Virus record (IMG/VR): IMGVR_UViG_3300036781_000327 | Location: 1-44,492 of that record | Direction: 5' to 3' (one strand) | DNA: 44,492 nucleotides | Source: a virus | In this document: positions 1 to 44,492 of the stretch, one piece after another | Layout of the letters: every line of letters begins with the position of its first letter | Position numbering within the stretch: position 1 is the stretch's first letter | Program-made: the position numbers and the translations under genes | Notes under the pieces: model-generated | Seen by the model: the letters and a program-made list of their open reading frames with translations, nothing else | Database searches by the model: none | Told to the model about the DNA's origin: nothing

Positions 1-127
1 CATTGAAAAAAAATTTGCGAAATTCACCTCTATCACAAAGAAGACTACCTCGTATAATCCTGCTATATCCCCTGCAAACTCTATGTCAATGGTAGGAGCT
101 GTTAATTCTTGACCATTTTTTCTGACT
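1..127. repeat. Terminal direct repeat (circular-contig overlap), left copy
   Basis: Bases 1-127 are identical to 44366-44492. A gene reads through the joint in one frame, which shows the sequence is circular or circularly permuted with a 44,365 bp unit. The length of exactly 127 is a common assembler k-mer size, so this is most likely an assembly overlap and not a packaged terminal repeat. Confidence 0.95.
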
Positions 128-381
128 CCCTGAAGAATCTCAACTATCAAAGTATCAAGTTGCACCGCCTCTAATTGCCCTGTCAGCAATTCAACAGAGT
201 TAACTAGATTTTCCTTTTGACGCTCTTCTGATGCCTTATCTTCAGTAATAAGGAATAGTTGGGCAAATACCGGACCGAATAGCTTCATCAATTTTGCTTT
301 TAGTCTGAGCGCTCTTCTGGCAGGTAATTGAGTAACCGAATAGGTGGCGTCTCCGATTGTTTTTTCTCTAGTTTCTATCAT
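1..381 (-). CDS. Tail assembly chaperone, N-terminal part (gene split by contig ends)
   Basis: The minus-strand ATG at 381 opens a frame that runs to base 1 and continues at 44365, ending at TAA 44263-44261 after 161 residues. The protein starts MIETREKTIGDATYSVTQLP. It lies between the tail tube gene and the tape measure gene, where chaperones of the lambda G/GT type sit; these bind tape measure and tube subunits during tail assembly. Codons 122-126 read GCA AAT TTT TTT TCA and form a slippery run. A -1 shift there gives a longer 206-residue product ending at 44127. The call rests on position, size and the frameshift layout, not on recognised sequence similarity. The Shine-Dalgarno is weak, and the 110-nt AT-rich spacer upstream has no gene. 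Confidence 0.8.
   Translation of the reverse strand, partial: MIETREKTIGDATYSVTQLPARRALRLKAKLMKLFGPVFAQLFLITEDKASEERQKENLVNSVELLTGQLEAVQLDTLIVEILQGVRKNGQELTAPTIDIEFAGDIAGLYEVVFFVIEVNFANFFSM
4..16 (-). other. Candidate -1 programmed frameshift site
   Basis: The minus strand reads A AAT TTT TTT TC in the zero frame, which contains the canonical heptamer A-AAT-TTT and an overlapping T-TTT-TTT. The zero frame stops at 44261. The -1 frame stays open to 44127, eight bases before the tape measure start. This is the G/GT arrangement known from many tailed phages. A homopolymer sequencing error is the main alternative. Confidence 0.7.
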
Positions 382-490
382 GATTTTCCGGTTTTATGTG
401 ATTTTTTCTCTTGATTTTGCTTGGTTTCTGCAAAATAACGTTTATTTTTACTGTTTTTTATTGATTTTTCATTGTTTTTACAAAATAACT
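382..490 (-). other. AT-rich spacer between tail tube and chaperone genes
   Basis: This 109-bp gap has no open frame of note, in an operon whose genes otherwise overlap. On the minus strand it is A-rich and carries two near copies of GTTATTTTG. It may act as an S1-type translation enhancer or mRNA spacer. No clear promoter or terminator is visible. Confidence 0.4.
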
Positions 491-922
491 TTAACTTTCA
501 CTGTTTGACCCGACAAATATATCCGCCTCATCCATAGACAATGTCCACTGACGGTCTGATATATCTTTTCCAAATGTTGAATTTGCATATTGGTTAATCC
601 AGCAACGGCCTGCAAAATATATGGAGTTTCCGCTTAGATCTTTAATCAACACTGGAAATACTCCTGCGTTCGTTGCTTCATCTATTGCTAATAATCCACT
701 TAATATATCGTTGCTAGGAGAGGATTGTTTGAGAGTAATGATGACTGAACCGGTAAAATTATTAGTTTTTCCTCTAGTCACTAATCCATCTGCTCCCACT
801 ACAAGGTTCCAGGTTGGTTCGTTTCGATCGATCTCTACAAAAGTGCCTTCTGAGAAGCCTGAAATCGGGACTCCTCCTACGGTAATAATTATATTTTTTG
901 GGTCATATGTCCTAACACTCAC
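491..922 (-). CDS. Tail tube protein (DUF3277-like)
   Basis: This 143-residue protein matches the size and pattern of DUF3277-type tail tubes, which stack inside the contractile sheath. The N-terminus reads MSVRTYDPKNIIITVGGVPI, typical of tube beta-sandwich folds, followed by a segment with FAGRCWINQ and a C-terminal RQWTLSMDEADIFVG. The start is GTG with a good AGGAG about 6 bases upstream. It lies directly after the sheath gene and before the chaperone gene, the standard sheath-tube-chaperone-tape order. Confidence 0.85.
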   Translation of the reverse strand: MSVRTYDPKNIIITVGGVPISGFSEGTFVEIDRNEPTWNLVVGADGLVTRGKTNNFTGSVIITLKQSSPSNDILSGLLAIDEATNAGVFPVLIKDLSGNSIYFAGRCWINQYANSTFGKDISDRQWTLSMDEADIFVGSNSES

Positions 923-933
923 CTGTTACTCCT

Positions 934-3477
934 TTAAACTGATACAGTTCCAGTAATTTGGATTGCTTGAATTGCTCCGGCAAGTGTTGCCTGGAATGAT
1001 ACATTTCTTAGGATCCTATTCGTTTTATCGATTGCAGGCACGTTAGCTGCTTTTGGAACGAAGATCTGATATTGAGGATCGGCTGCGATAAAATTATTAT
1101 CGACTCCCTGCTGAAGCGCTCTTCTAATTTGTGATTCCACCGCTGTGATACCTGAATCTGTGTATGGGATTTTTGGACTATTTACTAGGATGCTATAGAC
1201 ATAACTTTGGATCGTTGATGTAAGCCAATCTATTCCTCTAATGATGTCAATAAATTCTCCAGCTGCCATTGTTCCTCTTTGAGTGATTCCTACCCCTCCA
1301 ACATACTCGAAAGTATTGCAGTATTTATTGAATGCGTTGTTCTGTTGATTTGAGGTGAGATCCGAGTAGGAAATAGAATTTAGTTTTTTAAACATCCAAG
1401 TTTCTGACCCTGGAGTTAAAGGAAGACAATTCCCAAACCAAGCGCATTCAGGAAAGTCGCTTGCAGCCTCTTCATGGTAAATTACAAAAGTTCTTACGTA
1501 GCCTAAATTGCTGAAAATTGCAGCGATAGAAGTTGTATCTGTACCTGATGCTTGATTGATTATATTGGTATCGTCTGAGGCTGTGCCAAATATTTTAATC
1601 TGTGTTTCAATCCACGCTGCGATAGCTTCCACTGTCGCAACAGTCCTATCGGTGCATGCTAGAGCATACCAATCGTCATTTACGTCCTGGATAGCTTGTA
1701 GATCAGTTACTACAGCTGCACTAGGAGTATAAGGAGCTATGATTAACCCCTTCTGAATAACCATTGCTCCTACTGGACTTACTTGAATCAGGAATGTAGT
1801 AGTGGATGAATTTGCAGTCACTTCGAGCGATCCGTCCGAATTGTCGGTTGATCCTATTATTCCTGAGAGAGGATTAGGGACTGTCAAACCATTCACTAAT
1901 ACAGGATTTAAGTTAGAATCCAAGAGGATCGGTGAGGAAATAGATGTGACAAGAGCTGCTGAAATTTGATCGTTATCCCCTACATTTTGAGGTGCTTGAT
2001 AAACGAACGAATTGCCATTAATAAGAACTGTATATGCTTGATTAGGGATAGCTTGCGTAATTACAACTCTAGCTTGATTAGGATTTGTGATATTCGTAGA
2101 TACTGCAAGTGTGTATGGGACTCCTGCAACATCTGCTGTGATTGAAAATGTTCCGTCAGGTGTTGATGGTGTCGACGCTGTCACCCCTAATGTCGCGGCA
2201 TTAATTGCTGTGACTAAAGCATCTGCAATTGTATTAGCATCCGTAGGCTGTGAAGTGTTTACAATTGCTGCTGTCGCTTGAGACGCTCCTAAAGTGACTA
2301 TGAACGAATTTATCACTCCAGCTTGATTTGGATTTGTTGAGATAGAAATAATATTGCTATTCGTTCCAGATACTACAGCTGTCGCTATTCCTGGCGAGTA
2401 TCCAACATTTAATTCGTCTTGAATCGCTGTTGCTATAGTTGTCATTGTTGCGGAACTACTTGAAGCAAATGCAAATCCGCCCTCTGAAATTGTGCATACA
2501 GGTTGACTTGCTCCTAAAGTCGTAATGACGCTATCTACTGTATTATCACCTGGATCTGTAAATACTACTGTGATCTGTCTAGCAGCTGTTACAGTTGCGC
2601 TTGCAACTCCTGTGGCTGTTGCTATTTTAGTAGCTACTAGCCCTATAGTCGTCGCTTGATCGCTTGTAAATGTGTTGGCGCTTAATGCAACTCCATTCAC
2701 CGTAGCTACAATTGAATTTAATGTAACAAAATCTATGTCAAAGTTTAGAATACTTGTAATAGTTCCTATTTCCGATCCATTTAAACTTACATTAATTAAG
2801 TTTCCAGTAACTAATGGGCCTGTATAAGTAATGGTAGCTGATGGTTGGGATGCTCCCCCTGTAGTGACTACACTATTTACAATTGCACTTGCAGCAGAAA
2901 CAAATATAACAGTGATGGCATTTGTTCCGTTAGAGACAGCTGAAGTAACGCTTGCATCTAAAGCAATTTCTGTTGCAATTGCTGCTAAGGTAGTCGCATT
3001 ATTTGTGATAAAAGCAACCGATGAAAGAGGTGCACCATTTAATGTCACAAGGGTGGAATTTCCAGTGACGAATGGTATATTGAATGTTATCACTGAAGTG
3101 TTTATTCCGCTTAAGGTAACGACTGAATCTGTAACCGAAGTTGATGAATTTATAGTTACCGCAGTGCTATTAATTGTAGTTGTGTAAGTTTTTGCTGGAA
3201 GATCAGTTTCGACCTCTATTCCTACAGTGTCAACTGTTCGTCTTCCGATATAAATATATTGAGGTGTAATCGATTGAGAGAATACATCTTGAGCAGCAAT
3301 ATATTCTAGATCATAGGGATTGAAATCTTGTGCGACTTGCTGCATATTAGTGTATTTTCGAATCAAGTCGTTGAAATTTTTACTTGTTCCAAGAATCAGA
3401 GGAATCCCGAAACCTTGTTCAGAAACGCTTTGCGTCTGCCTTGTAATCTGTACATTTACGATGTCGCTTAATGGCAT
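934..3477 (-). CDS. Tail sheath protein (DUF3383-like) with multiple inserted beta domains
   Basis: This 847-residue protein is the contractile sheath. Residues 1-95 ([34 protein letters not shown]) and roughly 575-847 ([30 protein letters not shown]) form the DUF3383 sheath core. DUF3383 sheaths are usually about 350-500 residues; the excess is an insertion at about 97-570 rich in Thr, Ser, Val and Ala. It contains at least two clear and one degenerate copy of an approximately 85-residue unit ending in V-T-x-GASQ (about 136-218, 249-330 and 335-405), followed by two more divergent beta segments. Related units occur in the decoration protein, head-closure protein and baseplate J. By position the insertions would decorate the tail exterior, which is an inference. 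Confidence 0.88.
2263..2475 (-). repeat. Inserted beta domain, degenerate sheath copy 3
   Basis: Sheath residues about 335-405 keep the [10 protein letters not shown] helix-like segment, a [10 protein letters not shown] strand and a closing FIVTLGASQ. They lack the N-terminal NG-turn strand pair. Confidence 0.5.
2488..2733 (-). repeat. Inserted beta domain, sheath copy 2
   Basis: Sheath residues about 249-330 carry [29 protein letters not shown] and [14 protein letters not shown]. It has the same order of motifs as copy 1. The DQATT[IM]GLIVA segment also recurs in baseplate J copy 2. Confidence 0.72.
2824..3072 (-). repeat. Inserted beta domain, sheath copy 1
   Basis: Sheath residues about 136-218 carry [12 protein letters not shown], then [11 protein letters not shown], then [12 protein letters not shown], and end in [11 protein letters not shown]. 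The central SAVSNGT[ND]xIT segment is almost identical in the decoration protein at 7337-7597, so the two copies share recent ancestry. Confidence 0.75.
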
Positions 3478-3485
3478 AATTCCCT

Positions 3486-4028
3486 CTAAGTTGGTGGAAT
3501 TGTAAAACTTTCATCATACACTATATTGCCAGAAGGATCTTTAAAAATCTCTTCTAAAACTACGGTGCTAATCACTCCAAGAGTATCGGTATAAACGTTG
3601 GCAATTCTAAACATTACGTCGAATGATGCTCGTTGTTCGTATCGTGAATCTATAAGGTAGGTTATATCTGCAATTGGTTGCCAATTGAAGAATACAATTC
3701 CTACAGCTCGAAGTGAGTCTAAAACCGACTGCTTTTGTAAGGATGTTTGAAGATTTTGTAGGAGAGTAATTGGATCGCCTCCATACCCTTGTACTTGCAG
3801 AGTAAATTCACGATCCCCGACCATCTGAGCTACCCCTGTATTATCAAGAGGATCCTGCGTATAATCCCAACCAATCTGTACTACTGATGCTATATAGAGA
3901 GAAATGTAGTCCACTGTAGGGCGAGGTGCATTAGGGTATAACCATAAGGCAGGGACGCCTGAAGGAAGATTAGCTATAGCCCAATCGTATAGATTTTTTC
4001 TGACATCCATAAAATCTATTGCCATCAT
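3486..4028 (-). CDS. Tail terminator / neck protein (LIC_12616-like)
   Basis: This 180-residue protein resembles the phage neck or tail-terminator family found next to DUF3383 sheath genes. It starts [20 protein letters not shown] and has a [14 protein letters not shown] strand, [11 protein letters not shown], and a late [16 protein letters not shown] segment typical of terminator folds. Its job would be to cap the tail and join it to the head. The start overlaps the previous gene's TGA (ATGATGA context), so translation is coupled. A second ATG follows immediately. Confidence 0.7.
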
Positions 4029-4699
4029 AGGACTCCTGGTAATGGGTGGAGCCTTAACGCAATAAATTTATAGTGGTTGATAATGTTAAACGTAGCATTA
4101 TTTTGCCAATCATTAATATTTATGACTTCGTAGACGATCCCTGTAAATGGAGCTTTTAAAACGGTGACTTGATCGGGATTCTGTGTTGTGACTCCATAGA
4201 TTTCAGTGGATGAATAGAATTTGAATTCTGCTTTATCTCTCCTACCTTCTGGCACTAAGGCTACATCTTTTCCAAGAGGCTGAACGCTTGCTGTAGCTGG
4301 AATAATCAGTGGAGAATTAGAAATCGTAATAGATGGCTGAGAAGCACCCCCAGTAATAGTGAAAGCATTAACCACAGATAGCGACGGCTGGAGAGGAATG
4401 ATAGTAATCGTTTTAAGGTCATCACTTATATCCGCTTGTTGAATATTTGGTTGTGCTTCAATTGCCAACTTAAGTAATCCCATAGTAATAGTGGCATTAG
4501 TAGTAAAAGGTATAGGAGTAAGTACGATAGTGTTAATAGTAATATTAATGGTATTGCCGGTAATGACAATAGCAGATAAAGTAATCTGAGAACCTTCTTG
4601 CCAAATTCCATTTAGATAAAATCCATCGGTAAATCTTCTGATCTGAATAGGAGTCCTAAAAACTTCGAAAGGGGTAAGCGGTGCAAATGGTGGAATCAT
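4025..4699 (-). CDS. Head-closure / neck protein carrying an inserted beta domain
   Basis: This 224-residue protein sits between the connector and terminator genes. Its flanks (FEVFRTPIQIRRFTDGFYLN, then ASVQPLGKDVALVPEGRR and YKFIALRLH) look like a compact neck protein of about 135 residues in which GxW-EGS is followed directly by an xASVQPL segment. Residues about 40-128 interrupt this with the same GGASQ-ending unit found in the sheath. The boundaries look clean, suggesting domain insertion at a surface loop. The start overlaps the upstream stop as ATGA. Confidence 0.7.
   Translation of the reverse strand: MIPPFAPLTPFEVFRTPIQIRRFTDGFYLNGIWQEGSQITLSAIVITGNTINITINTIVLTPIPFTTNATITMGLLKLAIEAQPNIQQADISDDLKTITIIPLQPSLSVVNAFTITGGASQPSITISNSPLIIPATASVQPLGKDVALVPEGRRDKAEFKFYSSTEIYGVTTQNPDQVTVLKAPFTGIVYEVININDWQNNATFNIINHYKFIALRLHPLPGVL
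4316..4582 (-). repeat. Inserted beta domain, head-closure copy
   Basis: Residues about 40-128 carry ITGNTINITINTIVLTPI, a TITMGLLKLAIEA segment and [19 protein letters not shown]. They match the sheath and baseplate J units motif by motif. Confidence 0.75.
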
Positions 4700-5178
4700 G
4701 CAATAACCACCTTATGTCTAACCGATTGAATCATTTGCCCAAAATCTATTAAAGGCTTTGAGCTTCGTTTTAGAACAATCGTTTTAGCAGAGTTAGGGGG
4801 GGTATAAATCGATCTTATTTTAGTCTGCACTAAATCTACTCCAAATAGTCCTATAAGATTTAAGGATCGTTTCACAGTAGAAGTTCCGTCCATAATCTTG
4901 TCGTATTCTCCAAGGATAGCTTGATTTATTCGTCTAATATTTTCATCTATTGCAGGTCTTAGGAATGGCCTTGCAGGAATTTCCTTCGTTCCAAATTCAT
5001 TTTGTGCTGCTATTTGGGGCATTGATAATCCTGGCTTCTTTGCTCTATTTCCTTTTGTCTGAGATTTTGTAATTGAGCCTTCCTGGAATCCAACAAGGAC
5101 GAAAGATCCTGCAAGTTGTTCTATTTCTTGCAATTTCTCGTCATACTTCTTTCGATTATCTTTGATATTGGATGTCAT
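4696..5178 (-). CDS. Head-tail joining protein (HK97 gp10 / virion-morphogenesis-like)
   Basis: This protein of about 160 residues has the IPARPFLRPAIDEN motif and C-terminal KPLIDFGQMIQSVRH, both typical of neck and head-completion proteins of the gp10 / Mu gpG type. The N-terminus is charged and probably helical (DNRKKYDEKLQEIEQL). An upstream ATG at 5199 exists, but the ATG at 5178 has GGAG four to five bases before it and the upstream one has no ribosome site, so 5178 is preferred. It overlaps the next gene by ATGA. Confidence 0.7.
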   Translation of the reverse strand: MTSNIKDNRKKYDEKLQEIEQLAGSFVLVGFQEGSITKSQTKGNRAKKPGLSMPQIAAQNEFGTKEIPARPFLRPAIDENIRRINQAILGEYDKIMDGTSTVKRSLNLIGLFGVDLVQTKIRSIYTPPNSAKTIVLKRSSKPLIDFGQMIQSVRHKVVIA

Positions 5179-5208
5179 TTTTCTCCAGTTGTAAGACATG
5201 GCTTACAT

Positions 5209-5673
5209 CTAACAGCCACACCCTCCACCATTGTTTCCGAATCCCCATCCCCATCCTCCACCATTACATCCACATCCTACGGGCATATTCTGGATCACTC
5301 CACCAAAGACTACGGGTAGATTGGTGACGGTTGTTCCTATCGTAGTTCGTTTCACTAGATCCAAATAACTTCTTCCGTAAGGAGTCAGTAAAAGAGCATT
5401 CATATCCGCAGTGACATTATAACCGAGGGAAAGATCTCCCTCGGCTATATTTGAAAAAATTCCCAAATTAGGATTGGTGGCTAGAGTTAGGTAATGTGCC
5501 ATCAGAAAAGCGAATACCGACGGCCCACAGCAAGATAAAAACTGAAAGTTAACTTGGCATATCAGCAGATCGTATAACGCATTATAGTAAGCTAAACGAT
5601 CGGGATCAGTCGAAAAAAACTGAGGAGCATATACGAATAATGCACTAATTACTGTCTCACTTGAAATGTTCAT
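5209..5673 (-). CDS. Head-tail connector (DUF4054-like) with a Cys/Gly/Trp-rich tail
   Basis: This 154-residue protein resembles DUF4054 connectors, which follow the capsid gene and form the head-tail adaptor ring. It has APQFFSTDPDRLAYYNALYD, a helical FAFLMAHYLTLAT and a loop with EGDLSLGYNVTADM. Residues from about 131 to the end are odd: four Cys in GCGC-type pairs, with Gly, Trp and Asn filling the rest. This tail is absent from the usual family and could bind metal or form disulfides. The gene overlaps the previous one by 17 bases. Confidence 0.72.
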   Translation of the reverse strand: MNISSETVISALFVYAPQFFSTDPDRLAYYNALYDLLICQVNFQFLSCCGPSVFAFLMAHYLTLATNPNLGIFSNIAEGDLSLGYNVTADMNALLLTPYGRSYLDLVKRTTIGTTVTNLPVVFGGVIQNMPVGCGCNGGGWGWGFGNNGGGCGC

Positions 5674-6031
5674 TTTCTGGCTCGGCTTCTTTTGCCTTCG
5701 GCACTGAAATTGTTTCCAATTGATTCTTTGCAGCTTCCAATACTGGGACTCGATCCTCTTCCTTGATTATCTTCTTCAGCAATTTTTTGTCAAAAATTTT
5801 AGGAATGTAGGAAAGCATTTCGTTGAGATCCTGACGTCCTTCTTTATTTTTGGACTCATTTAGCACTACAAGCTTTCCATCTTTTATAAGATTTTTGACA
5901 AGAGGATGCTGCAATAGATTTTTCAATTGCGTATCGGTTACCTGATTGATACCAGGTAGAAATTGGCAAGGCTCACAGTCACCGAAGTGAACCGTGAGCA
6001 TATTGACTTTCATGTAGTTTAGTAATGGCAT
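5657..6031 (-). CDS. Hypothetical virion-module protein
   Basis: I do not recognise this 124-residue protein. It starts MPLLNYMKVNMLTVHFGDCE, has a CxxC pair near the N-terminus (CEPC), then a Lys/Leu-rich helical region and a charged C-terminus rich in Lys and Glu. It lies between capsid and connector genes. Its start overlaps the capsid stop (TAATG), so it is coupled to capsid translation. A small head-associated or assembly factor fits the position. Confidence 0.6.
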   Translation of the reverse strand: MPLLNYMKVNMLTVHFGDCEPCQFLPGINQVTDTQLKNLLQHPLVKNLIKDGKLVVLNESKNKEGRQDLNEMLSYIPKIFDKKLLKKIIKEEDRVPVLEAAKNQLETISVPKAKEAEPENEHFK

Positions 6032-6972
6032 TAGATGCCTTCCCCTATAGTTAGAGACAATGGGTAGTAAATAATGATTCCACCGTAACGAGATTCACAT
6101 GGCACTACGAACTCTAAACCTCGTTCTTGAGGAGGATATTGAGTGAATGGCATAGGAATTTCCATCGTCAGTTTATCTGGATTTTTATCATATACGATAA
6201 AAATATCAGTTGCAACATCGTCAACTACAGGGCCTGCACCTGTCAACTCAGGCACCCAGTCAACAGTAGTGATGAAAGGGTTGTTCTGAATGAAATATTC
6301 CAAAATCGTTGTATCTGAGACTGAGCTACGAGGAGTAGACGCAATCAGAGTATATTGAGGAATTGGGAGCAATAGTGTATTTGGCATCTCTACGCCTTTA
6401 GTAATTGCAGGAATAGAGTTCGTCACCTGGTTCATATCCCTGAGGATCTGATCCGGAGTTTTATTTACCCACTGAGTCGTTGATCCCGATCCATCAGCAG
6501 GTACAAAATTCGCTGGAATGTTTGTATTGTTGATTAGACCAAGGATACGATAAGTGTTGTCGCCAAACCAGGCAAGTCTATTGATTTTCTGATCGTTTGC
6601 TCTTCGTGCAGCATTCGCTTGACGTTGAGTGAGGGATCGTCCTACATAAATTGCAGCACGAATTTCCTGTACAGTGTAGCCATAGGAGACGCCAATTGAT
6701 TTAACGGGAGTTGTGTACTCTTTACCTCTGATATCTGCCCTTGGTAAATCTTCTGCATACGACTCAATTACTCTTGCAAAGCCTGTTTCTTCGAATTGCG
6801 CATAAGTTATAGCCTGAGCGCCTTCGCCCGCTTCTGTGCTGATTGGGATGTGTTTGAACGCCTTCATTTCGGGGAATTCAATGTCGTACGACTTGCTCTT
6901 GATGTATTCTAATTCACGAGCAAAGAAGAATGTTTCGTTGGCATCTAAAGCAACGCTTGAAATTTTGTCCAT
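6031..6972 (-). CDS. Major capsid protein (DUF2184)
   Basis: This 313-residue protein fits DUF2184 capsids, which adopt the HK97 fold and are found in Bcep1-like phages. Landmarks are an N-terminal helix FFFARELEYIKSKSYDIEFP, then HIPISTEAGEGAQAITYAQF, GVSYGYTVQEIRAA, QRQANAARRANDQKINRLAW, GLINN, and a C-terminal RYGGIIIYYPLSL. It follows the decoration gene, and a good Shine-Dalgarno (AGGAG) precedes the ATG. Confidence 0.88.
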   Translation of the reverse strand: MDKISSVALDANETFFFARELEYIKSKSYDIEFPEMKAFKHIPISTEAGEGAQAITYAQFEETGFARVIESYAEDLPRADIRGKEYTTPVKSIGVSYGYTVQEIRAAIYVGRSLTQRQANAARRANDQKINRLAWFGDNTYRILGLINNTNIPANFVPADGSGSTTQWVNKTPDQILRDMNQVTNSIPAITKGVEMPNTLLLPIPQYTLIASTPRSSVSDTTILEYFIQNNPFITTVDWVPELTGAGPVVDDVATDIFIVYDKNPDKLTMEIPMPFTQYPPQERGLEFVVPCESRYGGIIIYYPLSLTIGEGI

Positions 6973-6991
6973 TATTTTTCTCCTACTGATC

Positions 6992-7792
6992 CTACGGCTG
7001 GTTAATATCTAATACAGCTAATCCACCAGCGCTAGCGCCGATCAACCATCTTACTTGAGTAGAGGGTAGTAGAATAGCGTTTCCACTGTCTGAATCGCTT
7101 CTAAATCCACCGACCTGTGGAAAGGATAGAGTGGGCGCGATCCTCCAATAAACTGGACTATCTGACGTTACTGTATTTTCTGCGAATACCCAAATTTGTC
7201 CTCTTGCCATTACCGGAACTGCGTCTCCAATGAAATAAGGCGAGCCTCCTGCTGAGCCTTGAGGGCCGAGTAGGTTCATCTTATTTTGAATGTATACTGC
7301 CACACCGTAGAATACGTTATCATTCGTATAAGCTGAAGTCCAAGTAACCGCTGATCCGCTACTTGTTACAAACGTTGCAGAGACTGCATAGCCTTGTTCT
7401 GCTGTGATCGTAATTGTATCAGTTCCATTAGATACTGCTGAGGCAATAAAATCTTGAGCAGCAATAAGGGCAGCAATCGCAGTAAGAGTTGCAGCATTAG
7501 ATGTGGCATAAACCACTGGAGTCAATGCAATACCATTTAGGGTAACAACCGTAGAGTTTGCAGCTGATAAAGGAGCACTTGCAGTAACTGCCACGATATC
7601 GACGTGAGGAAGTCTCACTTGCATATCTTGACCGATAACTTTTGCTACTCCTAATCCGATGGGAATAATTTCGACAGCAGCTACAGGAGATAGAACTTCT
7701 CCGTAAGTGATATCGTAAATCTGACCTGCGCTGGCTGCTTGAGCCATCAAAAAATTGTAACTGGTCTGTCCTGAAACTGGAGGAAATGACAT
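6992..7792 (-). CDS. Structural cement / decoration protein with inserted beta domain
   Basis: This 266-residue protein lies between protease and capsid genes, where the cement protein of these phages is encoded. The flanks (SGQTSYNFLMAQAASAGQIY, then YIQNKMNLLGPQG, DAVPVMARGQIWVFAENTV and LIGASAGGLAVLDINQP) form the cement core, which usually totals about 150-180 residues. Residues about 66-152 are an extra beta unit, TVVTLNGIALTPVVY then AATLTAIAALI and SAVSNGTDTITI, nearly identical in part to sheath copy 1. The protein would trimerise on the capsid surface; external display of the insert is inferred. Confidence 0.78.
   Translation of the reverse strand: MSFPPVSGQTSYNFLMAQAASAGQIYDITYGEVLSPVAAVEIIPIGLGVAKVIGQDMQVRLPHVDIVAVTASAPLSAANSTVVTLNGIALTPVVYATSNAATLTAIAALIAAQDFIASAVSNGTDTITITAEQGYAVSATFVTSSGSAVTWTSAYTNDNVFYGVAVYIQNKMNLLGPQGSAGGSPYFIGDAVPVMARGQIWVFAENTVTSDSPVYWRIAPTLSFPQVGGFRSDSDSGNAILLPSTQVRWLIGASAGGLAVLDINQP
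7337..7597 (-). repeat. Inserted beta domain, decoration-protein copy
   Basis: Residues about 66-152 of the cement protein match the sheath unit. The shared segments are STxVTLNGxxL, ATLxAIA and SAVSNGTxxIT. The GASQ end is replaced by SSGSAVTW. Confidence 0.75.
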
Positions 7793-7794
7793 GA

Positions 7795-9135
7795 TTATGC
7801 GCTCCTAGATGGTTTGTAAGCTTCTTTTTGTCTAGCGATCATATTTAATCGAGCCTGCTTTGAATCAGCAATTTCTTTTTGGTGATTCATATCGTATCTT
7901 TGAGGGTTTGCGATCGCTCTTTCTTGAGGCAATTCTTCTAGGACTGCATCGAATCTAGCATTGATATAGGTGGTGCTTTTACCCTCTAATTGAGCGTTCT
8001 TTTGAACGCTAAGAATTAACTTTTTCTTAATTTCAATGTCAGAGAGTCCATCAATTCGTAATACAGTATTTTTGTCTAAATATTTTTCGGAAAGCTTTTC
8101 AAGCTTGACTCGCTCTTTAATTTTTTTCCTAAATTCTGCTTCATCTACTTTGGAGATGTGTGGCAAATCTTTAGGACTATGTTTGTTTTTTGGTTCACTC
8201 ACAACATGATTCTCCATGTGACTTGGTTTTTCGTAATCTTTTACATGTGACTGCTGCCCATATACATCGATAGGATCTTTTTCCTCTTTTCCATCGGGCC
8301 CGACTTCGTCCTCTTCGGAAAATTCATGCTCCATTTTAGGATCATGGTGATCTTTATCTCGTAATGAGTCTCTTTCTGCCATCATTTTATCATGTGCTTC
8401 CTGAAGCATTTTATGTTTGCCCATAAAATCCTCATGACCCTTTTTATATTCATGATGACTCGCTAGAAGGTTTTCAATGGCTGAAGCGGCATCGTCTTCA
8501 AGCATATACTCTTCTGCATCAATTTTAATTTTTCGCATTTTTTTTTCAGCCACTTCGGCCTCCTCTTCATTAATTAAAATCGCGTCTTGACCATCTAAAA
8601 CTATTCTTGCTTGAGGGCCTGCTCTTGCTTCATCCACCAGAGCTAAATGATTGTATCGAATATTAGTTTGCCTGAAATCGTAAGGCTCTCCATGATAAAT
8701 TCCACCCTCTGGAATTAGGTCAACTGTGTAACCAAGTGAGAGCTCATTTTTCTTTTTATCCTTGATCTTCTCAACTACATTCCGGTCAGTAATTACCATA
8801 TTTGCTATGATATTCGGGTACTCTTCTTCCACTGTTTCGCCTGTATATCCTACAGCAAGCCTTTTAGCATTAGAAGCATCCACTAGTCTTTCTGTAGGAT
8901 GACCGTCAACAATGGGAATCATTTTCATTGATTCAAGGCTTTCAATCTCTTTTACATCGTCAGGATGTCGCAATTCTTTTCTAACAGATCCATCAGCATT
9001 TTTATAAAGGAAAACACCGCATCGAGTAACGATCGCTCGGCCTTTTATATAGCCCTCTTCAGTGATTTTAGCCTCATTATAGGCTATCCCTTTGTCATAT
9101 CTAGCGAGATTTATAAGCGTCATATTTTTTTGCAT
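7795..9135 (-). CDS. Prohead protease / scaffold (DUF2213)
   Basis: This protein of about 446 residues has the DUF2213 maturation-protease domain in roughly the first 190 residues: RYDKGIAYNEAKITEEGYIK, MIPIVDGHPTERL, KKKNELSLGYTVDLI and YNHLALVDEARAGPQARI. The His and Ser of the family are present in GHP and ELSLGY. The remainder is a long charged region rich in Lys, Glu, Asp and His, likely the scaffold part. The start is uncertain: an in-frame GTG at 9147 sits one base from AAGGAG, while the ATG at 9135 is 13 bases away. It overlaps the small upstream gene. Confidence 0.82.
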   Translation of the reverse strand: MQKNMTLINLARYDKGIAYNEAKITEEGYIKGRAIVTRCGVFLYKNADGSVRKELRHPDDVKEIESLESMKMIPIVDGHPTERLVDASNAKRLAVGYTGETVEEEYPNIIANMVITDRNVVEKIKDKKKNELSLGYTVDLIPEGGIYHGEPYDFRQTNIRYNHLALVDEARAGPQARIVLDGQDAILINEEEAEVAEKKMRKIKIDAEEYMLEDDAASAIENLLASHHEYKKGHEDFMGKHKMLQEAHDKMMAERDSLRDKDHHDPKMEHEFSEEDEVGPDGKEEKDPIDVYGQQSHVKDYEKPSHMENHVVSEPKNKHSPKDLPHISKVDEAEFRKKIKERVKLEKLSEKYLDKNTVLRIDGLSDIEIKKKLILSVQKNAQLEGKSTTYINARFDAVLEELPQERAIANPQRYDMNHQKEIADSKQARLNMIARQKEAYKPSRSA

Positions 9136-9370
9136 CGAGCCCGTCACGCTCCTTATGCCTCTCTTTTAATCCTGGAAACTTATTGTACACTTTTTCTTTT
9201 ATTGACGCAGGATTTTTTGCAAAATGTGCTCTTGCTAAGGCATTTCTTGCGTGCGGAAGATCGTTAATTGGAAATGTTTTATCGGGGCCTGCGAATGGCC
9301 CTGGACGCTTCTTGAATGCATTAGATTCACCTGGTTTTTCTCTTATTTTTGACAATTCTTCTTTTTCCAT
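9101..9370 (-). CDS. Small conserved head-module protein
   Basis: This 89-residue basic protein contains FPINDLPHARNALARAHFAKNP followed by a KVYNKFPGLKERH segment. This pattern is common in small phage proteins encoded near portal and protease genes and is also found fused to other head proteins. The function is unknown. It begins just after the head morphogenesis gene and overlaps the DUF2213 gene by about 35 bases. Confidence 0.7.
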   Translation of the reverse strand: MEKEELSKIREKPGESNAFKKRPGPFAGPDKTFPINDLPHARNALARAHFAKNPASIKEKVYNKFPGLKERHKERDGLDAKKYDAYKSR

Positions 9371-9372
9371 TA

Positions 9373-10221
9373 CTAGCCTATATTTAAAAGTTTATCTAAT
9401 ACAGGACGGGCAACGCATCTACAATTTATATCATGTCCCACATGTCCCGTGATTGGTGGAGGAGTATCCCATCGGAATTTCTTTCCCTCGTTAGCTCGGT
9501 GAGTAGGTCTAACTCTTTCATCATTACTAGTTTGCCAAATATATTCCTCTACTCCTACTTCTTCTTGTCTGAGTCTAGTTAAACTAGCATTCAATTTTTG
9601 AGTTTGATCCCTTGCTATTAAGGTAGCACGTCGGTGGGTAATTCCAAAACTTTTTTGGATAGTTTGTGCTATATCGGTAAATCTTAATCCTTGCTGTAAT
9701 CCACGTTCCACATCCTGAGAAACGCGATCTAGTTCTTGCTCTGGAATAGAAGTAATGAGTTGAGCATTTTGAGAAGAGAAAAGTTTTAATTGATCTTGAA
9801 GCCAAGGTTCATCCACGAAAATATCTATTCCAAATGCTGAATGGGTCATCTTCTCAAATTGAACTTTATTGAAGGCAGCTATTTGTCTTCCGATTAATTC
9901 AGAGGCTCCAATAGACTCAATCACTTTTCCTTTGATCGCTTGGTTGATGAAGTAGATTATATTGGTAAGTTGATCCAAATAATCATCATTTCTTGAATCA
10001 TGGGGAGTCTTATTTTTCACTTCCTCGATCATTGAAGGAATTGCAGGGATAAGATACTCTTTGATTAACTTCTTAAGTTGTCTAGTCAGAGAATATAAGA
10101 CCTTGTCATATTGCTTTTCGGCATTTTTTGGGTAAAGCCATTTAGGGGGGATAATAGCTTTTCGCTTAATATTCTTTTTTTTTCGTTGAGCAATGAGTTG
10201 AAGCAGAGTCTCTTGTCTCAT
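9373..10221 (-). CDS. Head morphogenesis protein (Mu gpF / SPP1 gp7 family)
   Basis: This 282-residue minor head protein follows the portal gene. The C-terminal half carries the family signature: RRATLIARDQTQKLNASLTR, then QTSNDERVRPTHRANEGKKF and a closing HDINCRCVARPVL with the conserved NCRC. The first half is helical and basic. These proteins enter the prohead with the portal and may be ejected with the DNA. The ATG overlaps the portal stop as TAATG. Confidence 0.88.
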   Translation of the reverse strand: MRQETLLQLIAQRKKKNIKRKAIIPPKWLYPKNAEKQYDKVLYSLTRQLKKLIKEYLIPAIPSMIEEVKNKTPHDSRNDDYLDQLTNIIYFINQAIKGKVIESIGASELIGRQIAAFNKVQFEKMTHSAFGIDIFVDEPWLQDQLKLFSSQNAQLITSIPEQELDRVSQDVERGLQQGLRFTDIAQTIQKSFGITHRRATLIARDQTQKLNASLTRLRQEEVGVEEYIWQTSNDERVRPTHRANEGKKFRWDTPPPITGHVGHDINCRCVARPVLDKLLNIG

Positions 10222-11711
10222 TAGAACGAACTCGATGGCGATCTTGGTAATCCTGGGCCCATGTAGTCGGGGCCTTCACCTGGTTGTGCTGAATATTCTC
10301 CTTCTTTCTCTTTTTCAAGTTCTTCGATCTCTTCAGGGTGATCGCTCATTCGTTCTCTTTGTTCTACATCGATCTCTGTATTCATGCTCCATTTATTTCC
10401 TCCGAATCTCGATATTGCGACCTCTTCAGGAGTCAATACGCCTCTATCGATATACATAGCATCAGTCTCCGCTACAAGCTTTCTGGTCATAGCATCCTGT
10501 TCCTCTGTATTCTGCCAAAGAGGGATAAACTGAAGTGACCAATCCTCTGGTTCTACTCCGTTAAAAGGTCCATCTTTCGAAAGCATGATATAGCGAACGA
10601 GTTTTTCCATGCAGGGTCGTAACTTTGTTTCCTGCTCTTGCTTAACAGCGTCGTAGAAATTGCGAACGTCAGATTCTCCAGTAGCGTTAAGACCTGCTGG
10701 ACTTCTTCCGAAAAGTAAAGATACAGGTACTCGACAAACAGCTGATAAAGATAACATGAAGCGGTCAATAAGGTCAGCAATACCAGTGACATTAGTAGTG
10801 ATTTTTTCGTAAGTCTCATCCCCATCCATGATCGTGGTATTAGTAGAGGACTTTGTTAAATTCATTATATTTAAACGCTTGAGTACATTTTGGTCTCCGC
10901 ATTGAGATGCCATAATTGTGGTAAGATTAGGTATTTTTAAAATACCTGTCACAAAATCTTCCATCATTGTCGCAGTATGGCTGAATGCCATCGAGTAATT
11001 CCTTAGCTCTTCATAAATAGTCTGTACCAAAGGATCCCCCCATCCTTGGTTAAAGTTTTGCCAACGTGGAGGCAGGACGTTCCAATCCATACGAAGAATC
11101 CTAGAATAATGAACGAAGAAGACAGCTCCTGTCCTGTTATCATTGATCGTATATACATTAGGAAACCCATAATTGGGACTGTTGAGATCAGACTCGAAAG
11201 TACCATCGCGTGAATAAGCTTGATACCTGTCAAATGTTCGTAGCCATTGAACATCGCGTAAACTCCTTTCGTCAACTGGTTGATCTAAGGGTAGACCATC
11301 GGCTATCCCCATAATGCACACGGACCCGCCGAATAGACGTGCCCATTTTATTAGATCCGTTATTGCTCGGACAATCTGTAACTCTTCTAATTTTCCAACT
11401 AGTTTTCCTTCTGCGTCGCCTTCAAATTCCCATCCTTGTCGAACCATTTCTTGGGCAAATATATCGATTATTAAGCGTAGAACTCCGTCTGACCTATACA
11501 TTTGATCAAGTTCTGATCGGTTGAAAATATTTGTTAAACGGTAGAATCCATTTTGTTTTTTGTCACGACCGCAAACCCCTAATCCAGTTAGGACGTTCAT
11601 CCAGCCATCGGAACGCATAAAATTGTCAGAATTAACCTGCTTTACTTTCTGTACAAGTGCTTTTTGCTCCTGCACATAAGTAAGCACTTCGATTTCTTTG
11701 GATTCGATCAT
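10221..11711 (-). CDS. Portal protein (DUF1073)
   Basis: This 496-residue protein fits the DUF1073 portal family. It shows DNFMRSDGWMNVLTGLG, YRLTNIFNRSELDQMYRSDG, IIDIFAQEMVRQGWEF, RILRMDWNVLPPRW, a long SRxPVSLLFGRSPAGLNATGE segment, and a Glu/Pro-rich C-terminus. It forms the dodecameric DNA channel at one capsid vertex. It sits between large terminase and head morphogenesis genes, as expected. Confidence 0.88.
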   Translation of the reverse strand: MIESKEIEVLTYVQEQKALVQKVKQVNSDNFMRSDGWMNVLTGLGVCGRDKKQNGFYRLTNIFNRSELDQMYRSDGVLRLIIDIFAQEMVRQGWEFEGDAEGKLVGKLEELQIVRAITDLIKWARLFGGSVCIMGIADGLPLDQPVDERSLRDVQWLRTFDRYQAYSRDGTFESDLNSPNYGFPNVYTINDNRTGAVFFVHYSRILRMDWNVLPPRWQNFNQGWGDPLVQTIYEELRNYSMAFSHTATMMEDFVTGILKIPNLTTIMASQCGDQNVLKRLNIMNLTKSSTNTTIMDGDETYEKITTNVTGIADLIDRFMLSLSAVCRVPVSLLFGRSPAGLNATGESDVRNFYDAVKQEQETKLRPCMEKLVRYIMLSKDGPFNGVEPEDWSLQFIPLWQNTEEQDAMTRKLVAETDAMYIDRGVLTPEEVAISRFGGNKWSMNTEIDVEQRERMSDHPEEIEELEKEKEGEYSAQPGEGPDYMGPGLPRSPSSSF

Positions 11712-11718
11712 ATGAAGC

Positions 11719-13068
11719 TCACATTTGAGTTAAAGCGGATATATCGTATTTGCTTTCTGTGTGCATTAGGAAGGCTCCGCTTAAAGAATCAACTATATCA
11801 TCGTGTAGTGATTCTGGGAAGTTTTCTAATTCTCTAAAAAAATCTTCATTCCAGTGAGATCGAAGCACTTTAATATTTCCGGCTTCAGATTGAGCGCTAA
11901 CGGGTGAAGCCCTGGTAACTTTGTCTTTTGTCACTTTGTAAGGAGTGACAGTGAATCCTGCAAGCATTCTGATAAGTAAATCAACTTCGCTAACTCCTGC
12001 TTGTCCTGGATCTTGCTCTATTCCTATTTTTACATCAGTTCCGTCTTGCGTAGCTGTATTTTTAATCGCATTTTGGACTTTTAATGGGCTATCTTGGAAT
12101 CTAGCCATATCGCAAACGTAAAAGACTCCATTCCTATCTTTGGCTAGCTTAATTCCTACTGTATAGTCTGGATCATTTTGCTCTGTCTTTTTTGTTGCTG
12201 CCCTATCCCAATAGCGCATAAAAGTAAGATTTCTAGGAAGCACGTTAATGACTTCAAAATATTCTCGCTTGAAGAACATTCCCGAAGTTGGTCTAACATT
12301 CCAATTTCCCATTAAAAGCTGTTCTCTTTCAAATCGTGAAAGTGCTTTTAGAGAAGCTAGATAACCAGGGTCGCGTTGAAGAAGAATCTTATTGTCGTAG
12401 ACAGTAGAGGCGACAAAGCTAAAACTTTTAGGTAGTCTTTCTGAATCAACTTCAATTAACTCAGCTTTTGAGTCTGCCCATATGATTTTATCGTTTTCTA
12501 CGACGAACCACCTAACTTTTCCTGATCTTTCTGGTATTGCATATCCTGTTTCTTCGTCAATCCACCATCGAATTACATTTCGAAGCCAAGAATCTGGGTC
12601 AGGGTTAGTGGTTGCCCTAATATAGCTAGGAATTCCCGATACCGATCTATTCCGAGAGAACATATACATGAACTGTGACCATGTAAAGTGCGTCAGTTCA
12701 TCAAATCCAATTAATGGTATCTGACTACCCTGCCAGTTGAAACGGTCTTTGTCGTATTCCATATTCGCGAAACTGATCTTGGCTCCTGAAGGGAATATCC
12801 ATTCGAGCCGTGATTCTCTTGGTGTGCCTCCTACTAACGGATAGATAGTTAAAGAAGTGTCCCATAGACCCCCTGAATTCCGGACTTGAGTAGAAGTTCG
12901 TCTAAAAATAACGGCTGTAAAAGTAGGTTCGTGAATCCAACGTAAGCACTCAAGCAACAAAGCAAAAGTCTTTCCACCTCCAGCTGCTCCTCCATAGACT
13001 ACTATATTTGCGCTATTACTAAGAAATTTTTCCTGAGGGCCTTTCTGGGGCCTGATTTCATTCGACAT
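11719..13068 (-). CDS. terL: Terminase large subunit
   Basis: This 449-residue packaging motor has an ATPase and a nuclease domain. Walker A is GGAAGGGKT at residues 26-34 and the Walker B region is IPLIGFDELTHF with D123-E124. The RNase-H-like nuclease has D288 in RYWDRA, E351 in GIEQDPG, and an Asp pair near 423-426 in LHDDIVDS, the usual three acidic positions. The start overlaps the small terminase gene by 11 bases. Circular permutation of the assembled genome is compatible with headful packaging. Confidence 0.93.
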   Translation of the reverse strand: MSNEIRPQKGPQEKFLSNSANIVVYGGAAGGGKTFALLLECLRWIHEPTFTAVIFRRTSTQVRNSGGLWDTSLTIYPLVGGTPRESRLEWIFPSGAKISFANMEYDKDRFNWQGSQIPLIGFDELTHFTWSQFMYMFSRNRSVSGIPSYIRATTNPDPDSWLRNVIRWWIDEETGYAIPERSGKVRWFVVENDKIIWADSKAELIEVDSERLPKSFSFVASTVYDNKILLQRDPGYLASLKALSRFEREQLLMGNWNVRPTSGMFFKREYFEVINVLPRNLTFMRYWDRAATKKTEQNDPDYTVGIKLAKDRNGVFYVCDMARFQDSPLKVQNAIKNTATQDGTDVKIGIEQDPGQAGVSEVDLLIRMLAGFTVTPYKVTKDKVTRASPVSAQSEAGNIKVLRSHWNEDFFRELENFPESLHDDIVDSLSGAFLMHTESKYDISALTQM

Positions 13069-13462
13069 CTGATGTCATTCCATTATCAGGAAGGTAGATT
13101 TTGACTCCTGTCTGATGGTTTACACGTTGTTCCAACTTATCTGTTTGTCGTAATCTATTTTTACCAAGCCAAACTAATTGTGTATTGTCTCCTTTTAGAG
13201 CTTTTTCAAATTGCTTTCCTAATAAAGCAGCATCGCCTTTCTCCTTCTTTTCTAACGAGTAATTTGAAAAATCTATCTCTTTTTCTCTTTTACATCCATC
13301 ATAAAGAGTTTGAGGATGAACTCCTAAGACAGCTGCTATTTGTTGTCCTGAGCATCCAGCCATTAGATACTTATCCACTAATGCCCAATCGATCTCAAAG
13401 GTAGGTCTCCCAGCTTGTGGTCTCCTCTTGAAAGGGTGATCTTTACGGATTCCTTTCGGCAT
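13058..13462 (-). CDS. terS: Terminase small subunit
   Basis: This 134-residue protein begins MPKGIRKDHPFKRRPQAGRP, a basic arm common in phage small terminases, followed by a helix-turn-helix (YLMAGCSGQQIAAVLGVHPQ, then TLYDGCKRE) and a helical C-terminus with ALKGDNTQLVWLGKNRL. It recognises the packaging start and loads the large subunit. TAATG overlap with the methyltransferase stop and an 11-base overlap with terL place it in the late operon. Confidence 0.85.
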   Translation of the reverse strand: MPKGIRKDHPFKRRPQAGRPTFEIDWALVDKYLMAGCSGQQIAAVLGVHPQTLYDGCKREKEIDFSNYSLEKKEKGDAALLGKQFEKALKGDNTQLVWLGKNRLRQTDKLEQRVNHQTGVKIYLPDNGMTSDVE

Positions 13463-14838
13463 TAGTCTTCTTCTCCGCCTTGTGATTCTTCGTCTTCAGG
13501 AATGTTAAAACTCACCTTGCCTATTTTTTTCGTAGCTTTTTTTGGATCGCCTTTTAGAAAGACAAGAATATTTTGGTGCTGCTTTCCAAGTTTTCTTCCT
13601 GCTTCAAATTGCCTACCTATTGTTAAAGCCAATGTCCCACAGGTATCTATGAGAATAGCTTCGTTGTAGTAATGCAGACCTGCATCCAGAAATGCTCTGA
13701 TCGTGTCTCCGACAAAGTGGTAATACATACCTTTTTTGTCTCTCACTTCACCTATGACAAAGCACGCAAACGAATTGTCGTTTAATTTTTCACACGCCTT
13801 TTTTATAATTTCTTTGTATGCCTTGATAAATTCATTGTATTCCATATTTGAAATATCACCCTGAATATCTGAGTAAACCTCTAAATCAGCATAGGGTGGG
13901 CATGAGAAGACAAAGTCGAATTTTCCGTTTACTAGAGTGTCTATATTTATACTATTTCCACATATCCAATTTGTCGTTGAATATTTGTTTTCATTATTCT
14001 TATTAATTATTTCGAAATTATTGTAATTGCTTTCGATTTGTTCTTTTCTAATATCAATTCCTGTATAATCAAATCCTGAAATAGATGCAACAGTTCCTCG
14101 TGTGCATCCTCCACTAAATGGGTCTAAAATTTTTCCATTTGGTACACAAAACCACTTATAGAATATTTCAGCTAAAAACGGATCAAATAGCGATGTTCCA
14201 GAAAAATCTTTCTTGGTCATTCCTAATTTTTTCATCAAATCAGAAGCTGTCTCCCTTCCGATAAGAGATTCACCTCTTCCTTCTCCGTCAATAATACCTA
14301 TTTCTTTTGACCAGTAATTTCTTCGTTCAATCCAATCGCTTCTACGTCTATCAAATATTGTGAAAGGTGTGTAACCAAATTTTCTCGATACATTTCCCTT
14401 TTTGCTTTCATCTCCTTCGCCTCCCTCACCATCATCATCTTCGTCAACTACTCCAAAATCTTCTAGTGTAAATCCCCATTCACATAACTCGTCCATTTCG
14501 AAATTATTGGCTAAAATATCAAAATCCCACGTTCCTGTATTTCTGTTAGATCGTATCAGGTATTCATCAGCTTGTTTTTTTGTAAGTTGTTTCGATGGTA
14601 CACGCACTTCTATTTCTTTGTCAGACCATCCAAGTTCGATCATAATATGAACTCTTTGATGTCCTGCTAAAATAGTGTTGTCCTTGTTAATTGCTACTAG
14701 TTCAACGTAATCAAATTCCTCAAAAGATTTCAGAAGATCATCGTGATTTTTCTTAGATAGGATTCTCGGGTTGGTCGGGTGATCTTTCAAATCCGATAGC
14801 TTTCGTTTCTCTGTTGTCCACACTATTTTCGATTTCAT
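13462..14838 (-). CDS. ParB-domain DNA methyltransferase
   Basis: This 458-residue protein fuses a ParB-like N-terminal domain (NPRILSKKNHDDLLKSFEEF, AGHQRV at about 58-63) to a SAM-dependent DNA methyltransferase. Motif X/I is SLFDPFLAEIF, then ILDPFSGGCTRG at about 237-248; the catalytic motif IV is FSCPPY at about 311-316. Motif I precedes motif IV, the alpha or gamma order. An acidic linker (DEDDDGEGGEGDE) joins the halves. SCPPY suggests amino-methylation of adenine or cytosine. It lies directly upstream of terminase, so it could protect DNA or mark packaging substrate; the target site is unknown. Confidence 0.85.
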   Translation of the reverse strand: MKSKIVWTTEKRKLSDLKDHPTNPRILSKKNHDDLLKSFEEFDYVELVAINKDNTILAGHQRVHIMIELGWSDKEIEVRVPSKQLTKKQADEYLIRSNRNTGTWDFDILANNFEMDELCEWGFTLEDFGVVDEDDDGEGGEGDESKKGNVSRKFGYTPFTIFDRRRSDWIERRNYWSKEIGIIDGEGRGESLIGRETASDLMKKLGMTKKDFSGTSLFDPFLAEIFYKWFCVPNGKILDPFSGGCTRGTVASISGFDYTGIDIRKEQIESNYNNFEIINKNNENKYSTTNWICGNSINIDTLVNGKFDFVFSCPPYADLEVYSDIQGDISNMEYNEFIKAYKEIIKKACEKLNDNSFACFVIGEVRDKKGMYYHFVGDTIRAFLDAGLHYYNEAILIDTCGTLALTIGRQFEAGRKLGKQHQNILVFLKGDPKKATKKIGKVSFNIPEDEESQGGEED

Positions 14839-15064
14839 TTTGCTCCGCTTCTTTTCTAGAAAGGTACTGTTCAGCTCTGTAGAGGTTGTAATTTTTTAGG
14901 ACTTTTACCATGTCGCTAGTCAATTTTTCAAAGCTTTCAGGATAAAGCGTCATCTGAAAATATATTTCTTCTTGGTCTTTGATCGTAAAAATAAATACCT
15001 GTGCTTCATAATCCCACTTAACTTCCAAGTTTCCGCTCGTTAAATCAGTCATCGTCGCTCTCAT
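14753..15064 (-). CDS. Hypothetical small protein upstream of the methyltransferase
   Basis: This protein of up to 103 residues is not recognised. It has a beta-rich middle (VKWDYEAQVFIFTIKDQEEIYFQM) and a charged helical end. It overlaps the methyltransferase start by 86 bases, an unusually long overlap. The start may be the ATG at 15064 or that at 15052; neither has a good ribosome site, so coupling to the upstream gene is likely. Confidence 0.55.
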   Translation of the reverse strand: MRATMTDLTSGNLEVKWDYEAQVFIFTIKDQEEIYFQMTLYPESFEKLTSDMVKVLKNYNLYRAEQYLSRKEAEQNEIENSVDNRETKAIGFERSPDQPENPI

Positions 15065-15287
15065 TCATTTCGGGTGTAAGTTCAATCACAAATTTATCCA
15101 TTGCATCCTGCGCTTCAAACTCTAGCTCATAAACTCCTAATACATAACATCTTTTTCCTATTTGTGCTACAAATGTATACCTTTCTTCATGTGCAAATTT
15201 ATGAACCATAAATGTGTCAATGCGTTCTATTTTAATCCATTCTTTTTTTGTTATTGTGCTTACATATCCAGATACAATTTCGATCAT
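15045..15287 (-). CDS. Hypothetical small protein
   Basis: I do not recognise this 80-residue protein. The sequence alternates strands (IEIVSGYVSTITKKEWIKI, YTFVAQIGKRCYVLGVYEL) and ends in an acidic tail. The start overlaps the nuclease stop as ATGA, so it belongs to the same operon as the nuclease and methyltransferase. Confidence 0.6.
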   Translation of the reverse strand: MIEIVSGYVSTITKKEWIKIERIDTFMVHKFAHEERYTFVAQIGKRCYVLGVYELEFEAQDAMDKFVIELTPEMNESDDD

Positions 15288-15640
15288 TTGTTTTCCTCTA
15301 TGATTTTGTATATGTCAGATGCTTTGTTCGCCAAAAAAATTGTGATCCCATAAATTTCTTCGACTTGTTTTCTTTTAAGTTTACCCATAGGTAAGTCTCT
15401 ACCTTTCGCTTCAATGAAGATAACAGATTTATCGGTAAATGCGCAATAATCAACACGATGGATATATCCTCCTGGCAAATCAAATGGAATTTGTCTCAAT
15501 ATGAAAATTATCTCATTTTTTTTCTTAATTTCCATTAGAGTGTCATAGCAGGATCTTTCTAATTTTGAAGGGAATTTAATTCCTGATCTTTCACAAGGAA
15601 TTGATTTATATTTGTGGTTCAGTGTTTTACGCTTAAACAT
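15284..15640 (-). CDS. DUF1064-type phage nuclease
   Basis: This 118-residue protein fits DUF1064, a PD-(D/E)XK-like family found in phages. It has SGIKFPSKLERSCYDTL, then ILRQIPFDLPGGYIHRVDYCAF and VIFIEAKGRDLP, giving the pattern SK-E, then D and ExK. A longer frame reaches 15787, but the ATG at 15640 has AGGAG five bases upstream. It is the first gene of the minus-strand late run and probably acts on DNA intermediates or branched DNA before packaging. Confidence 0.75.
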   Translation of the reverse strand: MFKRKTLNHKYKSIPCERSGIKFPSKLERSCYDTLMEIKKKNEIIFILRQIPFDLPGGYIHRVDYCAFTDKSVIFIEAKGRDLPMGKLKRKQVEEIYGITIFLANKASDIYKIIEENK

Positions 15641-15755
15641 ATCAACTCCTATTTTATGTCTAGGATATCGAAATAAATCGAAAAAAGGAAGGGTTAACGC
15701 TCGATTTAAATGATGGGATATGTTAATATTAAGGTATAAAGCGAAGGAGCTTAAC
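15641..15755. promoter_or_regulatory. Divergent regulatory region
   Basis: This 115-bp region lies between the minus-strand late operon and plus-strand accessory genes. It holds copy A of the five-member promoter-operator family at 15701-15738. The minus-strand late promoter should be here too. CATAAAAT before the nuclease ribosome site is a possible -10, but no good -35 is visible. Confidence 0.55.
15701..15738 (+). promoter_or_regulatory. Repeated promoter-operator, copy A
   Basis: TCGATT (15701-15706), 17 bases, TAATAT (15724-15729), then AAGGTATA. It matches copies at 15992, 31771, 32223 and 34066 in both hexamers and in the spacer (TAAATGATGnGATATGT). A partial palindrome covers the -10. 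Confidence 0.75.
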
Positions 15756-15953
15756 ATGAACACTAGCCCGTACATTAAACATAACACAGTACACTACGTC
15801 GATAACAACGATGATACAATTATGGACGAACAATATTACACCAATCGCAAAGAAGCGGTTGAGGATGCAAAATGGGTACTATCAAAAAATCCACAATACA
15901 AAGAAGCAAGAATATTCAAGAATGAAATTTGGCAAGCAACAGTTACAAGATAA
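15756..15953 (+). CDS. Hypothetical small protein
   Basis: This 65-residue protein starts MNTSPYIKHNTVHYVDNNDD and is not recognised. The start is ATG 15756 with GAAGGAG six bases before it. Promoter copy A lies just upstream and a strong terminator follows, so it is a single-gene unit. The pattern of aromatic and acidic residues resembles other tiny early proteins of this genome at 16062 and 32300. Confidence 0.65.
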   Translation: MNTSPYIKHNTVHYVDNNDDTIMDEQYYTNRKEAVEDAKWVLSKNPQYKEARIFKNEIWQATVTR

Positions 15954-15960
15954 TAGTTAG

Positions 15961-15988
15961 AAAAAAAAGCGCGAAAGCGCTTTTTTTT
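15961..15988. terminator. Bidirectional intrinsic terminator
   Basis: A8, then GCGC-GAAA-GCGC, then T8 form a perfect 12-bp hairpin with a GAAA tetraloop. It has T-runs on both strands and lies eight bases after the 15756 gene. Confidence 0.88.
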
Positions 15989-15991
15989 CGT

Positions 15992-16030
15992 TGGTCATAA
16001 ATGATGTGATATGTTAACATTAAGATAAGA
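15992..16030 (+). promoter_or_regulatory. Repeated promoter-operator, copy B
   Basis: TGGTCA, 17 bases (TAAATGATGTGATATGT core), TAACAT at 16015-16020, then TAAGATAAG. It is the most diverged of the five copies in the -10 and drives the 16062 gene. Confidence 0.68.
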
Positions 16031-16061
16031 AAGCAAACAAGGCGAACCAAGGAGCTAAAAG

Positions 16062-16313
16062 ATGACAGCATCAGTAAGATACGAAGTAGGCGGTAAGTTA
16101 CCTAACATAGTAGATTATGACGGAGCATTTACCATTACGTCACTGAATAAACTTTCAGAAAAAGAATGCGAGAATACCTATGCGAGATGGACATTTACTG
16201 CTAAAGATCTTTCTAAAAAATGTAAGGTATTAGATTTTGACACTATGAAATACGTAAATGAACACCCTACAGTAGTAGGATGGATTGATGAACAAGGCAG
16301 ATGGTTTTCATAA
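16062..16313 (+). CDS. Hypothetical small protein
   Basis: This 83-residue protein is not recognised. It starts MTASVRYEVGGKLPNIVDYD and ends VVGWIDEQGRWFS. AAGGAG sits seven bases before the ATG, and promoter copy B lies upstream. Many short beta segments suggest a small soluble domain. A perfect hairpin without a T-run follows. Confidence 0.65.
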   Translation: MTASVRYEVGGKLPNIVDYDGAFTITSLNKLSEKECENTYARWTFTAKDLSKKCKVLDFDTMKYVNEHPTVVGWIDEQGRWFS

Positions 16314-16316
16314 AAC

Positions 16317-16338
16317 TGGGGGGATCAGGTTCCCCCCA
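16317..16338 (+). other. Intergenic hairpin
   Basis: The arms TGGGGGGA and TCCCCCCA form a perfect 8-bp stem between the 16062 and 16374 genes. The plus strand continues with A residues, so it is not a classic terminator for these genes. It belongs with the other tetraloop or short-loop hairpins between early genes. Confidence 0.65.
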
Positions 16339-16373
16339 AAAAAGTCGAACATTATAATTGATACGAGGTAAGT

Positions 16374-17150
16374 ATGTCACAAGTTTTAACAGAAGTCAAT
16401 CTGAATAGGATAGTACCTAGCGTTTTTGCTACAAGCAAAGCGGACAAGATGAGCGATCGATACGGATTTATCCCGACTATTGATGTAGTAAGAGGACTTG
16501 AGAAATCAGGATTTATGCCAGTTATGGCTAAACAATCGAATACAAGAATTGAGGGTAAAAAGAATTTTACCAAGCACATGATGAGATTTCGTCACGTAGA
16601 CGCAAAGAATCTAGATGGTCATTTTCCCGAGATCGTCTTAGTCAACTCACACGATGGTTCCTCTAGCTATCAAATTAGAGCAGGTATTTATCGTCTTGTC
16701 TGTTCAAATGGTTTGATCGTGGGAGATGATATATGCTGTCACAAGATTAGACATAGTGGAGACGCAGTTCAGAAAGTGGTTCAATCTGCGAATGAGATCA
16801 TAGACGTAGTGCCTGAGATCATAAATAAGTCAGCGGATTGGAAGGGGATTGAGCTAAAATATGACCAAAAGAAGGTTTTTGCAGAGGTAGCTGCTACTTT
16901 AAAGTGGGATGAGGATGAAATCAAGATACCACCCACTAATCTATTAATCCCTAAGCGTATGGCTGACACGAAAAATGATCTGTGGACTACATTTAACGTC
17001 ATTCAAGAAAATTTGATCAAAGGTAAGGTCAAATATAGGACTGAAACGGGAAGAAATAGCACTAGAGCTGTAAATTCAGTTACAGAAAATGTTAGGTTAA
17101 ATACTGCTCTCTGGTCGTTGACAGAGAAAATGGCCGAGTTGGCAAAGTAG
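16374..17150 (+). CDS. DUF932 phage/plasmid-like protein
   Basis: This 258-residue protein fits DUF932, found in phages and plasmids, often near recombination or DNA-metabolism genes. It has DRYGFIPTIDVVRGLEKSGF, HMMRFRH, EIVLVNSHDGSSSYQIRAGI, YRLVCSNGLIVGDD and a helical C-terminus. The biochemical role is unknown. The gene lies between two perfect hairpins and has a weak ribosome site (GAGGTAAGT). Confidence 0.8.
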   Translation: MSQVLTEVNLNRIVPSVFATSKADKMSDRYGFIPTIDVVRGLEKSGFMPVMAKQSNTRIEGKKNFTKHMMRFRHVDAKNLDGHFPEIVLVNSHDGSSSYQIRAGIYRLVCSNGLIVGDDICCHKIRHSGDAVQKVVQSANEIIDVVPEIINKSADWKGIELKYDQKKVFAEVAATLKWDEDEIKIPPTNLLIPKRMADTKNDLWTTFNVIQENLIKGKVKYRTETGRNSTRAVNSVTENVRLNTALWSLTEKMAELAK

Positions 17151-17157
17151 ATAAATT

Positions 17158-17180
17158 AGAGGGGATTGACTCCCCTCTTT
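17158..17180 (+). terminator. Hairpin, possible terminator
   Basis: The arms AGAGGGGA and TCCCCTCT form a perfect 8-bp stem with a five-base loop, followed by TTCACA. The short T tract makes termination weak at best. Confidence 0.5.
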
Positions 17181-17199
17181 CACAAAGTTTGGAGGTTTT

Positions 17200-17379
17200 A
17201 TGATTGATTTTTTCATTGTATGGTTTGGTTGCATAATAAGCAATCCCTGGTTTATTGCAGGATTTTTGATAGTGGCAATGATCCTAATAGAGTATAAAAT
17301 AGATCGTGGCTTGAGAGCGTTGAGGCGATCAGTACAGATTTTAGAAGACATCAGGAAGGAGTTGAAGCAAAATGTATAG
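17200..17379 (+). CDS. Small membrane protein
   Basis: This 59-residue protein has an N-terminal hydrophobic stretch (FFIVWFGCIIS, then WFIAGFLIVAMILIEYKI), giving one long or two short membrane segments. A basic amphipathic tail follows (RGLRALRRSVQILEDIRKEL). GGAGG lies just before the ATG. It overlaps the next gene by eight bases. Size and layout would fit a holin or membrane anchor, but no family is recognised. Confidence 0.6.
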   Translation: MIDFFIVWFGCIISNPWFIAGFLIVAMILIEYKIDRGLRALRRSVQILEDIRKELKQNV

Positions 17380-17773
17380 GCCAAGTCAATGGGGTAATGT
17401 AAATCTTGGAGTCGATGTACTACAAGGACATGGAGAACAATCTCCTAAAGGTGCTCAACAGTTCTATAATGAACACCCAGGAATGAACTATAAGGAGCAA
17501 TATAATCCTGGAAGGAATCAGGAATTAAATATTAATCCTGAGGAATTTGTGATGAGGAAATCAGAACAAACTGGCGCTCATGACAGAATAAAAGAGATGC
17601 TCGGATCTAAGAATATAAGTAGGAAGCAGGCGGTAAAAACTGCTATGCGCGAAGCTAGAGATTCAGGTAAGATATCACCGAAAGATGTGTATCGATATAA
17701 GTTTCAAGCAGAACAACCAGGAAGACAGATGAGTCCATTTAGGACGCAGGAGCAAGAATTTCCATTCATTTAA
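17372..17773 (+). CDS. Hypothetical protein
   Basis: I do not recognise this 133-residue protein. It is rich in Gln, Asn, Pro and Gly in the first half (YNEHPGMNYKEQYNPGRNQE) and has a basic helical stretch (SRKQAVKTAMREARDSGKIS) in the second. It overlaps the membrane protein gene upstream, so the two are probably translated together. Confidence 0.6.
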   Translation: MYRPSQWGNVNLGVDVLQGHGEQSPKGAQQFYNEHPGMNYKEQYNPGRNQELNINPEEFVMRKSEQTGAHDRIKEMLGSKNISRKQAVKTAMREARDSGKISPKDVYRYKFQAEQPGRQMSPFRTQEQEFPFI

Positions 17774-17782
17774 GGGGATCAA

Positions 17783-18079
17783 ATGGATTTATCAGAGCTA
17801 GAATTTATAAGAGATTTCAGGGATTACCTGGATTTTCTTCAGGAAGATTTTTTAGATTTACATGTCGCTTTAGAAATAGACGAAGGAAATGTATATGAAA
17901 ATGAAACTCTTCAAAAACTTCTAAGTCTTATCATAGGACAAAATCACACTCTATTAAAACTTATGACAAAAATGTTTGAAGACTTTAAGTCTAAAGTAGA
18001 TAGAAAATATTGGTCTGAATGGAAAAAAGGTTACCCTCATATAAATGAAGATTATGACACTCATAACAGTGGTTTTTAG
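17783..18079 (+). CDS. Hypothetical acidic helical protein
   Basis: This 98-residue protein is predicted to be helical and acidic, starting MDLSELEFIRDFRDYLDFLQ. No family is recognised. AAGGGGATCAA precedes the ATG, nine bases after the previous stop. Confidence 0.6.
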   Translation: MDLSELEFIRDFRDYLDFLQEDFLDLHVALEIDEGNVYENETLQKLLSLIIGQNHTLLKLMTKMFEDFKSKVDRKYWSEWKKGYPHINEDYDTHNSGF

Positions 18080-18091
18080 GGATAAAGTTAC

Positions 18092-18787
18092 ATGCAAAAG
18101 AAAAAAATTAAAGTATTGAATTTAGAAGACAGAAAATTGATTCAAGAATTACTTCATAAAAGGCTTAAGCATAAAGATATATGTGAAAAACTAGATATAC
18201 ATCAAACAACTTTATATAGAGAAGTCAAACGATGCAAAGATAGCTATGATGCTGAGGAAGCTCAAAGATCTTCGTTTAAAAGTAGGCAATGTATAGATTT
18301 TGAAATTATTGGGAAAAAATTCGGAAAGTTGACTGTTGAATCGTTTGCCAATATTTACAAGCATAGAAGTTGGTGGAATTGCTTATGTGATTGCGGTAAA
18401 AAATGTGTTATAAATCGTAAATGGTTGATGGAGTATTGCAGTCCTAAGAGACCTTTAAGTTGTGGATGTATACCTAAACAAGCTAAAGGAAGGGGAGGTG
18501 CTGTCCCTTTTGAAGAATCTTCTATGAGGAAGTATGAGGATCTTCTAAAATTTAGGAAAATTTCAGGGACTTGTTGGGAGTGGCAGGGTTATAAGCAAAA
18601 TGGAAAGTGTCCAATGACCTCTTGGCGAAATAAGACAATGTCTGTTAGAAAGTGTATGTACTTAATATTTAATGGAACAACATATGAGCCTAATCCAGTT
18701 CATACGACCTGCGGAAATTTATCGTGTTTTAATCCTGATCATATCACTATAGAACCTCCACTCAAGAGACATCTTTACGAGGAATAA
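18092..18787 (+). CDS. HNH endonuclease with N-terminal helix-turn-helix
   Basis: This 231-residue protein looks like a free-standing homing-type endonuclease. The first 45 residues form a transposase-like helix-turn-helix (HKDICEKLDIHQTTLYREVK). Next is a zinc-binding segment (WWNCLCDCGKKC, later PLSCGC) seen in AP2/HNH phage proteins. The C-terminus is HNH_3-like: CWEWQGYKQNGKCPM, then VHTTCGNLSCFNPDHI. The usual first histidine (AHR) is replaced by SVR, so activity is uncertain. TAATG couples it to the next gene. It is probably a mobile intruder in this cluster. Confidence 0.75.
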   Translation: MQKKKIKVLNLEDRKLIQELLHKRLKHKDICEKLDIHQTTLYREVKRCKDSYDAEEAQRSSFKSRQCIDFEIIGKKFGKLTVESFANIYKHRSWWNCLCDCGKKCVINRKWLMEYCSPKRPLSCGCIPKQAKGRGGAVPFEESSMRKYEDLLKFRKISGTCWEWQGYKQNGKCPMTSWRNKTMSVRKCMYLIFNGTTYEPNPVHTTCGNLSCFNPDHITIEPPLKRHLYEE

Positions 18788-19110
18788 TGAATAAAAAGCA
18801 GACAACAAGCGATCTTATACATAAAGCTCTTGAAGACTGGAATCTAGAAGAAATGTTTAATTTCATCCGCGATATTCAGCCTATTCTCACTCTTTACGAT
18901 GTCGATCCTGAAGATGATTGGTTAGAGAAGGAAGTCGGGAAAGATGACTGTCAGACCGTTCGATTAATCCGAACGGTCTATCTCATTTCAAAACTTGCTG
19001 AAAATCATGCAGGAAAATTATGCAGGCTTGCATATCGCCACCCTATGCTCTACAAAAAATTAGAGAAATCGTTGAAAGACCATTTCGTTGATTTCAACGA
19101 AATGGTCTAA
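18787..19110 (+). CDS. Hypothetical helical protein containing palindromic DNA
   Basis: This 107-residue protein is helical and acidic (DLIHKALEDWNLEEMFNFIR) and not recognised. Its DNA holds two perfect inverted repeats that both begin AGACC and end GGTCT: one at 18953-18979 and one with 15-bp arms at 19077-19108, which includes the last codons and reaches the stop. The gene ends nine bases from a convergent fibre gene. Confidence 0.6.
   Translation: MNKKQTTSDLIHKALEDWNLEEMFNFIRDIQPILTLYDVDPEDDWLEKEVGKDDCQTVRLIRTVYLISKLAENHAGKLCRLAYRHPMLYKKLEKSLKDHFVDFNEMV
18953..18979. repeat. Perfect inverted repeat inside a gene
   Basis: The arms AGACCGTTCG and CGAACGGTCT are separated by ATTAATC. The 10-bp perfect arms inside coding sequence could form an mRNA hairpin or bind a protein dimer. 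Confidence 0.7.
19077..19108. terminator. Perfect 15-bp hairpin at a convergent gene end
   Basis: The arms AGACCATTTCGTTGA and TCAACGAAATGGTCT are perfect, with TT between them (effective loop about six bases). It lies where plus-strand transcripts from block 15756-19110 meet minus-strand fibre transcripts. No T-run follows on either strand, so it may be a structural 3' end or a weak bidirectional terminator. Confidence 0.55.
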
Positions 19111-19118
19111 AATAGGGT

Positions 19119-19865
19119 TTAAGCAACAATTGCCCAGTTGACAGTTGAAGTATCGGTTACTTGAGAAGCAACCGGAGTAAATCCAACACCGCTATCAATT
19201 GTAGTAAGGAATGCTGATGCTACAGTCACAGTTCCCAATGAAACGACTGTATAGGTAACAACACACCCAGTGATTGCTGCTGTCGTTAAAATTTTTGCGT
19301 GAGTTCCGCTTGAAAGGGTAAATGATCCTTTTCTTTCAGCAGCTCCTGCTCCAGCAGTTAGGATCGTTCCACCTCCTGAGGGGAATGTCATTGCTCCGGT
19401 TGTATCTGCCATTGTGACAGCAGAGCTTTGCAATAATTTTCCTGTCGTTGAATCAAATCGTGGAACTGTATTATCTACCGTAGATGCTGGCCCCTGGACT
19501 ACATTAGCTGTAAGAACCCCTGAATCCTCAAGTGTCACTCCATCTGTTGAAGAAAATGCAGCTAAATGATGAGCTGTTGAAGTGCCTGGCCCAACGACTA
19601 CTTCATCGGTTGCAATGCCTGAATCTTCTAAAAGCTGACCTGTTGTGTCTGCAAATGCAGATAGATTATGAGCGGTTGAACTCACTGGCCCTACTACGTT
19701 CCCTTCTGCGTCTCCAGCTCCCCACGCAACTCCTAAATCAGCTGTTGAATCTGCAAATAATGCTTGATTGTCTGCTCCTGGAAGCAATGGTGTGGGTGCC
19801 CCTCCACCGCCTGGCGCGACGAATAGAGTTCCTTTTTCGAATAACATATTGTTTGGTTCAGTCAT
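19119..19865 (-). CDS. Tail fibre-like repeat protein
   Basis: This 248-residue protein has a glycine/proline-rich start (FVAPGGGGAPTPLLPG), then about three repeats of roughly 33 residues built around GPxSSTAHNLSAFADTTGQ and LLEDSGIAT. A beta-rich C-terminus (FTLSSGTHAKILTTAAITGC) follows. Such repeats are typical of phage fibre shafts and of proteins on the virion surface. It is last of three minus-strand genes placed away from the baseplate. Confidence 0.65.
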   Translation of the reverse strand: MTEPNNMLFEKGTLFVAPGGGGAPTPLLPGADNQALFADSTADLGVAWGAGDAEGNVVGPVSSTAHNLSAFADTTGQLLEDSGIATDEVVVGPGTSTAHHLAAFSSTDGVTLEDSGVLTANVVQGPASTVDNTVPRFDSTTGKLLQSSAVTMADTTGAMTFPSGGGTILTAGAGAAERKGSFTLSSGTHAKILTTAAITGCVVTYTVVSLGTVTVASAFLTTIDSGVGFTPVASQVTDTSTVNWAIVA

Positions 19866-19875
19866 TTTTTCCTCA

Positions 19876-20085
19876 CTAACAGGGTTTATTTTTCATTTGG
19901 AATCCAAATTGATCGGCCTTTTTTTGATCGGTTTGGCGTTTAAAATACTCAGGGTTTTCGTGCTTTATTGAAGCATTTTTAGTCATTTTGTGCTCTGAAG
20001 GGCCTCCAGCACGGGAGTTGACAAATTTAACTCCATGCTGCTTTTTATGCATTCGTGCACTTGAGGGGATAACTGTTTCACTCAT
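19876..20085 (-). CDS. Small basic protein, paralogue of the upstream gene
   Basis: This 69-residue protein is very basic and has no recognised family. Its C-terminal RQTDQKKADQFGF matches the end of the upstream 83-residue protein (KQSDRKNADRYGV). The start overlaps the upstream stop as ATGA. Confidence 0.55.
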   Translation of the reverse strand: MSETVIPSSARMHKKQHGVKFVNSRAGGPSEHKMTKNASIKHENPEYFKRQTDQKKADQFGFQMKNKPC

Positions 20086-20333
20086 TTCTTTTTCACTCCA
20101 TATCGATCTGCATTTTTGCGATCGGATTGTTTATGCTTGTAGCTTTGACCGCTTTCAGACGCTGCAATTGCTACAGCTTGATTTCTCTTTGTTACTGGAG
20201 CGCCTGAGGATGATTTTAACTCATTTTTCCCATACTCGCTCATCACTGTATTAAATTTTTTGGTTGCCTTTAGTTTATCATTATTCATTCCGGAAGGCAA
20301 TATCGTTGGATTGGGGAATAGAGGCGCCGACAT
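20082..20333 (-). CDS. Small basic protein (DUF6496-like)
   Basis: This 83-residue protein has KKFNTVMSEYGKNELKSSSG and PVTKRNQAVAIAASES, a pattern seen in small DUF6496-like phage and bacterial proteins (VMSEYKxGxLxSG, then a KQAIAIA helix). The C-terminus is basic and shared with the next gene. The role is unknown; size and charge would allow DNA or RNA binding. Confidence 0.6.
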   Translation of the reverse strand: MSAPLFPNPTILPSGMNNDKLKATKKFNTVMSEYGKNELKSSSGAPVTKRNQAVAIAASESGQSYKHKQSDRKNADRYGVKKK

Positions 20334-20460
20334 GATTCTCCATTAAATGTGGTTCTGATATACTCAGAATAGGTGCAACGGACATTTTTTGCTTTCATAA
20401 AGCGATAAGTGCTTTCTTTTGCTCCCATTGAAAAACCTACAATTTAACAAAGGATTAAGG
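20334..20460. promoter_or_regulatory. Divergent intergenic region
   Basis: This 127-bp gap separates the minus-strand fibre genes from the plus-strand secreted-protein cassette. It should contain the cassette promoter. I see only a weak candidate (TTGAAA at about 20430 without a good -10) and no copy of the repeated promoter family. Confidence 0.4.
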
Positions 20461-21303
20461 ATGAAGAGTTTACTTTTAATTGTGTGTGCTTGCCTATTTT
20501 CTTTTTCGGAAATAAATGCGGATTGGCAGGATAGTTGGATGAACGCTATTCAATATGCTACTCAAGAAAATTTCATAGATGCTGAAAATGAAATTGATAT
20601 AGCCATTTCTCAAATTGAAAAAAATAAGGAGTGCAGACCTGAAGTCTATCTCGATCGAGCTAAAATCAGATTGCAATTTGATCAATTTAAACTCGCTATT
20701 CTTGATACCGATATAGCTATCGCTTCTTCTTCGATGACTACTGCTGATAAAATTTCGTGCTACTCCACAAGACAATTTGCATTTGCCGCTCTTGATGATT
20801 TAGATGGGATGATCGAAGCCAGAGAAAGTCTAAAAGAAGTTTTTCCTTATTTTCCTGAATTGGAGTTTACACAAGATAAATTGATCATCCGTAATTTCGA
20901 AAATAGTGAATCTGGCAGGAAAATGATTCGTTGTGCAATGGCTGCTCTAGACATTTGTTCAGAAAAGGAAGTACTTTTTATAGGTGATTATGCTATCATA
21001 TACCTTGATAAACAAGTTAAAATCAGTGATTTAGAAACGTGTGGTTGTGGATGTGGCGGAGGATGTGCAAGTGATGTCATCCCAAAAGGAAAATGCGAAG
21101 AATGGTGCGAGAGAGGATATCAAACTGTGATCTTTTGGTGTGGATGTAAATTTTCCGGTAAATGCAACGCAGTTTGTCAAGGAGGAGCCTACATTTTTCT
21201 TAAAATGTGTCAGACCTGCTGTTCAAACGAAGAAAATGCCTGCACTCGATATTTCAACAATATAAATAACTATATGGCAAAATATGGGTGTTGGGTTGAT
21301 TAA
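20461..21303 (+). CDS. Secreted protein with TPR-like helices and a Cys-rich C-terminus
   Basis: This 280-residue protein begins MKSLLLIVCACLFSFSEINA, a Sec signal peptide with probable cleavage before DW. Residues about 20-160 are paired helices resembling tetratricopeptide units (AENEIDIAISQIEK, PEVYLDRAKIRLQFDQFKLA). The last 85 residues hold about 20 Cys, many as CGC, CC and CxxC, with CGCGCGGGC at the start. A longer in-frame start at 20419 lacks a signal sequence at its end, so 20461 is preferred. It would act outside the cytoplasm of the host, perhaps disulfide-linked. No phage family is recognised. Confidence 0.72.
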   Translation: MKSLLLIVCACLFSFSEINADWQDSWMNAIQYATQENFIDAENEIDIAISQIEKNKECRPEVYLDRAKIRLQFDQFKLAILDTDIAIASSSMTTADKISCYSTRQFAFAALDDLDGMIEARESLKEVFPYFPELEFTQDKLIIRNFENSESGRKMIRCAMAALDICSEKEVLFIGDYAIIYLDKQVKISDLETCGCGCGGGCASDVIPKGKCEEWCERGYQTVIFWCGCKFSGKCNAVCQGGAYIFLKMCQTCCSNEENACTRYFNNINNYMAKYGCWVD

Positions 21304-21466
21304 TAATTTAATTTTAAGATGGATACTCGCTTTGAGTATCCTGTGCGCTGTATTATATGTTTTTATGTATCTTGATAAAACGGGAAATTCATCATTCGCA
21401 GTAGAAGGTCTGATAATAGTAGGGTCTATGTCTGCAATTTATGGATTGATAGGAGATAAGCAATGA
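21284..21466 (+). CDS. Two-segment small membrane protein (holin-like)
   Basis: This 60-residue protein has two hydrophobic segments (WILALSILCAVLYVFMYL and VEGLIIVGSMSAIYGLI) joined by DKTGNSS. Its start lies inside the end of the secreted-protein gene, so translation is probably coupled; no clear ribosome site is seen. Size and topology fit a small holin, but this is only inferred. Confidence 0.55.
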   Translation: MGVGLINNLILRWILALSILCAVLYVFMYLDKTGNSSFAVEGLIIVGSMSAIYGLIGDKQ

Positions 21467-21669
21467 AAAAAGTTAAGTGCATTCTTTTTAAAAAAGATCG
21501 GTCAATCATTTTTAGAGAAATGGATTTTTTAAATGAAACCGCGATGGTTCCATATGAGATTATAGACGGAGATTTCTTTAAGACTGAGAATTCAAAGGAT
21601 GTAACCTACAAACGAATTTATTCTATGGAAATTTTAGGTATACAATATGCTCTTTTCGAGGAGATTTAA
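21463..21669 (+). CDS. Hypothetical small soluble protein
   Basis: This 68-residue protein starts MKKVKCILFKKDRSIIFREM and is probably a compact beta fold. No family is recognised. It begins with ATGA overlapping the previous stop, so it belongs to the same cassette. Confidence 0.55.
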   Translation: MKKVKCILFKKDRSIIFREMDFLNETAMVPYEIIDGDFFKTENSKDVTYKRIYSMEILGIQYALFEEI

Positions 21670-21671
21670 AG

Positions 21672-21833
21672 TTGAGAAAATTCGTTACAGCACTTAAATT
21701 TATTTTACATCCTTTCATTGTATCAGGAGTTTCGCTTTTCTTTTTCGATCCCTTTCAAGTGGCAATGATCGGCATGATAATCCTTTCAGCCCACTTGCAT
21801 TTTCATGGTCATGAATACTATGAAAAATGGTGA
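21672..21833 (+). CDS. Small membrane protein with His-rich tail (TTG start)
   Basis: A TTG start with GAGGAG eight bases upstream opens a 53-residue protein: a short basic head (RKFVTALKFILHP), hydrophobic segments (FIVSGVSLFFF, VAMIGMIILSAHL) and the tail HLHFHGHEYYEKW with four His. It ends the plus-strand cassette. It could be a membrane partner of the secreted protein or a lysis factor. Confidence 0.5.
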   Translation: MRKFVTALKFILHPFIVSGVSLFFFDPFQVAMIGMIILSAHLHFHGHEYYEKW

Positions 21834-21902
21834 TTTTAGGCTGCGCAACATAACCGTTATTAGCAGACTCTAATTAAATTTCAATTTGCTAATTGGATTA
21901 TT

Positions 21903-22580
21903 TTAGGTTGGTGGCTTATCTGTAAGGCATTCAATAAATGCTCCTATCTTTCCAGCATGATCTAATTTTACTACTGGATCGATCCAAATCCTAAATCCTG
22001 CTTGCCTTGCTCTTCTGCAAAAAACATAATCTTCACCCCAAAATTCACCTTCCCATAATTCAACAGCAAATAAATGATATCCTGAAGTGTGCTTGAGTGA
22101 TGGATCTTTTGGCTCGTAATAAAGTTCGGGAAAGAAATCTATCATATTTTGGATGACTTCCCGTTTAACAAGCATAAATCCAGCAGGGATATATTCCATC
22201 TCTAATAGACATTTTTCTGATGGCTTCATTCGTTTTTCTGGCCCTTCGTATACTCCTCTAAAAAGGAAGTAATTTTCTGGGCCTCTTGCAGGATAAAGAG
22301 CAGCTACGAAATCCTCATTATGATCAATCAATCTCTTAATATCTAAGGGATTCCAGCCAATATCTGAATCAATCATCATTATGTGAGTGGCGTCGGTTTC
22401 AAGGAATGCTTTGAGTAAATCGTTCCTTTCTCTTACTAGAAGGGAACCTGATGTCGTCACTCTCACAATCGTTTCAATTGCGTTTGCAGCTAGATAAAGG
22501 CGTGTGTCGCAAAGTGAACATGCATATTGAACGTTAACTTTACCATCAAAAGCAGGTGTAGCGATAAATATTTTCGTCAT
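21903..22580 (-). CDS. Glycosyltransferase, GT-A fold
   Basis: This 225-residue enzyme has the features of a nucleotide-sugar transferase: IFIATPAFDGKV at the N-terminus, LLVRERNDLLKAFLETDATH, the metal-binding DSD at residues 71-73 (MMIDSDIGW), IPAGFMLVKREV, and GEDYVFCRRARQAGFRIWID near the end. Phage genes of this type can modify host surface sugars, DNA bases or virion proteins. Here the ATG overlaps the stop of the 636-residue fibre gene (ATGA), which suggests that the fibre or its receptor is the target; that is inference. Confidence 0.78.
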   Translation of the reverse strand: MTKIFIATPAFDGKVNVQYACSLCDTRLYLAANAIETIVRVTTSGSLLVRERNDLLKAFLETDATHIMMIDSDIGWNPLDIKRLIDHNEDFVAALYPARGPENYFLFRGVYEGPEKRMKPSEKCLLEMEYIPAGFMLVKREVIQNMIDFFPELYYEPKDPSLKHTSGYHLFAVELWEGEFWGEDYVFCRRARQAGFRIWIDPVVKLDHAGKIGAFIECLTDKPPT

Positions 22581-24487
22581 AGAGCCTTTATATATAGTGA
22601 TCGCTTAAAGTTAGTAGTCAATTCTACCGTAATGGCAAGATTATTGTCAGTAGGAACCTGAAATTGAGTTGCTGGGTTATAGGTGTACGTAATCGGGGAA
22701 GTCTGAATATTCGTTCCCCCATTTCCTCCAATGACAAATTGAGTGCTAGTTGCGACTGCTGCATTTATATTTGTATTTGTTGCCATAGTTTGGGATACCC
22801 AGGTTGTGGCATCTGTAGAAGTTAAAATTATTCCTGAAGTGCTTAAAGCACCTGCTGCTAAATAAATCCCTGAAGTATAGGTTAAGGCATTCAAACTAAA
22901 CGTTGTTGTGCTAGATCGTGTTGTCCAAGTGATTGCGTCAGTTGAGCTTGCAAGCACCCCTCCTGCACCTGAATATACGTAAACCGATCCATAAGTCAGT
23001 GCACTAATTTGAGAAGTTGTGCCACTAGTTTGCGTTGTCCATGTAAGTGCATTCGTTGAAGTTGCTAAAACGCCTCCTGCACCAGATGCTACAAATAATG
23101 AATTACCGAATATAATTGATGCAAAAGCAGAAGTAGTTGTCGATCCACCATTTGAAGTCCACGTTGTCCCATCGGTAGATGTTAATATTACATCTACTCC
23201 TGCTGCATAAAATCCAGAATTATAAATCACAGAATTTAAATTTTGAGTTGTTCCGCTAGTCCTGGAAGTCCATGTTATTCCGTCCGTTGAACTTTGAATA
23301 GACCCGTTTTGACCTACTGAAACATAGGCACTGTTTCCATAAGCTATACTAAAGATTGTAGATGAAGTTGCACTTGTTCTTGCTGTCCAAGTTGTTCCGT
23401 CTGCTGATGTTCCTACACCTCCATTGACAGTGCCATAAACATATAGGGAATTTCCAAAACCTACAGCATTTATAGCACTTACTGTATTGCTTATCCTTGT
23501 CGTCCAGGTGATTGCGTCAGTTGAACTAGATATTGATCCTCCTGATCCTACCCATACATACGCATTGCCATAAATTACACTATTAATTGCTGATGAACTT
23601 CCGCTTGTTCTGGAAGTCCAAGTGATCGCGTCAGTTGAAGTTGCTAGAGTTCCACCTGCACCAGCATAAACATAAACCCCCCCTGAACTATATGTTAATG
23701 CATTAATAGCAGAGGCGGTTCCTGAAGTCCTTGAAGTCCATGTTATTCCGTCGGTCGATGTGGCTATAACACCTCCTGCTGCCCCATACACATACGATGT
23801 TCCATAAATTACACTTTGTATAAGAGATGTAGTTCCTGGAGATCGTGCAGTCCATGTTAAAGCATCAGTACTAGTATTCAAAACTCCTGTTGAAACGGCT
23901 AAATATAATCCATTTCCAAAATTAAACGGTTTTGATCCCCCTCCTGCAATACTTGGAGTTCTTGTATTCCAGGTTATAGAATCGGTTGAAGTAACAATAG
24001 TCCCATTTGTTCCAACTGCTACATAAGTTGAATTTGCATATATTATAGCATTTAACGCCGAAATTGTTGGTGAAACTCTGGAAGTCCAAGTGATCGCGTC
24101 GGTTGAACTTAGAATTGTTCCAGCTGCCCCTACTGCACAATAAAGAACTCCATATGTTACACCGTTTAATGATTGAGCGGTTCCGCTTGTTCTGGAAGTC
24201 CATGTGATCGCATCAGTTGAAGTTCCTATTGCTCCACCATTGGCAACATTTACATAGAGTGAATTTCCAAAAGTTAGGGCGTTTGTTGCGTTCTGTGCTG
24301 TATGATTCGTCCACTGCGAACCTCCTGGATTGATTAAACCTAATCTCTGATAGAGAGCTGGATATGTCGATTGCAGATAAACTGAACCATCGCATTTTAG
24401 ATATTTGCTATTTAGGTATCCAACGCCTTGACCGTTTGCAAAATATCCTAGAGCTCCAATAGGGATACTGTCGTCATTATATGCCAT
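22577..24487 (-). CDS. Tail fibre with collar domain and about 13 beta-propeller-like repeats
   Basis: This 636-residue protein starts with a phage collar-like segment (DSIPIGALGYFANGQGVGYL, then YLKCDGSVYLQ and YPALYQRLG). From about residue 89 to 595 it holds some 13 repeats of about 40 residues. Each has S-T-D-x-[IT]-T-W-T-[ST]-R followed by a short turn, xINAxxYG and xVxVGxxGxI. The STDxxTW core resembles Asp-box (BNR) or YCF48-type blades, which form propellers that bind glycans. This is a likely receptor-binding protein. Confidence 0.78.
   Translation of the reverse strand: MAYNDDSIPIGALGYFANGQGVGYLNSKYLKCDGSVYLQSTYPALYQRLGLINPGGSQWTNHTAQNATNALTFGNSLYVNVANGGAIGTSTDAITWTSRTSGTAQSLNGVTYGVLYCAVGAAGTILSSTDAITWTSRVSPTISALNAIIYANSTYVAVGTNGTIVTSTDSITWNTRTPSIAGGGSKPFNFGNGLYLAVSTGVLNTSTDALTWTARSPGTTSLIQSVIYGTSYVYGAAGGVIATSTDGITWTSRTSGTASAINALTYSSGGVYVYAGAGGTLATSTDAITWTSRTSGSSSAINSVIYGNAYVWVGSGGSISSSTDAITWTTRISNTVSAINAVGFGNSLYVYGTVNGGVGTSADGTTWTARTSATSSTIFSIAYGNSAYVSVGQNGSIQSSTDGITWTSRTSGTTQNLNSVIYNSGFYAAGVDVILTSTDGTTWTSNGGSTTTSAFASIIFGNSLFVASGAGGVLATSTNALTWTTQTSGTTSQISALTYGSVYVYSGAGGVLASSTDAITWTTRSSTTTFSLNALTYTSGIYLAAGALSTSGIILTSTDATTWVSQTMATNTNINAAVATSTQFVIGGNGGTNIQTSPITYTYNPATQFQVPTDNNLAITVELTTNFKRSLYIKAL
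22703..24223 (-). repeat. Tandem coding repeats, about 13 x 40 residues
   Basis: The repeats are visible as recurring STDAITWTSR-type peptides spaced 36-44 residues apart. DNA such as GTGATCGCGTCAGTTGAA recurs nearly unchanged in several units, indicating recent duplication or conversion. Confidence 0.85.
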
Positions 24488-24496
24488 TTATAGTTC

Positions 24497-25858
24497 CTAG
24501 GTTATATTCCACTGTGTTCCATTATAGGTTATCGTTATTGATGCCCAGTTTGAATTTAAATTAAAAGATGATGCTCCATCAATATTTTTCCCACTAGGAG
24601 TAATAGTTATAGGATTGGCAGCAGCCGACCCGACATTATCTTTAATTACGTGACGTTGACCCGTTGCAGGGTTTGCCATAGGAATAATCGTTCTGGCTTC
24701 CGATGTATCCACTATAATTAGAGCATCCTGCGCAACTGTAGTGTAGGGATATGCTCCAGGTGCCTTAATTGCTATGGCATCGTTAGATTGGACGTGAGGG
24801 ATTTGGTTTGTTGTATCTATTAACGAATTGGATCCACTAAAACAAAGTCCACTATAAACTATAGTACCTAGCCCTGTGATTGCAGTGGAAACTGAGTTAC
24901 CGCTAGTACAGTTTGCCAGATAAAGAGTTGCGCCCGTCCCTACACTTGTTTGTCCATTAATTGAACAATTACCTAGTGAATTTGAAAGACCAGTAGAGTT
25001 AATTGTTAAATTTCCAAGTATATACGAATTACTACAAATAATATTTGAAGTAGAACTATTCGTGATTGCGTTGTAAAAAAATGTGTTATGAAGCTCAAGT
25101 GACCCTGATCCTGCAACAGTTGAAGCAGCTACGGAGGCTCCGTTATTAATCATAAAACAGTTTACAAACTGTGTGAGTGAGTTTCCTGCTTGATCAAGGT
25201 AGGCATAAGTTGCTGATAACGATCCCTGGCAAGATTGAAGGACTAATTGAACTCCTCCAGAGGAGTTGACTTCGATTGCATTGTGATTTGTTGCTAAAAT
25301 ATTACAATTTAGTAAATCTAATCGAGTAAGAGAAGATCCTGTAACCGAGATACAATAATCGGAATTTGTTTGCAATTCTATACCTGAAATAGACATAGTT
25401 CCTGCAAATGAAGCGGAAATTTTCCCTACGATCGTTACGTTTCCTTGGTCATCGCAACCATGAGCGCAAATATTAATACCTGCTGTCCCTATGAGATCTT
25501 CAGTATAAGTGCCCGGTTGAAGAAATACCGTTGCTGGTGCACCTGCTGAAACTGCTGCTGCATAAGCGACAGCAAGTGTTGTATAGTTTGCCGAGGGAGA
25601 CGAGCCAACGATGTAGATTGAATCGTGAAGATCGCTAATTGAATGAGTTGCCCAAGTAGGGTTGCTACCTGTGTTTCCTACAAGCACTTGTCCCGTGGCA
25701 CCTTCGGCGGTTGCCTGGAAAGCTCCGTTTCCCTGCGCTATAACTACTCCATGAGTTGTTAACCCGGAGTTAGTGCCAATATCTGCATAAGTCGGACTTG
25801 CTCCTACTCCTGCGCCTATAAGGGTCTTTCCGTTTGATCCCGTTCCGACGTTTGCCAT
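24497..25858 (-). CDS. Right-handed beta-helix tail protein
   Basis: This 453-residue protein has a Gly/Thr-rich start (GKTLIGAGVGASPTYADIG) and a pectate-lyase-type opening (YTTLAVAYAAAVSAGAPATV, then FLQPGTYTEDL). A long run of short beta rungs with Asn/Ser/Cys turns follows (about 130-370). The C-terminal cap (IIVDTSEARTIIPMANPATG ending TITYNGTQWNIT) is also present in the 178-residue neighbour. It is a probable tailspike or fibre; catalytic residues cannot be assigned. Confidence 0.72.
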   Translation of the reverse strand: MANVGTGSNGKTLIGAGVGASPTYADIGTNSGLTTHGVVIAQGNGAFQATAEGATGQVLVGNTGSNPTWATHSISDLHDSIYIVGSSPSANYTTLAVAYAAAVSAGAPATVFLQPGTYTEDLIGTAGINICAHGCDDQGNVTIVGKISASFAGTMSISGIELQTNSDYCISVTGSSLTRLDLLNCNILATNHNAIEVNSSGGVQLVLQSCQGSLSATYAYLDQAGNSLTQFVNCFMINNGASVAASTVAGSGSLELHNTFFYNAITNSSTSNIICSNSYILGNLTINSTGLSNSLGNCSINGQTSVGTGATLYLANCTSGNSVSTAITGLGTIVYSGLCFSGSNSLIDTTNQIPHVQSNDAIAIKAPGAYPYTTVAQDALIIVDTSEARTIIPMANPATGQRHVIKDNVGSAAANPITITPSGKNIDGASSFNLNSNWASITITYNGTQWNIT

Positions 25859-25870
25859 TCCGATTCCTAT

Positions 25871-26407
25871 TTAGAATATTTCGTAATTCGTTCCGTTGTA
25901 AATGCACTCCAGAGATTCAAATGCGTCAACGAAAACGTAGGTAGATTGCTGATCTATGGTTGCTAATCCATTTTCCGATTCGATAGTGATATGATAAGTT
26001 TGGGATTGTCCTGTTCTATCTTTAACGATGAATTGAGAGTTTTGTGGTGGAGGGTTAGCAGATCCAGCATCAGGTAGGAAAATAGTGACTGGCCCTAAAG
26101 TTGAGTCAACAGAAATAAAATAGTTATCGTCTGTATTAGCAACGAAATCGTAAGGGCTATGGTCAACATTCGGATTAGTGACGCTTGTGTAAGCTGGCAA
26201 AATTTCATCAATATTTACCAATATGCTATTTGATCCATTCGGGTTGGCTTTAACTTTTACGCCTGGCCCACCTTTTAGAAGAAATTTTCTTAAAACTGAT
26301 ATGGCAGTTCCTGCATCAGTTTCTACCTGAATATTATCTCCTGGTGGCCCACCTCCGTTACTGACTAAATCAAAGACACCTTCCAAGGAATTAAATGCAA
26401 AACTCAT
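25871..26407 (-). CDS. Fibre-associated protein sharing a C-terminal cap
   Basis: This 178-residue protein has a GGGPPGDNIQVETDAGT segment common in phage fibre proteins. Its C-terminal 85 residues (FISVDSTLGPVTIFLPDAG, QFIVKDRTGQ, IYNGTNYEIF) parallel the cap of the beta-helix protein. It starts with ATGA overlap with the upstream gene. It may be a fibre tip or an adaptor. Confidence 0.6.
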   Translation of the reverse strand: MSFAFNSLEGVFDLVSNGGGPPGDNIQVETDAGTAISVLRKFLLKGGPGVKVKANPNGSNSILVNIDEILPAYTSVTNPNVDHSPYDFVANTDDNYFISVDSTLGPVTIFLPDAGSANPPPQNSQFIVKDRTGQSQTYHITIESENGLATIDQQSTYVFVDAFESLECIYNGTNYEIF

Positions 26408-26679
26408 GAGAAATAGCTCGCTATGTCATCGAAAATGTAATTGAATCCTATTCCGAGATCAGGCAATTGCACACGATTCAGAAATCCATTCCCATCATAG
26501 CTCATTTTAAGAATGTACCATGTATTTGATGCGGTCAATGCATTGGCTGTCTGATTGAATCCTACATAAAGAAGGTTTCCATTGCTATCATTGATCAGTC
26601 TCTTTTCATACATATAATTTGAAGAAAGAACTGCTTCAAGTGCTAAAATTCCACTAAAACCTAGAACTGTCATAGTCAC
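26404..26679 (-). CDS. Small protein at the head of the fibre cassette
   Basis: This 91-residue protein (starting MTMTVLGFSGILALEAVLSS) has a beta-rich middle, DSNGNLLYVGFNQTANALTA, typical of small phage fibre-linked proteins that begin multi-gene fibre sets. No firm family is assigned. It is coupled to the next gene by ATGA. Confidence 0.55.
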   Translation of the reverse strand: MTMTVLGFSGILALEAVLSSNYMYEKRLINDSNGNLLYVGFNQTANALTASNTWYILKMSYDGNGFLNRVQLPDLGIGFNYIFDDIASYFS

Positions 26680-26720
26680 CTACCTCCTCTAATAATGCAG
26701 TTTTTTAAAGTGCCAGTCAA

Positions 26721-27167
26721 TCAGAATGGCACGTTATCAGGTAAAAAACTACTTTGTGGCGGTGGAGTGGTTGCAACAGGGGGGTGATCCTGTCTATATT
26801 GATTGTATTGTGGCTGCTGGACAGGAGGTTGCTGTGTTTGTTGATTGTATTGCCATGAGGGGATTGGTGCTTTCTCCTGAACAGGCGATTGCTTTGAGTT
26901 AATAGCTCCTTGTACATGAGCGAGCACGAAATTTTTCATTTCTTCCGAGTCATAGGAAGAGTCTAGCGAAAATGCAGGAACATAAGTCTCTTTTCCATAA
27001 GCGCTTATCTTATGACTTGCAGGCTGGCAATAGAATCCTCCTCCTTCTTTTGGATTGATCTTAAATCTAAATATTAGCTTAACTCCTTCAATGTCAACTC
27101 TTATTGTTGCGATACCGATGTATTTTTCTCCGAGCACTTCGTCAAATTTTAGGAACTGAAATTGCAT
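26721..27167 (-). CDS. Single-strand DNA-binding-like protein
   Basis: This 148-residue protein has a beta-rich N-terminal half of about 95 residues (YIGIATIRVDIEGVKLIFRF), a Gln/Pro-rich linker (QYNQQTQQPPVQQPQ), and the acidic-hydrophobic tip LPDNVPF. That layout matches bacterial SSB proteins, whose DDIPF tip recruits partners. The OB-fold half is not close to classical SSB. It sits downstream of the replication initiator. Confidence 0.6.
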   Translation of the reverse strand: MQFQFLKFDEVLGEKYIGIATIRVDIEGVKLIFRFKINPKEGGGFYCQPASHKISAYGKETYVPAFSLDSSYDSEEMKNFVLAHVQGAINSKQSPVQEKAPIPSWQYNQQTQQPPVQQPQYNQYRQDHPPVATTPPPQSSFLPDNVPF

Positions 27168-27180
27168 TTTTATCCTCGAT

Positions 27181-27378
27181 TTATTTTTCGCCGATTTTCA
27201 CGATAAAATTTTTGGTAAATGTTAAGTGTTTACAAAAGTAGCACTTGCGCTTTTTTTGTTCTTTTTCTTTTGCTATTTGACCACCTAAAACGATCAAACA
27301 GTCGTTGCATATGTCTACACTGAAATCTTTAGCCATCTTTTTTTCTTCAGGAAACAAGTTTACCATCAGTTTTTTCAT
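27181..27378 (-). CDS. Small zinc-finger protein
   Basis: This 65-residue protein carries CNDC at about 28-31 and CYFCKH at about 46-51, a four-Cys zinc-ribbon arrangement. The rest is basic. The start overlaps the end of the replication initiator gene. It could bind nucleic acid or a replication protein; the function is unknown. Confidence 0.6.
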   Translation of the reverse strand: MKKLMVNLFPEEKKMAKDFSVDICNDCLIVLGGQIAKEKEQKKRKCYFCKHLTFTKNFIVKIGEK

Positions 27379-28370
27379 ATTTTATAAGAAATGATGAATT
27401 TTTTGAGTAACTCTTTAAAATTTTCATCCTTATACTCTAGTGGTTGTGTTGCTTTTGGTCTCTCAAGCATAACACAGTAATCGTCTATAGAGAAACCGTA
27501 ATTTTCATTGAATTTGAATGTCGATTTGCATTTTTCTGCATATTCTTTGTTCTGCTGTATCAGAATTTTCTCTTGGCTTTTTTCTATCTCTTCTTTGATT
27601 TTATTGGGTTTCCACCCTTCCTTTACAGATTTTATCAATGCGCCAGTAGGATTTACAAGCTCCTTCTTATTTGCATACTGATCGAATGCTTCGCAAGCGT
27701 GAGTTAGGTGTGCGAGTTCATAAGAAATCAGCTGTGCAATGACCTTTTCCTCTAATTCGTATTTTGCGAGTAAGTCTCGTTTCTCTTCTTCATCAGATAT
27801 GATGGGAACAACAACAACAGGAGGGGAAGGAGGATTTTCCTGTTGTTGTAAGAATGCATAATTAGAAGATGTATTAATTATGCCGCCATTTTTGGCGGGT
27901 TCTATGGAACCGCCATTTTTGGCGGGTTCTATGGAACCGCCATTTTTGGCGGTTCCGCAAACATTTTTTGAATCCCCTGGGTCGCCACCGGAGAATATTT
28001 CTCTTTCCCATTCCTCGTCTTCAGGTGGCGAATTTCCTACTTTTTTCTCTCGACTAAACGCAGGGGTCACAAAGATTTTGCGCTTTTTTATCCATTGAAA
28101 AGCTCCGTCTTCTTGCTTGACCGGATAATTTTGAGTTTCCCTAACAATGAATCCACCATCCTCTAATTCTTTGTTCCAACGTTGAATATTTCGTATGGAT
28201 ACTTTTTTCATTTCGGATAGTTGTTCATCAGTGGCCCAAATATAGCCACATCTTACCGCCAGGCCCGTAATTTGCCCGAAGTATATCTTTGCTGCATCTG
28301 ATATGTTTTCGTCGGCCTGGACGTGATATGGTATGATAGCGTTGAAAGGTAAGTCTAATTGTTTCGACAT
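27375..28370 (-). CDS. Replication initiator (lambda O-like)
   Basis: This 331-residue protein has an N-terminal winged helix-turn-helix (AAKIYFGQITGLAVRCGYIW, then ATDEQLSEMKKVSIRNIQRW and LEDGGFIVRE), as in RepO-type initiators. A low-complexity middle contains AKNGGSIEP twice plus a partial AKNGG copy, encoded by 27-bp repeats that look like iterons. The C-terminal half is helical (ISYELAHLTHACEAFDQYAN, NPTGALIKSVKEGWKPNKI) and may recruit the host helicase. No phage helicase or loader is seen. AGGAGG precedes the ATG by seven bases. Confidence 0.75.
   Translation of the reverse strand: MSKQLDLPFNAIIPYHVQADENISDAAKIYFGQITGLAVRCGYIWATDEQLSEMKKVSIRNIQRWNKELEDGGFIVRETQNYPVKQEDGAFQWIKKRKIFVTPAFSREKKVGNSPPEDEEWEREIFSGGDPGDSKNVCGTAKNGGSIEPAKNGGSIEPAKNGGIINTSSNYAFLQQQENPPSPPVVVVPIISDEEEKRDLLAKYELEEKVIAQLISYELAHLTHACEAFDQYANKKELVNPTGALIKSVKEGWKPNKIKEEIEKSQEKILIQQNKEYAEKCKSTFKFNENYGFSIDDYCVMLERPKATQPLEYKDENFKELLKKFIISYKI
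27883..27952. repeat. Iteron-like repeats inside the initiator gene (candidate origin)
   Basis: There are two full 27-bp copies and a third partial copy. Each contains the palindromes CCGCCATTTTTGGCGG and GGTTC-TATG-GAACC. Origins embedded in the O gene are known from lambdoid phages. The arms encode repeated AKNGGSIEP, so the repeat is constrained at both DNA and protein level. Confidence 0.65.
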
Positions 28371-28436
28371 GTCGTTCCCTCCTGGGAATTTGATTATTTA
28401 AGGAGGAAACTGCACGGTTAGCGATTCAAAATACTT

Positions 28437-28543
28437 TTGCTATTGCACTAATTTACGCAATCTGGTATCTTTTGATATTCTTCTCTTGGAATAGTTGAAG
28501 AATAGCAAAATACCAGAAAGATTTTTATTGTTAGTGCAGTAGC
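28437..28543. repeat. Nested imperfect inverted repeat
   Basis: The outer arms TTGCTATTGCACTAA and TTAGTGCAGTAGC differ at few positions. The middle arms CTGGTAT (28462-28468) and ATACCAG (28510-28516) and the inner arms ATTCTTC (28477-28483) and GAAGAAT (28497-28503) are perfect. Together they could extrude a cruciform of about 107 bp. Confidence 0.6.
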
Positions 28544-28556
28544 TTTTAGGTATAAT
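28528..28556 (+). promoter_or_regulatory. Plus-strand sigma-70-type promoter for a small RNA
   Basis: TTGTTA, a 17-base spacer, then TATAAT. The spacing is ideal and the -10 is perfect. It points away from the flanking minus-strand genes, so it serves neither of them. Confidence 0.6.
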
Positions 28557-28561
28557 GAAGT

Positions 28562-28626
28562 CGCATGTGAGGTGCAGCTTCTGGTAATATAAGTCAGATG
28601 GCCGGATTCGCGTCCGGCCTTTGTTT
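28562..28626 (+). ncRNA. Candidate phage small RNA, about 65 nt
   Basis: The expected start is about seven bases after the TATAAT at 28551. It ends in a GC-rich hairpin (GGCCGGA, TTCGCG loop, TCCGGCC) followed by TTTGTTT, an intrinsic terminator. No open reading frame fits. It is antisense to the leader of any minus-strand transcript entering the initiator gene, so it may regulate replication. Confidence 0.5.
28600..28626 (+). terminator. Intrinsic terminator of the candidate small RNA
   Basis: There is a perfect 7-bp GC-rich stem, a six-base loop and a downstream TTTGTTT tract on the plus strand. Both neighbouring genes are on the minus strand. Confidence 0.75.
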
Positions 28627-28628
28627 GC

Positions 28629-29180
28629 TCACTGACACGGTAGCGTAGAATCGAGTTGATTCTTAGCTTCATAATTTTCAATTTCCTTTTGTATATGCCA
28701 GATTGATTCTTTTAGATCGTCCACATAGTGACTTTCATGAGGGGCTCTAAGAATGTATTCTACCGCATTGGCTAGATAAAATCCAAGGCAATACGGTTCC
28801 ATCAGCTCCTCTACCTCTTGGATATCGATCTTCTTTTTCTCAAAAAACTTTTCTGTGCATTTTTCACATGTATATTTTTTCTCCTCGAATCGAACTTCGG
28901 GAGCTTCAAATCTCCCACATTCACAACACTTCAGATCCATTAGATGCCTCCTTTTTGCTTCTTCGTATAATTTTTTTTCACAAAATGAGCAACGATAATT
29001 CTTTTTTTCTTCGAGTGTAAAGTCGGCATCATTGTACTCTAATGCGCCACAATTACAGCATTTTTGGGTGTGATTTTCCATAAAACATTTTCCGCACAGA
29101 TAGTTTTTGTCGATAACGTAGTTGTCATCTCCAGTTACTCCGCATAATTCTATACAGACACTGCAATATTGCGATTTCAT
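28629..29180 (-). CDS. Zinc-ribbon protein with a DUF3310-like C-terminus
   Basis: This 183-residue protein has several Cys pairs in its first 115 residues (CSVC, CGKC, CCNCG, CSFC, CCECG, CEKC), enough for about three zinc ribbons. From about 130 it reads YCLGFYLANAVEYILRAPHE, then DDLKESIWHIQKEI, the pattern of DUF3310, a short phage domain linked to nucleotide or DNA metabolism. DUF3310 usually stands alone at 60-100 residues, so this is an unusual fusion. Confidence 0.65.
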   Translation of the reverse strand: MKSQYCSVCIELCGVTGDDNYVIDKNYLCGKCFMENHTQKCCNCGALEYNDADFTLEEKKNYRCSFCEKKLYEEAKRRHLMDLKCCECGRFEAPEVRFEEKKYTCEKCTEKFFEKKKIDIQEVEELMEPYCLGFYLANAVEYILRAPHESHYVDDLKESIWHIQKEIENYEAKNQLDSTLPCQ

Positions 29181-29567
29181 TTATTTTCCGAACTCCTTCT
29201 CCACTGCTTCTCTTAGCCAGTCCTCGTTTGCTTCGCAATAAGGCTCAATCGTAAATTGACTATTTTCGTTTGTCTGCCCGATTGATAGCCCATATTTTCT
29301 ATAAATATTTACTAGCTCCTCGATAAAAACGAATTTGCATACAGGGTAAATATTTTCAGGTGTCCTTGTGATTCGCAAAGCATCGATCTTGTATTGGTCA
29401 AGTATTGCTTGCTTCCATGATAGATTTATCTCGATAATCCTGTGTATTTCTTCATCCTCGTTTCCATAGAGTTTGATCAATATTCTATTGGCTTTTTCTA
29501 TGGCCTGGCAGAAATTATACAAATCTTTAAGAGATCCTACGTCCTGGGCTTTTTGTTCATCTGTCAC
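29181..29567 (-). CDS. Hypothetical protein (GTG start)
   Basis: This 128-residue protein is not recognised. It is helical in the first half (DLYNFCQAIEKANRILIKLY) and mixed later. The start is GTG with GGAGG six bases upstream and overlaps the previous stop as GTGA. The stop directly abuts the next ATG. Confidence 0.58.
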   Translation of the reverse strand: MTDEQKAQDVGSLKDLYNFCQAIEKANRILIKLYGNEDEEIHRIIEINLSWKQAILDQYKIDALRITRTPENIYPVCKFVFIEELVNIYRKYGLSIGQTNENSQFTIEPYCEANEDWLREAVEKEFGK

Positions 29568-30049
29568 TTTTTTCCTCCAAACATGTCGAACTGGGTTGGT
29601 GCAGGAAATTCCTTTTTCAGGAGATCCCTAATTAATTCATTTACCTCGATAATCCTTCCCTCAATCACCGATTTATTAAGTGCCTGGCGCTTAATGTATT
29701 CCAAATGATCCTTTTCAAGCACCAAATAAATTGCTGAAGGATTTTTTAAAGGAGGCTTTTTTTTCTGTATTTTTCCGCATTTTTCCTCATTTTTTCCTTT
29801 TTCAACGGGAACCCTTCCTTTTGATCTTTTTCCCCAATGGCAATTTTCTTTACAAAATTCGATTCCCCTATCCAATTTTATCAATGCATTACAATCTTCC
29901 GGACACTCTCCCATGTCCTGTAGGAAATGTAGGTATAGGGCCCACGGTTCGCAAACTGAGTTTCCTGGATATGGGCTTTGTTTGCACAGCCTCTTCATTC
30001 TGGCCCAAATGTTGTATGTTTTTGTTTTGTACTTGTTGTGCGTTGTCAT
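29564..30049 (-). CDS. Zinc-binding / ribbon-helix-helix protein
   Basis: The first 75 residues of this 161-residue protein (KTKTYNIWARMKRLCKQSPY, VCEPWALYLHFLQDMGECPE, ENCHWGKRS) match the phage domain usually written as KTPTYxxWxxMKxRC, DMGxCP and NCRW, seen in HNH-associated proteins. The last 55 residues (SAIYLVLEKDHLEYIKRQAL, EVNELIRDLLKKEF) resemble a ribbon-helix-helix. Its first 161 bases overlap the upstream gene in another frame, and there is no clear ribosome site. Confidence 0.62.
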   Translation of the reverse strand: MTTHNKYKTKTYNIWARMKRLCKQSPYPGNSVCEPWALYLHFLQDMGECPEDCNALIKLDRGIEFCKENCHWGKRSKGRVPVEKGKNEEKCGKIQKKKPPLKNPSAIYLVLEKDHLEYIKRQALNKSVIEGRIIEVNELIRDLLKKEFPAPTQFDMFGGKK

Positions 30050-30509
30050 TTTCTATTTCCATGAATTTGAATTTAAGTTGATTTTTATTAGTTTCATATT
30101 TCCTAAGTATTTCAGATCTAATCAGTTGAGATATATTTTTATTTGTATTTTCAGCGATCTGATGGATCTCCAGGTAGACATCTATCGGCAAAGAAACTGA
30201 GACTGAGACAAAATCATGCTGATTAGCAGCCTCTGGAAGGGGCGATTGCTTAACGTTTCGTGGGTTATCAGGATGATTCTCACGATGAGCAGCACTATGA
30301 CATTTTTGGCATAGCCAGAGGACGTGCAGAGGCTTGCCATAATCTCGATGATGAGCCTGTGTCTTACAGTGTATTCCACATGCTTGACATTCCGAAGCTC
30401 TTACTAATGCTCCGCGATTTATGGCTGCATTTGTAATTGCTCGCACATATTTTCTACGCTTAAAAGCGATAATGTCTTGCTGCTTAATGGTATATTTATG
30501 TTCGCTCAT
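29889..30509 (-). CDS. HNH-like zinc domain fused to ribbon-helix-helix
   Basis: Residues about 40-80 of this 206-residue protein (CQACGIHCKTQAHHRDYGKP, then WLCQKCHSAAHRE) form the four-Cys plus His domain common in phage HNH-like proteins. Residues about 100-145 (VSVSLPIDVYLEIHQIAENT, SQLIRSEILRKYE) are a ribbon-helix-helix DNA-binding region. The C-terminal 54 residues run through the next gene in another frame and look non-conserved, so an earlier stop may have been lost. Confidence 0.65.
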   Translation of the reverse strand: MSEHKYTIKQQDIIAFKRRKYVRAITNAAINRGALVRASECQACGIHCKTQAHHRDYGKPLHVLWLCQKCHSAAHRENHPDNPRNVKQSPLPEAANQHDFVSVSVSLPIDVYLEIHQIAENTNKNISQLIRSEILRKYETNKNQLKFKFMEIENDNAQQVQNKNIQHLGQNEEAVQTKPISRKLSLRTVGPIPTFPTGHGRVSGRL

Positions 30510-30590
30510 GTAACTTTCCCCTCTTTTATATCATTTTATCATTTAATGGAATATTTCATTGTTAGTTATCTGATATGATTGTTGGAATGT

Positions 30591-30827
30591 TCATAAGTCT
30601 ATTTTCCTCTGCTTATAGCCTGTAGGTCTGCCTTTTCTTTGAGTTTTAGGAATTACCTCTCCTCCTGTTAGCTCGGTAATTCTGTTCGCTATTTTTGGCT
30701 CAATAGGTATCCCCTTTTTAACTTTGCAAATAACTGGATCGCTACACCCGACCATCAACGTAAAGCTTTTCGTTGTGATGCATTGTTTTCTGATCCAAGT
30801 TTCTAGATGTATCCCTTGATTTGTCAT
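30591..30827 (-). CDS. Cro-like helix-turn-helix regulator
   Basis: This 78-residue protein has FTLMVGCSDPVICKVKKGIP followed by PKIANRITELTGGEV, the helix-turn-helix and ELTGGEV ending common to small Cro/YdaS-type repressors. A basic tail follows. Its own strong promoter (TTGATA, N16, TATAAT) and AGGAGG lie just upstream in the divergent switch region. It probably controls early transcription. No larger CI-type repressor is found. Confidence 0.72.
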   Translation of the reverse strand: MTNQGIHLETWIRKQCITTKSFTLMVGCSDPVICKVKKGIPIEPKIANRITELTGGEVIPKTQRKGRPTGYKQRKIDL

Positions 30828-30849
30828 ATATCCTCCTATGTATTGCTAC

Positions 30850-30877
30850 ATTATACGGTATATGATATTTTTATCAA
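30850..30877 (-). promoter_or_regulatory. Early leftward promoter
   Basis: On the minus strand: TTGATA (30877-30872), 16 bases, TATAAT (30855-30850). It is a near-consensus promoter for the Cro-like gene and the early minus block. The inverted repeat TGATA-TTTT-TATCA at 30863-30876 overlaps the -35 and is a candidate operator. Confidence 0.75.
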
Positions 30878-30887
30878 ACATTTATGT

Positions 30888-30916
30888 TTTATCGAAAAGG
30901 GGGAACTGGGTATAAT
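30888..30916 (+). promoter_or_regulatory. Early rightward promoter
   Basis: TTTATC (30888-30893), 17 bases, TATAAT (30911-30916). The -10 is perfect and the -35 moderate. It faces away from the leftward promoter and would drive the 31000 gene and the exonuclease gene. Confidence 0.6.
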
Positions 30917-30926
30917 TAGAGAAAAT

Positions 30927-30958
30927 GACTCCCTCGCGTCTACGATACCGAGGGAGTC
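30927..30958 (+). other. Leader hairpin
   Basis: The arms GACTCCCTCG and CGAGGGAGTC are perfect, 10 bp, with a 12-base loop. It lies just after the early rightward promoter and before the first small gene. No T-run follows, so it is an mRNA 5' structure, not a terminator. Confidence 0.65.
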
Positions 30959-30999
30959 CCACAAGAGCTTATTATCAAAACTATTTTAGGAGATTTTGA

Positions 31000-31122
31000 A
31001 TGATCCACACAAGGAAAAAGCCAGTTCTTATTGATGTCAGACAACTAATTCCATGCCTGCCTATCTTGTTTTTAGCAGGATTTTTTTGTGGGGTCGGTAT
31101 AATGCTATCGTTCAAAGGATAG
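31000..31122 (+). CDS. Very small membrane protein
   Basis: This 40-residue protein starts MIHTRKKPVLIDVRQ and has one hydrophobic segment (CLPILFLAGFFCGVGIMLSF). TAGGAG stands seven bases before the ATG. It lies between two perfect hairpins, as the first gene of the plus early block. Function unknown. Confidence 0.5.
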   Translation: MIHTRKKPVLIDVRQLIPCLPILFLAGFFCGVGIMLSFKG

Positions 31123-31137
31123 GAAGTCAAGATAAAT

Positions 31138-31161
31138 GAGGGCTGGGATGGTCCAGCCCTC
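31138..31161 (+). other. Intergenic hairpin
   Basis: The arms GAGGGCTGG and CCAGCCCTC are perfect with a six-base loop. It is between the 31000 gene and the exonuclease leader, with no T-run. Confidence 0.65.
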
Positions 31162-31194
31162 TGCTTCACGGAAGTTACCTACTAAGGAGAAAAC

Positions 31195-31752
31195 ATGAAA
31201 GACACTATACCAGATGGGTACACACGGGTTACCGAAGTGCTATCACCTTTCGCGAAACTAGATCATATTGATCCCATTGTGCTAGAGAATGCAGCCGATC
31301 GGGGGAGACGAGTGCACAAATACTGCGAGTCTTATGCTTTAGGACTATTTGTAGCTGATGTCGATAATGATTGCAAACATTATTTTAATGCTTTTAAGGA
31401 GTGGTTTGATTATTCGGTTGTTGGAGTGGTACATACAGAGATGCGTATAAATTCTGACAAGTTGAAATTAACTGGTGCTTTCGATATGTCCGTTCTTCTG
31501 AAAGGTGATGATGGTTTGACATTGATTGATATCAAGACTCCTCAGAATGCATCATCTACATGGCAATTGCAAACCGCTGCTTATCAGATGTTAGCGCGAG
31601 AAGAGGCGCAAATAGATTTTAAAAGGAGAATCGCTCTTAAGCTTCCAAGAGATCCTAGAAGAGCGCAAATAGTTGAATACACTGATCATTTAAAAGACCA
31701 GGAGCTTTATCTTAAAGCTCTAGAGCTCTATAGGTTCTTCAAGTTTTCATAA
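31195..31752 (+). CDS. RecB-like PD-(D/E)XK exonuclease
   Basis: This 185-residue protein has the order of residues of Cas4/RecB-type nucleases: GRRVHKYCES with H41, E82 after a strand, GAFD at 94-97, IDIK at 111-114, then WQLQTAAYQ (Q124-Y130). Such enzymes resect double-strand ends for an annealing protein, here probably the RecT-like product at 34686. A repeated leader (GGAAGTT, CTACTAAGGAGAAA) and the ribosome site precede the ATG. Confidence 0.8.
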   Translation: MKDTIPDGYTRVTEVLSPFAKLDHIDPIVLENAADRGRRVHKYCESYALGLFVADVDNDCKHYFNAFKEWFDYSVVGVVHTEMRINSDKLKLTGAFDMSVLLKGDDGLTLIDIKTPQNASSTWQLQTAAYQMLAREEAQIDFKRRIALKLPRDPRRAQIVEYTDHLKDQELYLKALELYRFFKFS

Positions 31753-31770
31753 AAAAAGAAGGTTCCTGAG

Positions 31771-31808
31771 TTGACTTAAATGATACGATACCTTAATATT
31801 AAGGTATC
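31771..31808 (+). promoter_or_regulatory. Repeated promoter-operator, copy C (perfect palindrome)
   Basis: TTGACT (31771-31776), 17 bases, TAATAT (31794-31799). The 20-bp sequence ATACCTTAATATTAAGGTAT at 31788-31807 is an exact palindrome centred on the -10, so a dimeric repressor could block it. It is the best member of the five-copy family. Confidence 0.82.
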
Positions 31809-31836
31809 AGACAACAGGTTAACTTAGGAGCCTTGA

Positions 31837-32007
31837 ATGACACGAAAGCAATTTGAGAAGATCGTTAAGAGATTAGAGGTACTTTCTTTTAACGCTTATG
31901 AGAAGTCTCTAGACAACTACGAAAAAAATAAAGTTAATAAAGCCTACAATAATTGGGATAAGGTATACCTTTTCGCTGAAAAGCACGGTGTTAAGGTGTA
32001 CTCATGA
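31837..32007 (+). CDS. Small hypothetical protein
   Basis: This 56-residue protein (MTRKQFEKIVKRLEVLSFNA at the start) is basic and helical and ends GVKVYS. It starts 29 bases after palindromic promoter copy C, with TAGGAG upstream. The ATGA overlap joins it to the next gene. Confidence 0.6.
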   Translation: MTRKQFEKIVKRLEVLSFNAYEKSLDNYEKNKVNKAYNNWDKVYLFAEKHGVKVYS

Positions 32008-32192
32008 TAAACAGTTATTATAGTCAATGGAGCTCGCAAGAGCTCCTTGAAAATTATGAAATTGATGCAGATTTGGATCATGATAAAGTTGAAGCGGAAT
32101 TGGAGCAAGATGAGTGGGACGGAGTTAGCTGTCCGCATTGCTCAGGTGGGTGCTCAAGCTGTATCGATATAGGATGGTCAGATTTTATATAG
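32004..32192 (+). CDS. Small zinc-knuckle protein
   Basis: This 62-residue acidic protein has CPHCSGGCSSC near its end, a compact Cys/His cluster that could hold one zinc. Its early coding region forms a GGAGCTC-GCAA-GAGCTCC hairpin about 25 bases after the ATG. Function unknown. Confidence 0.58.
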   Translation: MINSYYSQWSSQELLENYEIDADLDHDKVEAELEQDEWDGVSCPHCSGGCSSCIDIGWSDFI

Positions 32193-32222
32193 GAATAAAA
32201 GAAAGAAAGAGTGGATAAACTC

Positions 32223-32260
32223 TCGATTTAAATGATGCGATGTGTTAATATTAAGGTATA
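32223..32260 (+). promoter_or_regulatory. Repeated promoter-operator, copy D
   Basis: TCGATT (32223-32228), 17 bases, TAATAT (32246-32251), then TAAGGTATAAG. It is nearly identical to copy A over about 38 bases. It drives the 32300 gene. Confidence 0.75.
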
Positions 32261-32299
32261 AGAAACACGGTAAGAGGCAGAGCCTCAAGGAGAATGAAA

Positions 32300-32581
32300 A
32301 TGACAAGAACAAGCGCGAGACAAGTTTACACACAATTAGAGAACACATCAGTTACCTTTAAAATCACTAAGAACGATGTAGAATACCTCGTTTTAGAGAC
32401 TCCAACGTTAATCACAATCCTAGACCAATATGGCGTGTGGATGGATAGCGAGTTTCAAGCACACGCAGTTGATAAATCATTTAACCAACACATTGTCTAC
32501 TGGCCTGTTAAGAATCAGTCAGAAAACTTTGAAGAGGCGTGCGAAAAAGATTTCTTCACAATACAACCTAAAAGATTCTAG
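32300..32581 (+). CDS. Small hypothetical protein
   Basis: This 93-residue protein starts MTRTSARQVYTQLENTSVTF and is probably mixed alpha/beta. The ATG at 32294 is one base from AAGGAG and the ATG at 32300 is seven away, so the second is chosen. It resembles the 15756 and 16062 products in size, promoter and ribosome site. Confidence 0.6.
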   Translation: MTRTSARQVYTQLENTSVTFKITKNDVEYLVLETPTLITILDQYGVWMDSEFQAHAVDKSFNQHIVYWPVKNQSENFEEACEKDFFTIQPKRF

Positions 32582-32594
32582 TTTAAATTCTCGT

Positions 32595-32618
32595 GAGCTC
32601 CTTAGAAATAAGGGGCTC
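32595..32618 (+). other. Intergenic hairpin with GAAA loop
   Basis: The arms GAGCTCCTTA and TAAGGGGCTC pair over 10 bp with one G-T pair, with a GAAA tetraloop. It lies between the 32300 and 32657 genes and has no T-run. Confidence 0.68.
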
Positions 32619-32630
32619 CTATAGGAACAA

Positions 32631-32651
32631 ACGTGCAACGCACAAGGAGTA
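32631..32651 (+). repeat. Repeated ribosome-site leader, copy 1
   Basis: Twenty of 21 bases match the leader at 33030-33050. The GTGC and GCAC arms flank a three-base loop just before AAGGAG, so the ribosome site sits at the foot of a small hairpin. Confidence 0.7.
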
Positions 32652-32656
32652 GTAAG

Positions 32657-32983
32657 ATGAAAGGTTCAGAAAAACAAATTGAGTGGGCAGAAAAAATAAT
32701 CGCAGAGTGGATTTTATCTCTCAATGATCGTTTAGAGAGAATTATGTTAAGACCTATGAGTGAGATGCCTCCTAAATATTTTGAAAAAGCGAAATATTTT
32801 CATGGAAAAATGTTAGAAAAAATTTATGTAATGGACGATGCCAGACATATAATTGAAGTATGGCAAAGAACTGGAAAAGATCGCAGCGCTGTAGTAGGGT
32901 ACGACACTGCTTTACAAAGATGGGCAGAGAAATTTTGGGAAACTCCAGAATTTGCTGATTGGAAAAAAACTCTGAATGTTTAG
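32657..32983 (+). CDS. Conserved phage protein (GSEKQIxWAE family)
   Basis: This 108-residue protein opens MKGSEKQIEWAEKIIAEWIL, a motif found in many small phage proteins of unknown role. The rest is helical, with a hydrophobic WAEKFWETPEFADWK end. AAGGAG is seven bases before the ATG at 32657, so the longer frame from 32633 is rejected. The leader ACGTGCAACGCACAAGGAG is repeated before the 33056 gene. Confidence 0.62.
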   Translation: MKGSEKQIEWAEKIIAEWILSLNDRLERIMLRPMSEMPPKYFEKAKYFHGKMLEKIYVMDDARHIIEVWQRTGKDRSAVVGYDTALQRWAEKFWETPEFADWKKTLNV

Positions 32984-32992
32984 CTTTTTTTT

Positions 32993-33016
32993 GAGTCCCT
33001 TAGCTATAAGGGACTC
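32993..33016 (+). other. Intergenic hairpin with GCTA loop
   Basis: The arms GAGTCCCTTA and TAAGGGACTC form a perfect 10-bp stem. It is between the 32657 and 33056 genes. A T-run precedes the stem and none follows it on the plus strand. Confidence 0.7.
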
Positions 33017-33029
33017 CGATAAAACTTAA

Positions 33030-33050
33030 ACGTGCAATGCACAAGGAGTA
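33030..33050 (+). repeat. Repeated ribosome-site leader, copy 2
   Basis: This differs from copy 1 by a single base (GTGCAATGCAC). It leads directly into the 33056 gene. Confidence 0.7.
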
Positions 33051-33055
33051 AGAAA

Positions 33056-33268
33056 ATGAAATTTATGAGCAAACAAGATGTACGTCGTTATATTGAGGAT
33101 CAGCCAATAACAAGCCCCGAGTTTTACAAAGAGGATTATGTAGATATTGCTACAGATAATTTTATGAAAATGCTTAACTCTAAAGGGTTTAGTTTTGGTG
33201 ACGATTTAATCGATTTCCACGTAAGTGAGGATGAATTTTGGGAATGCTTTAAAGACGCTGAAGTCTAG
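33056..33268 (+). CDS. Small acidic hypothetical protein
   Basis: This 70-residue protein (MKFMSKQDVRRYIEDQPITS at the start) is acidic and helical and ends in DEFWECFKDAEV. The ATG at 33056 follows AAGGAG; the longer frame from 33032 would begin inside the leader repeat and is rejected. No family is recognised. Confidence 0.58.
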   Translation: MKFMSKQDVRRYIEDQPITSPEFYKEDYVDIATDNFMKMLNSKGFSFGDDLIDFHVSEDEFWECFKDAEV

Positions 33269-33277
33269 CTTCTCCTC

Positions 33278-33299
33278 AGTGCTCTTGAAAAAGAGCACT
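33278..33299 (+). other. Intergenic hairpin with GAAA loop
   Basis: The arms AGTGCTCTT and AAGAGCACT form a perfect 9-bp stem with a GAAA tetraloop, between the 33056 and 33333 genes, with no T-run. Confidence 0.7.
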
Positions 33300-33332
33300 T
33301 CGATGGAAGTTGAACTACTAAGGAGAAATATT

Positions 33333-33563
33333 ATGAAGCCACAGATACAATTTAAGGGACAAAGTTACGATTTCGATAAATTTGAGGATCAAGTAGATGT
33401 GTTCGACTTGACGGATGCTGAATTTGATGAGTTTGAAGACTTAATACCTCATCGCTCAGTTGACTACTCTAAACCAGAAAAAATATGGACTGGCGATGAA
33501 TACATATGTAGTCACGCAACTTACATAGATGATGAAAGATATACACAAGGGAAAGCATCATGA
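33333..33563 (+). CDS. Small acidic hypothetical protein
   Basis: This 76-residue protein starts MKPQIQFKGQSYDFDKFEDQ and is strongly acidic (DLTDAEFDEFEDL). Its leader (GGAAGTT, ACTACTAAGGAGAAA) repeats that of the exonuclease gene. Acidic size and composition resemble small phage DNA-mimic inhibitors, but this is speculative. ATGA links it to the next gene. Confidence 0.58.
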   Translation: MKPQIQFKGQSYDFDKFEDQVDVFDLTDAEFDEFEDLIPHRSVDYSKPEKIWTGDEYICSHATYIDDERYTQGKAS

Positions 33564-33775
33564 GTTCAATTCAATATAATGGAAAAAAATTAATGCCAAT
33601 CGAGAATGCTTATCTTTATCATGCAAAAGATGATCCTTTGCATGCAGTTTACACAACTATTGCTATAGATGGTGGTGGCAAGCAATATGTAGTCGAATGG
33701 GAGATTGTCAATCTTGATGCTGATGATGAAGCAGATTGTTGCGATTGGTCTCAATATACAGTCAGGGAGTGGTGA
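33560..33775 (+). CDS. Small hypothetical protein
   Basis: This 71-residue protein is beta-rich (HAVYTTIAIDGGGKQYVVEW) with an acidic end (DADDEADCCDW). It overlaps the previous stop as ATGA. No family is recognised. Confidence 0.58.
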   Translation: MSSIQYNGKKLMPIENAYLYHAKDDPLHAVYTTIAIDGGGKQYVVEWEIVNLDADDEADCCDWSQYTVREW

Positions 33776-33776
33776 G

Positions 33777-34055
33777 ATGAAAAATTACTGGATCTCGTGG
33801 TATGGGCCTAAGGCCTATGCTTTCACCCTTTATTCACCTTGGTGGATTAGTGGTACAGCATGGAGTAAGGATGACGATGAAATCGATATATTTTGTGCTG
33901 CGGTAAAAGCCAATTCTGAGGAAGATGCTAAGGAAGTTATCCGTAAAAGTCACGATAAGTATGAAGAATTGGACTTCAGATTTTGCAGCGAAAGGCCTGA
34001 CGATTGGAGCCCATTTTGCGAGCGTTTCGAAAGGGCAGATTGGATGAAATTTTGA
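33777..34055 (+). CDS. Small Trp-rich hypothetical protein
   Basis: This 92-residue protein starts MKNYWISWYGPKAYAFTLYS and contains about eight Trp. It has AVKANSEEDAKEVIRKSH, a pattern seen in small phage accessory proteins with an alpha/beta fold. The ATG follows the previous stop by one base, with a GGGAG ribosome site. A longer in-frame start at 33705 overlaps the previous gene and is not used. Confidence 0.58.
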   Translation: MKNYWISWYGPKAYAFTLYSPWWISGTAWSKDDDEIDIFCAAVKANSEEDAKEVIRKSHDKYEELDFRFCSERPDDWSPFCERFERADWMKF

Positions 34056-34065
34056 TGAAAAATCA

Positions 34066-34100
34066 TTGATTTAAATGAAGCGTTTTGTTAATATTAATAC
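34066..34100 (+). promoter_or_regulatory. Repeated promoter-operator, copy E
   Basis: TTGATT (34066-34071), 17 bases, TAATAT (34089-34094). The spacer starts TAAATGAAGCG as in other copies, but the sequence after the -10 (TAATACAT) has lost the right half of the palindrome. It drives the recombination genes at 34128 and 34686. Confidence 0.72.
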
Positions 34101-34127
34101 ATAAACCAATCTCGCTTAGGGTGTTAA

Positions 34128-34673
34128 ATGACTGAATTAGTTCCACAAATATTTTTTGATATAAATAGTATTAAGCATAATATAGAGCGCGAGTTTAATC
34201 TTGCGCTCTTGCAGGGGTACGCTGAGACTTTGCAGGTCACTTGCGAAGATACAGCAAAAAATGCTCTATCTACCGCTTTGCAAGCCAGAAAGCTTGGAAT
34301 AGCTCTTGATAAGAGTAAATCTGAGATCACTAAGCCACATTTTGATTATCAGAAAGCAATCAATCAACTCGTGAAGGATTTCAAAGAAAAGTTGGTTGAT
34401 ATCGAGAATTCACTGCATCGAAAAATAGACGGCTGGAGGAAGTCGGTAAAAGAAAATCCTTTTATCAGGGTGGATGAGATAAGAGTTGAAGATGGTCAGC
34501 TTTACACACAGAAATTATGGAATTATGAGATCGAAGATGATTCATTAGTCCCCGACAAATTCAAGTCGATAGATGATAAAAAAATCACTAAAGCAATCGA
34601 CAACGGAATAATTAATATTCCAGGAATCAGAGTCTACCAACAAGAAAAAACAGTCTTAAGAGTTAAAAACTAA
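34128..34673 (+). CDS. Recombination-associated coiled-coil protein
   Basis: This 181-residue protein is helical for about 115 residues (ITKPHFDYQKAINQLVKDFK, VDIENSLHRKIDGWRKS). Its end reads LWNYEIEDDSLVPDKFKSID, then IPGIRVYQQEKTVLRV, a segment that recurs in phage proteins encoded beside recT-type genes. It probably supports the annealase; the exact activity is unknown. It lies 12 bases before the RecT-like gene, under promoter copy E. Confidence 0.62.
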   Translation: MTELVPQIFFDINSIKHNIEREFNLALLQGYAETLQVTCEDTAKNALSTALQARKLGIALDKSKSEITKPHFDYQKAINQLVKDFKEKLVDIENSLHRKIDGWRKSVKENPFIRVDEIRVEDGQLYTQKLWNYEIEDDSLVPDKFKSIDDKKITKAIDNGIINIPGIRVYQQEKTVLRVKN

Positions 34674-34685
34674 AGGAGTTAAATT

Positions 34686-35510
34686 ATGCTTAAATTTTCT
34701 ATGCCGTCACCACAAGAGCTTGAACACCTTACTAATTTCTGCAAAGTTATGGCCATGAGTCCATTTTATCAAAAGTTGGGGCCTGGAGGAGTGATGGCCA
34801 TCTATTTGACCGCTAAAGAATATGACCTTCCATTCATGGCGTGTTTAAACGGAGGTTTACACACTTTTGATGGTAAGGTGACTTTTTCTGCACTTATGAT
34901 TGACGCTTTAATTCTGAAAGCGGGTCACAAGACAGAAGTCCTGAAGCTAGATAATGAAAGCTGTTGCATTAGATTCATTCGCGGAGATCGCAGGAACGAT
35001 CCAAATTATCAGCCTTTTGTTTACGAGTACACGATCGAAAAAGCTCGGAAAGCAGGGTACCTTACTAAGAAAAATTGGCAAACTAGCTGCGACGATATGC
35101 TTTATTCAAGATGTATGACTGGTGGAGCTCGCAAACATACTCCTGAGGTAATGGTCGGAGTTTTAGTAACTGGTGAGCTTGTTGGAGATGATAGAGATGG
35201 AAATGTACCCCCTCTAATACCTACTCTAAGTCCCGAAAATTCACTGGTTCCACCTTCTTTACCTAAACCTATTCAAGAGACAGCACAAATAGAGCATCAA
35301 CCAATCATCGGTTACCACGAATTTTTCTTAGCTAATTTTGCTAATCTTGACGATCCTTTACACAAAAGGAAACTAGATTATGTAACAAAGACGTGTGAAA
35401 AATCAGGGATGGATCAGGTGAAAATCATAAACTATGCTGTGCAACATCCAAGTTATTTCGAAGAAAAGTTTAGGGCTTGGGAGAAAGAAAATTTTGAAGA
35501 TTGTGCTTGA
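34686..35510 (+). CDS. RecT-like single-strand annealing protein
   Basis: The first 170 residues of this 274-residue protein fit the RecT/Redbeta fold group: MAMSPFYQKLGPGGVMAIYL, AKEYDLPFMACLNGGLHTFD, KVTFSALMIDALI, then KKNWQTSCDDMLYSRCMTGG, ARKHTPEVMVGVLVTGE. A Pro-rich linker (PPLIPTLSPENSLVPPSLPK) leads to a helical C-terminal domain. With the RecB-like exonuclease it would make a Red-like recombination pair. AAAGGAG lies before the ATG. Confidence 0.7.
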   Translation: MLKFSMPSPQELEHLTNFCKVMAMSPFYQKLGPGGVMAIYLTAKEYDLPFMACLNGGLHTFDGKVTFSALMIDALILKAGHKTEVLKLDNESCCIRFIRGDRRNDPNYQPFVYEYTIEKARKAGYLTKKNWQTSCDDMLYSRCMTGGARKHTPEVMVGVLVTGELVGDDRDGNVPPLIPTLSPENSLVPPSLPKPIQETAQIEHQPIIGYHEFFLANFANLDDPLHKRKLDYVTKTCEKSGMDQVKIINYAVQHPSYFEEKFRAWEKENFEDCA

Positions 35511-35514
35511 AGAA

Positions 35515-35539
35515 AAGGCTATCGGACAATCCGATAGCC
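35515..35539 (-). terminator. Terminator for the late minus-strand operon
   Basis: The arms GGCTATCGGA and TCCGATAGCC form a perfect 10-bp stem. On the minus strand they are followed by TTTTCTTC, so it ends transcripts arriving from the baseplate and fibre genes. It starts four bases after the RecT-like gene ends. Confidence 0.82.
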
Positions 35540-35585
35540 CTCACTAGCGCGAAACTTATCTGGTGCAACGCAGACAGAGTATTAC

Positions 35586-35619
35586 CACTCCTGATTTTCT
35601 CAGGAGTGACTTTATTTTT
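35586..35619 (+). terminator. Terminator for the early plus-strand operon
   Basis: The arms CACTCCTGA and TCAGGAGTG are perfect with a five-base loop, followed by ACTTTATTTTTC. The pair of opposed terminators insulates the two convergent operons. Confidence 0.82.
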
Positions 35620-35737
35620 CAATCGCTTCTTCGATTTTTTTTACTTCATTTACCGCTTCTTCTTCTACCTCTTCGAAAAAAGGACAACAACTAATTATCG
35701 AGAAACTCAGAATCGACAGAATCATAAGACTTTTCAT
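35612..35737 (-). CDS. Small lipoprotein (possible outer spanin)
   Basis: This 41-residue protein, MKSLMILSILSFSIISCCPF at the start, has a lipobox-like SIIS-C and an acidic helical tail (EEVEEEAVNEVKKIEEAIEK). AAGGA stands eight bases before the ATG. It overlaps the end of the upstream gene in another frame, as Rz1-type outer spanins do, but the overlapping partner lacks a membrane segment. An alternative is a surface-exclusion lipoprotein. Confidence 0.55.
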   Translation of the reverse strand: MKSLMILSILSFSIISCCPFFEEVEEEAVNEVKKIEEAIEK

Positions 35738-36056
35738 AAGGCATTCCTTCAATGTAATAATTGTTTGGAGGTTGGATAACTTTTTTTGTTGAATCAATCA
35801 AATCCCTAAAATAGCCACATAGTTTTATGTACTCATTTCTGGACTGCTCAAGAGCTTGCTGCATAGTTTCCAGCCTAGATTGCATTATCTGCTGCTGCAA
35901 AATCATTCGTTTAGGAGAGCAATCGTTTACCTTAATCGGTTGAGACTCTCCATGCTCTTGCCACCATGTCTCTATAAAATTAGGACATTCTCTAACATGG
36001 TTACAAAATCCTTGTTTAACAAACGGGCAACTTTCTCCGCAACTCGTATCCTTCAT
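35691..36056 (-). CDS. Cys-rich hypothetical protein at the end of the late operon
   Basis: The N-terminus of this 121-residue protein is Cys-rich (DTSCGESCPFVKQGFCNHVR, ECPNFIETWW), suggesting a metal site. A Gln-rich coiled-coil region (QQQIMQSRLETMQQALEQSR) follows. The ATG at 36056 overlaps the fibre gene stop as ATGA, so the longer frame from 36101 is rejected. It may be a fibre chaperone or a virion component. Confidence 0.58.
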   Translation of the reverse strand: MKDTSCGESCPFVKQGFCNHVRECPNFIETWWQEHGESQPIKVNDCSPKRMILQQQIMQSRLETMQQALEQSRNEYIKLCGYFRDLIDSTKKVIQPPNNYYIEGMPYEKSYDSVDSEFLDN

Positions 36057-36697
36057 GATGTCTTCACCGCAAGTAATCCTACGTTTGCCGCAGGTCTCCA
36101 AGTTTTTCCATGATTGTGACCCTGCGATCCTCCTACAGAACTCGTTGTAATAGTTGATGTAGGGTCATCAACTTTTCCTCTTGCAGGTATAGTGCTGCTT
36201 CCACTTCCTGTAGTTTCTTTTGCCATCCTTGCTGTATGGGAGTGAGCAGGTATTTGAGAAATCGTAAGAATTGTATCGGTTTGTTGCCAACTAGTTAAAG
36301 GGGATTGAGTTCCTGCCAAAAAAGTTCCTGCGTATTTATTTTTTGTGCTACTTCCGCTAGTCACCCCAAGAAGTCTATCTCCAGTATCAGGAATAATAGT
36401 CCACCCAGTTGGTGCAGCTCCTTGGTAGAACCACATTTTAGTCCCTTGAACAAATCCAACTTGAGAAAATTGTAATTGAAAATTCTGAGGATTCCCTCCA
36501 ATTGTCCTACTTGTCATAAGGAGATCGGTAGCAATTGAAAATCCTCCTGGGATCGGAGAAAGAGCTGTAAGATCAATCGTCCTAATAATTTCGATCGCGC
36601 ATTGATAATCGGTTAACCCCTTTCTTAGAAGGGTAGTGTCATTATTTGCTGCGCTAGAAGCGACCGGTAAATCAGATAGTTGAACTGGTGAGCTCAT
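36053..36697 (-). CDS. Short tail fibre with collar-type HxH motifs
   Basis: This 214-residue protein ends like T4 gp12-type collar or receptor-binding fibres: WFYQGAAPTGWTIIPDTGDR, ISQIPAHSHTARMAKET, SVGGSQGHNHGKTWRPAANV. The HSH and HNH pairs are candidate metal ligands that hold a trimeric tip. The N-terminus (SDLPVASSAANNDTTLLRKG) is a typical attachment region. It follows the baseplate genes in the late operon. Confidence 0.75.
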   Translation of the reverse strand: MSSPVQLSDLPVASSAANNDTTLLRKGLTDYQCAIEIIRTIDLTALSPIPGGFSIATDLLMTSRTIGGNPQNFQLQFSQVGFVQGTKMWFYQGAAPTGWTIIPDTGDRLLGVTSGSSTKNKYAGTFLAGTQSPLTSWQQTDTILTISQIPAHSHTARMAKETTGSGSSTIPARGKVDDPTSTITTSSVGGSQGHNHGKTWRPAANVGLLAVKTS

Positions 36698-36705
36698 TGT
36701 TTCTC

Positions 36706-37176
36706 CTAAGGGATCGTTTTAGTTTGTCCGTAGACGATATAAGGGCCGGATCCTCCTGTGATTGTCACAGTTCCACTGCCTGATATTACAGGGGTAGTGA
36801 TTCCGACTTTCTTAATATCGATAAATGTAGCGCCTACTGAACCAGGTGGCAAGTAAATCATTCCATGATATACGTTTGAGGCATTACCTGTGTCTACTAC
36901 ATAGATGTAGGCTAATCCTCCATTCACTGCATCAAACATCGTTTGACCAGTTCCTAAAGTGACAACTCCTTGACTTAATATTTGATCAAACCAAATTATC
37001 CAGTCATTAATCGTTCTAAATAGCCAGTTAAACCAATTTCGTGGAGGAAATTCAAGTCGAGCGAATCCTTCTAACTGCTTTTCTGATGGAGGTGTAAGAA
37101 CGTTATTTTGTAGCGATACCGGATCAACTTGATCTTCAGTTGCCCAGTTCGGGTAAAATGTAGGTTTATTTACCAT
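36706..37176 (-). CDS. Tail fibre N-terminal-type protein
   Basis: This 156-residue protein carries FPPRNWFNWLFRTINDWIIW near residue 45, a motif common at the base of phage fibres that bind the baseplate. Its C-terminus is beta-rich (GSGTVTITGGSGPYIVYG). It lies between the DUF2612-like and collar-fibre genes and is probably the adaptor. Confidence 0.65.
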   Translation of the reverse strand: MVNKPTFYPNWATEDQVDPVSLQNNVLTPPSEKQLEGFARLEFPPRNWFNWLFRTINDWIIWFDQILSQGVVTLGTGQTMFDAVNGGLAYIYVVDTGNASNVYHGMIYLPPGSVGATFIDIKKVGITTPVISGSGTVTITGGSGPYIVYGQTKTIP

Positions 37177-37177
37177 A

Positions 37178-37954
37178 TCAATATCCTATAAATTCGGCTA
37201 GTTGTCCTGCGCCTGTTGTGTCTACTCCAATAAAATTAGGTGGTTCACCTAGAGCCTCTGCGAATCCTCCTCCAAAATCAGGGTTAACCGTTTCTCCTCT
37301 TTGGATGTATAGGTCAACTAATCCACTTCCTGGATCAACTTGAAATTGGTGCAATTCTAAGGGATTAATAGGGTCTGGGGAAACGAATAACGGCTCAGTA
37401 AATGGATCGTTTGAGAAAGAAAATGGATTGGTATTGTATGTCGCTGTTACTCCGATAAATCTTACTCCAGCCGGACTAGTTTTTTGAATTTCTGAATTAA
37501 GATCCGAGGGATTAGGGAAAGGATAAATTAAATGATTGAGACCCACTAATCCATTGGTTGCCATTTGATATGCAGCAGGGTATACTTCATTATACCAGAT
37601 TTTAGAGGCATCCGTGAGATATTTCAGAATCGCTATAACATTCTCGGGGGTGCCACTACTTTGATTCACGAAGATCTGGAAACCAAGATCCTCCCTATAT
37701 GAAGCATCACTTTGACCTGGAATTCTTGCTAACCCTATGATCTGACCGAGTCCATCAAGTTGAACGCCTTCTGCTGTATTTAGAGATCGCATTGTGAGTA
37801 ATAACTGCTCTTGAGTATTAATAACTTGCGCTTCGCTTATTAGTGCAGCGATCATTTTTTGAAAATTGGTTAGATTTCCATTGGGTAATCGAATTTGAAA
37901 TTGCGATGCTAAAAGAGCAATACAGCGATCAAAGTAATTAGGTATATCTACCAT
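37178..37954 (-). CDS. Baseplate protein (DUF2612 / gpI-like)
   Basis: This 258-residue protein has AEGVQLDGLGQIIGLARIPG, SYREDLGFQIFVNQSSGTPE, VIAILKYLTDA and a C-terminus with PDFGGGFAEALG. This matches DUF2612-type baseplate wedge tip proteins found after baseplate J. It would link the wedge to the fibres. Confidence 0.68.
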   Translation of the reverse strand: MVDIPNYFDRCIALLASQFQIRLPNGNLTNFQKMIAALISEAQVINTQEQLLLTMRSLNTAEGVQLDGLGQIIGLARIPGQSDASYREDLGFQIFVNQSSGTPENVIAILKYLTDASKIWYNEVYPAAYQMATNGLVGLNHLIYPFPNPSDLNSEIQKTSPAGVRFIGVTATYNTNPFSFSNDPFTEPLFVSPDPINPLELHQFQVDPGSGLVDLYIQRGETVNPDFGGGFAEALGEPPNFIGVDTTGAGQLAEFIGY

Positions 37955-38120
37955 CGTCTAACCTATAAATCTCTCCATCCATTTCAGTATCGGCTTCCTG
38001 GCAAGCTTCACACAATGGATAATCAAAGTAATCACCTAAATTATCTCTAACTATTTTATTAATACAAGAATCTCTAATTAATGGTCTGCATTTATATGTT
38101 TTCTTTTCTTCTTCTACCAT
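37938..38120 (-). CDS. Small four-Cys protein in the baseplate region
   Basis: This 60-residue protein (starting MVEEEKKTYKCRPLIRDSCI) has four Cys (KC, SC and CEAC), likely a zinc site. The ATG overlaps the baseplate J stop (TAATG), which decides against the GTG at 38156. It overlaps the next gene by 17 bases. Function unknown. Confidence 0.58.
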   Translation of the reverse strand: MVEEEKKTYKCRPLIRDSCINKIVRDNLGDYFDYPLCEACQEADTEMDGEIYRLDDGRYT

Positions 38121-40126
38121 TATACTACCGTAACTAATATTCTGGATAAGTCCCACGCCGAAATTTCACTCTCCTCGATTATTATATCTGATGTACCAAA
38201 GGAAGGGGAATCAGTAGCGGTTGCTGTGGAAGCTATGACCATATTTCCGCTTGCAATTCCTGGCACTGTAAAAATTTGAGCTAGAACTCTCTGGAAAAGA
38301 ACGTCTATTCCTACACCCAAACTGTTTCCATAATTTAAGATTGCTAACGCTACTTGTTGAGTGCCATCTGAGGGGAATGTTTCTTCTGAATATAGTGTAA
38401 GAGCAACTTGAACCCATATGAAAATTTCTGTCGGTCTTGAGAAGAAAATCACTTGAGAATTTCCTTGTGAGTCAATAATCGTTATTCCATTTCCTGAGTT
38501 GACATTTCCAAAAGTCTCTATTCCAGCAGGCTTTGTAAGCCAAATTTGTTCAGCCACCGCTTGATCTGAACCACCCTCTACGACTGCCTCAAATGATTTA
38601 GGTGGTCTTCCGCCTTTGATTGATGCTGTCTGCGCTGTACCTGTTACTACAGCTGAATTAATGGTTAATACAGTAGCCTGAATAATATTTACAGTTACCG
38701 TCTGATTTCCAGTCCCTCCATAACTTGCAGATAATACTTGAGGAATCAACTCGAATTGAGCAACGATCAATCCCATCGTCGTAGCTTGATCGGTTGTAAA
38801 GCTCACTGAAAAATTTGAAACTGTATTATAGGTGATAGTAATTGTATCCCCTGAGGTGAATGGAAGAGGGAAAACAACTAAAATCGGTTCTTGCTGAAGA
38901 GTCACATTCTCGAAGACCGTCGCGCTTGTGACTCCTGGGACTTTCTGAAGTAAACCTGCTGTAATAGCCTCTACGGTTGCCGATCCTAATAGTTTGATAG
39001 AATTTTGTCTACGAATCCTAAGCTCTGCATCGGTTTCAGTGACTCGTCCTAATACTCCTGCAACCAGATTAGTGATTGTATTCCATCCTGCTAATGGGGT
39101 AATAATATTGGTTAATGTGCCAATTGGAGCTGGAATAGGGCCAAAGTTTTCTGCTAAAAAAGTAATGGGAGACGCTTGATAGATAATTTCTAGGTTAATG
39201 CCTGCGTTAGCAGAGAAGGGAACCGAGACATTAGTGGCATTAACCGTGATCGTGCCGTCCATATTGTCGACTACATTCCAAGGAGGTGATCCTGCATTTG
39301 CTATGAGTTTTAACTGAGCAGTGATCGCATTCTGATTCGCTGGAGCTATGAAAGTGATTACATTGGACGCCTGAGTTGCTCCTCCGGTTATCGATATGGA
39401 ATTGATGGTAACGCTCTTACCGGAAAGAGGAGTTATAGTAATAACATTTGTAGGAGTTGCTACTGCTGTGCAAACCGTTCCTGAACTGAATGCTTGGATC
39501 GCTGATGCTACGTCTGTTAGGGTCTGATTGCTGCTTGTATTATATGGGACTGCTGCTAGAGTAACTCCATTTATCGTGACTTTAATCGAATTGCTAGTAA
39601 CGAAAATAGGCCCTACATTTGAGAAGGTTATCACAGGTAACGAGTAGGTGAATACCGATCCATTCAGCAAAATAGTATAAGCTTGAGTTGTAACTGAGGT
39701 CACTTGAATTTTTACTATATCGGCATTTGTACGGCTTATCGTCCCTCCTACATTCGCAAAAAATGTGTCTCCAGTTGTAGGAAGTGAAGCTAATGAATTT
39801 ATTGGAATGTAAGTACCTTCTAATCCGGAAACTGTTGCTACAACCAACGTTTGAGTTGCTGGTAGTCTAGTGATTCCATTTAGCTGAACTACATTATCAA
39901 GTGAGATTCCAGAAGCAGAATTTGGATATTCGCTTAGATAAACATCGTCTAAATTTTCCCAAAGATCTGCATAAGCTTTGGCAAAAATCCCTATAAGCTG
40001 ACCACATACCGATTGAGGATCTGTATTTACATCGCCAAATTCAGCAATAAAAGCATTTTCAAGGGCTTGCTTTTCGTCAGCTAGTCGTGGCGTATTAAAG
40101 CCTTCTGGTGTCAAACCGAATGTCAT
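38120..40126 (-). CDS. Baseplate protein J with inserted beta domains
   Basis: This 668-residue wedge protein has J-family landmarks: MTFGLTPEGFNTPRLADEKQ, NTDPQSVCGQLIGIFAKAYA, GISLDNVVQLNGITRLPATQ, GRVTETDAELRIRRQNSIKL, KVPGVTSATVFENVT, KSFEAVVEGGSD and a C-terminal wedge region. Two units match the sheath and decoration inserts: about 172-258, nested inside an existing beta domain (AYTILLNGSVFTYSL up to GTITVNATN), and about 415-500, placed between ATVFENVT and GRPPKSFE. It joins the tube-sheath baseplate to the hub. Confidence 0.85.
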   Translation of the reverse strand: MTFGLTPEGFNTPRLADEKQALENAFIAEFGDVNTDPQSVCGQLIGIFAKAYADLWENLDDVYLSEYPNSASGISLDNVVQLNGITRLPATQTLVVATVSGLEGTYIPINSLASLPTTGDTFFANVGGTISRTNADIVKIQVTSVTTQAYTILLNGSVFTYSLPVITFSNVGPIFVTSNSIKVTINGVTLAAVPYNTSSNQTLTDVASAIQAFSSGTVCTAVATPTNVITITPLSGKSVTINSISITGGATQASNVITFIAPANQNAITAQLKLIANAGSPPWNVVDNMDGTITVNATNVSVPFSANAGINLEIIYQASPITFLAENFGPIPAPIGTLTNIITPLAGWNTITNLVAGVLGRVTETDAELRIRRQNSIKLLGSATVEAITAGLLQKVPGVTSATVFENVTLQQEPILVVFPLPFTSGDTITITYNTVSNFSVSFTTDQATTMGLIVAQFELIPQVLSASYGGTGNQTVTVNIIQATVLTINSAVVTGTAQTASIKGGRPPKSFEAVVEGGSDQAVAEQIWLTKPAGIETFGNVNSGNGITIIDSQGNSQVIFFSRPTEIFIWVQVALTLYSEETFPSDGTQQVALAILNYGNSLGVGIDVLFQRVLAQIFTVPGIASGNMVIASTATATDSPSFGTSDIIIEESEISAWDLSRILVTVV
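38627..38884 (-). repeat. Inserted beta domain, baseplate J copy 2 (diverged)
   Basis: Residues about 415-500 carry FTSGDTITITYNTVSNFSVS, DQATTMGLIVAQFE and INSAVVTGTAQTASI. It keeps the order of strands and the DQATT segment of sheath copy 2 but lost the GASQ motif. Confidence 0.58.
39353..39613 (-). repeat. Inserted beta domain, baseplate J copy 1
   Basis: Residues about 172-258 carry FVTSNSIKVTINGVTLAAVP, QTLTDVASAI and ISITGGATQASNVITF. It is nested within another domain, which marks it as a later insertion. Confidence 0.75.
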
Positions 40127-40482
40127 GGCAATATTTGCTCCATCTCTAGGTCTCCGTCAATCGTTGTACAAGCAAAGTTTACAGTAAATTGTCTGGTTGA
40201 TCCAATAAAATTTGAAGAGAATGCGGTAAGATTTATCACCCCTCTTGTGTTTAGTATTTCATCTTTCAGGAATGTTTCGACTTGAATTTGATTAGGATTT
40301 TTTATGAAAAAGTATTGGTAGTAAGGAACTCCTGCTAAAATATTTAGGAACCATTCTCCAGTTAAAAATCTAAGTCTAATAGCAAGATTTTGTGCTATTT
40401 GATCAACTCCCCCAACCAATGCAAAGTCAAAATCTTCGAATACTAAATCTCCTGTCGATGGATCTAAAGCTATATCTATCAC
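40123..40482 (-). CDS. Baseplate wedge protein (gp25-like)
   Basis: This 119-residue protein fits the gp25/XkdS family: DLVFEDFDFALVGGVDQIAQ, NLAIRLRFLTGEWFLNILAG, VPYYQYFFIKNPN. The short lysozyme-like fold nucleates sheath assembly on the baseplate. The start is GTG overlapping the spike stop (GTGA), and its own stop overlaps the J start (ATGA). Confidence 0.85.
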   Translation of the reverse strand: MIDIALDPSTGDLVFEDFDFALVGGVDQIAQNLAIRLRFLTGEWFLNILAGVPYYQYFFIKNPNQIQVETFLKDEILNTRGVINLTAFSSNFIGSTRQFTVNFACTTIDGDLEMEQILP

Positions 40483-41144
40483 GGTATCGTTCCTTTGATT
40501 GCGTCTAGCTGTGTTTGTAAAGATAACACATTTGCTATAAAAGTAGCATTCAATGGGCCATTAAATGCAAGCCCCATCACGGAAAGACCCTGTAAGAGCA
40601 CTAATAATTGAGAAAGAATATCTAACACCTCAGTTGATGAGCTGCCGATTGCCACCTTGCTTGATGTCTGTATTACTATGTCCCCATTGGCTTTGATCCT
40701 AAAACTAGATCCATTGAATGTAAGCAATACATCTGAATTGTTTGTAGCATCAGAAGTTTCCGAAAAAGGGAAAAGACCTGGGATAGCTATAGCATCAGAA
40801 ATATTGAATTTACGATTGTCGTCAGGGGTAACCTGTCCGCCTACTGTCAACCATAAATCAATAGATCGTTCGATAAAAACGAGAAGGCATGTGTCCCCCA
40901 CATCAACCGGAAAAGTCAAGCTGGCACCGCCTGCTCTAGGAAAAATTACAGGCACGTTTTCAAGAATTGGCATAGGGGTAAATGTTCCGTCTGCCCATGA
41001 TTTATTAAGTAAGGGCTGGATGGAAGCTTTTTGCAGTGTGTAGTCGTAGGAAACGATCGCCCCTGGTAATGAAGTGTGGACGTTTCCTAATTGGTATAGG
41101 ATCGCCTGACGGACTGCGTCTGACATTGTTACCGGACTTGTCAT
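40479..41144 (-). CDS. Baseplate spike (Gp138 / gpV-like)
   Basis: This 221-residue protein has an N-terminal OB-like region (HTSLPGAIVSYDYTLQKASI, VPVIFPRAGGASLTFPVDVG, DTCLLVFIERSIDLWL) followed by a beta-helix-like tip (FNGSSFRIKANGDIVIQTSS). This is the Gp138 membrane-puncturing layout. The ATG at 41144 overlaps the hub stop as ATGA and has AGGAG seven bases before it, so it is preferred over the ATG at 41174. Confidence 0.8.
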   Translation of the reverse strand: MTSPVTMSDAVRQAILYQLGNVHTSLPGAIVSYDYTLQKASIQPLLNKSWADGTFTPMPILENVPVIFPRAGGASLTFPVDVGDTCLLVFIERSIDLWLTVGGQVTPDDNRKFNISDAIAIPGLFPFSETSDATNNSDVLLTFNGSSFRIKANGDIVIQTSSKVAIGSSSTEVLDILSQLLVLLQGLSVMGLAFNGPLNATFIANVLSLQTQLDAIKGTIP

Positions 41145-42040
41145 TGAGTTGCTCCTGTCGCTAATTCGGTGCATTCTATATTAGATGACCAAACGAATCC
41201 GTAAGTGTCTCCATCATGTCTGACATTTTCAACTCGATAAGGGCCTCTAAAATTTAAATGAGTAGAGGAAAGGTCAATTTTAGAACCTGGAGTAATAAAA
41301 GGGTTTAGAGCCACGTTGACTTTGTAACCTGTAGTGGGAGCATCAGTTGCCTTGTATAGGAATAATCTTCTGTAGGTGAACCTTTGAGGAATTCCTTGCA
41401 TTCCAGTTTGTTCATTTATCTGAATAGCTGGTTGTGAAATTGTTCCATTAAGTGGGATGATTTGCAATGCTCCATTTTGAACGCTTACTTGCAATCCAAG
41501 TTTAGCACATACTATATCTAAAGCCTCTTTTCCCATAGCATTGTGCTTAAATCCTTGGCGATAAACTAAGTTATCACTAGCTGCATATTCCGCTATATCT
41601 ATACCCATCTGTGAGGCAATTCCATTTATAATTACTCTTGCTGGAGTATCTGCTGCATATGATAAATTTACCCTTAACTGATTCAAATACTTGTCTCCAT
41701 CTCCGCATTCCAATACAGTAACTATTTCCGGCTGATCAAAAATGTGAGATACTGCCGTCGTGTCTCCCACAAATAAAACTTCGGTTGCTTTCGCATTAGG
41801 AACTCCTGAATTGGAATAATTAGCATAAACAGTTACCTCGTCTCCATAGTCTTTGATTAGATTTCGGTGATCCTGACTTAAATTCCAAATCTTGACAATG
41901 CAAGAATTTGTCGACCAAGCCAAAGATTTTGTTATTGAAAATGAAACTCTTAATCCTGAAAGAGTTATGGTAGTAACATATCCATTGAAATTAGCATTCC
42001 TGATTCTAATTCGGACTGTCGCTGCTCGATAAAATTTCAT
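41141..42040 (-). CDS. Baseplate hub protein
   Basis: This 299-residue protein begins with a tube-like domain (RIRIRNANFNGYVTTITLSG, LRVSFSITKS) and continues with VLECGDGDKYLNQLRVNLSY, ARVIINGIASQMGI and a C-terminal NPFITPGSKIDLSS, as in gp27/protein D-like hubs. It joins the tail tube to the spike. ATGA overlaps link it on both sides. Confidence 0.78.
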   Translation of the reverse strand: MKFYRAATVRIRIRNANFNGYVTTITLSGLRVSFSITKSLAWSTNSCIVKIWNLSQDHRNLIKDYGDEVTVYANYSNSGVPNAKATEVLFVGDTTAVSHIFDQPEIVTVLECGDGDKYLNQLRVNLSYAADTPARVIINGIASQMGIDIAEYAASDNLVYRQGFKHNAMGKEALDIVCAKLGLQVSVQNGALQIIPLNGTISQPAIQINEQTGMQGIPQRFTYRRLFLYKATDAPTTGYKVNVALNPFITPGSKIDLSSTHLNFRGPYRVENVRHDGDTYGFVWSSNIECTELATGATQ

Positions 42041-42372
42041 GACTCTAAACTATCCAACTCGCCTGGCTCATAGTAAATCAATTCAGTTGTTTCTCCCATA
42101 TCAAACCGTCCAATATCTGTCCATTGTCCGATAATATTTTGACAAATGATATCTCCCTGTGGCATCCCTGGGGTAGCTGCATATTGTGCAGTTAGATTAT
42201 AATTAGTGACTACTTTAATCCCTAAAACGATAGGCTGATCATTCCTATCATAAATGCTCATCGTCCAATATTCATTCATAGCGTTCCAACTGAATGAAAG
42301 AATGAAAATCACTCCCGTAAGGGTAATTTGAGCTTGCCATGATGCCGATTCTTTAAATGGTATGATCTGCAT
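42037..42372 (-). CDS. Baseplate plug protein
   Basis: This 111-residue protein fits the small plug family encoded between Dit-like and hub genes: MQIIPFKESASWQAQITLTG, FILSFSWNAMNEYWTMSIYD, ELIYYEPGE. It probably seals the hub channel. TAATG and ATGA overlaps flank it. Confidence 0.75.
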   Translation of the reverse strand: MQIIPFKESASWQAQITLTGVIFILSFSWNAMNEYWTMSIYDRNDQPIVLGIKVVTNYNLTAQYAATPGMPQGDIICQNIIGQWTDIGRFDMGETTELIYYEPGELDSLES

Positions 42373-43040
42373 TATGTCACTCCTGCAATAGATAAGAGAT
42401 TGGTTAAAACGTTGGGGAGAATCGCAGTGGGAACGGTTGCTAGGCTTTGTACTCCGTAATTTGTTGCAGTCGTTGCTTGGTCTTTCAAACTAAATGGAGG
42501 ATCATTTTGAATGATGGGGATATTGGTATTTTCAGCAACGATTGATCTTGGAGTATTGTCTTGCACTCCTCCAAATACATTCCCTTGACTTGAGTAAACT
42601 TCTATGGTGTCGTCAAAGACTATCCTCTGAAGTTCTATGTTAAAAGTCAGTGTTTGACCTGTTCGAATTGTTCTCGGCACGTCAATGGAAGTGATAGCCA
42701 TATTGCGATATATTTTGATTCCGGTAACAATGTCAACGATTTGTCGCCTTTCATGAAGTAAAATCAATGAATTAAAGGCAGAAATAGAGCGATTAAAAGG
42801 CGCCAGGAGATTAAGAGGCGTATCTGTTATTAGACCCGAAAGGATCACTATATCGGGTTGATTAATGATGTGGTCGCTAATAATTGTCCCTGATTCGATA
42901 GGGTAGTATGTTACTCGTGAACTGAAACGATGCTCTTCTGAAACCATCGTATCAAAAGTAATGAGGGCAGGCCCATCGTTCGCCTGGTTGATTGAGCTCT
43001 GAGCATACTTTTGTTTACCGTAGATCAAGCTTAGAACCAT
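42372..43040 (-). CDS. Dit-like baseplate protein
   Basis: This 222-residue protein has the Dit-like pattern: MVSEEHRFSSRVTYYPIESG, TIISDHIINQPDIVILSGLI, RNMAITSIDVPRTIRTGQTL, TFNIELQRIVF. It forms a ring at the tail-tube end, between the tape measure and the hub. Its ATG overlaps the tape measure stop (TAATG). Confidence 0.75.
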   Translation of the reverse strand: MVLSLIYGKQKYAQSSINQANDGPALITFDTMVSEEHRFSSRVTYYPIESGTIISDHIINQPDIVILSGLITDTPLNLLAPFNRSISAFNSLILLHERRQIVDIVTGIKIYRNMAITSIDVPRTIRTGQTLTFNIELQRIVFDDTIEVYSSQGNVFGGVQDNTPRSIVAENTNIPIIQNDPPFSLKDQATTATNYGVQSLATVPTAILPNVLTNLLSIAGVT

Positions 43041-44119
43041 TATTCTACCTGCGGTGAATTGTTGATCACTTCTCTAGCCATCTCGTCTTTTAATGAACTG
43101 AAAGCTGCCTGGATCTGTTGATTGATTGCTACGCCTTGTTCCTGAGTTGTGCCTTGTGGAACGTTGACCTCAAATCGATTGTTATTCGTAATATTTATTG
43201 AACTCCTATTCTGAATAGCTTGACGACGATCCTCCACTTCTCTTTTGAATATTGCATCTTCTTCCGCTTGCTTTTCTTTAAGAGTATCTAGATTTGTCTT
43301 TCCTCCAAATAATCCCCTCCAAAAGTCTCTGGAAGCCTCTTTTATTTCTTCTGGTTCGACCTTTGGAGTCTTTTTAAAATGCTCTACAAATGAATTTGTT
43401 CCACTAACCGCTTTTGTCAATCCTGGAACTATCTCTTGTGCAATTGTCTGAATTAATTTGCTGAACTCATTGTTAAGGCTGGCAACATCCTTTTGGAAAG
43501 AAATAAATGATGGAATAGAATTTTCAAAGGCCTTTCCGAATTCTTTTTCCTTATCGATTAACTTACTGAATTCTCCGCTTCCCTGCTCAATTGCCCTTAA
43601 CCATGCTCCAGCCGATTGAGGATCGAAAATATTACCAAGAATTCTCAGTTTTTCTGATTTGTCCGATATTCGATTGATTTCATCGAATATCTGAAGCAAT
43701 ACATCTTTTGCATTAAGAAGCTCCCCATTTAGTCCTTTAAAGTTTATCCTTCCTTGTGTCTCATTGATGATTTGTAAGAGCTCTCCACTTCCTCTACTCG
43801 CTTCTTTAATCCCTATGGCAATCTTTTGAATCGCGGCGTTAAAACTTTCAGGATTAATGGAAAATTGTTGAGCTGCATTTTTTAAAGCAACGAATTCGTC
43901 TACAGCTATACCTGCATAATCTGCAAGATCCTTTGTTTGAACCGCTGCATCTGCAACGCCTGTTGCAAAACTGAAAATGGCTTGAACTGATTTAGCAATT
44001 AAAGAAGATTGTATTGCGAATTTTACTTTAAAACTATTTATTGTTCGTTCAAATTTATCTAGATTAGTTTTATCTAGATTGAATGATAATTTAGTAACTA
44101 ATTCGCGGACTATAGCCAC
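43040..44119 (-). CDS. Tape measure protein (short)
   Basis: This 359-residue protein follows the chaperone gene. It is helical with phage tape motifs: LVTKLSFNLDKTNLDKFERT, KTKDLADYAGIAVDEFVALK-type and KLRILGNIFDPQSAGAWLRA segments, a long coiled region, and a C-terminal NNNRFEVNVPQGTTQEQ. The start is GTG, eight bases after the -1 frame stop of the chaperone. Using the common rule of about 0.15 nm per residue, the tail would be near 54 nm, which is short for a myovirus. Confidence 0.8.
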   Translation of the reverse strand: MAIVRELVTKLSFNLDKTNLDKFERTINSFKVKFAIQSSLIAKSVQAIFSFATGVADAAVQTKDLADYAGIAVDEFVALKNAAQQFSINPESFNAAIQKIAIGIKEASRGSGELLQIINETQGRINFKGLNGELLNAKDVLLQIFDEINRISDKSEKLRILGNIFDPQSAGAWLRAIEQGSGEFSKLIDKEKEFGKAFENSIPSFISFQKDVASLNNEFSKLIQTIAQEIVPGLTKAVSGTNSFVEHFKKTPKVEPEEIKEASRDFWRGLFGGKTNLDTLKEKQAEEDAIFKREVEDRRQAIQNRSSINITNNNRFEVNVPQGTTQEQGVAINQQIQAAFSSLKDEMAREVINNSPQVE

Positions 44120-44126
44120 TTTCTAC

Positions 44127-44492
44127 CTATTTTTTTCCGATTTTTCTTCTTGCCACCTCTTCTAGATCAATTCGCATGTCAATTAGTGCATTTGCTCGAT
44201 ATAGGTCGTCAATATTCCATGTCGTCTCTAACTCTATAAGGGTTGCCATTCCTTCAATAATTAAACGCCATAAGGCATATTCCTGTCGCAATTCTTCGTG
44301 AAGGTTCTTTTCGTAGTTTGTGCCGGAATTGTCATTTGTTCTGTAAATAGGTTGCCAATACCGATCATTGAAAAAAAATTTGCGAAATTCACCTCTATCA
44401 CAAAGAAGACTACCTCGTATAATCCTGCTATATCCCCTGCAAACTCTATGTCAATGGTAGGAGCTGTTAATTCTTGACCATTTTTTCTGACT
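44127..44492 (-). CDS. Tail assembly chaperone, C-terminal part with -1 frame extension
   Basis: This continues the gene from base 1 (44366 equals base 1). The zero frame stops at 44261, giving the 161-residue G form. After a -1 slip, the frame stays open as NDRYWQPIYRTNDNSG, LHEELRQEYALWRLIIEG, IDDLYRANALIDMRIDLEE and ends at TAG 44129-44127, giving a 206-residue GT form. The extension is helical and charged, as GT-type tails that contact the tape measure are. Confidence 0.72.
44366..44492. repeat. Terminal direct repeat (circular-contig overlap), right copy
   Basis: This is an exact copy of bases 1-127. Joining 44365 to base 1 restores an uninterrupted tail assembly chaperone gene on the minus strand, which supports circular closure. 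Confidence 0.95.

Follow-up and report, generated by a model that had tools for sequence, protein, structure and literature searches.

Promiscuous accessory domains on virions are already known as a kind from the immunoglobulin-like (Ig-like) domains of phages, treated by Fraser et al. 2006 (as cited in PMC10385173). These domains, with Hoc and the sheath domains of PMC9230969 as examples, are small insertions in several virion surface proteins, vary among related phages, and have been proposed to bind cell surfaces weakly. Extra sheath domains sit away from the tube, and the published trend is for multi-domain sheaths to belong to large phages (PMC9230969), while gp24 of phage E217, the family namesake of the cement protein discussed below, forms protrusions on the capsid surface (PMC10329688). 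Here we describe a domain of about 84-85 residues that likewise occurs in several unrelated virion proteins, with eight families represented, and varies among relatives, but that differs from Ig-like domains in having a helix between its hairpin and its strands.

The window, by which we mean the whole stretch of DNA analysed (44,492 nucleotides), carries an exact 127-bp direct repeat at both ends, leaving 44,365 unique bases. The ORFs at its two ends correspond to separate parts of a single Criblamydia gene, a tail assembly chaperone, which thus appears to span the terminal-repeat junction. The repeat and this gene together indicate that the 44-kb genome is complete, and therefore that the finding of four unit-bearing proteins and no others applies to the entire phage. 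Its virion genes are those of a contractile-tailed phage: a DUF3383 sheath (PF11863 at 2e-26, PHROG_205 at 2e-99, and Foldseek against DUF3383-type sheaths at E 1e-23), a cement protein of the E217 gp24/Pam3 gp6 type, a head-joining protein, a PF09950-type capsid and a gpJ wedge. Two other repetitive proteins are encoded here: at 22577-24487 a 636-residue tail protein with many TSTDxxTWTSRTSG repeats (DUF6242 match) after a collar-like segment, and at 19119-19865 a 248-residue protein with several GPxSTAHxLAAFxxTxGxxLEDSGV-type repeats and no PHROG match. The features that concern us are the following.

1-127, no strand: direct terminal repeat, left copy, exact match to 44366-44492
934-3477, minus strand: DUF3383 tail sheath, 847 aa, carrying units S1, S2 and S3 and native repeats N1 and N2
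1774-2043, minus strand: native sheath repeat N2, aa 479-568, with a counterpart in 9zdk gp76
2053-2253, minus strand: native sheath repeat N1, second part, aa 409-475, from the sheath model
2254-2478, minus strand: unit S3, second part (helix and strands), sheath aa 334-408, profile positions 22-84
2479-2748, minus strand: unit S2, sheath aa 244-333, inside the S3 hairpin
2749-2820, minus strand: unit S3, first part (hairpin), sheath aa 220-243
2821-3090, minus strand: unit S1, sheath aa 130-219
3106-3198, minus strand: native sheath repeat N1, first part (hairpin), aa 94-124, from model secondary structure; a single uninterrupted native repeat in relatives such as L034/L035
4310-4588, minus strand: neck unit, aa 38-130 of the head-joining/neck protein (gene 4025-4699)
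7328-7591, minus strand: cement unit, aa 68-155 of the cement protein (gene 6992-7792)
38609-38884, minus strand: unit J2, J aa 415-506, between the family segments ENxT and GGRPPKSF
39179-39340, minus strand: native J repeat, second part, aa 263-316
39341-39631, minus strand: unit J1, aa 166-262 of baseplate wedge J (gene 38120-40126), inside the native ING repeat
39632-39688, minus strand: native J repeat, first part (hairpin), aa 147-165
44366-44492, no strand: direct terminal repeat, right copy, exact match to the left copy

The original prediction, made from the letters alone, was that one domain sits in four different virion proteins, in at least six copies with two or three of them in the sheath. 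This is borne out: we find seven copies, three in the sheath, one in the capsid cement, one in the head-joining neck protein and two in baseplate wedge J, all on the minus strand and within about 20 bases of where the sheath, decoration, head-closure and baseplate copies had been placed. Three lines of evidence agree. A genome search with window positions 2263-3072 as the query returned the four non-sheath copies (E 1e-4 to 4e-10), and the four host proteins align to one another across the unit stretches (E 1e-7 to 1e-19). The whole-genome profile search, proposed beforehand as a check, matched only sheath, J, neck and cement (E 1e-62 to 1e-25) when run with a profile refined on relatives; among the remaining window ORFs, capsid, portal and terminase included, it gave no further copy, the next-best ORF standing at 0.46.

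AlphaFold2 modelled S1, with 73 aligned units as input, at a mean pLDDT of 96.2 and a pTM of 0.88, as a beta-hairpin with an NG turn, a helix, beta strands and a closing GASQ turn (strands 2-4 and 13-18, a 13-residue helix at 32-44, and strands 49-54, 59-64, 72-78 and 86-88). The expectation of one fold for all units holds for S1, S2 and S3 in the models; the neck, cement and J copies would adopt it too, since they share the profile with S1. An Ig beta-sandwich is rejected, because the model shows hairpin-helix-strands and antibody or Ig-type Foldseek matches reach a TM of about 0.35 or less; no Ig or fn3 model of Pfam fits the units either (fn3_5 at E 0.09), and Pfam holds no model for the unit. 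Against solved structures the S1 model gave no Foldseek match at E 0.001, and the best ones are weak: T7-type nozzle domains (TM 0.63), flagellin, and chains of sheaths or connectors. One strong match was found among predicted viral structures (BFVD), the 773-residue protein A0A7S5REQ2 (E 2e-5, TM 0.83), which is probably the sheath of Rhizobium phage RHph_I42, as that protein has the same length and carries the unit at E 4e-21. The flagellin hook IN motif (PF07196) resembles the unit in its pattern of NG/ING hairpin, helix and strand; PF07196 nevertheless matches only 3 of the 73 units, and weakly (best E 1.6e-5), leaving 70 without a match, and FliC and FliD occur among the weak fold matches at E >0.4 and TM <0.5. 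Charged residues (DEKR) make up 4.6% of the window units versus 10.6-16.8% of the host cores. The best conserved columns (N15, G16, T31 and G76) are turn and helix-cap residues and form no polar patch, and thus do not point to any specific site for a ligand.

The units are inserted not only into host proteins but also into one another. The whole-sheath model (pLDDT 86.8, pTM 0.64) contains five hairpin-helix-strand domains with an identical order of secondary structure: N1, S1, S3 split by S2, and N2. In this model native repeat N1 encloses S1 and S3, and the hairpin of S3 in turn encloses S2, which adds two nestings to the one foreseen in J, where J1 indeed splits a native ING repeat. Native ING repeats, as found in DUF3383 sheaths and in gpJ, share the order of elements with the unit in the sheath model, but are shorter and lack the GASQ closure. 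A common ancestry of unit and native repeat may be argued from alignments that are suggestive only: hhalign of the unit with the native repeat scored 19.4 (P 0.001) versus 18.0 for the best of 20 column shuffles, and the unit profile matches 9zdk gp76 at E 0.008.

To see how far the unit extends, IMG/VR was scanned twice with unit alignments of tighter groups, and the matched proteins were classified. This placed the unit in eight virion-protein families across many phages: the cement family PF22758; a second decoration family, PF09956, weakly and just under its cut-off; the neck (head-joining) protein; the DUF4054 connector; the tail terminator PF23961; the DUF3383 sheath, at several sites; the PF04984/phrog_23 sheath, with one example on a 205-kb contig and another, of 870 residues, that carries at least two units; and gpJ. 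No family match was obtained for a few small proteins with the unit (e.g. L130/L135). Among cultured phages, BLAST of S1 alone returned nothing at E 0.01, and BLAST of the consensus unit returned only the four Rhizobium phages RHph_I42, N42, N46 and N28_1, so that the unit is either rare in such phages or has diverged too far for BLAST to detect. The sheaths of these four phages carry true members of the unit (I42 at a profile E of 4e-21), but belong to another sheath lineage, PF04984/phrog_23, and their annotation is silent on it.

Relatives were collected by IMG/VR scans with the sheath and capsid proteins, at capsid identities from 93% down to 35%. Among the sheath lengths are 343, 431, 626-630, 718-738 and 829-847 residues, the number of units runs from 0 to 3, and sheath proteins with and without a given unit are about 60-75% identical. 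S1 is missing with its flanks joined in L009/L011 (L009, L011 and L020 being on one contig), S2 is missing in L008 and L017, and the S3 domain of L008 is uninterrupted. Within the nearest capsid (MCP) clade alone, the sheath carries three units in the window, two in L017 (95% MCP identity) and one in L018. The neck unit is present in the clade of the window and in L030-L033, and is missing in L025-type phages, where a 118-residue protein remains; none was found in the Chlamydiota elements. J lacks both J1 and J2 in L034/L035 and carries three units in L033, with a tandem pair at the J1 site. Further sites are occupied elsewhere: in the sheath, a second N1 loop (L023), a core loop (L047/L050/L051) and the N-terminus (L056 and L140), and in the cement protein a second loop (L053 and L140). 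The cement unit is the exception, being nearly fixed within the lineage: of 45 members scored, 34 have it, and shorter cement proteins lack it.

These empty sites in sheath, neck and J mean that the units there are insertions or losses and not fixed family parts. The possibility that each host family simply owns the domain, on which the original prediction would have fallen, is thereby set aside for all but the cement protein. The clean insertion between conserved family segments, which had also been noted, is supported as well. Other modules occur as well. The sheaths of L049, L054 and L057 carry a different insertion (DGxFxIxxDGxxxDITGLDFSxxxxLDxVAxxIQ), so there may be competition among several types of module for similar loops. 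Cement proteins of 259-287 residues in L040, L048 and L061 have no detectable unit, which suggests other inserts, and at 5702-9840 of L059 four ORFs near one another match the cement core profile, which suggests cement gene duplication.

So what would such a module do? We consider it probable that the unit is a self-folding insertion domain of about 84 residues, planted in outward loops of virion proteins, and most likely serving as a contact module of low specificity. Its hosts in the window are exclusively head-surface, neck, sheath and baseplate proteins, and the units would be displayed on the outside of these parts; surface display is favoured by this placement, by the published positions of cement and sheath domains, by how fast the units turn over and by the resemblance to the case of Ig-like domains. 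Copies would be brought in by rare illegitimate recombination and set in frame into surface loops of virion proteins that face outwards, the loops of earlier copies among them, and would persist where a hairpin loop tolerates a domain. On the virion exterior they may then make weak contacts with the host cell or with surrounding material, as proposed for phage Ig-like domains, from which the adhesive role is drawn by analogy.

A rival reading, unlikely in our judgement, is that the units act as structural cement or spacer, touching neighbouring copies or subunits and stabilising capsid, sheath and baseplate without any outside ligand. Stabilisation has been offered as the alternative to adhesion for sheath accessory domains (PMC9230969), one of the host proteins is itself a cement protein, and the conserved columns are structural. 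However, both the number and the site of the units vary among phages with nearly the same capsid protein, which is unexpected for a part essential to assembly, and the neck functions either with or without its unit. We find it distinctly improbable that tolerant loops occasionally gain a compact domain to no benefit at all, with nesting reflecting tolerance only. Such neutral accretion would fit the nesting in hairpin loops, the variable copy number and the lack of a conserved ligand patch, but not the long retention of the fold and of the invariant N, T and G positions, the several ancient sites (the neck copies form a clade with support 98/97), or a spread across eight families that is confined to virion proteins.

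The copies had originally been proposed to be young, from the SAVSNGT[ND]xIT peptide. A tree of 87 units over 84 columns leaves many deep forks without resolution, and groups the copies by host site and not by genome (14 label changes versus a shuffled mean of 50). Paralogues within a genome are no more alike than those across genomes in 9 of 10 site pairs. Because of this grouping, the missing within-genome excess, the short DNA matches and the differing codons, most copies are to be read as old and inherited in place, with a few genuine moves between genes: the extra L023 sheath copy falls inside the cement clade (support 100/95), the cement and sheath copies of L039 pair with each other (100/97), and cement copies are scattered over several regions of the tree. 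Recent copying together with ongoing gene conversion among the copies of this genome, for which one could cite that peptide common to S1 and cement, the small within-genome excess of the cement-neck pair (0.398 vs 0.378) and the poor placement of the window S1 in the tree, is very hard to credit and on the DNA of the window is already contradicted, since the longest exact match between any two copies is 11 bases, the codons of SAVSNGT differ between sheath and cement at most positions, synonymously, and nine other site pairs lack any such excess.

The closest cellular relatives of this phage are in Chlamydiota genomes and on a Criblamydia plasmid. In a plasmid collection the consensus unit matched one record, a Criblamydia sequanensis plasmid, on which the entire virion module is found with its genes in the same order and with cement, sheath and J units. 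In all, 48 ORFs of the window, a number that includes some overlapping antisense frames, have matches on this plasmid or on two related elements, the capsid at 78% and the terminase at 68%. A scan of 84,980 species with a capsid pattern returned only a Rhabdochlamydiaceae MAG, and among 234 Chlamydiota genomes the capsid gene is present in 2 and units in 4, the frames being mostly of a length that suits a sheath, cement or J protein. With relatives of 78% capsid identity in Chlamydiota, the host of the window phage is probably a chlamydia-like bacterium, judged from these sequence matches. Near-whole-phage relatives (L064, L066, L099-L101, L103) correspond to the Criblamydia sequanensis plasmid and to 81-96 kb contigs of two Chlamydiota genomes, and a tailed-phage or phage-plasmid lineage of Chlamydiota is probable. 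For plasmids of Criblamydia and Parachlamydia massiliensis, Kostlbacher 2021 noted a set of putative prophage genes (PMC7846284); the matching passages of that paper on this phage-gene group mention neither the virion module nor the domain. On the Criblamydia plasmid (NZ_LK031773.1; 1-8.6 kb, 27-42 kb and 51-54 kb) phage genes are mixed with large gene clusters for resistance to copper, heavy metals and arsenic.

Within the open-access literature searched, neither the domain family nor its nesting nor its occurrence in eight families appears to have been described. We lean, if only slightly, towards regarding it as an unmodelled non-Ig family that acts as a general plug-in of contractile phages, occupying surface loops of at least eight families, nesting in its own hairpin, giving a 44-kb phage a jumbo-like number of sheath domains, and in this lineage forming a coat of Chlamydiota phages. 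The unit shows that the Ig-like domain is not the sole promiscuous accessory domain on phage particles, and a nested sheath of 847 residues in a 44-kb genome breaks the large-phage trend of PMC9230969. Sheaths with 0, 1, 2 and 3 units, together with preserved empty sites, allow the accretion of domains in a virion protein to be read step by step, and a tailed-phage lineage associated with Chlamydiota is indicated.

Follow-up and report, generated by a model that had tools for sequence, protein, structure and literature searches.

The DNA analysed here, called the window, is the whole 44,492-base stretch of one IMG/VR record (Table 1). It is DNA of an uncultured tailed phage and includes baseplate genes. 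Bases 1-127 and 44366-44492 are identical; therefore, the record probably is a complete circular assembly. No integrase was found among the 30 of 66 candidate window proteins that were scanned against PHROGs. The same scan reported a transposase-like N-terminus at 18092-18787, and a search of the window for tRNAs returned none. At 13462-14838 a DNA methyltransferase is fused to a ParB-like N-terminus, at 22577-24487 the DNA of a long protein, perhaps a fibre, repeats with a period of 114-120 bp, and at 27883-27963 a 27-bp unit bearing the hairpin CCGCCATTTTTGGCGG stands three times in tandem.

Five copies of a promoter-like element are distributed over two distant places. Copies A and B open a block of genes (15756-17150) which has the DUF932 gene at its end. 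Copies C, D and E serve a second block (31837-35510) which includes a RecT-like gene. Beyond the exonuclease gene upstream of copy C lies a leftward operon with a gene for a small Cro-like protein. Within the second block a leader, AAACGTGCAAyGCACAAGGAGTA, is repeated ahead of two small early genes (32629-32662 and 33028-33061, 88% alike).

Table 1. Features of the window and counterparts of copy C in related phages.
Feature	Coordinates	Strand	Description
Window	IMG/VR record IMGVR_UViG_3300036781_000327, 1-44,492	one strand, 5' to 3'	
Copy A (P2a)	15701..15738	+	TCGATT-17-TAATAT, with TGn; upstream of 15756-15953
Hairpin between units A and B	15961..15988	+	AAAAAAAAGCGCGAAAGCGCTTTTTTTT; T-flanked, terminator-like, by eye
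Copy B (P2b)	15992..16029	+	TGGTCA-17-TAACAT, with TGn; upstream of 16062-16313 and DUF932 gene
DUF932 protein	16374..17150	+	downstream of copies A and B; synteny anchor
HNH nuclease	29889..30509	-	C-terminal stretch weakly CopG repressor-like (E 0.0045); second candidate regulator
Cro-like HTH protein, 78 aa	30591..30827	-	candidate regulator
cro promoter, leftward	30850..30878	-	TTTGAT-17-TATAAT by eye; scan gives TTGATA-16-TATAAT
PD-(D/E)XK exonuclease	31195..31752	+	directly upstream of copy C; synteny anchor
Copy C (P1a)	31771..31808	+	TTGACT-17-TAATAT, without TGn; predicted promoter of 31837-32007 and 32004-32192
Palindrome over copy C -10	31787-31808		GATACCTTAATATTAAGGTATC; 22 bp, perfect
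Copy D (P1b)	32223..32260	+	TCGATT-17-TAATAT; upstream of 32294-32581
Copy E (P1c)	34066..34103	+	TTGATT-17-TAATAT; upstream of 34128-34673 and RecT-like gene 34686-35510
P1 counterpart of copy C in G001	L036:2944		
P1 counterpart of copy C in G002	L039:8947	-	
P1 counterpart of copy C in G021	L135:9857		
P1 counterpart of copy C in G024	L131:266		

The set of five plus-strand copies had been proposed in the initial annotation, and it stood up to counting. A core of 23 bases with at most three mismatches matched five times in the window, and not once in 100 dinucleotide shuffles. A matrix built from the five copies scored the lowest copy at 45.0 and the next-best place in the window at 9.7. 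Details of the description needed correction. The TTGAnT-like -35 is present in two copies (TTGACT, TTGATT), but the other three have TCGATT (twice) or TGGTCA. TAATAT is found in four copies, yet copy B has TAACAT, and TAAGGTAT follows the -10 in three of the five copies but not in the other two. When the transcription start was set 7 nt after the -10, a plus-strand start codon was seen by eye 20-36 nt downstream of each of the five starts. Genes do follow all five copies as proposed, although the fifth, with 181 codons, is not small. A generic promoter scan of the window listed copy C as the only one of the five. The hairpin between units A and B was missing from the terminator scan, which requires T after the stem.

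No DNA match to the window was found in the phage collection. Relatives were drawn from IMG/VR via terminase, exonuclease and DUF932. Thirteen of the relatives were scanned jointly as complete records, and the genes of G001-G004 were mapped. With a score above 28 as the threshold for a strong element, nine of the 13 records contained one (G001, G002, G004, G021, G024, G025, G026, G028 and G029); none was present in G003, a short fragment, or in G022, G023 and G027. Matrix matches in records used for training are partly so by construction; for the sites in G021, G026 and at L185, the matrices had been built without them. The matches recur at two places. Just downstream of the exonuclease gene (P1) the element occurs in four of the seven records with this gene (G001, G002, G021, G024), G022, G023 and G046 having no strong element there. 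Upstream of the DUF932 gene (P2) it occurs in seven of nine records (G001, G002, G024, G025, G026, G028, G029); a strong element was absent at this place in G023 and G027. Scores never exceeded 17 at the more distant loci, whether for DUF932 (L059-L130) or terminase (L005-L035), and a whole-record scan of G010, a record outside the 13 with a terminase at 50%, revealed no element. The element is thus a feature of one lineage, within which both of its places are kept. The initial annotation had called for a motif search in related phages and named lack of conservation in close relatives as a reason to drop the idea; the search turned up further copies, and both of the distant blocks it had described are served in relatives too.

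IMG/VR was also searched by pattern. Degenerate patterns of the window type retrieved 0 contigs. The consensus pattern retrieved four: G025, already known as a relative, and three more that were assessed by matrix score. With the window DUF932 protein as the sole query no IMG/VR relative was obtained, whereas the DUF932 alignment found some. A frame-like match, TTTTTAAAAAAAACAGTTTTTGTTAATATTTA, was seen shortly upstream of an ATG on a 186,855-bp IMG/VR contig (L181:642(-)), at a 29% GC locus that is not known to be a relative.

We infer that the elements are active as promoters, and from sequence and position it is highly probable that the five copies function as conserved early promoters of two distant blocks. 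They are also direct repeats in a single orientation, one of them bearing a long palindrome, and might be taken for repeats used in replication, packaging or recombination instead. However, in many phages the copies show promoter-like hexamers with constant spacing and lie shortly before the start codons of early units, which makes such roles very unlikely.

The terminase alignment was compared with 84,980 bacterial and archaeal genomes, and 25 relatives were obtained. Six terminase loci at 63-68% identity came from five MAGs, four of them Chlamydiota (labelled Parachlamydiales, Chlamydiae, Rhabdochlamydiaceae and Parachlamydiaceae) and one Bacteriovoracaceae. As the nearest cellular terminases are mostly located in Chlamydiota MAGs, the host is likely a chlamydia-like bacterium. 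In a Rhabdochlamydiaceae MAG, contig G046:C12 (L176-L180; 96,481 bp) keeps the order of the Cro-like, exonuclease, baseplate and capsid genes; a scan of G046 gave no strong element. The last 77 bases of G046:C12 appear to repeat the first (the first 60 were tested). Besides the phage backbone it contains about 50 kb of further DNA, and its portal and terminase are separated by 19 kb; it may be a larger phage or a phage-plasmid. The exonuclease alignment had no match in bacterial genomes. When DUF932, exonuclease and capsid were compared with named phages, all matches were below 60% identity and gave no clear host. Among literature titles none dealt with tailed phages of chlamydiae; we make no claim of absence from print.

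Next, we consider how much of the element a host polymerase would need. All sites were read with a 17-nt spacer. The -35 starts with TT in 14 of 18 sites and is weak in several (TGGTCA, TGTATA), and the hexamers stand at the 16-18 nt distance of sigma70/sigma66-type promoters. Averaged over the phages, the near-invariant letters are a T at -17, a T/TG run before the -10, TAATAT and the T that follows. An A-rich block comes after the -35, near -26, and T/TG occupies -17 to -14. The A+T fraction of the sites is 0.86 at -29..-23, 0.52 at -22..-18 and 0.76 at -17..-13; thus they are A/T-rich near -26 and -17, as sigma66 promoters are. A positive 'spacer A/T region' is known in chlamydial promoters. 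TGn constitutes an extended -10, so the TG part of the spacer is ordinary.

In C. pneumoniae promoters, A/T stretches occur around -17 and -26 (PMC3333780, consulted in part). For comparison we used 29 proven C. trachomatis promoters (PMC2743672, in part). In these, spacer positions 2-6 were A or T in 112 of 145 cases against a shuffle mean of 99.9 (p 0.005), and A alone was not enriched there (p 0.35). The phage element is A-rich at spacer positions 2-6, and so are six oppositely directed phage cro promoters. Since the A-rich block is also present in the cro promoters and coincides with the sigma66 A/T positions, the frame of the element is best read as serving the needs of the host polymerase. 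The claim that promoters do not need the conserved spacer was mostly wrong here, given the extended -10 and the sigma66 A/T block; a further explanation is needed only for the spacer centre. By itself, a conserved spacer is weak evidence of a bound protein.

Sigma66 promoters share with the phage copies a TTG/TTTAC-like -35, a spacer of about 17 nt, a TAnnnT -10 and A/T near -26 and -17 (PMC3333780, PMC2743672; both in part). They differ in that TGn is present in four of the 29 C. trachomatis promoters, but in most phage copies. Unlike in sigma66 promoters, the phage spacer block is A-rich, not merely A/T-rich, and the spacer centre is fixed and phage-specific. In its working, the set is closest to the T4 early promoters, which likewise are many and strong, with UP-like sequence, -35, TGn, -10 and a further consensus (PMC2988021, in part). 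Here, in contrast, each record has only 1-5 copies, the centre is phage-specific and the host is another.

With the frame read as the polymerase's part, what remains for a regulator is the spacer centre (-23 to -17). Among 11 elements of four phages, identity of the centre was 0.75 within a phage and 0.42 between phages (label shuffle, p 0.004). The TG block (0.78 within, 0.77 between) and the -10 (0.98 and 0.96) were equally alike both ways. Addition of a fifth pair gave p 0.004; this pair, G021 and L185, was taken as one phage by metagenome number, and no shared ends were found. For the relatives without the window, three of 105 pairings did equally well. These label shuffles treat the copies as exchangeable, and some are recent duplicates. 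Over the whole spacer, copies from different places in the same phage were 0.79 identical and copies from the same place in different phages 0.56, the best of 24 pairings.

Recent copying does occur. In G029 the two copies do not differ, and the 40 nt that follow them are 85% alike; copies A and D of the window are 95% alike over 38 nt and 62% upstream. The elements could be plain strong early promoters of the host polymerase without any regulator, the likeness stemming from recent cassette copying or gene conversion. The frame accounts for much of the conservation, an extra consensus beyond -35, TGn and -10 is present in T4 early promoters also (PMC2988021, in part), and co-divergence of Cro and element could not be demonstrated (see below). 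However, the resemblance does not extend past the edges of the element in G001, G002, G024 and most pairs of window copies, the flanks being 0.23-0.53 identical, and one copy in G002 that has no rightward -35 sits on the cro promoter. We regard plain promoters as a possible reading, at odds clearly short of even. The within-phage likeness of the centre fits a phage-specific trans-acting factor, or copying after which the flanks decayed. That a phage regulator acts on the elements is about an even bet.

What would such a regulator recognize? In the window the elements have a dyad over the -10, with 5.2 of eight outer pairs matching against 2.75 in shuffles, the window copies not being independent. 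In the relatives 2.77 of eight outer pairs matched (shuffles, 2.74), and none had a dyad beyond chance. A palindrome as the defining feature of the element was thus rejected for the lineage, which lacks the dyad symmetry of Cro/CI-type operators. The palindrome in copy C is perfect as initially annotated, but it is 22 bp long instead of 20 bp. It is the sole perfect palindrome of at least 16 bp in the window and is peculiar to this phage.

The first candidate is the Cro-like protein of the leftward operon. A lambda-repressor-type fold was predicted (pLDDT 79); the best PDB matches of the model include HipB, controller proteins, YdaS and 434 Cro, and because all Foldseek E-values were above 0.1 this supports the fold class only. 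Weak matches to HTH and phage repressor families were obtained for its relatives, and the Cro alignment had one match among PDB sequences (E 0.97). Five of six phages were then scanned for the element with matrices from the other phages and the -35 omitted (G023, which has a Cro-like protein, was left out); the cro promoters themselves had been chosen by eye. The region upstream of cro ranked first of 61,030 places in G002 (chance expectation 0.004) and first of 86,638 in G024 (0.003). In G021 it held the fifth-best place of the genome, on the cro strand, which is suggestive (0.03), and in G001 a weak copy (0.18). No element copy was found upstream of the window cro gene (0.59), in agreement with the initial annotation, which gave this promoter a different inverted repeat. 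By eye, the cro-side copy of G002 matches the G002 P1 copy in 22 of 24 letters but has no rightward -35, and it covers the -35 of the cro promoter. Such a copy would be expected from a repressor that controls its own gene. The early copies of G024 have a different spacer centre from the copy at cro. Across five phages, Cro identity and element identity were not correlated (rho 0.29, p 0.41; exonuclease control 0.26). The recognition helix of the window Cro-like protein carries D30 and C34 at positions that are R and W in four relatives; the bearing of this change on the regulator is suggestive only. The proposal of Cro as the regulator thus gained element copies over the cro promoters of G002 and G024, but nothing in the window and no demonstrable co-divergence. 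We consider it a tentative assignment, somewhat below even odds.

The second candidate is the HNH/CopG-like protein. It is encoded in the leftward operon of the Cro-like gene, is present in all seven aligned records, and its C-terminus resembles CopG repressors. Ribbon-helix-helix repressors bind short dyads. Yet the family match is weak, the nuclease part points to another function and none of the element copies is associated with the start of this gene. That this protein, not the Cro-like one, is the binder seems improbable. A host protein was considered as well. The chlamydial master regulator Euo would tie early phage genes to the chlamydial cycle by binding the spacer; it was tested because its consensus TTAAAAACAAATTTT (PMC4989314, in part) resembles the G002 spacer in 11-12 of 15 positions. 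The spacer centre, however, differs between phages, and matches to the consensus were no better than in dinucleotide shuffles in ten of ten phages (p 0.10-0.96; window 0.79). Euo was rejected as the binder, with hardly any probability left to it.

Taken together, we favour a two-layer element, in which a frame for the host polymerase encloses a phage-specific centre for a phage DNA-binding protein; we put the probability at about 0.5. Once the DNA is inside the cell, the housekeeping RNA polymerase of the host, probably with chlamydial sigma66, would read the five copies. The first layer, common to these phages, would comprise the -35, the A-rich block at about -28 to -24, T/TG at -17 to -14, and TAATAT followed by T-A. 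The second would be the spacer centre, in the window phage together with the dyad over the -10; this layer varies from phage to phage but is shared by the copies within one. It would be bound by a DNA-binding protein of the phage, for which the best candidate is the Cro-like protein encoded in the divergent leftward operon. Once bound, the protein would overlap the polymerase, and as infection proceeds both early blocks may be repressed together. What we infer here is that a regulator exists, which protein it is, and that it represses rather than activates.

The 434 and lambda Cro-operator pairs are similar insofar as a small lambda-repressor-like protein is encoded at divergent promoters and the window copies have a dyad; in contrast, the relatives here are without dyad and most sites are far from cro. 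If a repressor is involved, the set would be closest to the operators and stoperators of Cluster A mycobacteriophages (L5, Bxb1), which have one orientation and some of which are located within early promoters (PMC6550527, in part). From phage to phage the Cluster A motifs are similar, not identical. By comparison, all sites here are at promoters, they number five, not up to 30, the repressor is a candidate only, and the correlation of motif and repressor was not seen in our five phages.

Possibly, this lineage controls both early blocks by copies of a single promoter-operator, each phage's spacer centre is read by its own Cro-like protein within a common sigma66 frame, and the window phage has moved to a dyad operator with a changed recognition helix. 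We think this rather unlikely, but if true, related phages would use private operator codes. If the two-layer reading is true, the elements would be a promoter/operator set for tailed phages of obligately intracellular bacteria with few genetic tools, and they would provide a natural series of diverged promoters which separates the spacer needs of the polymerase from the reading by a regulator.
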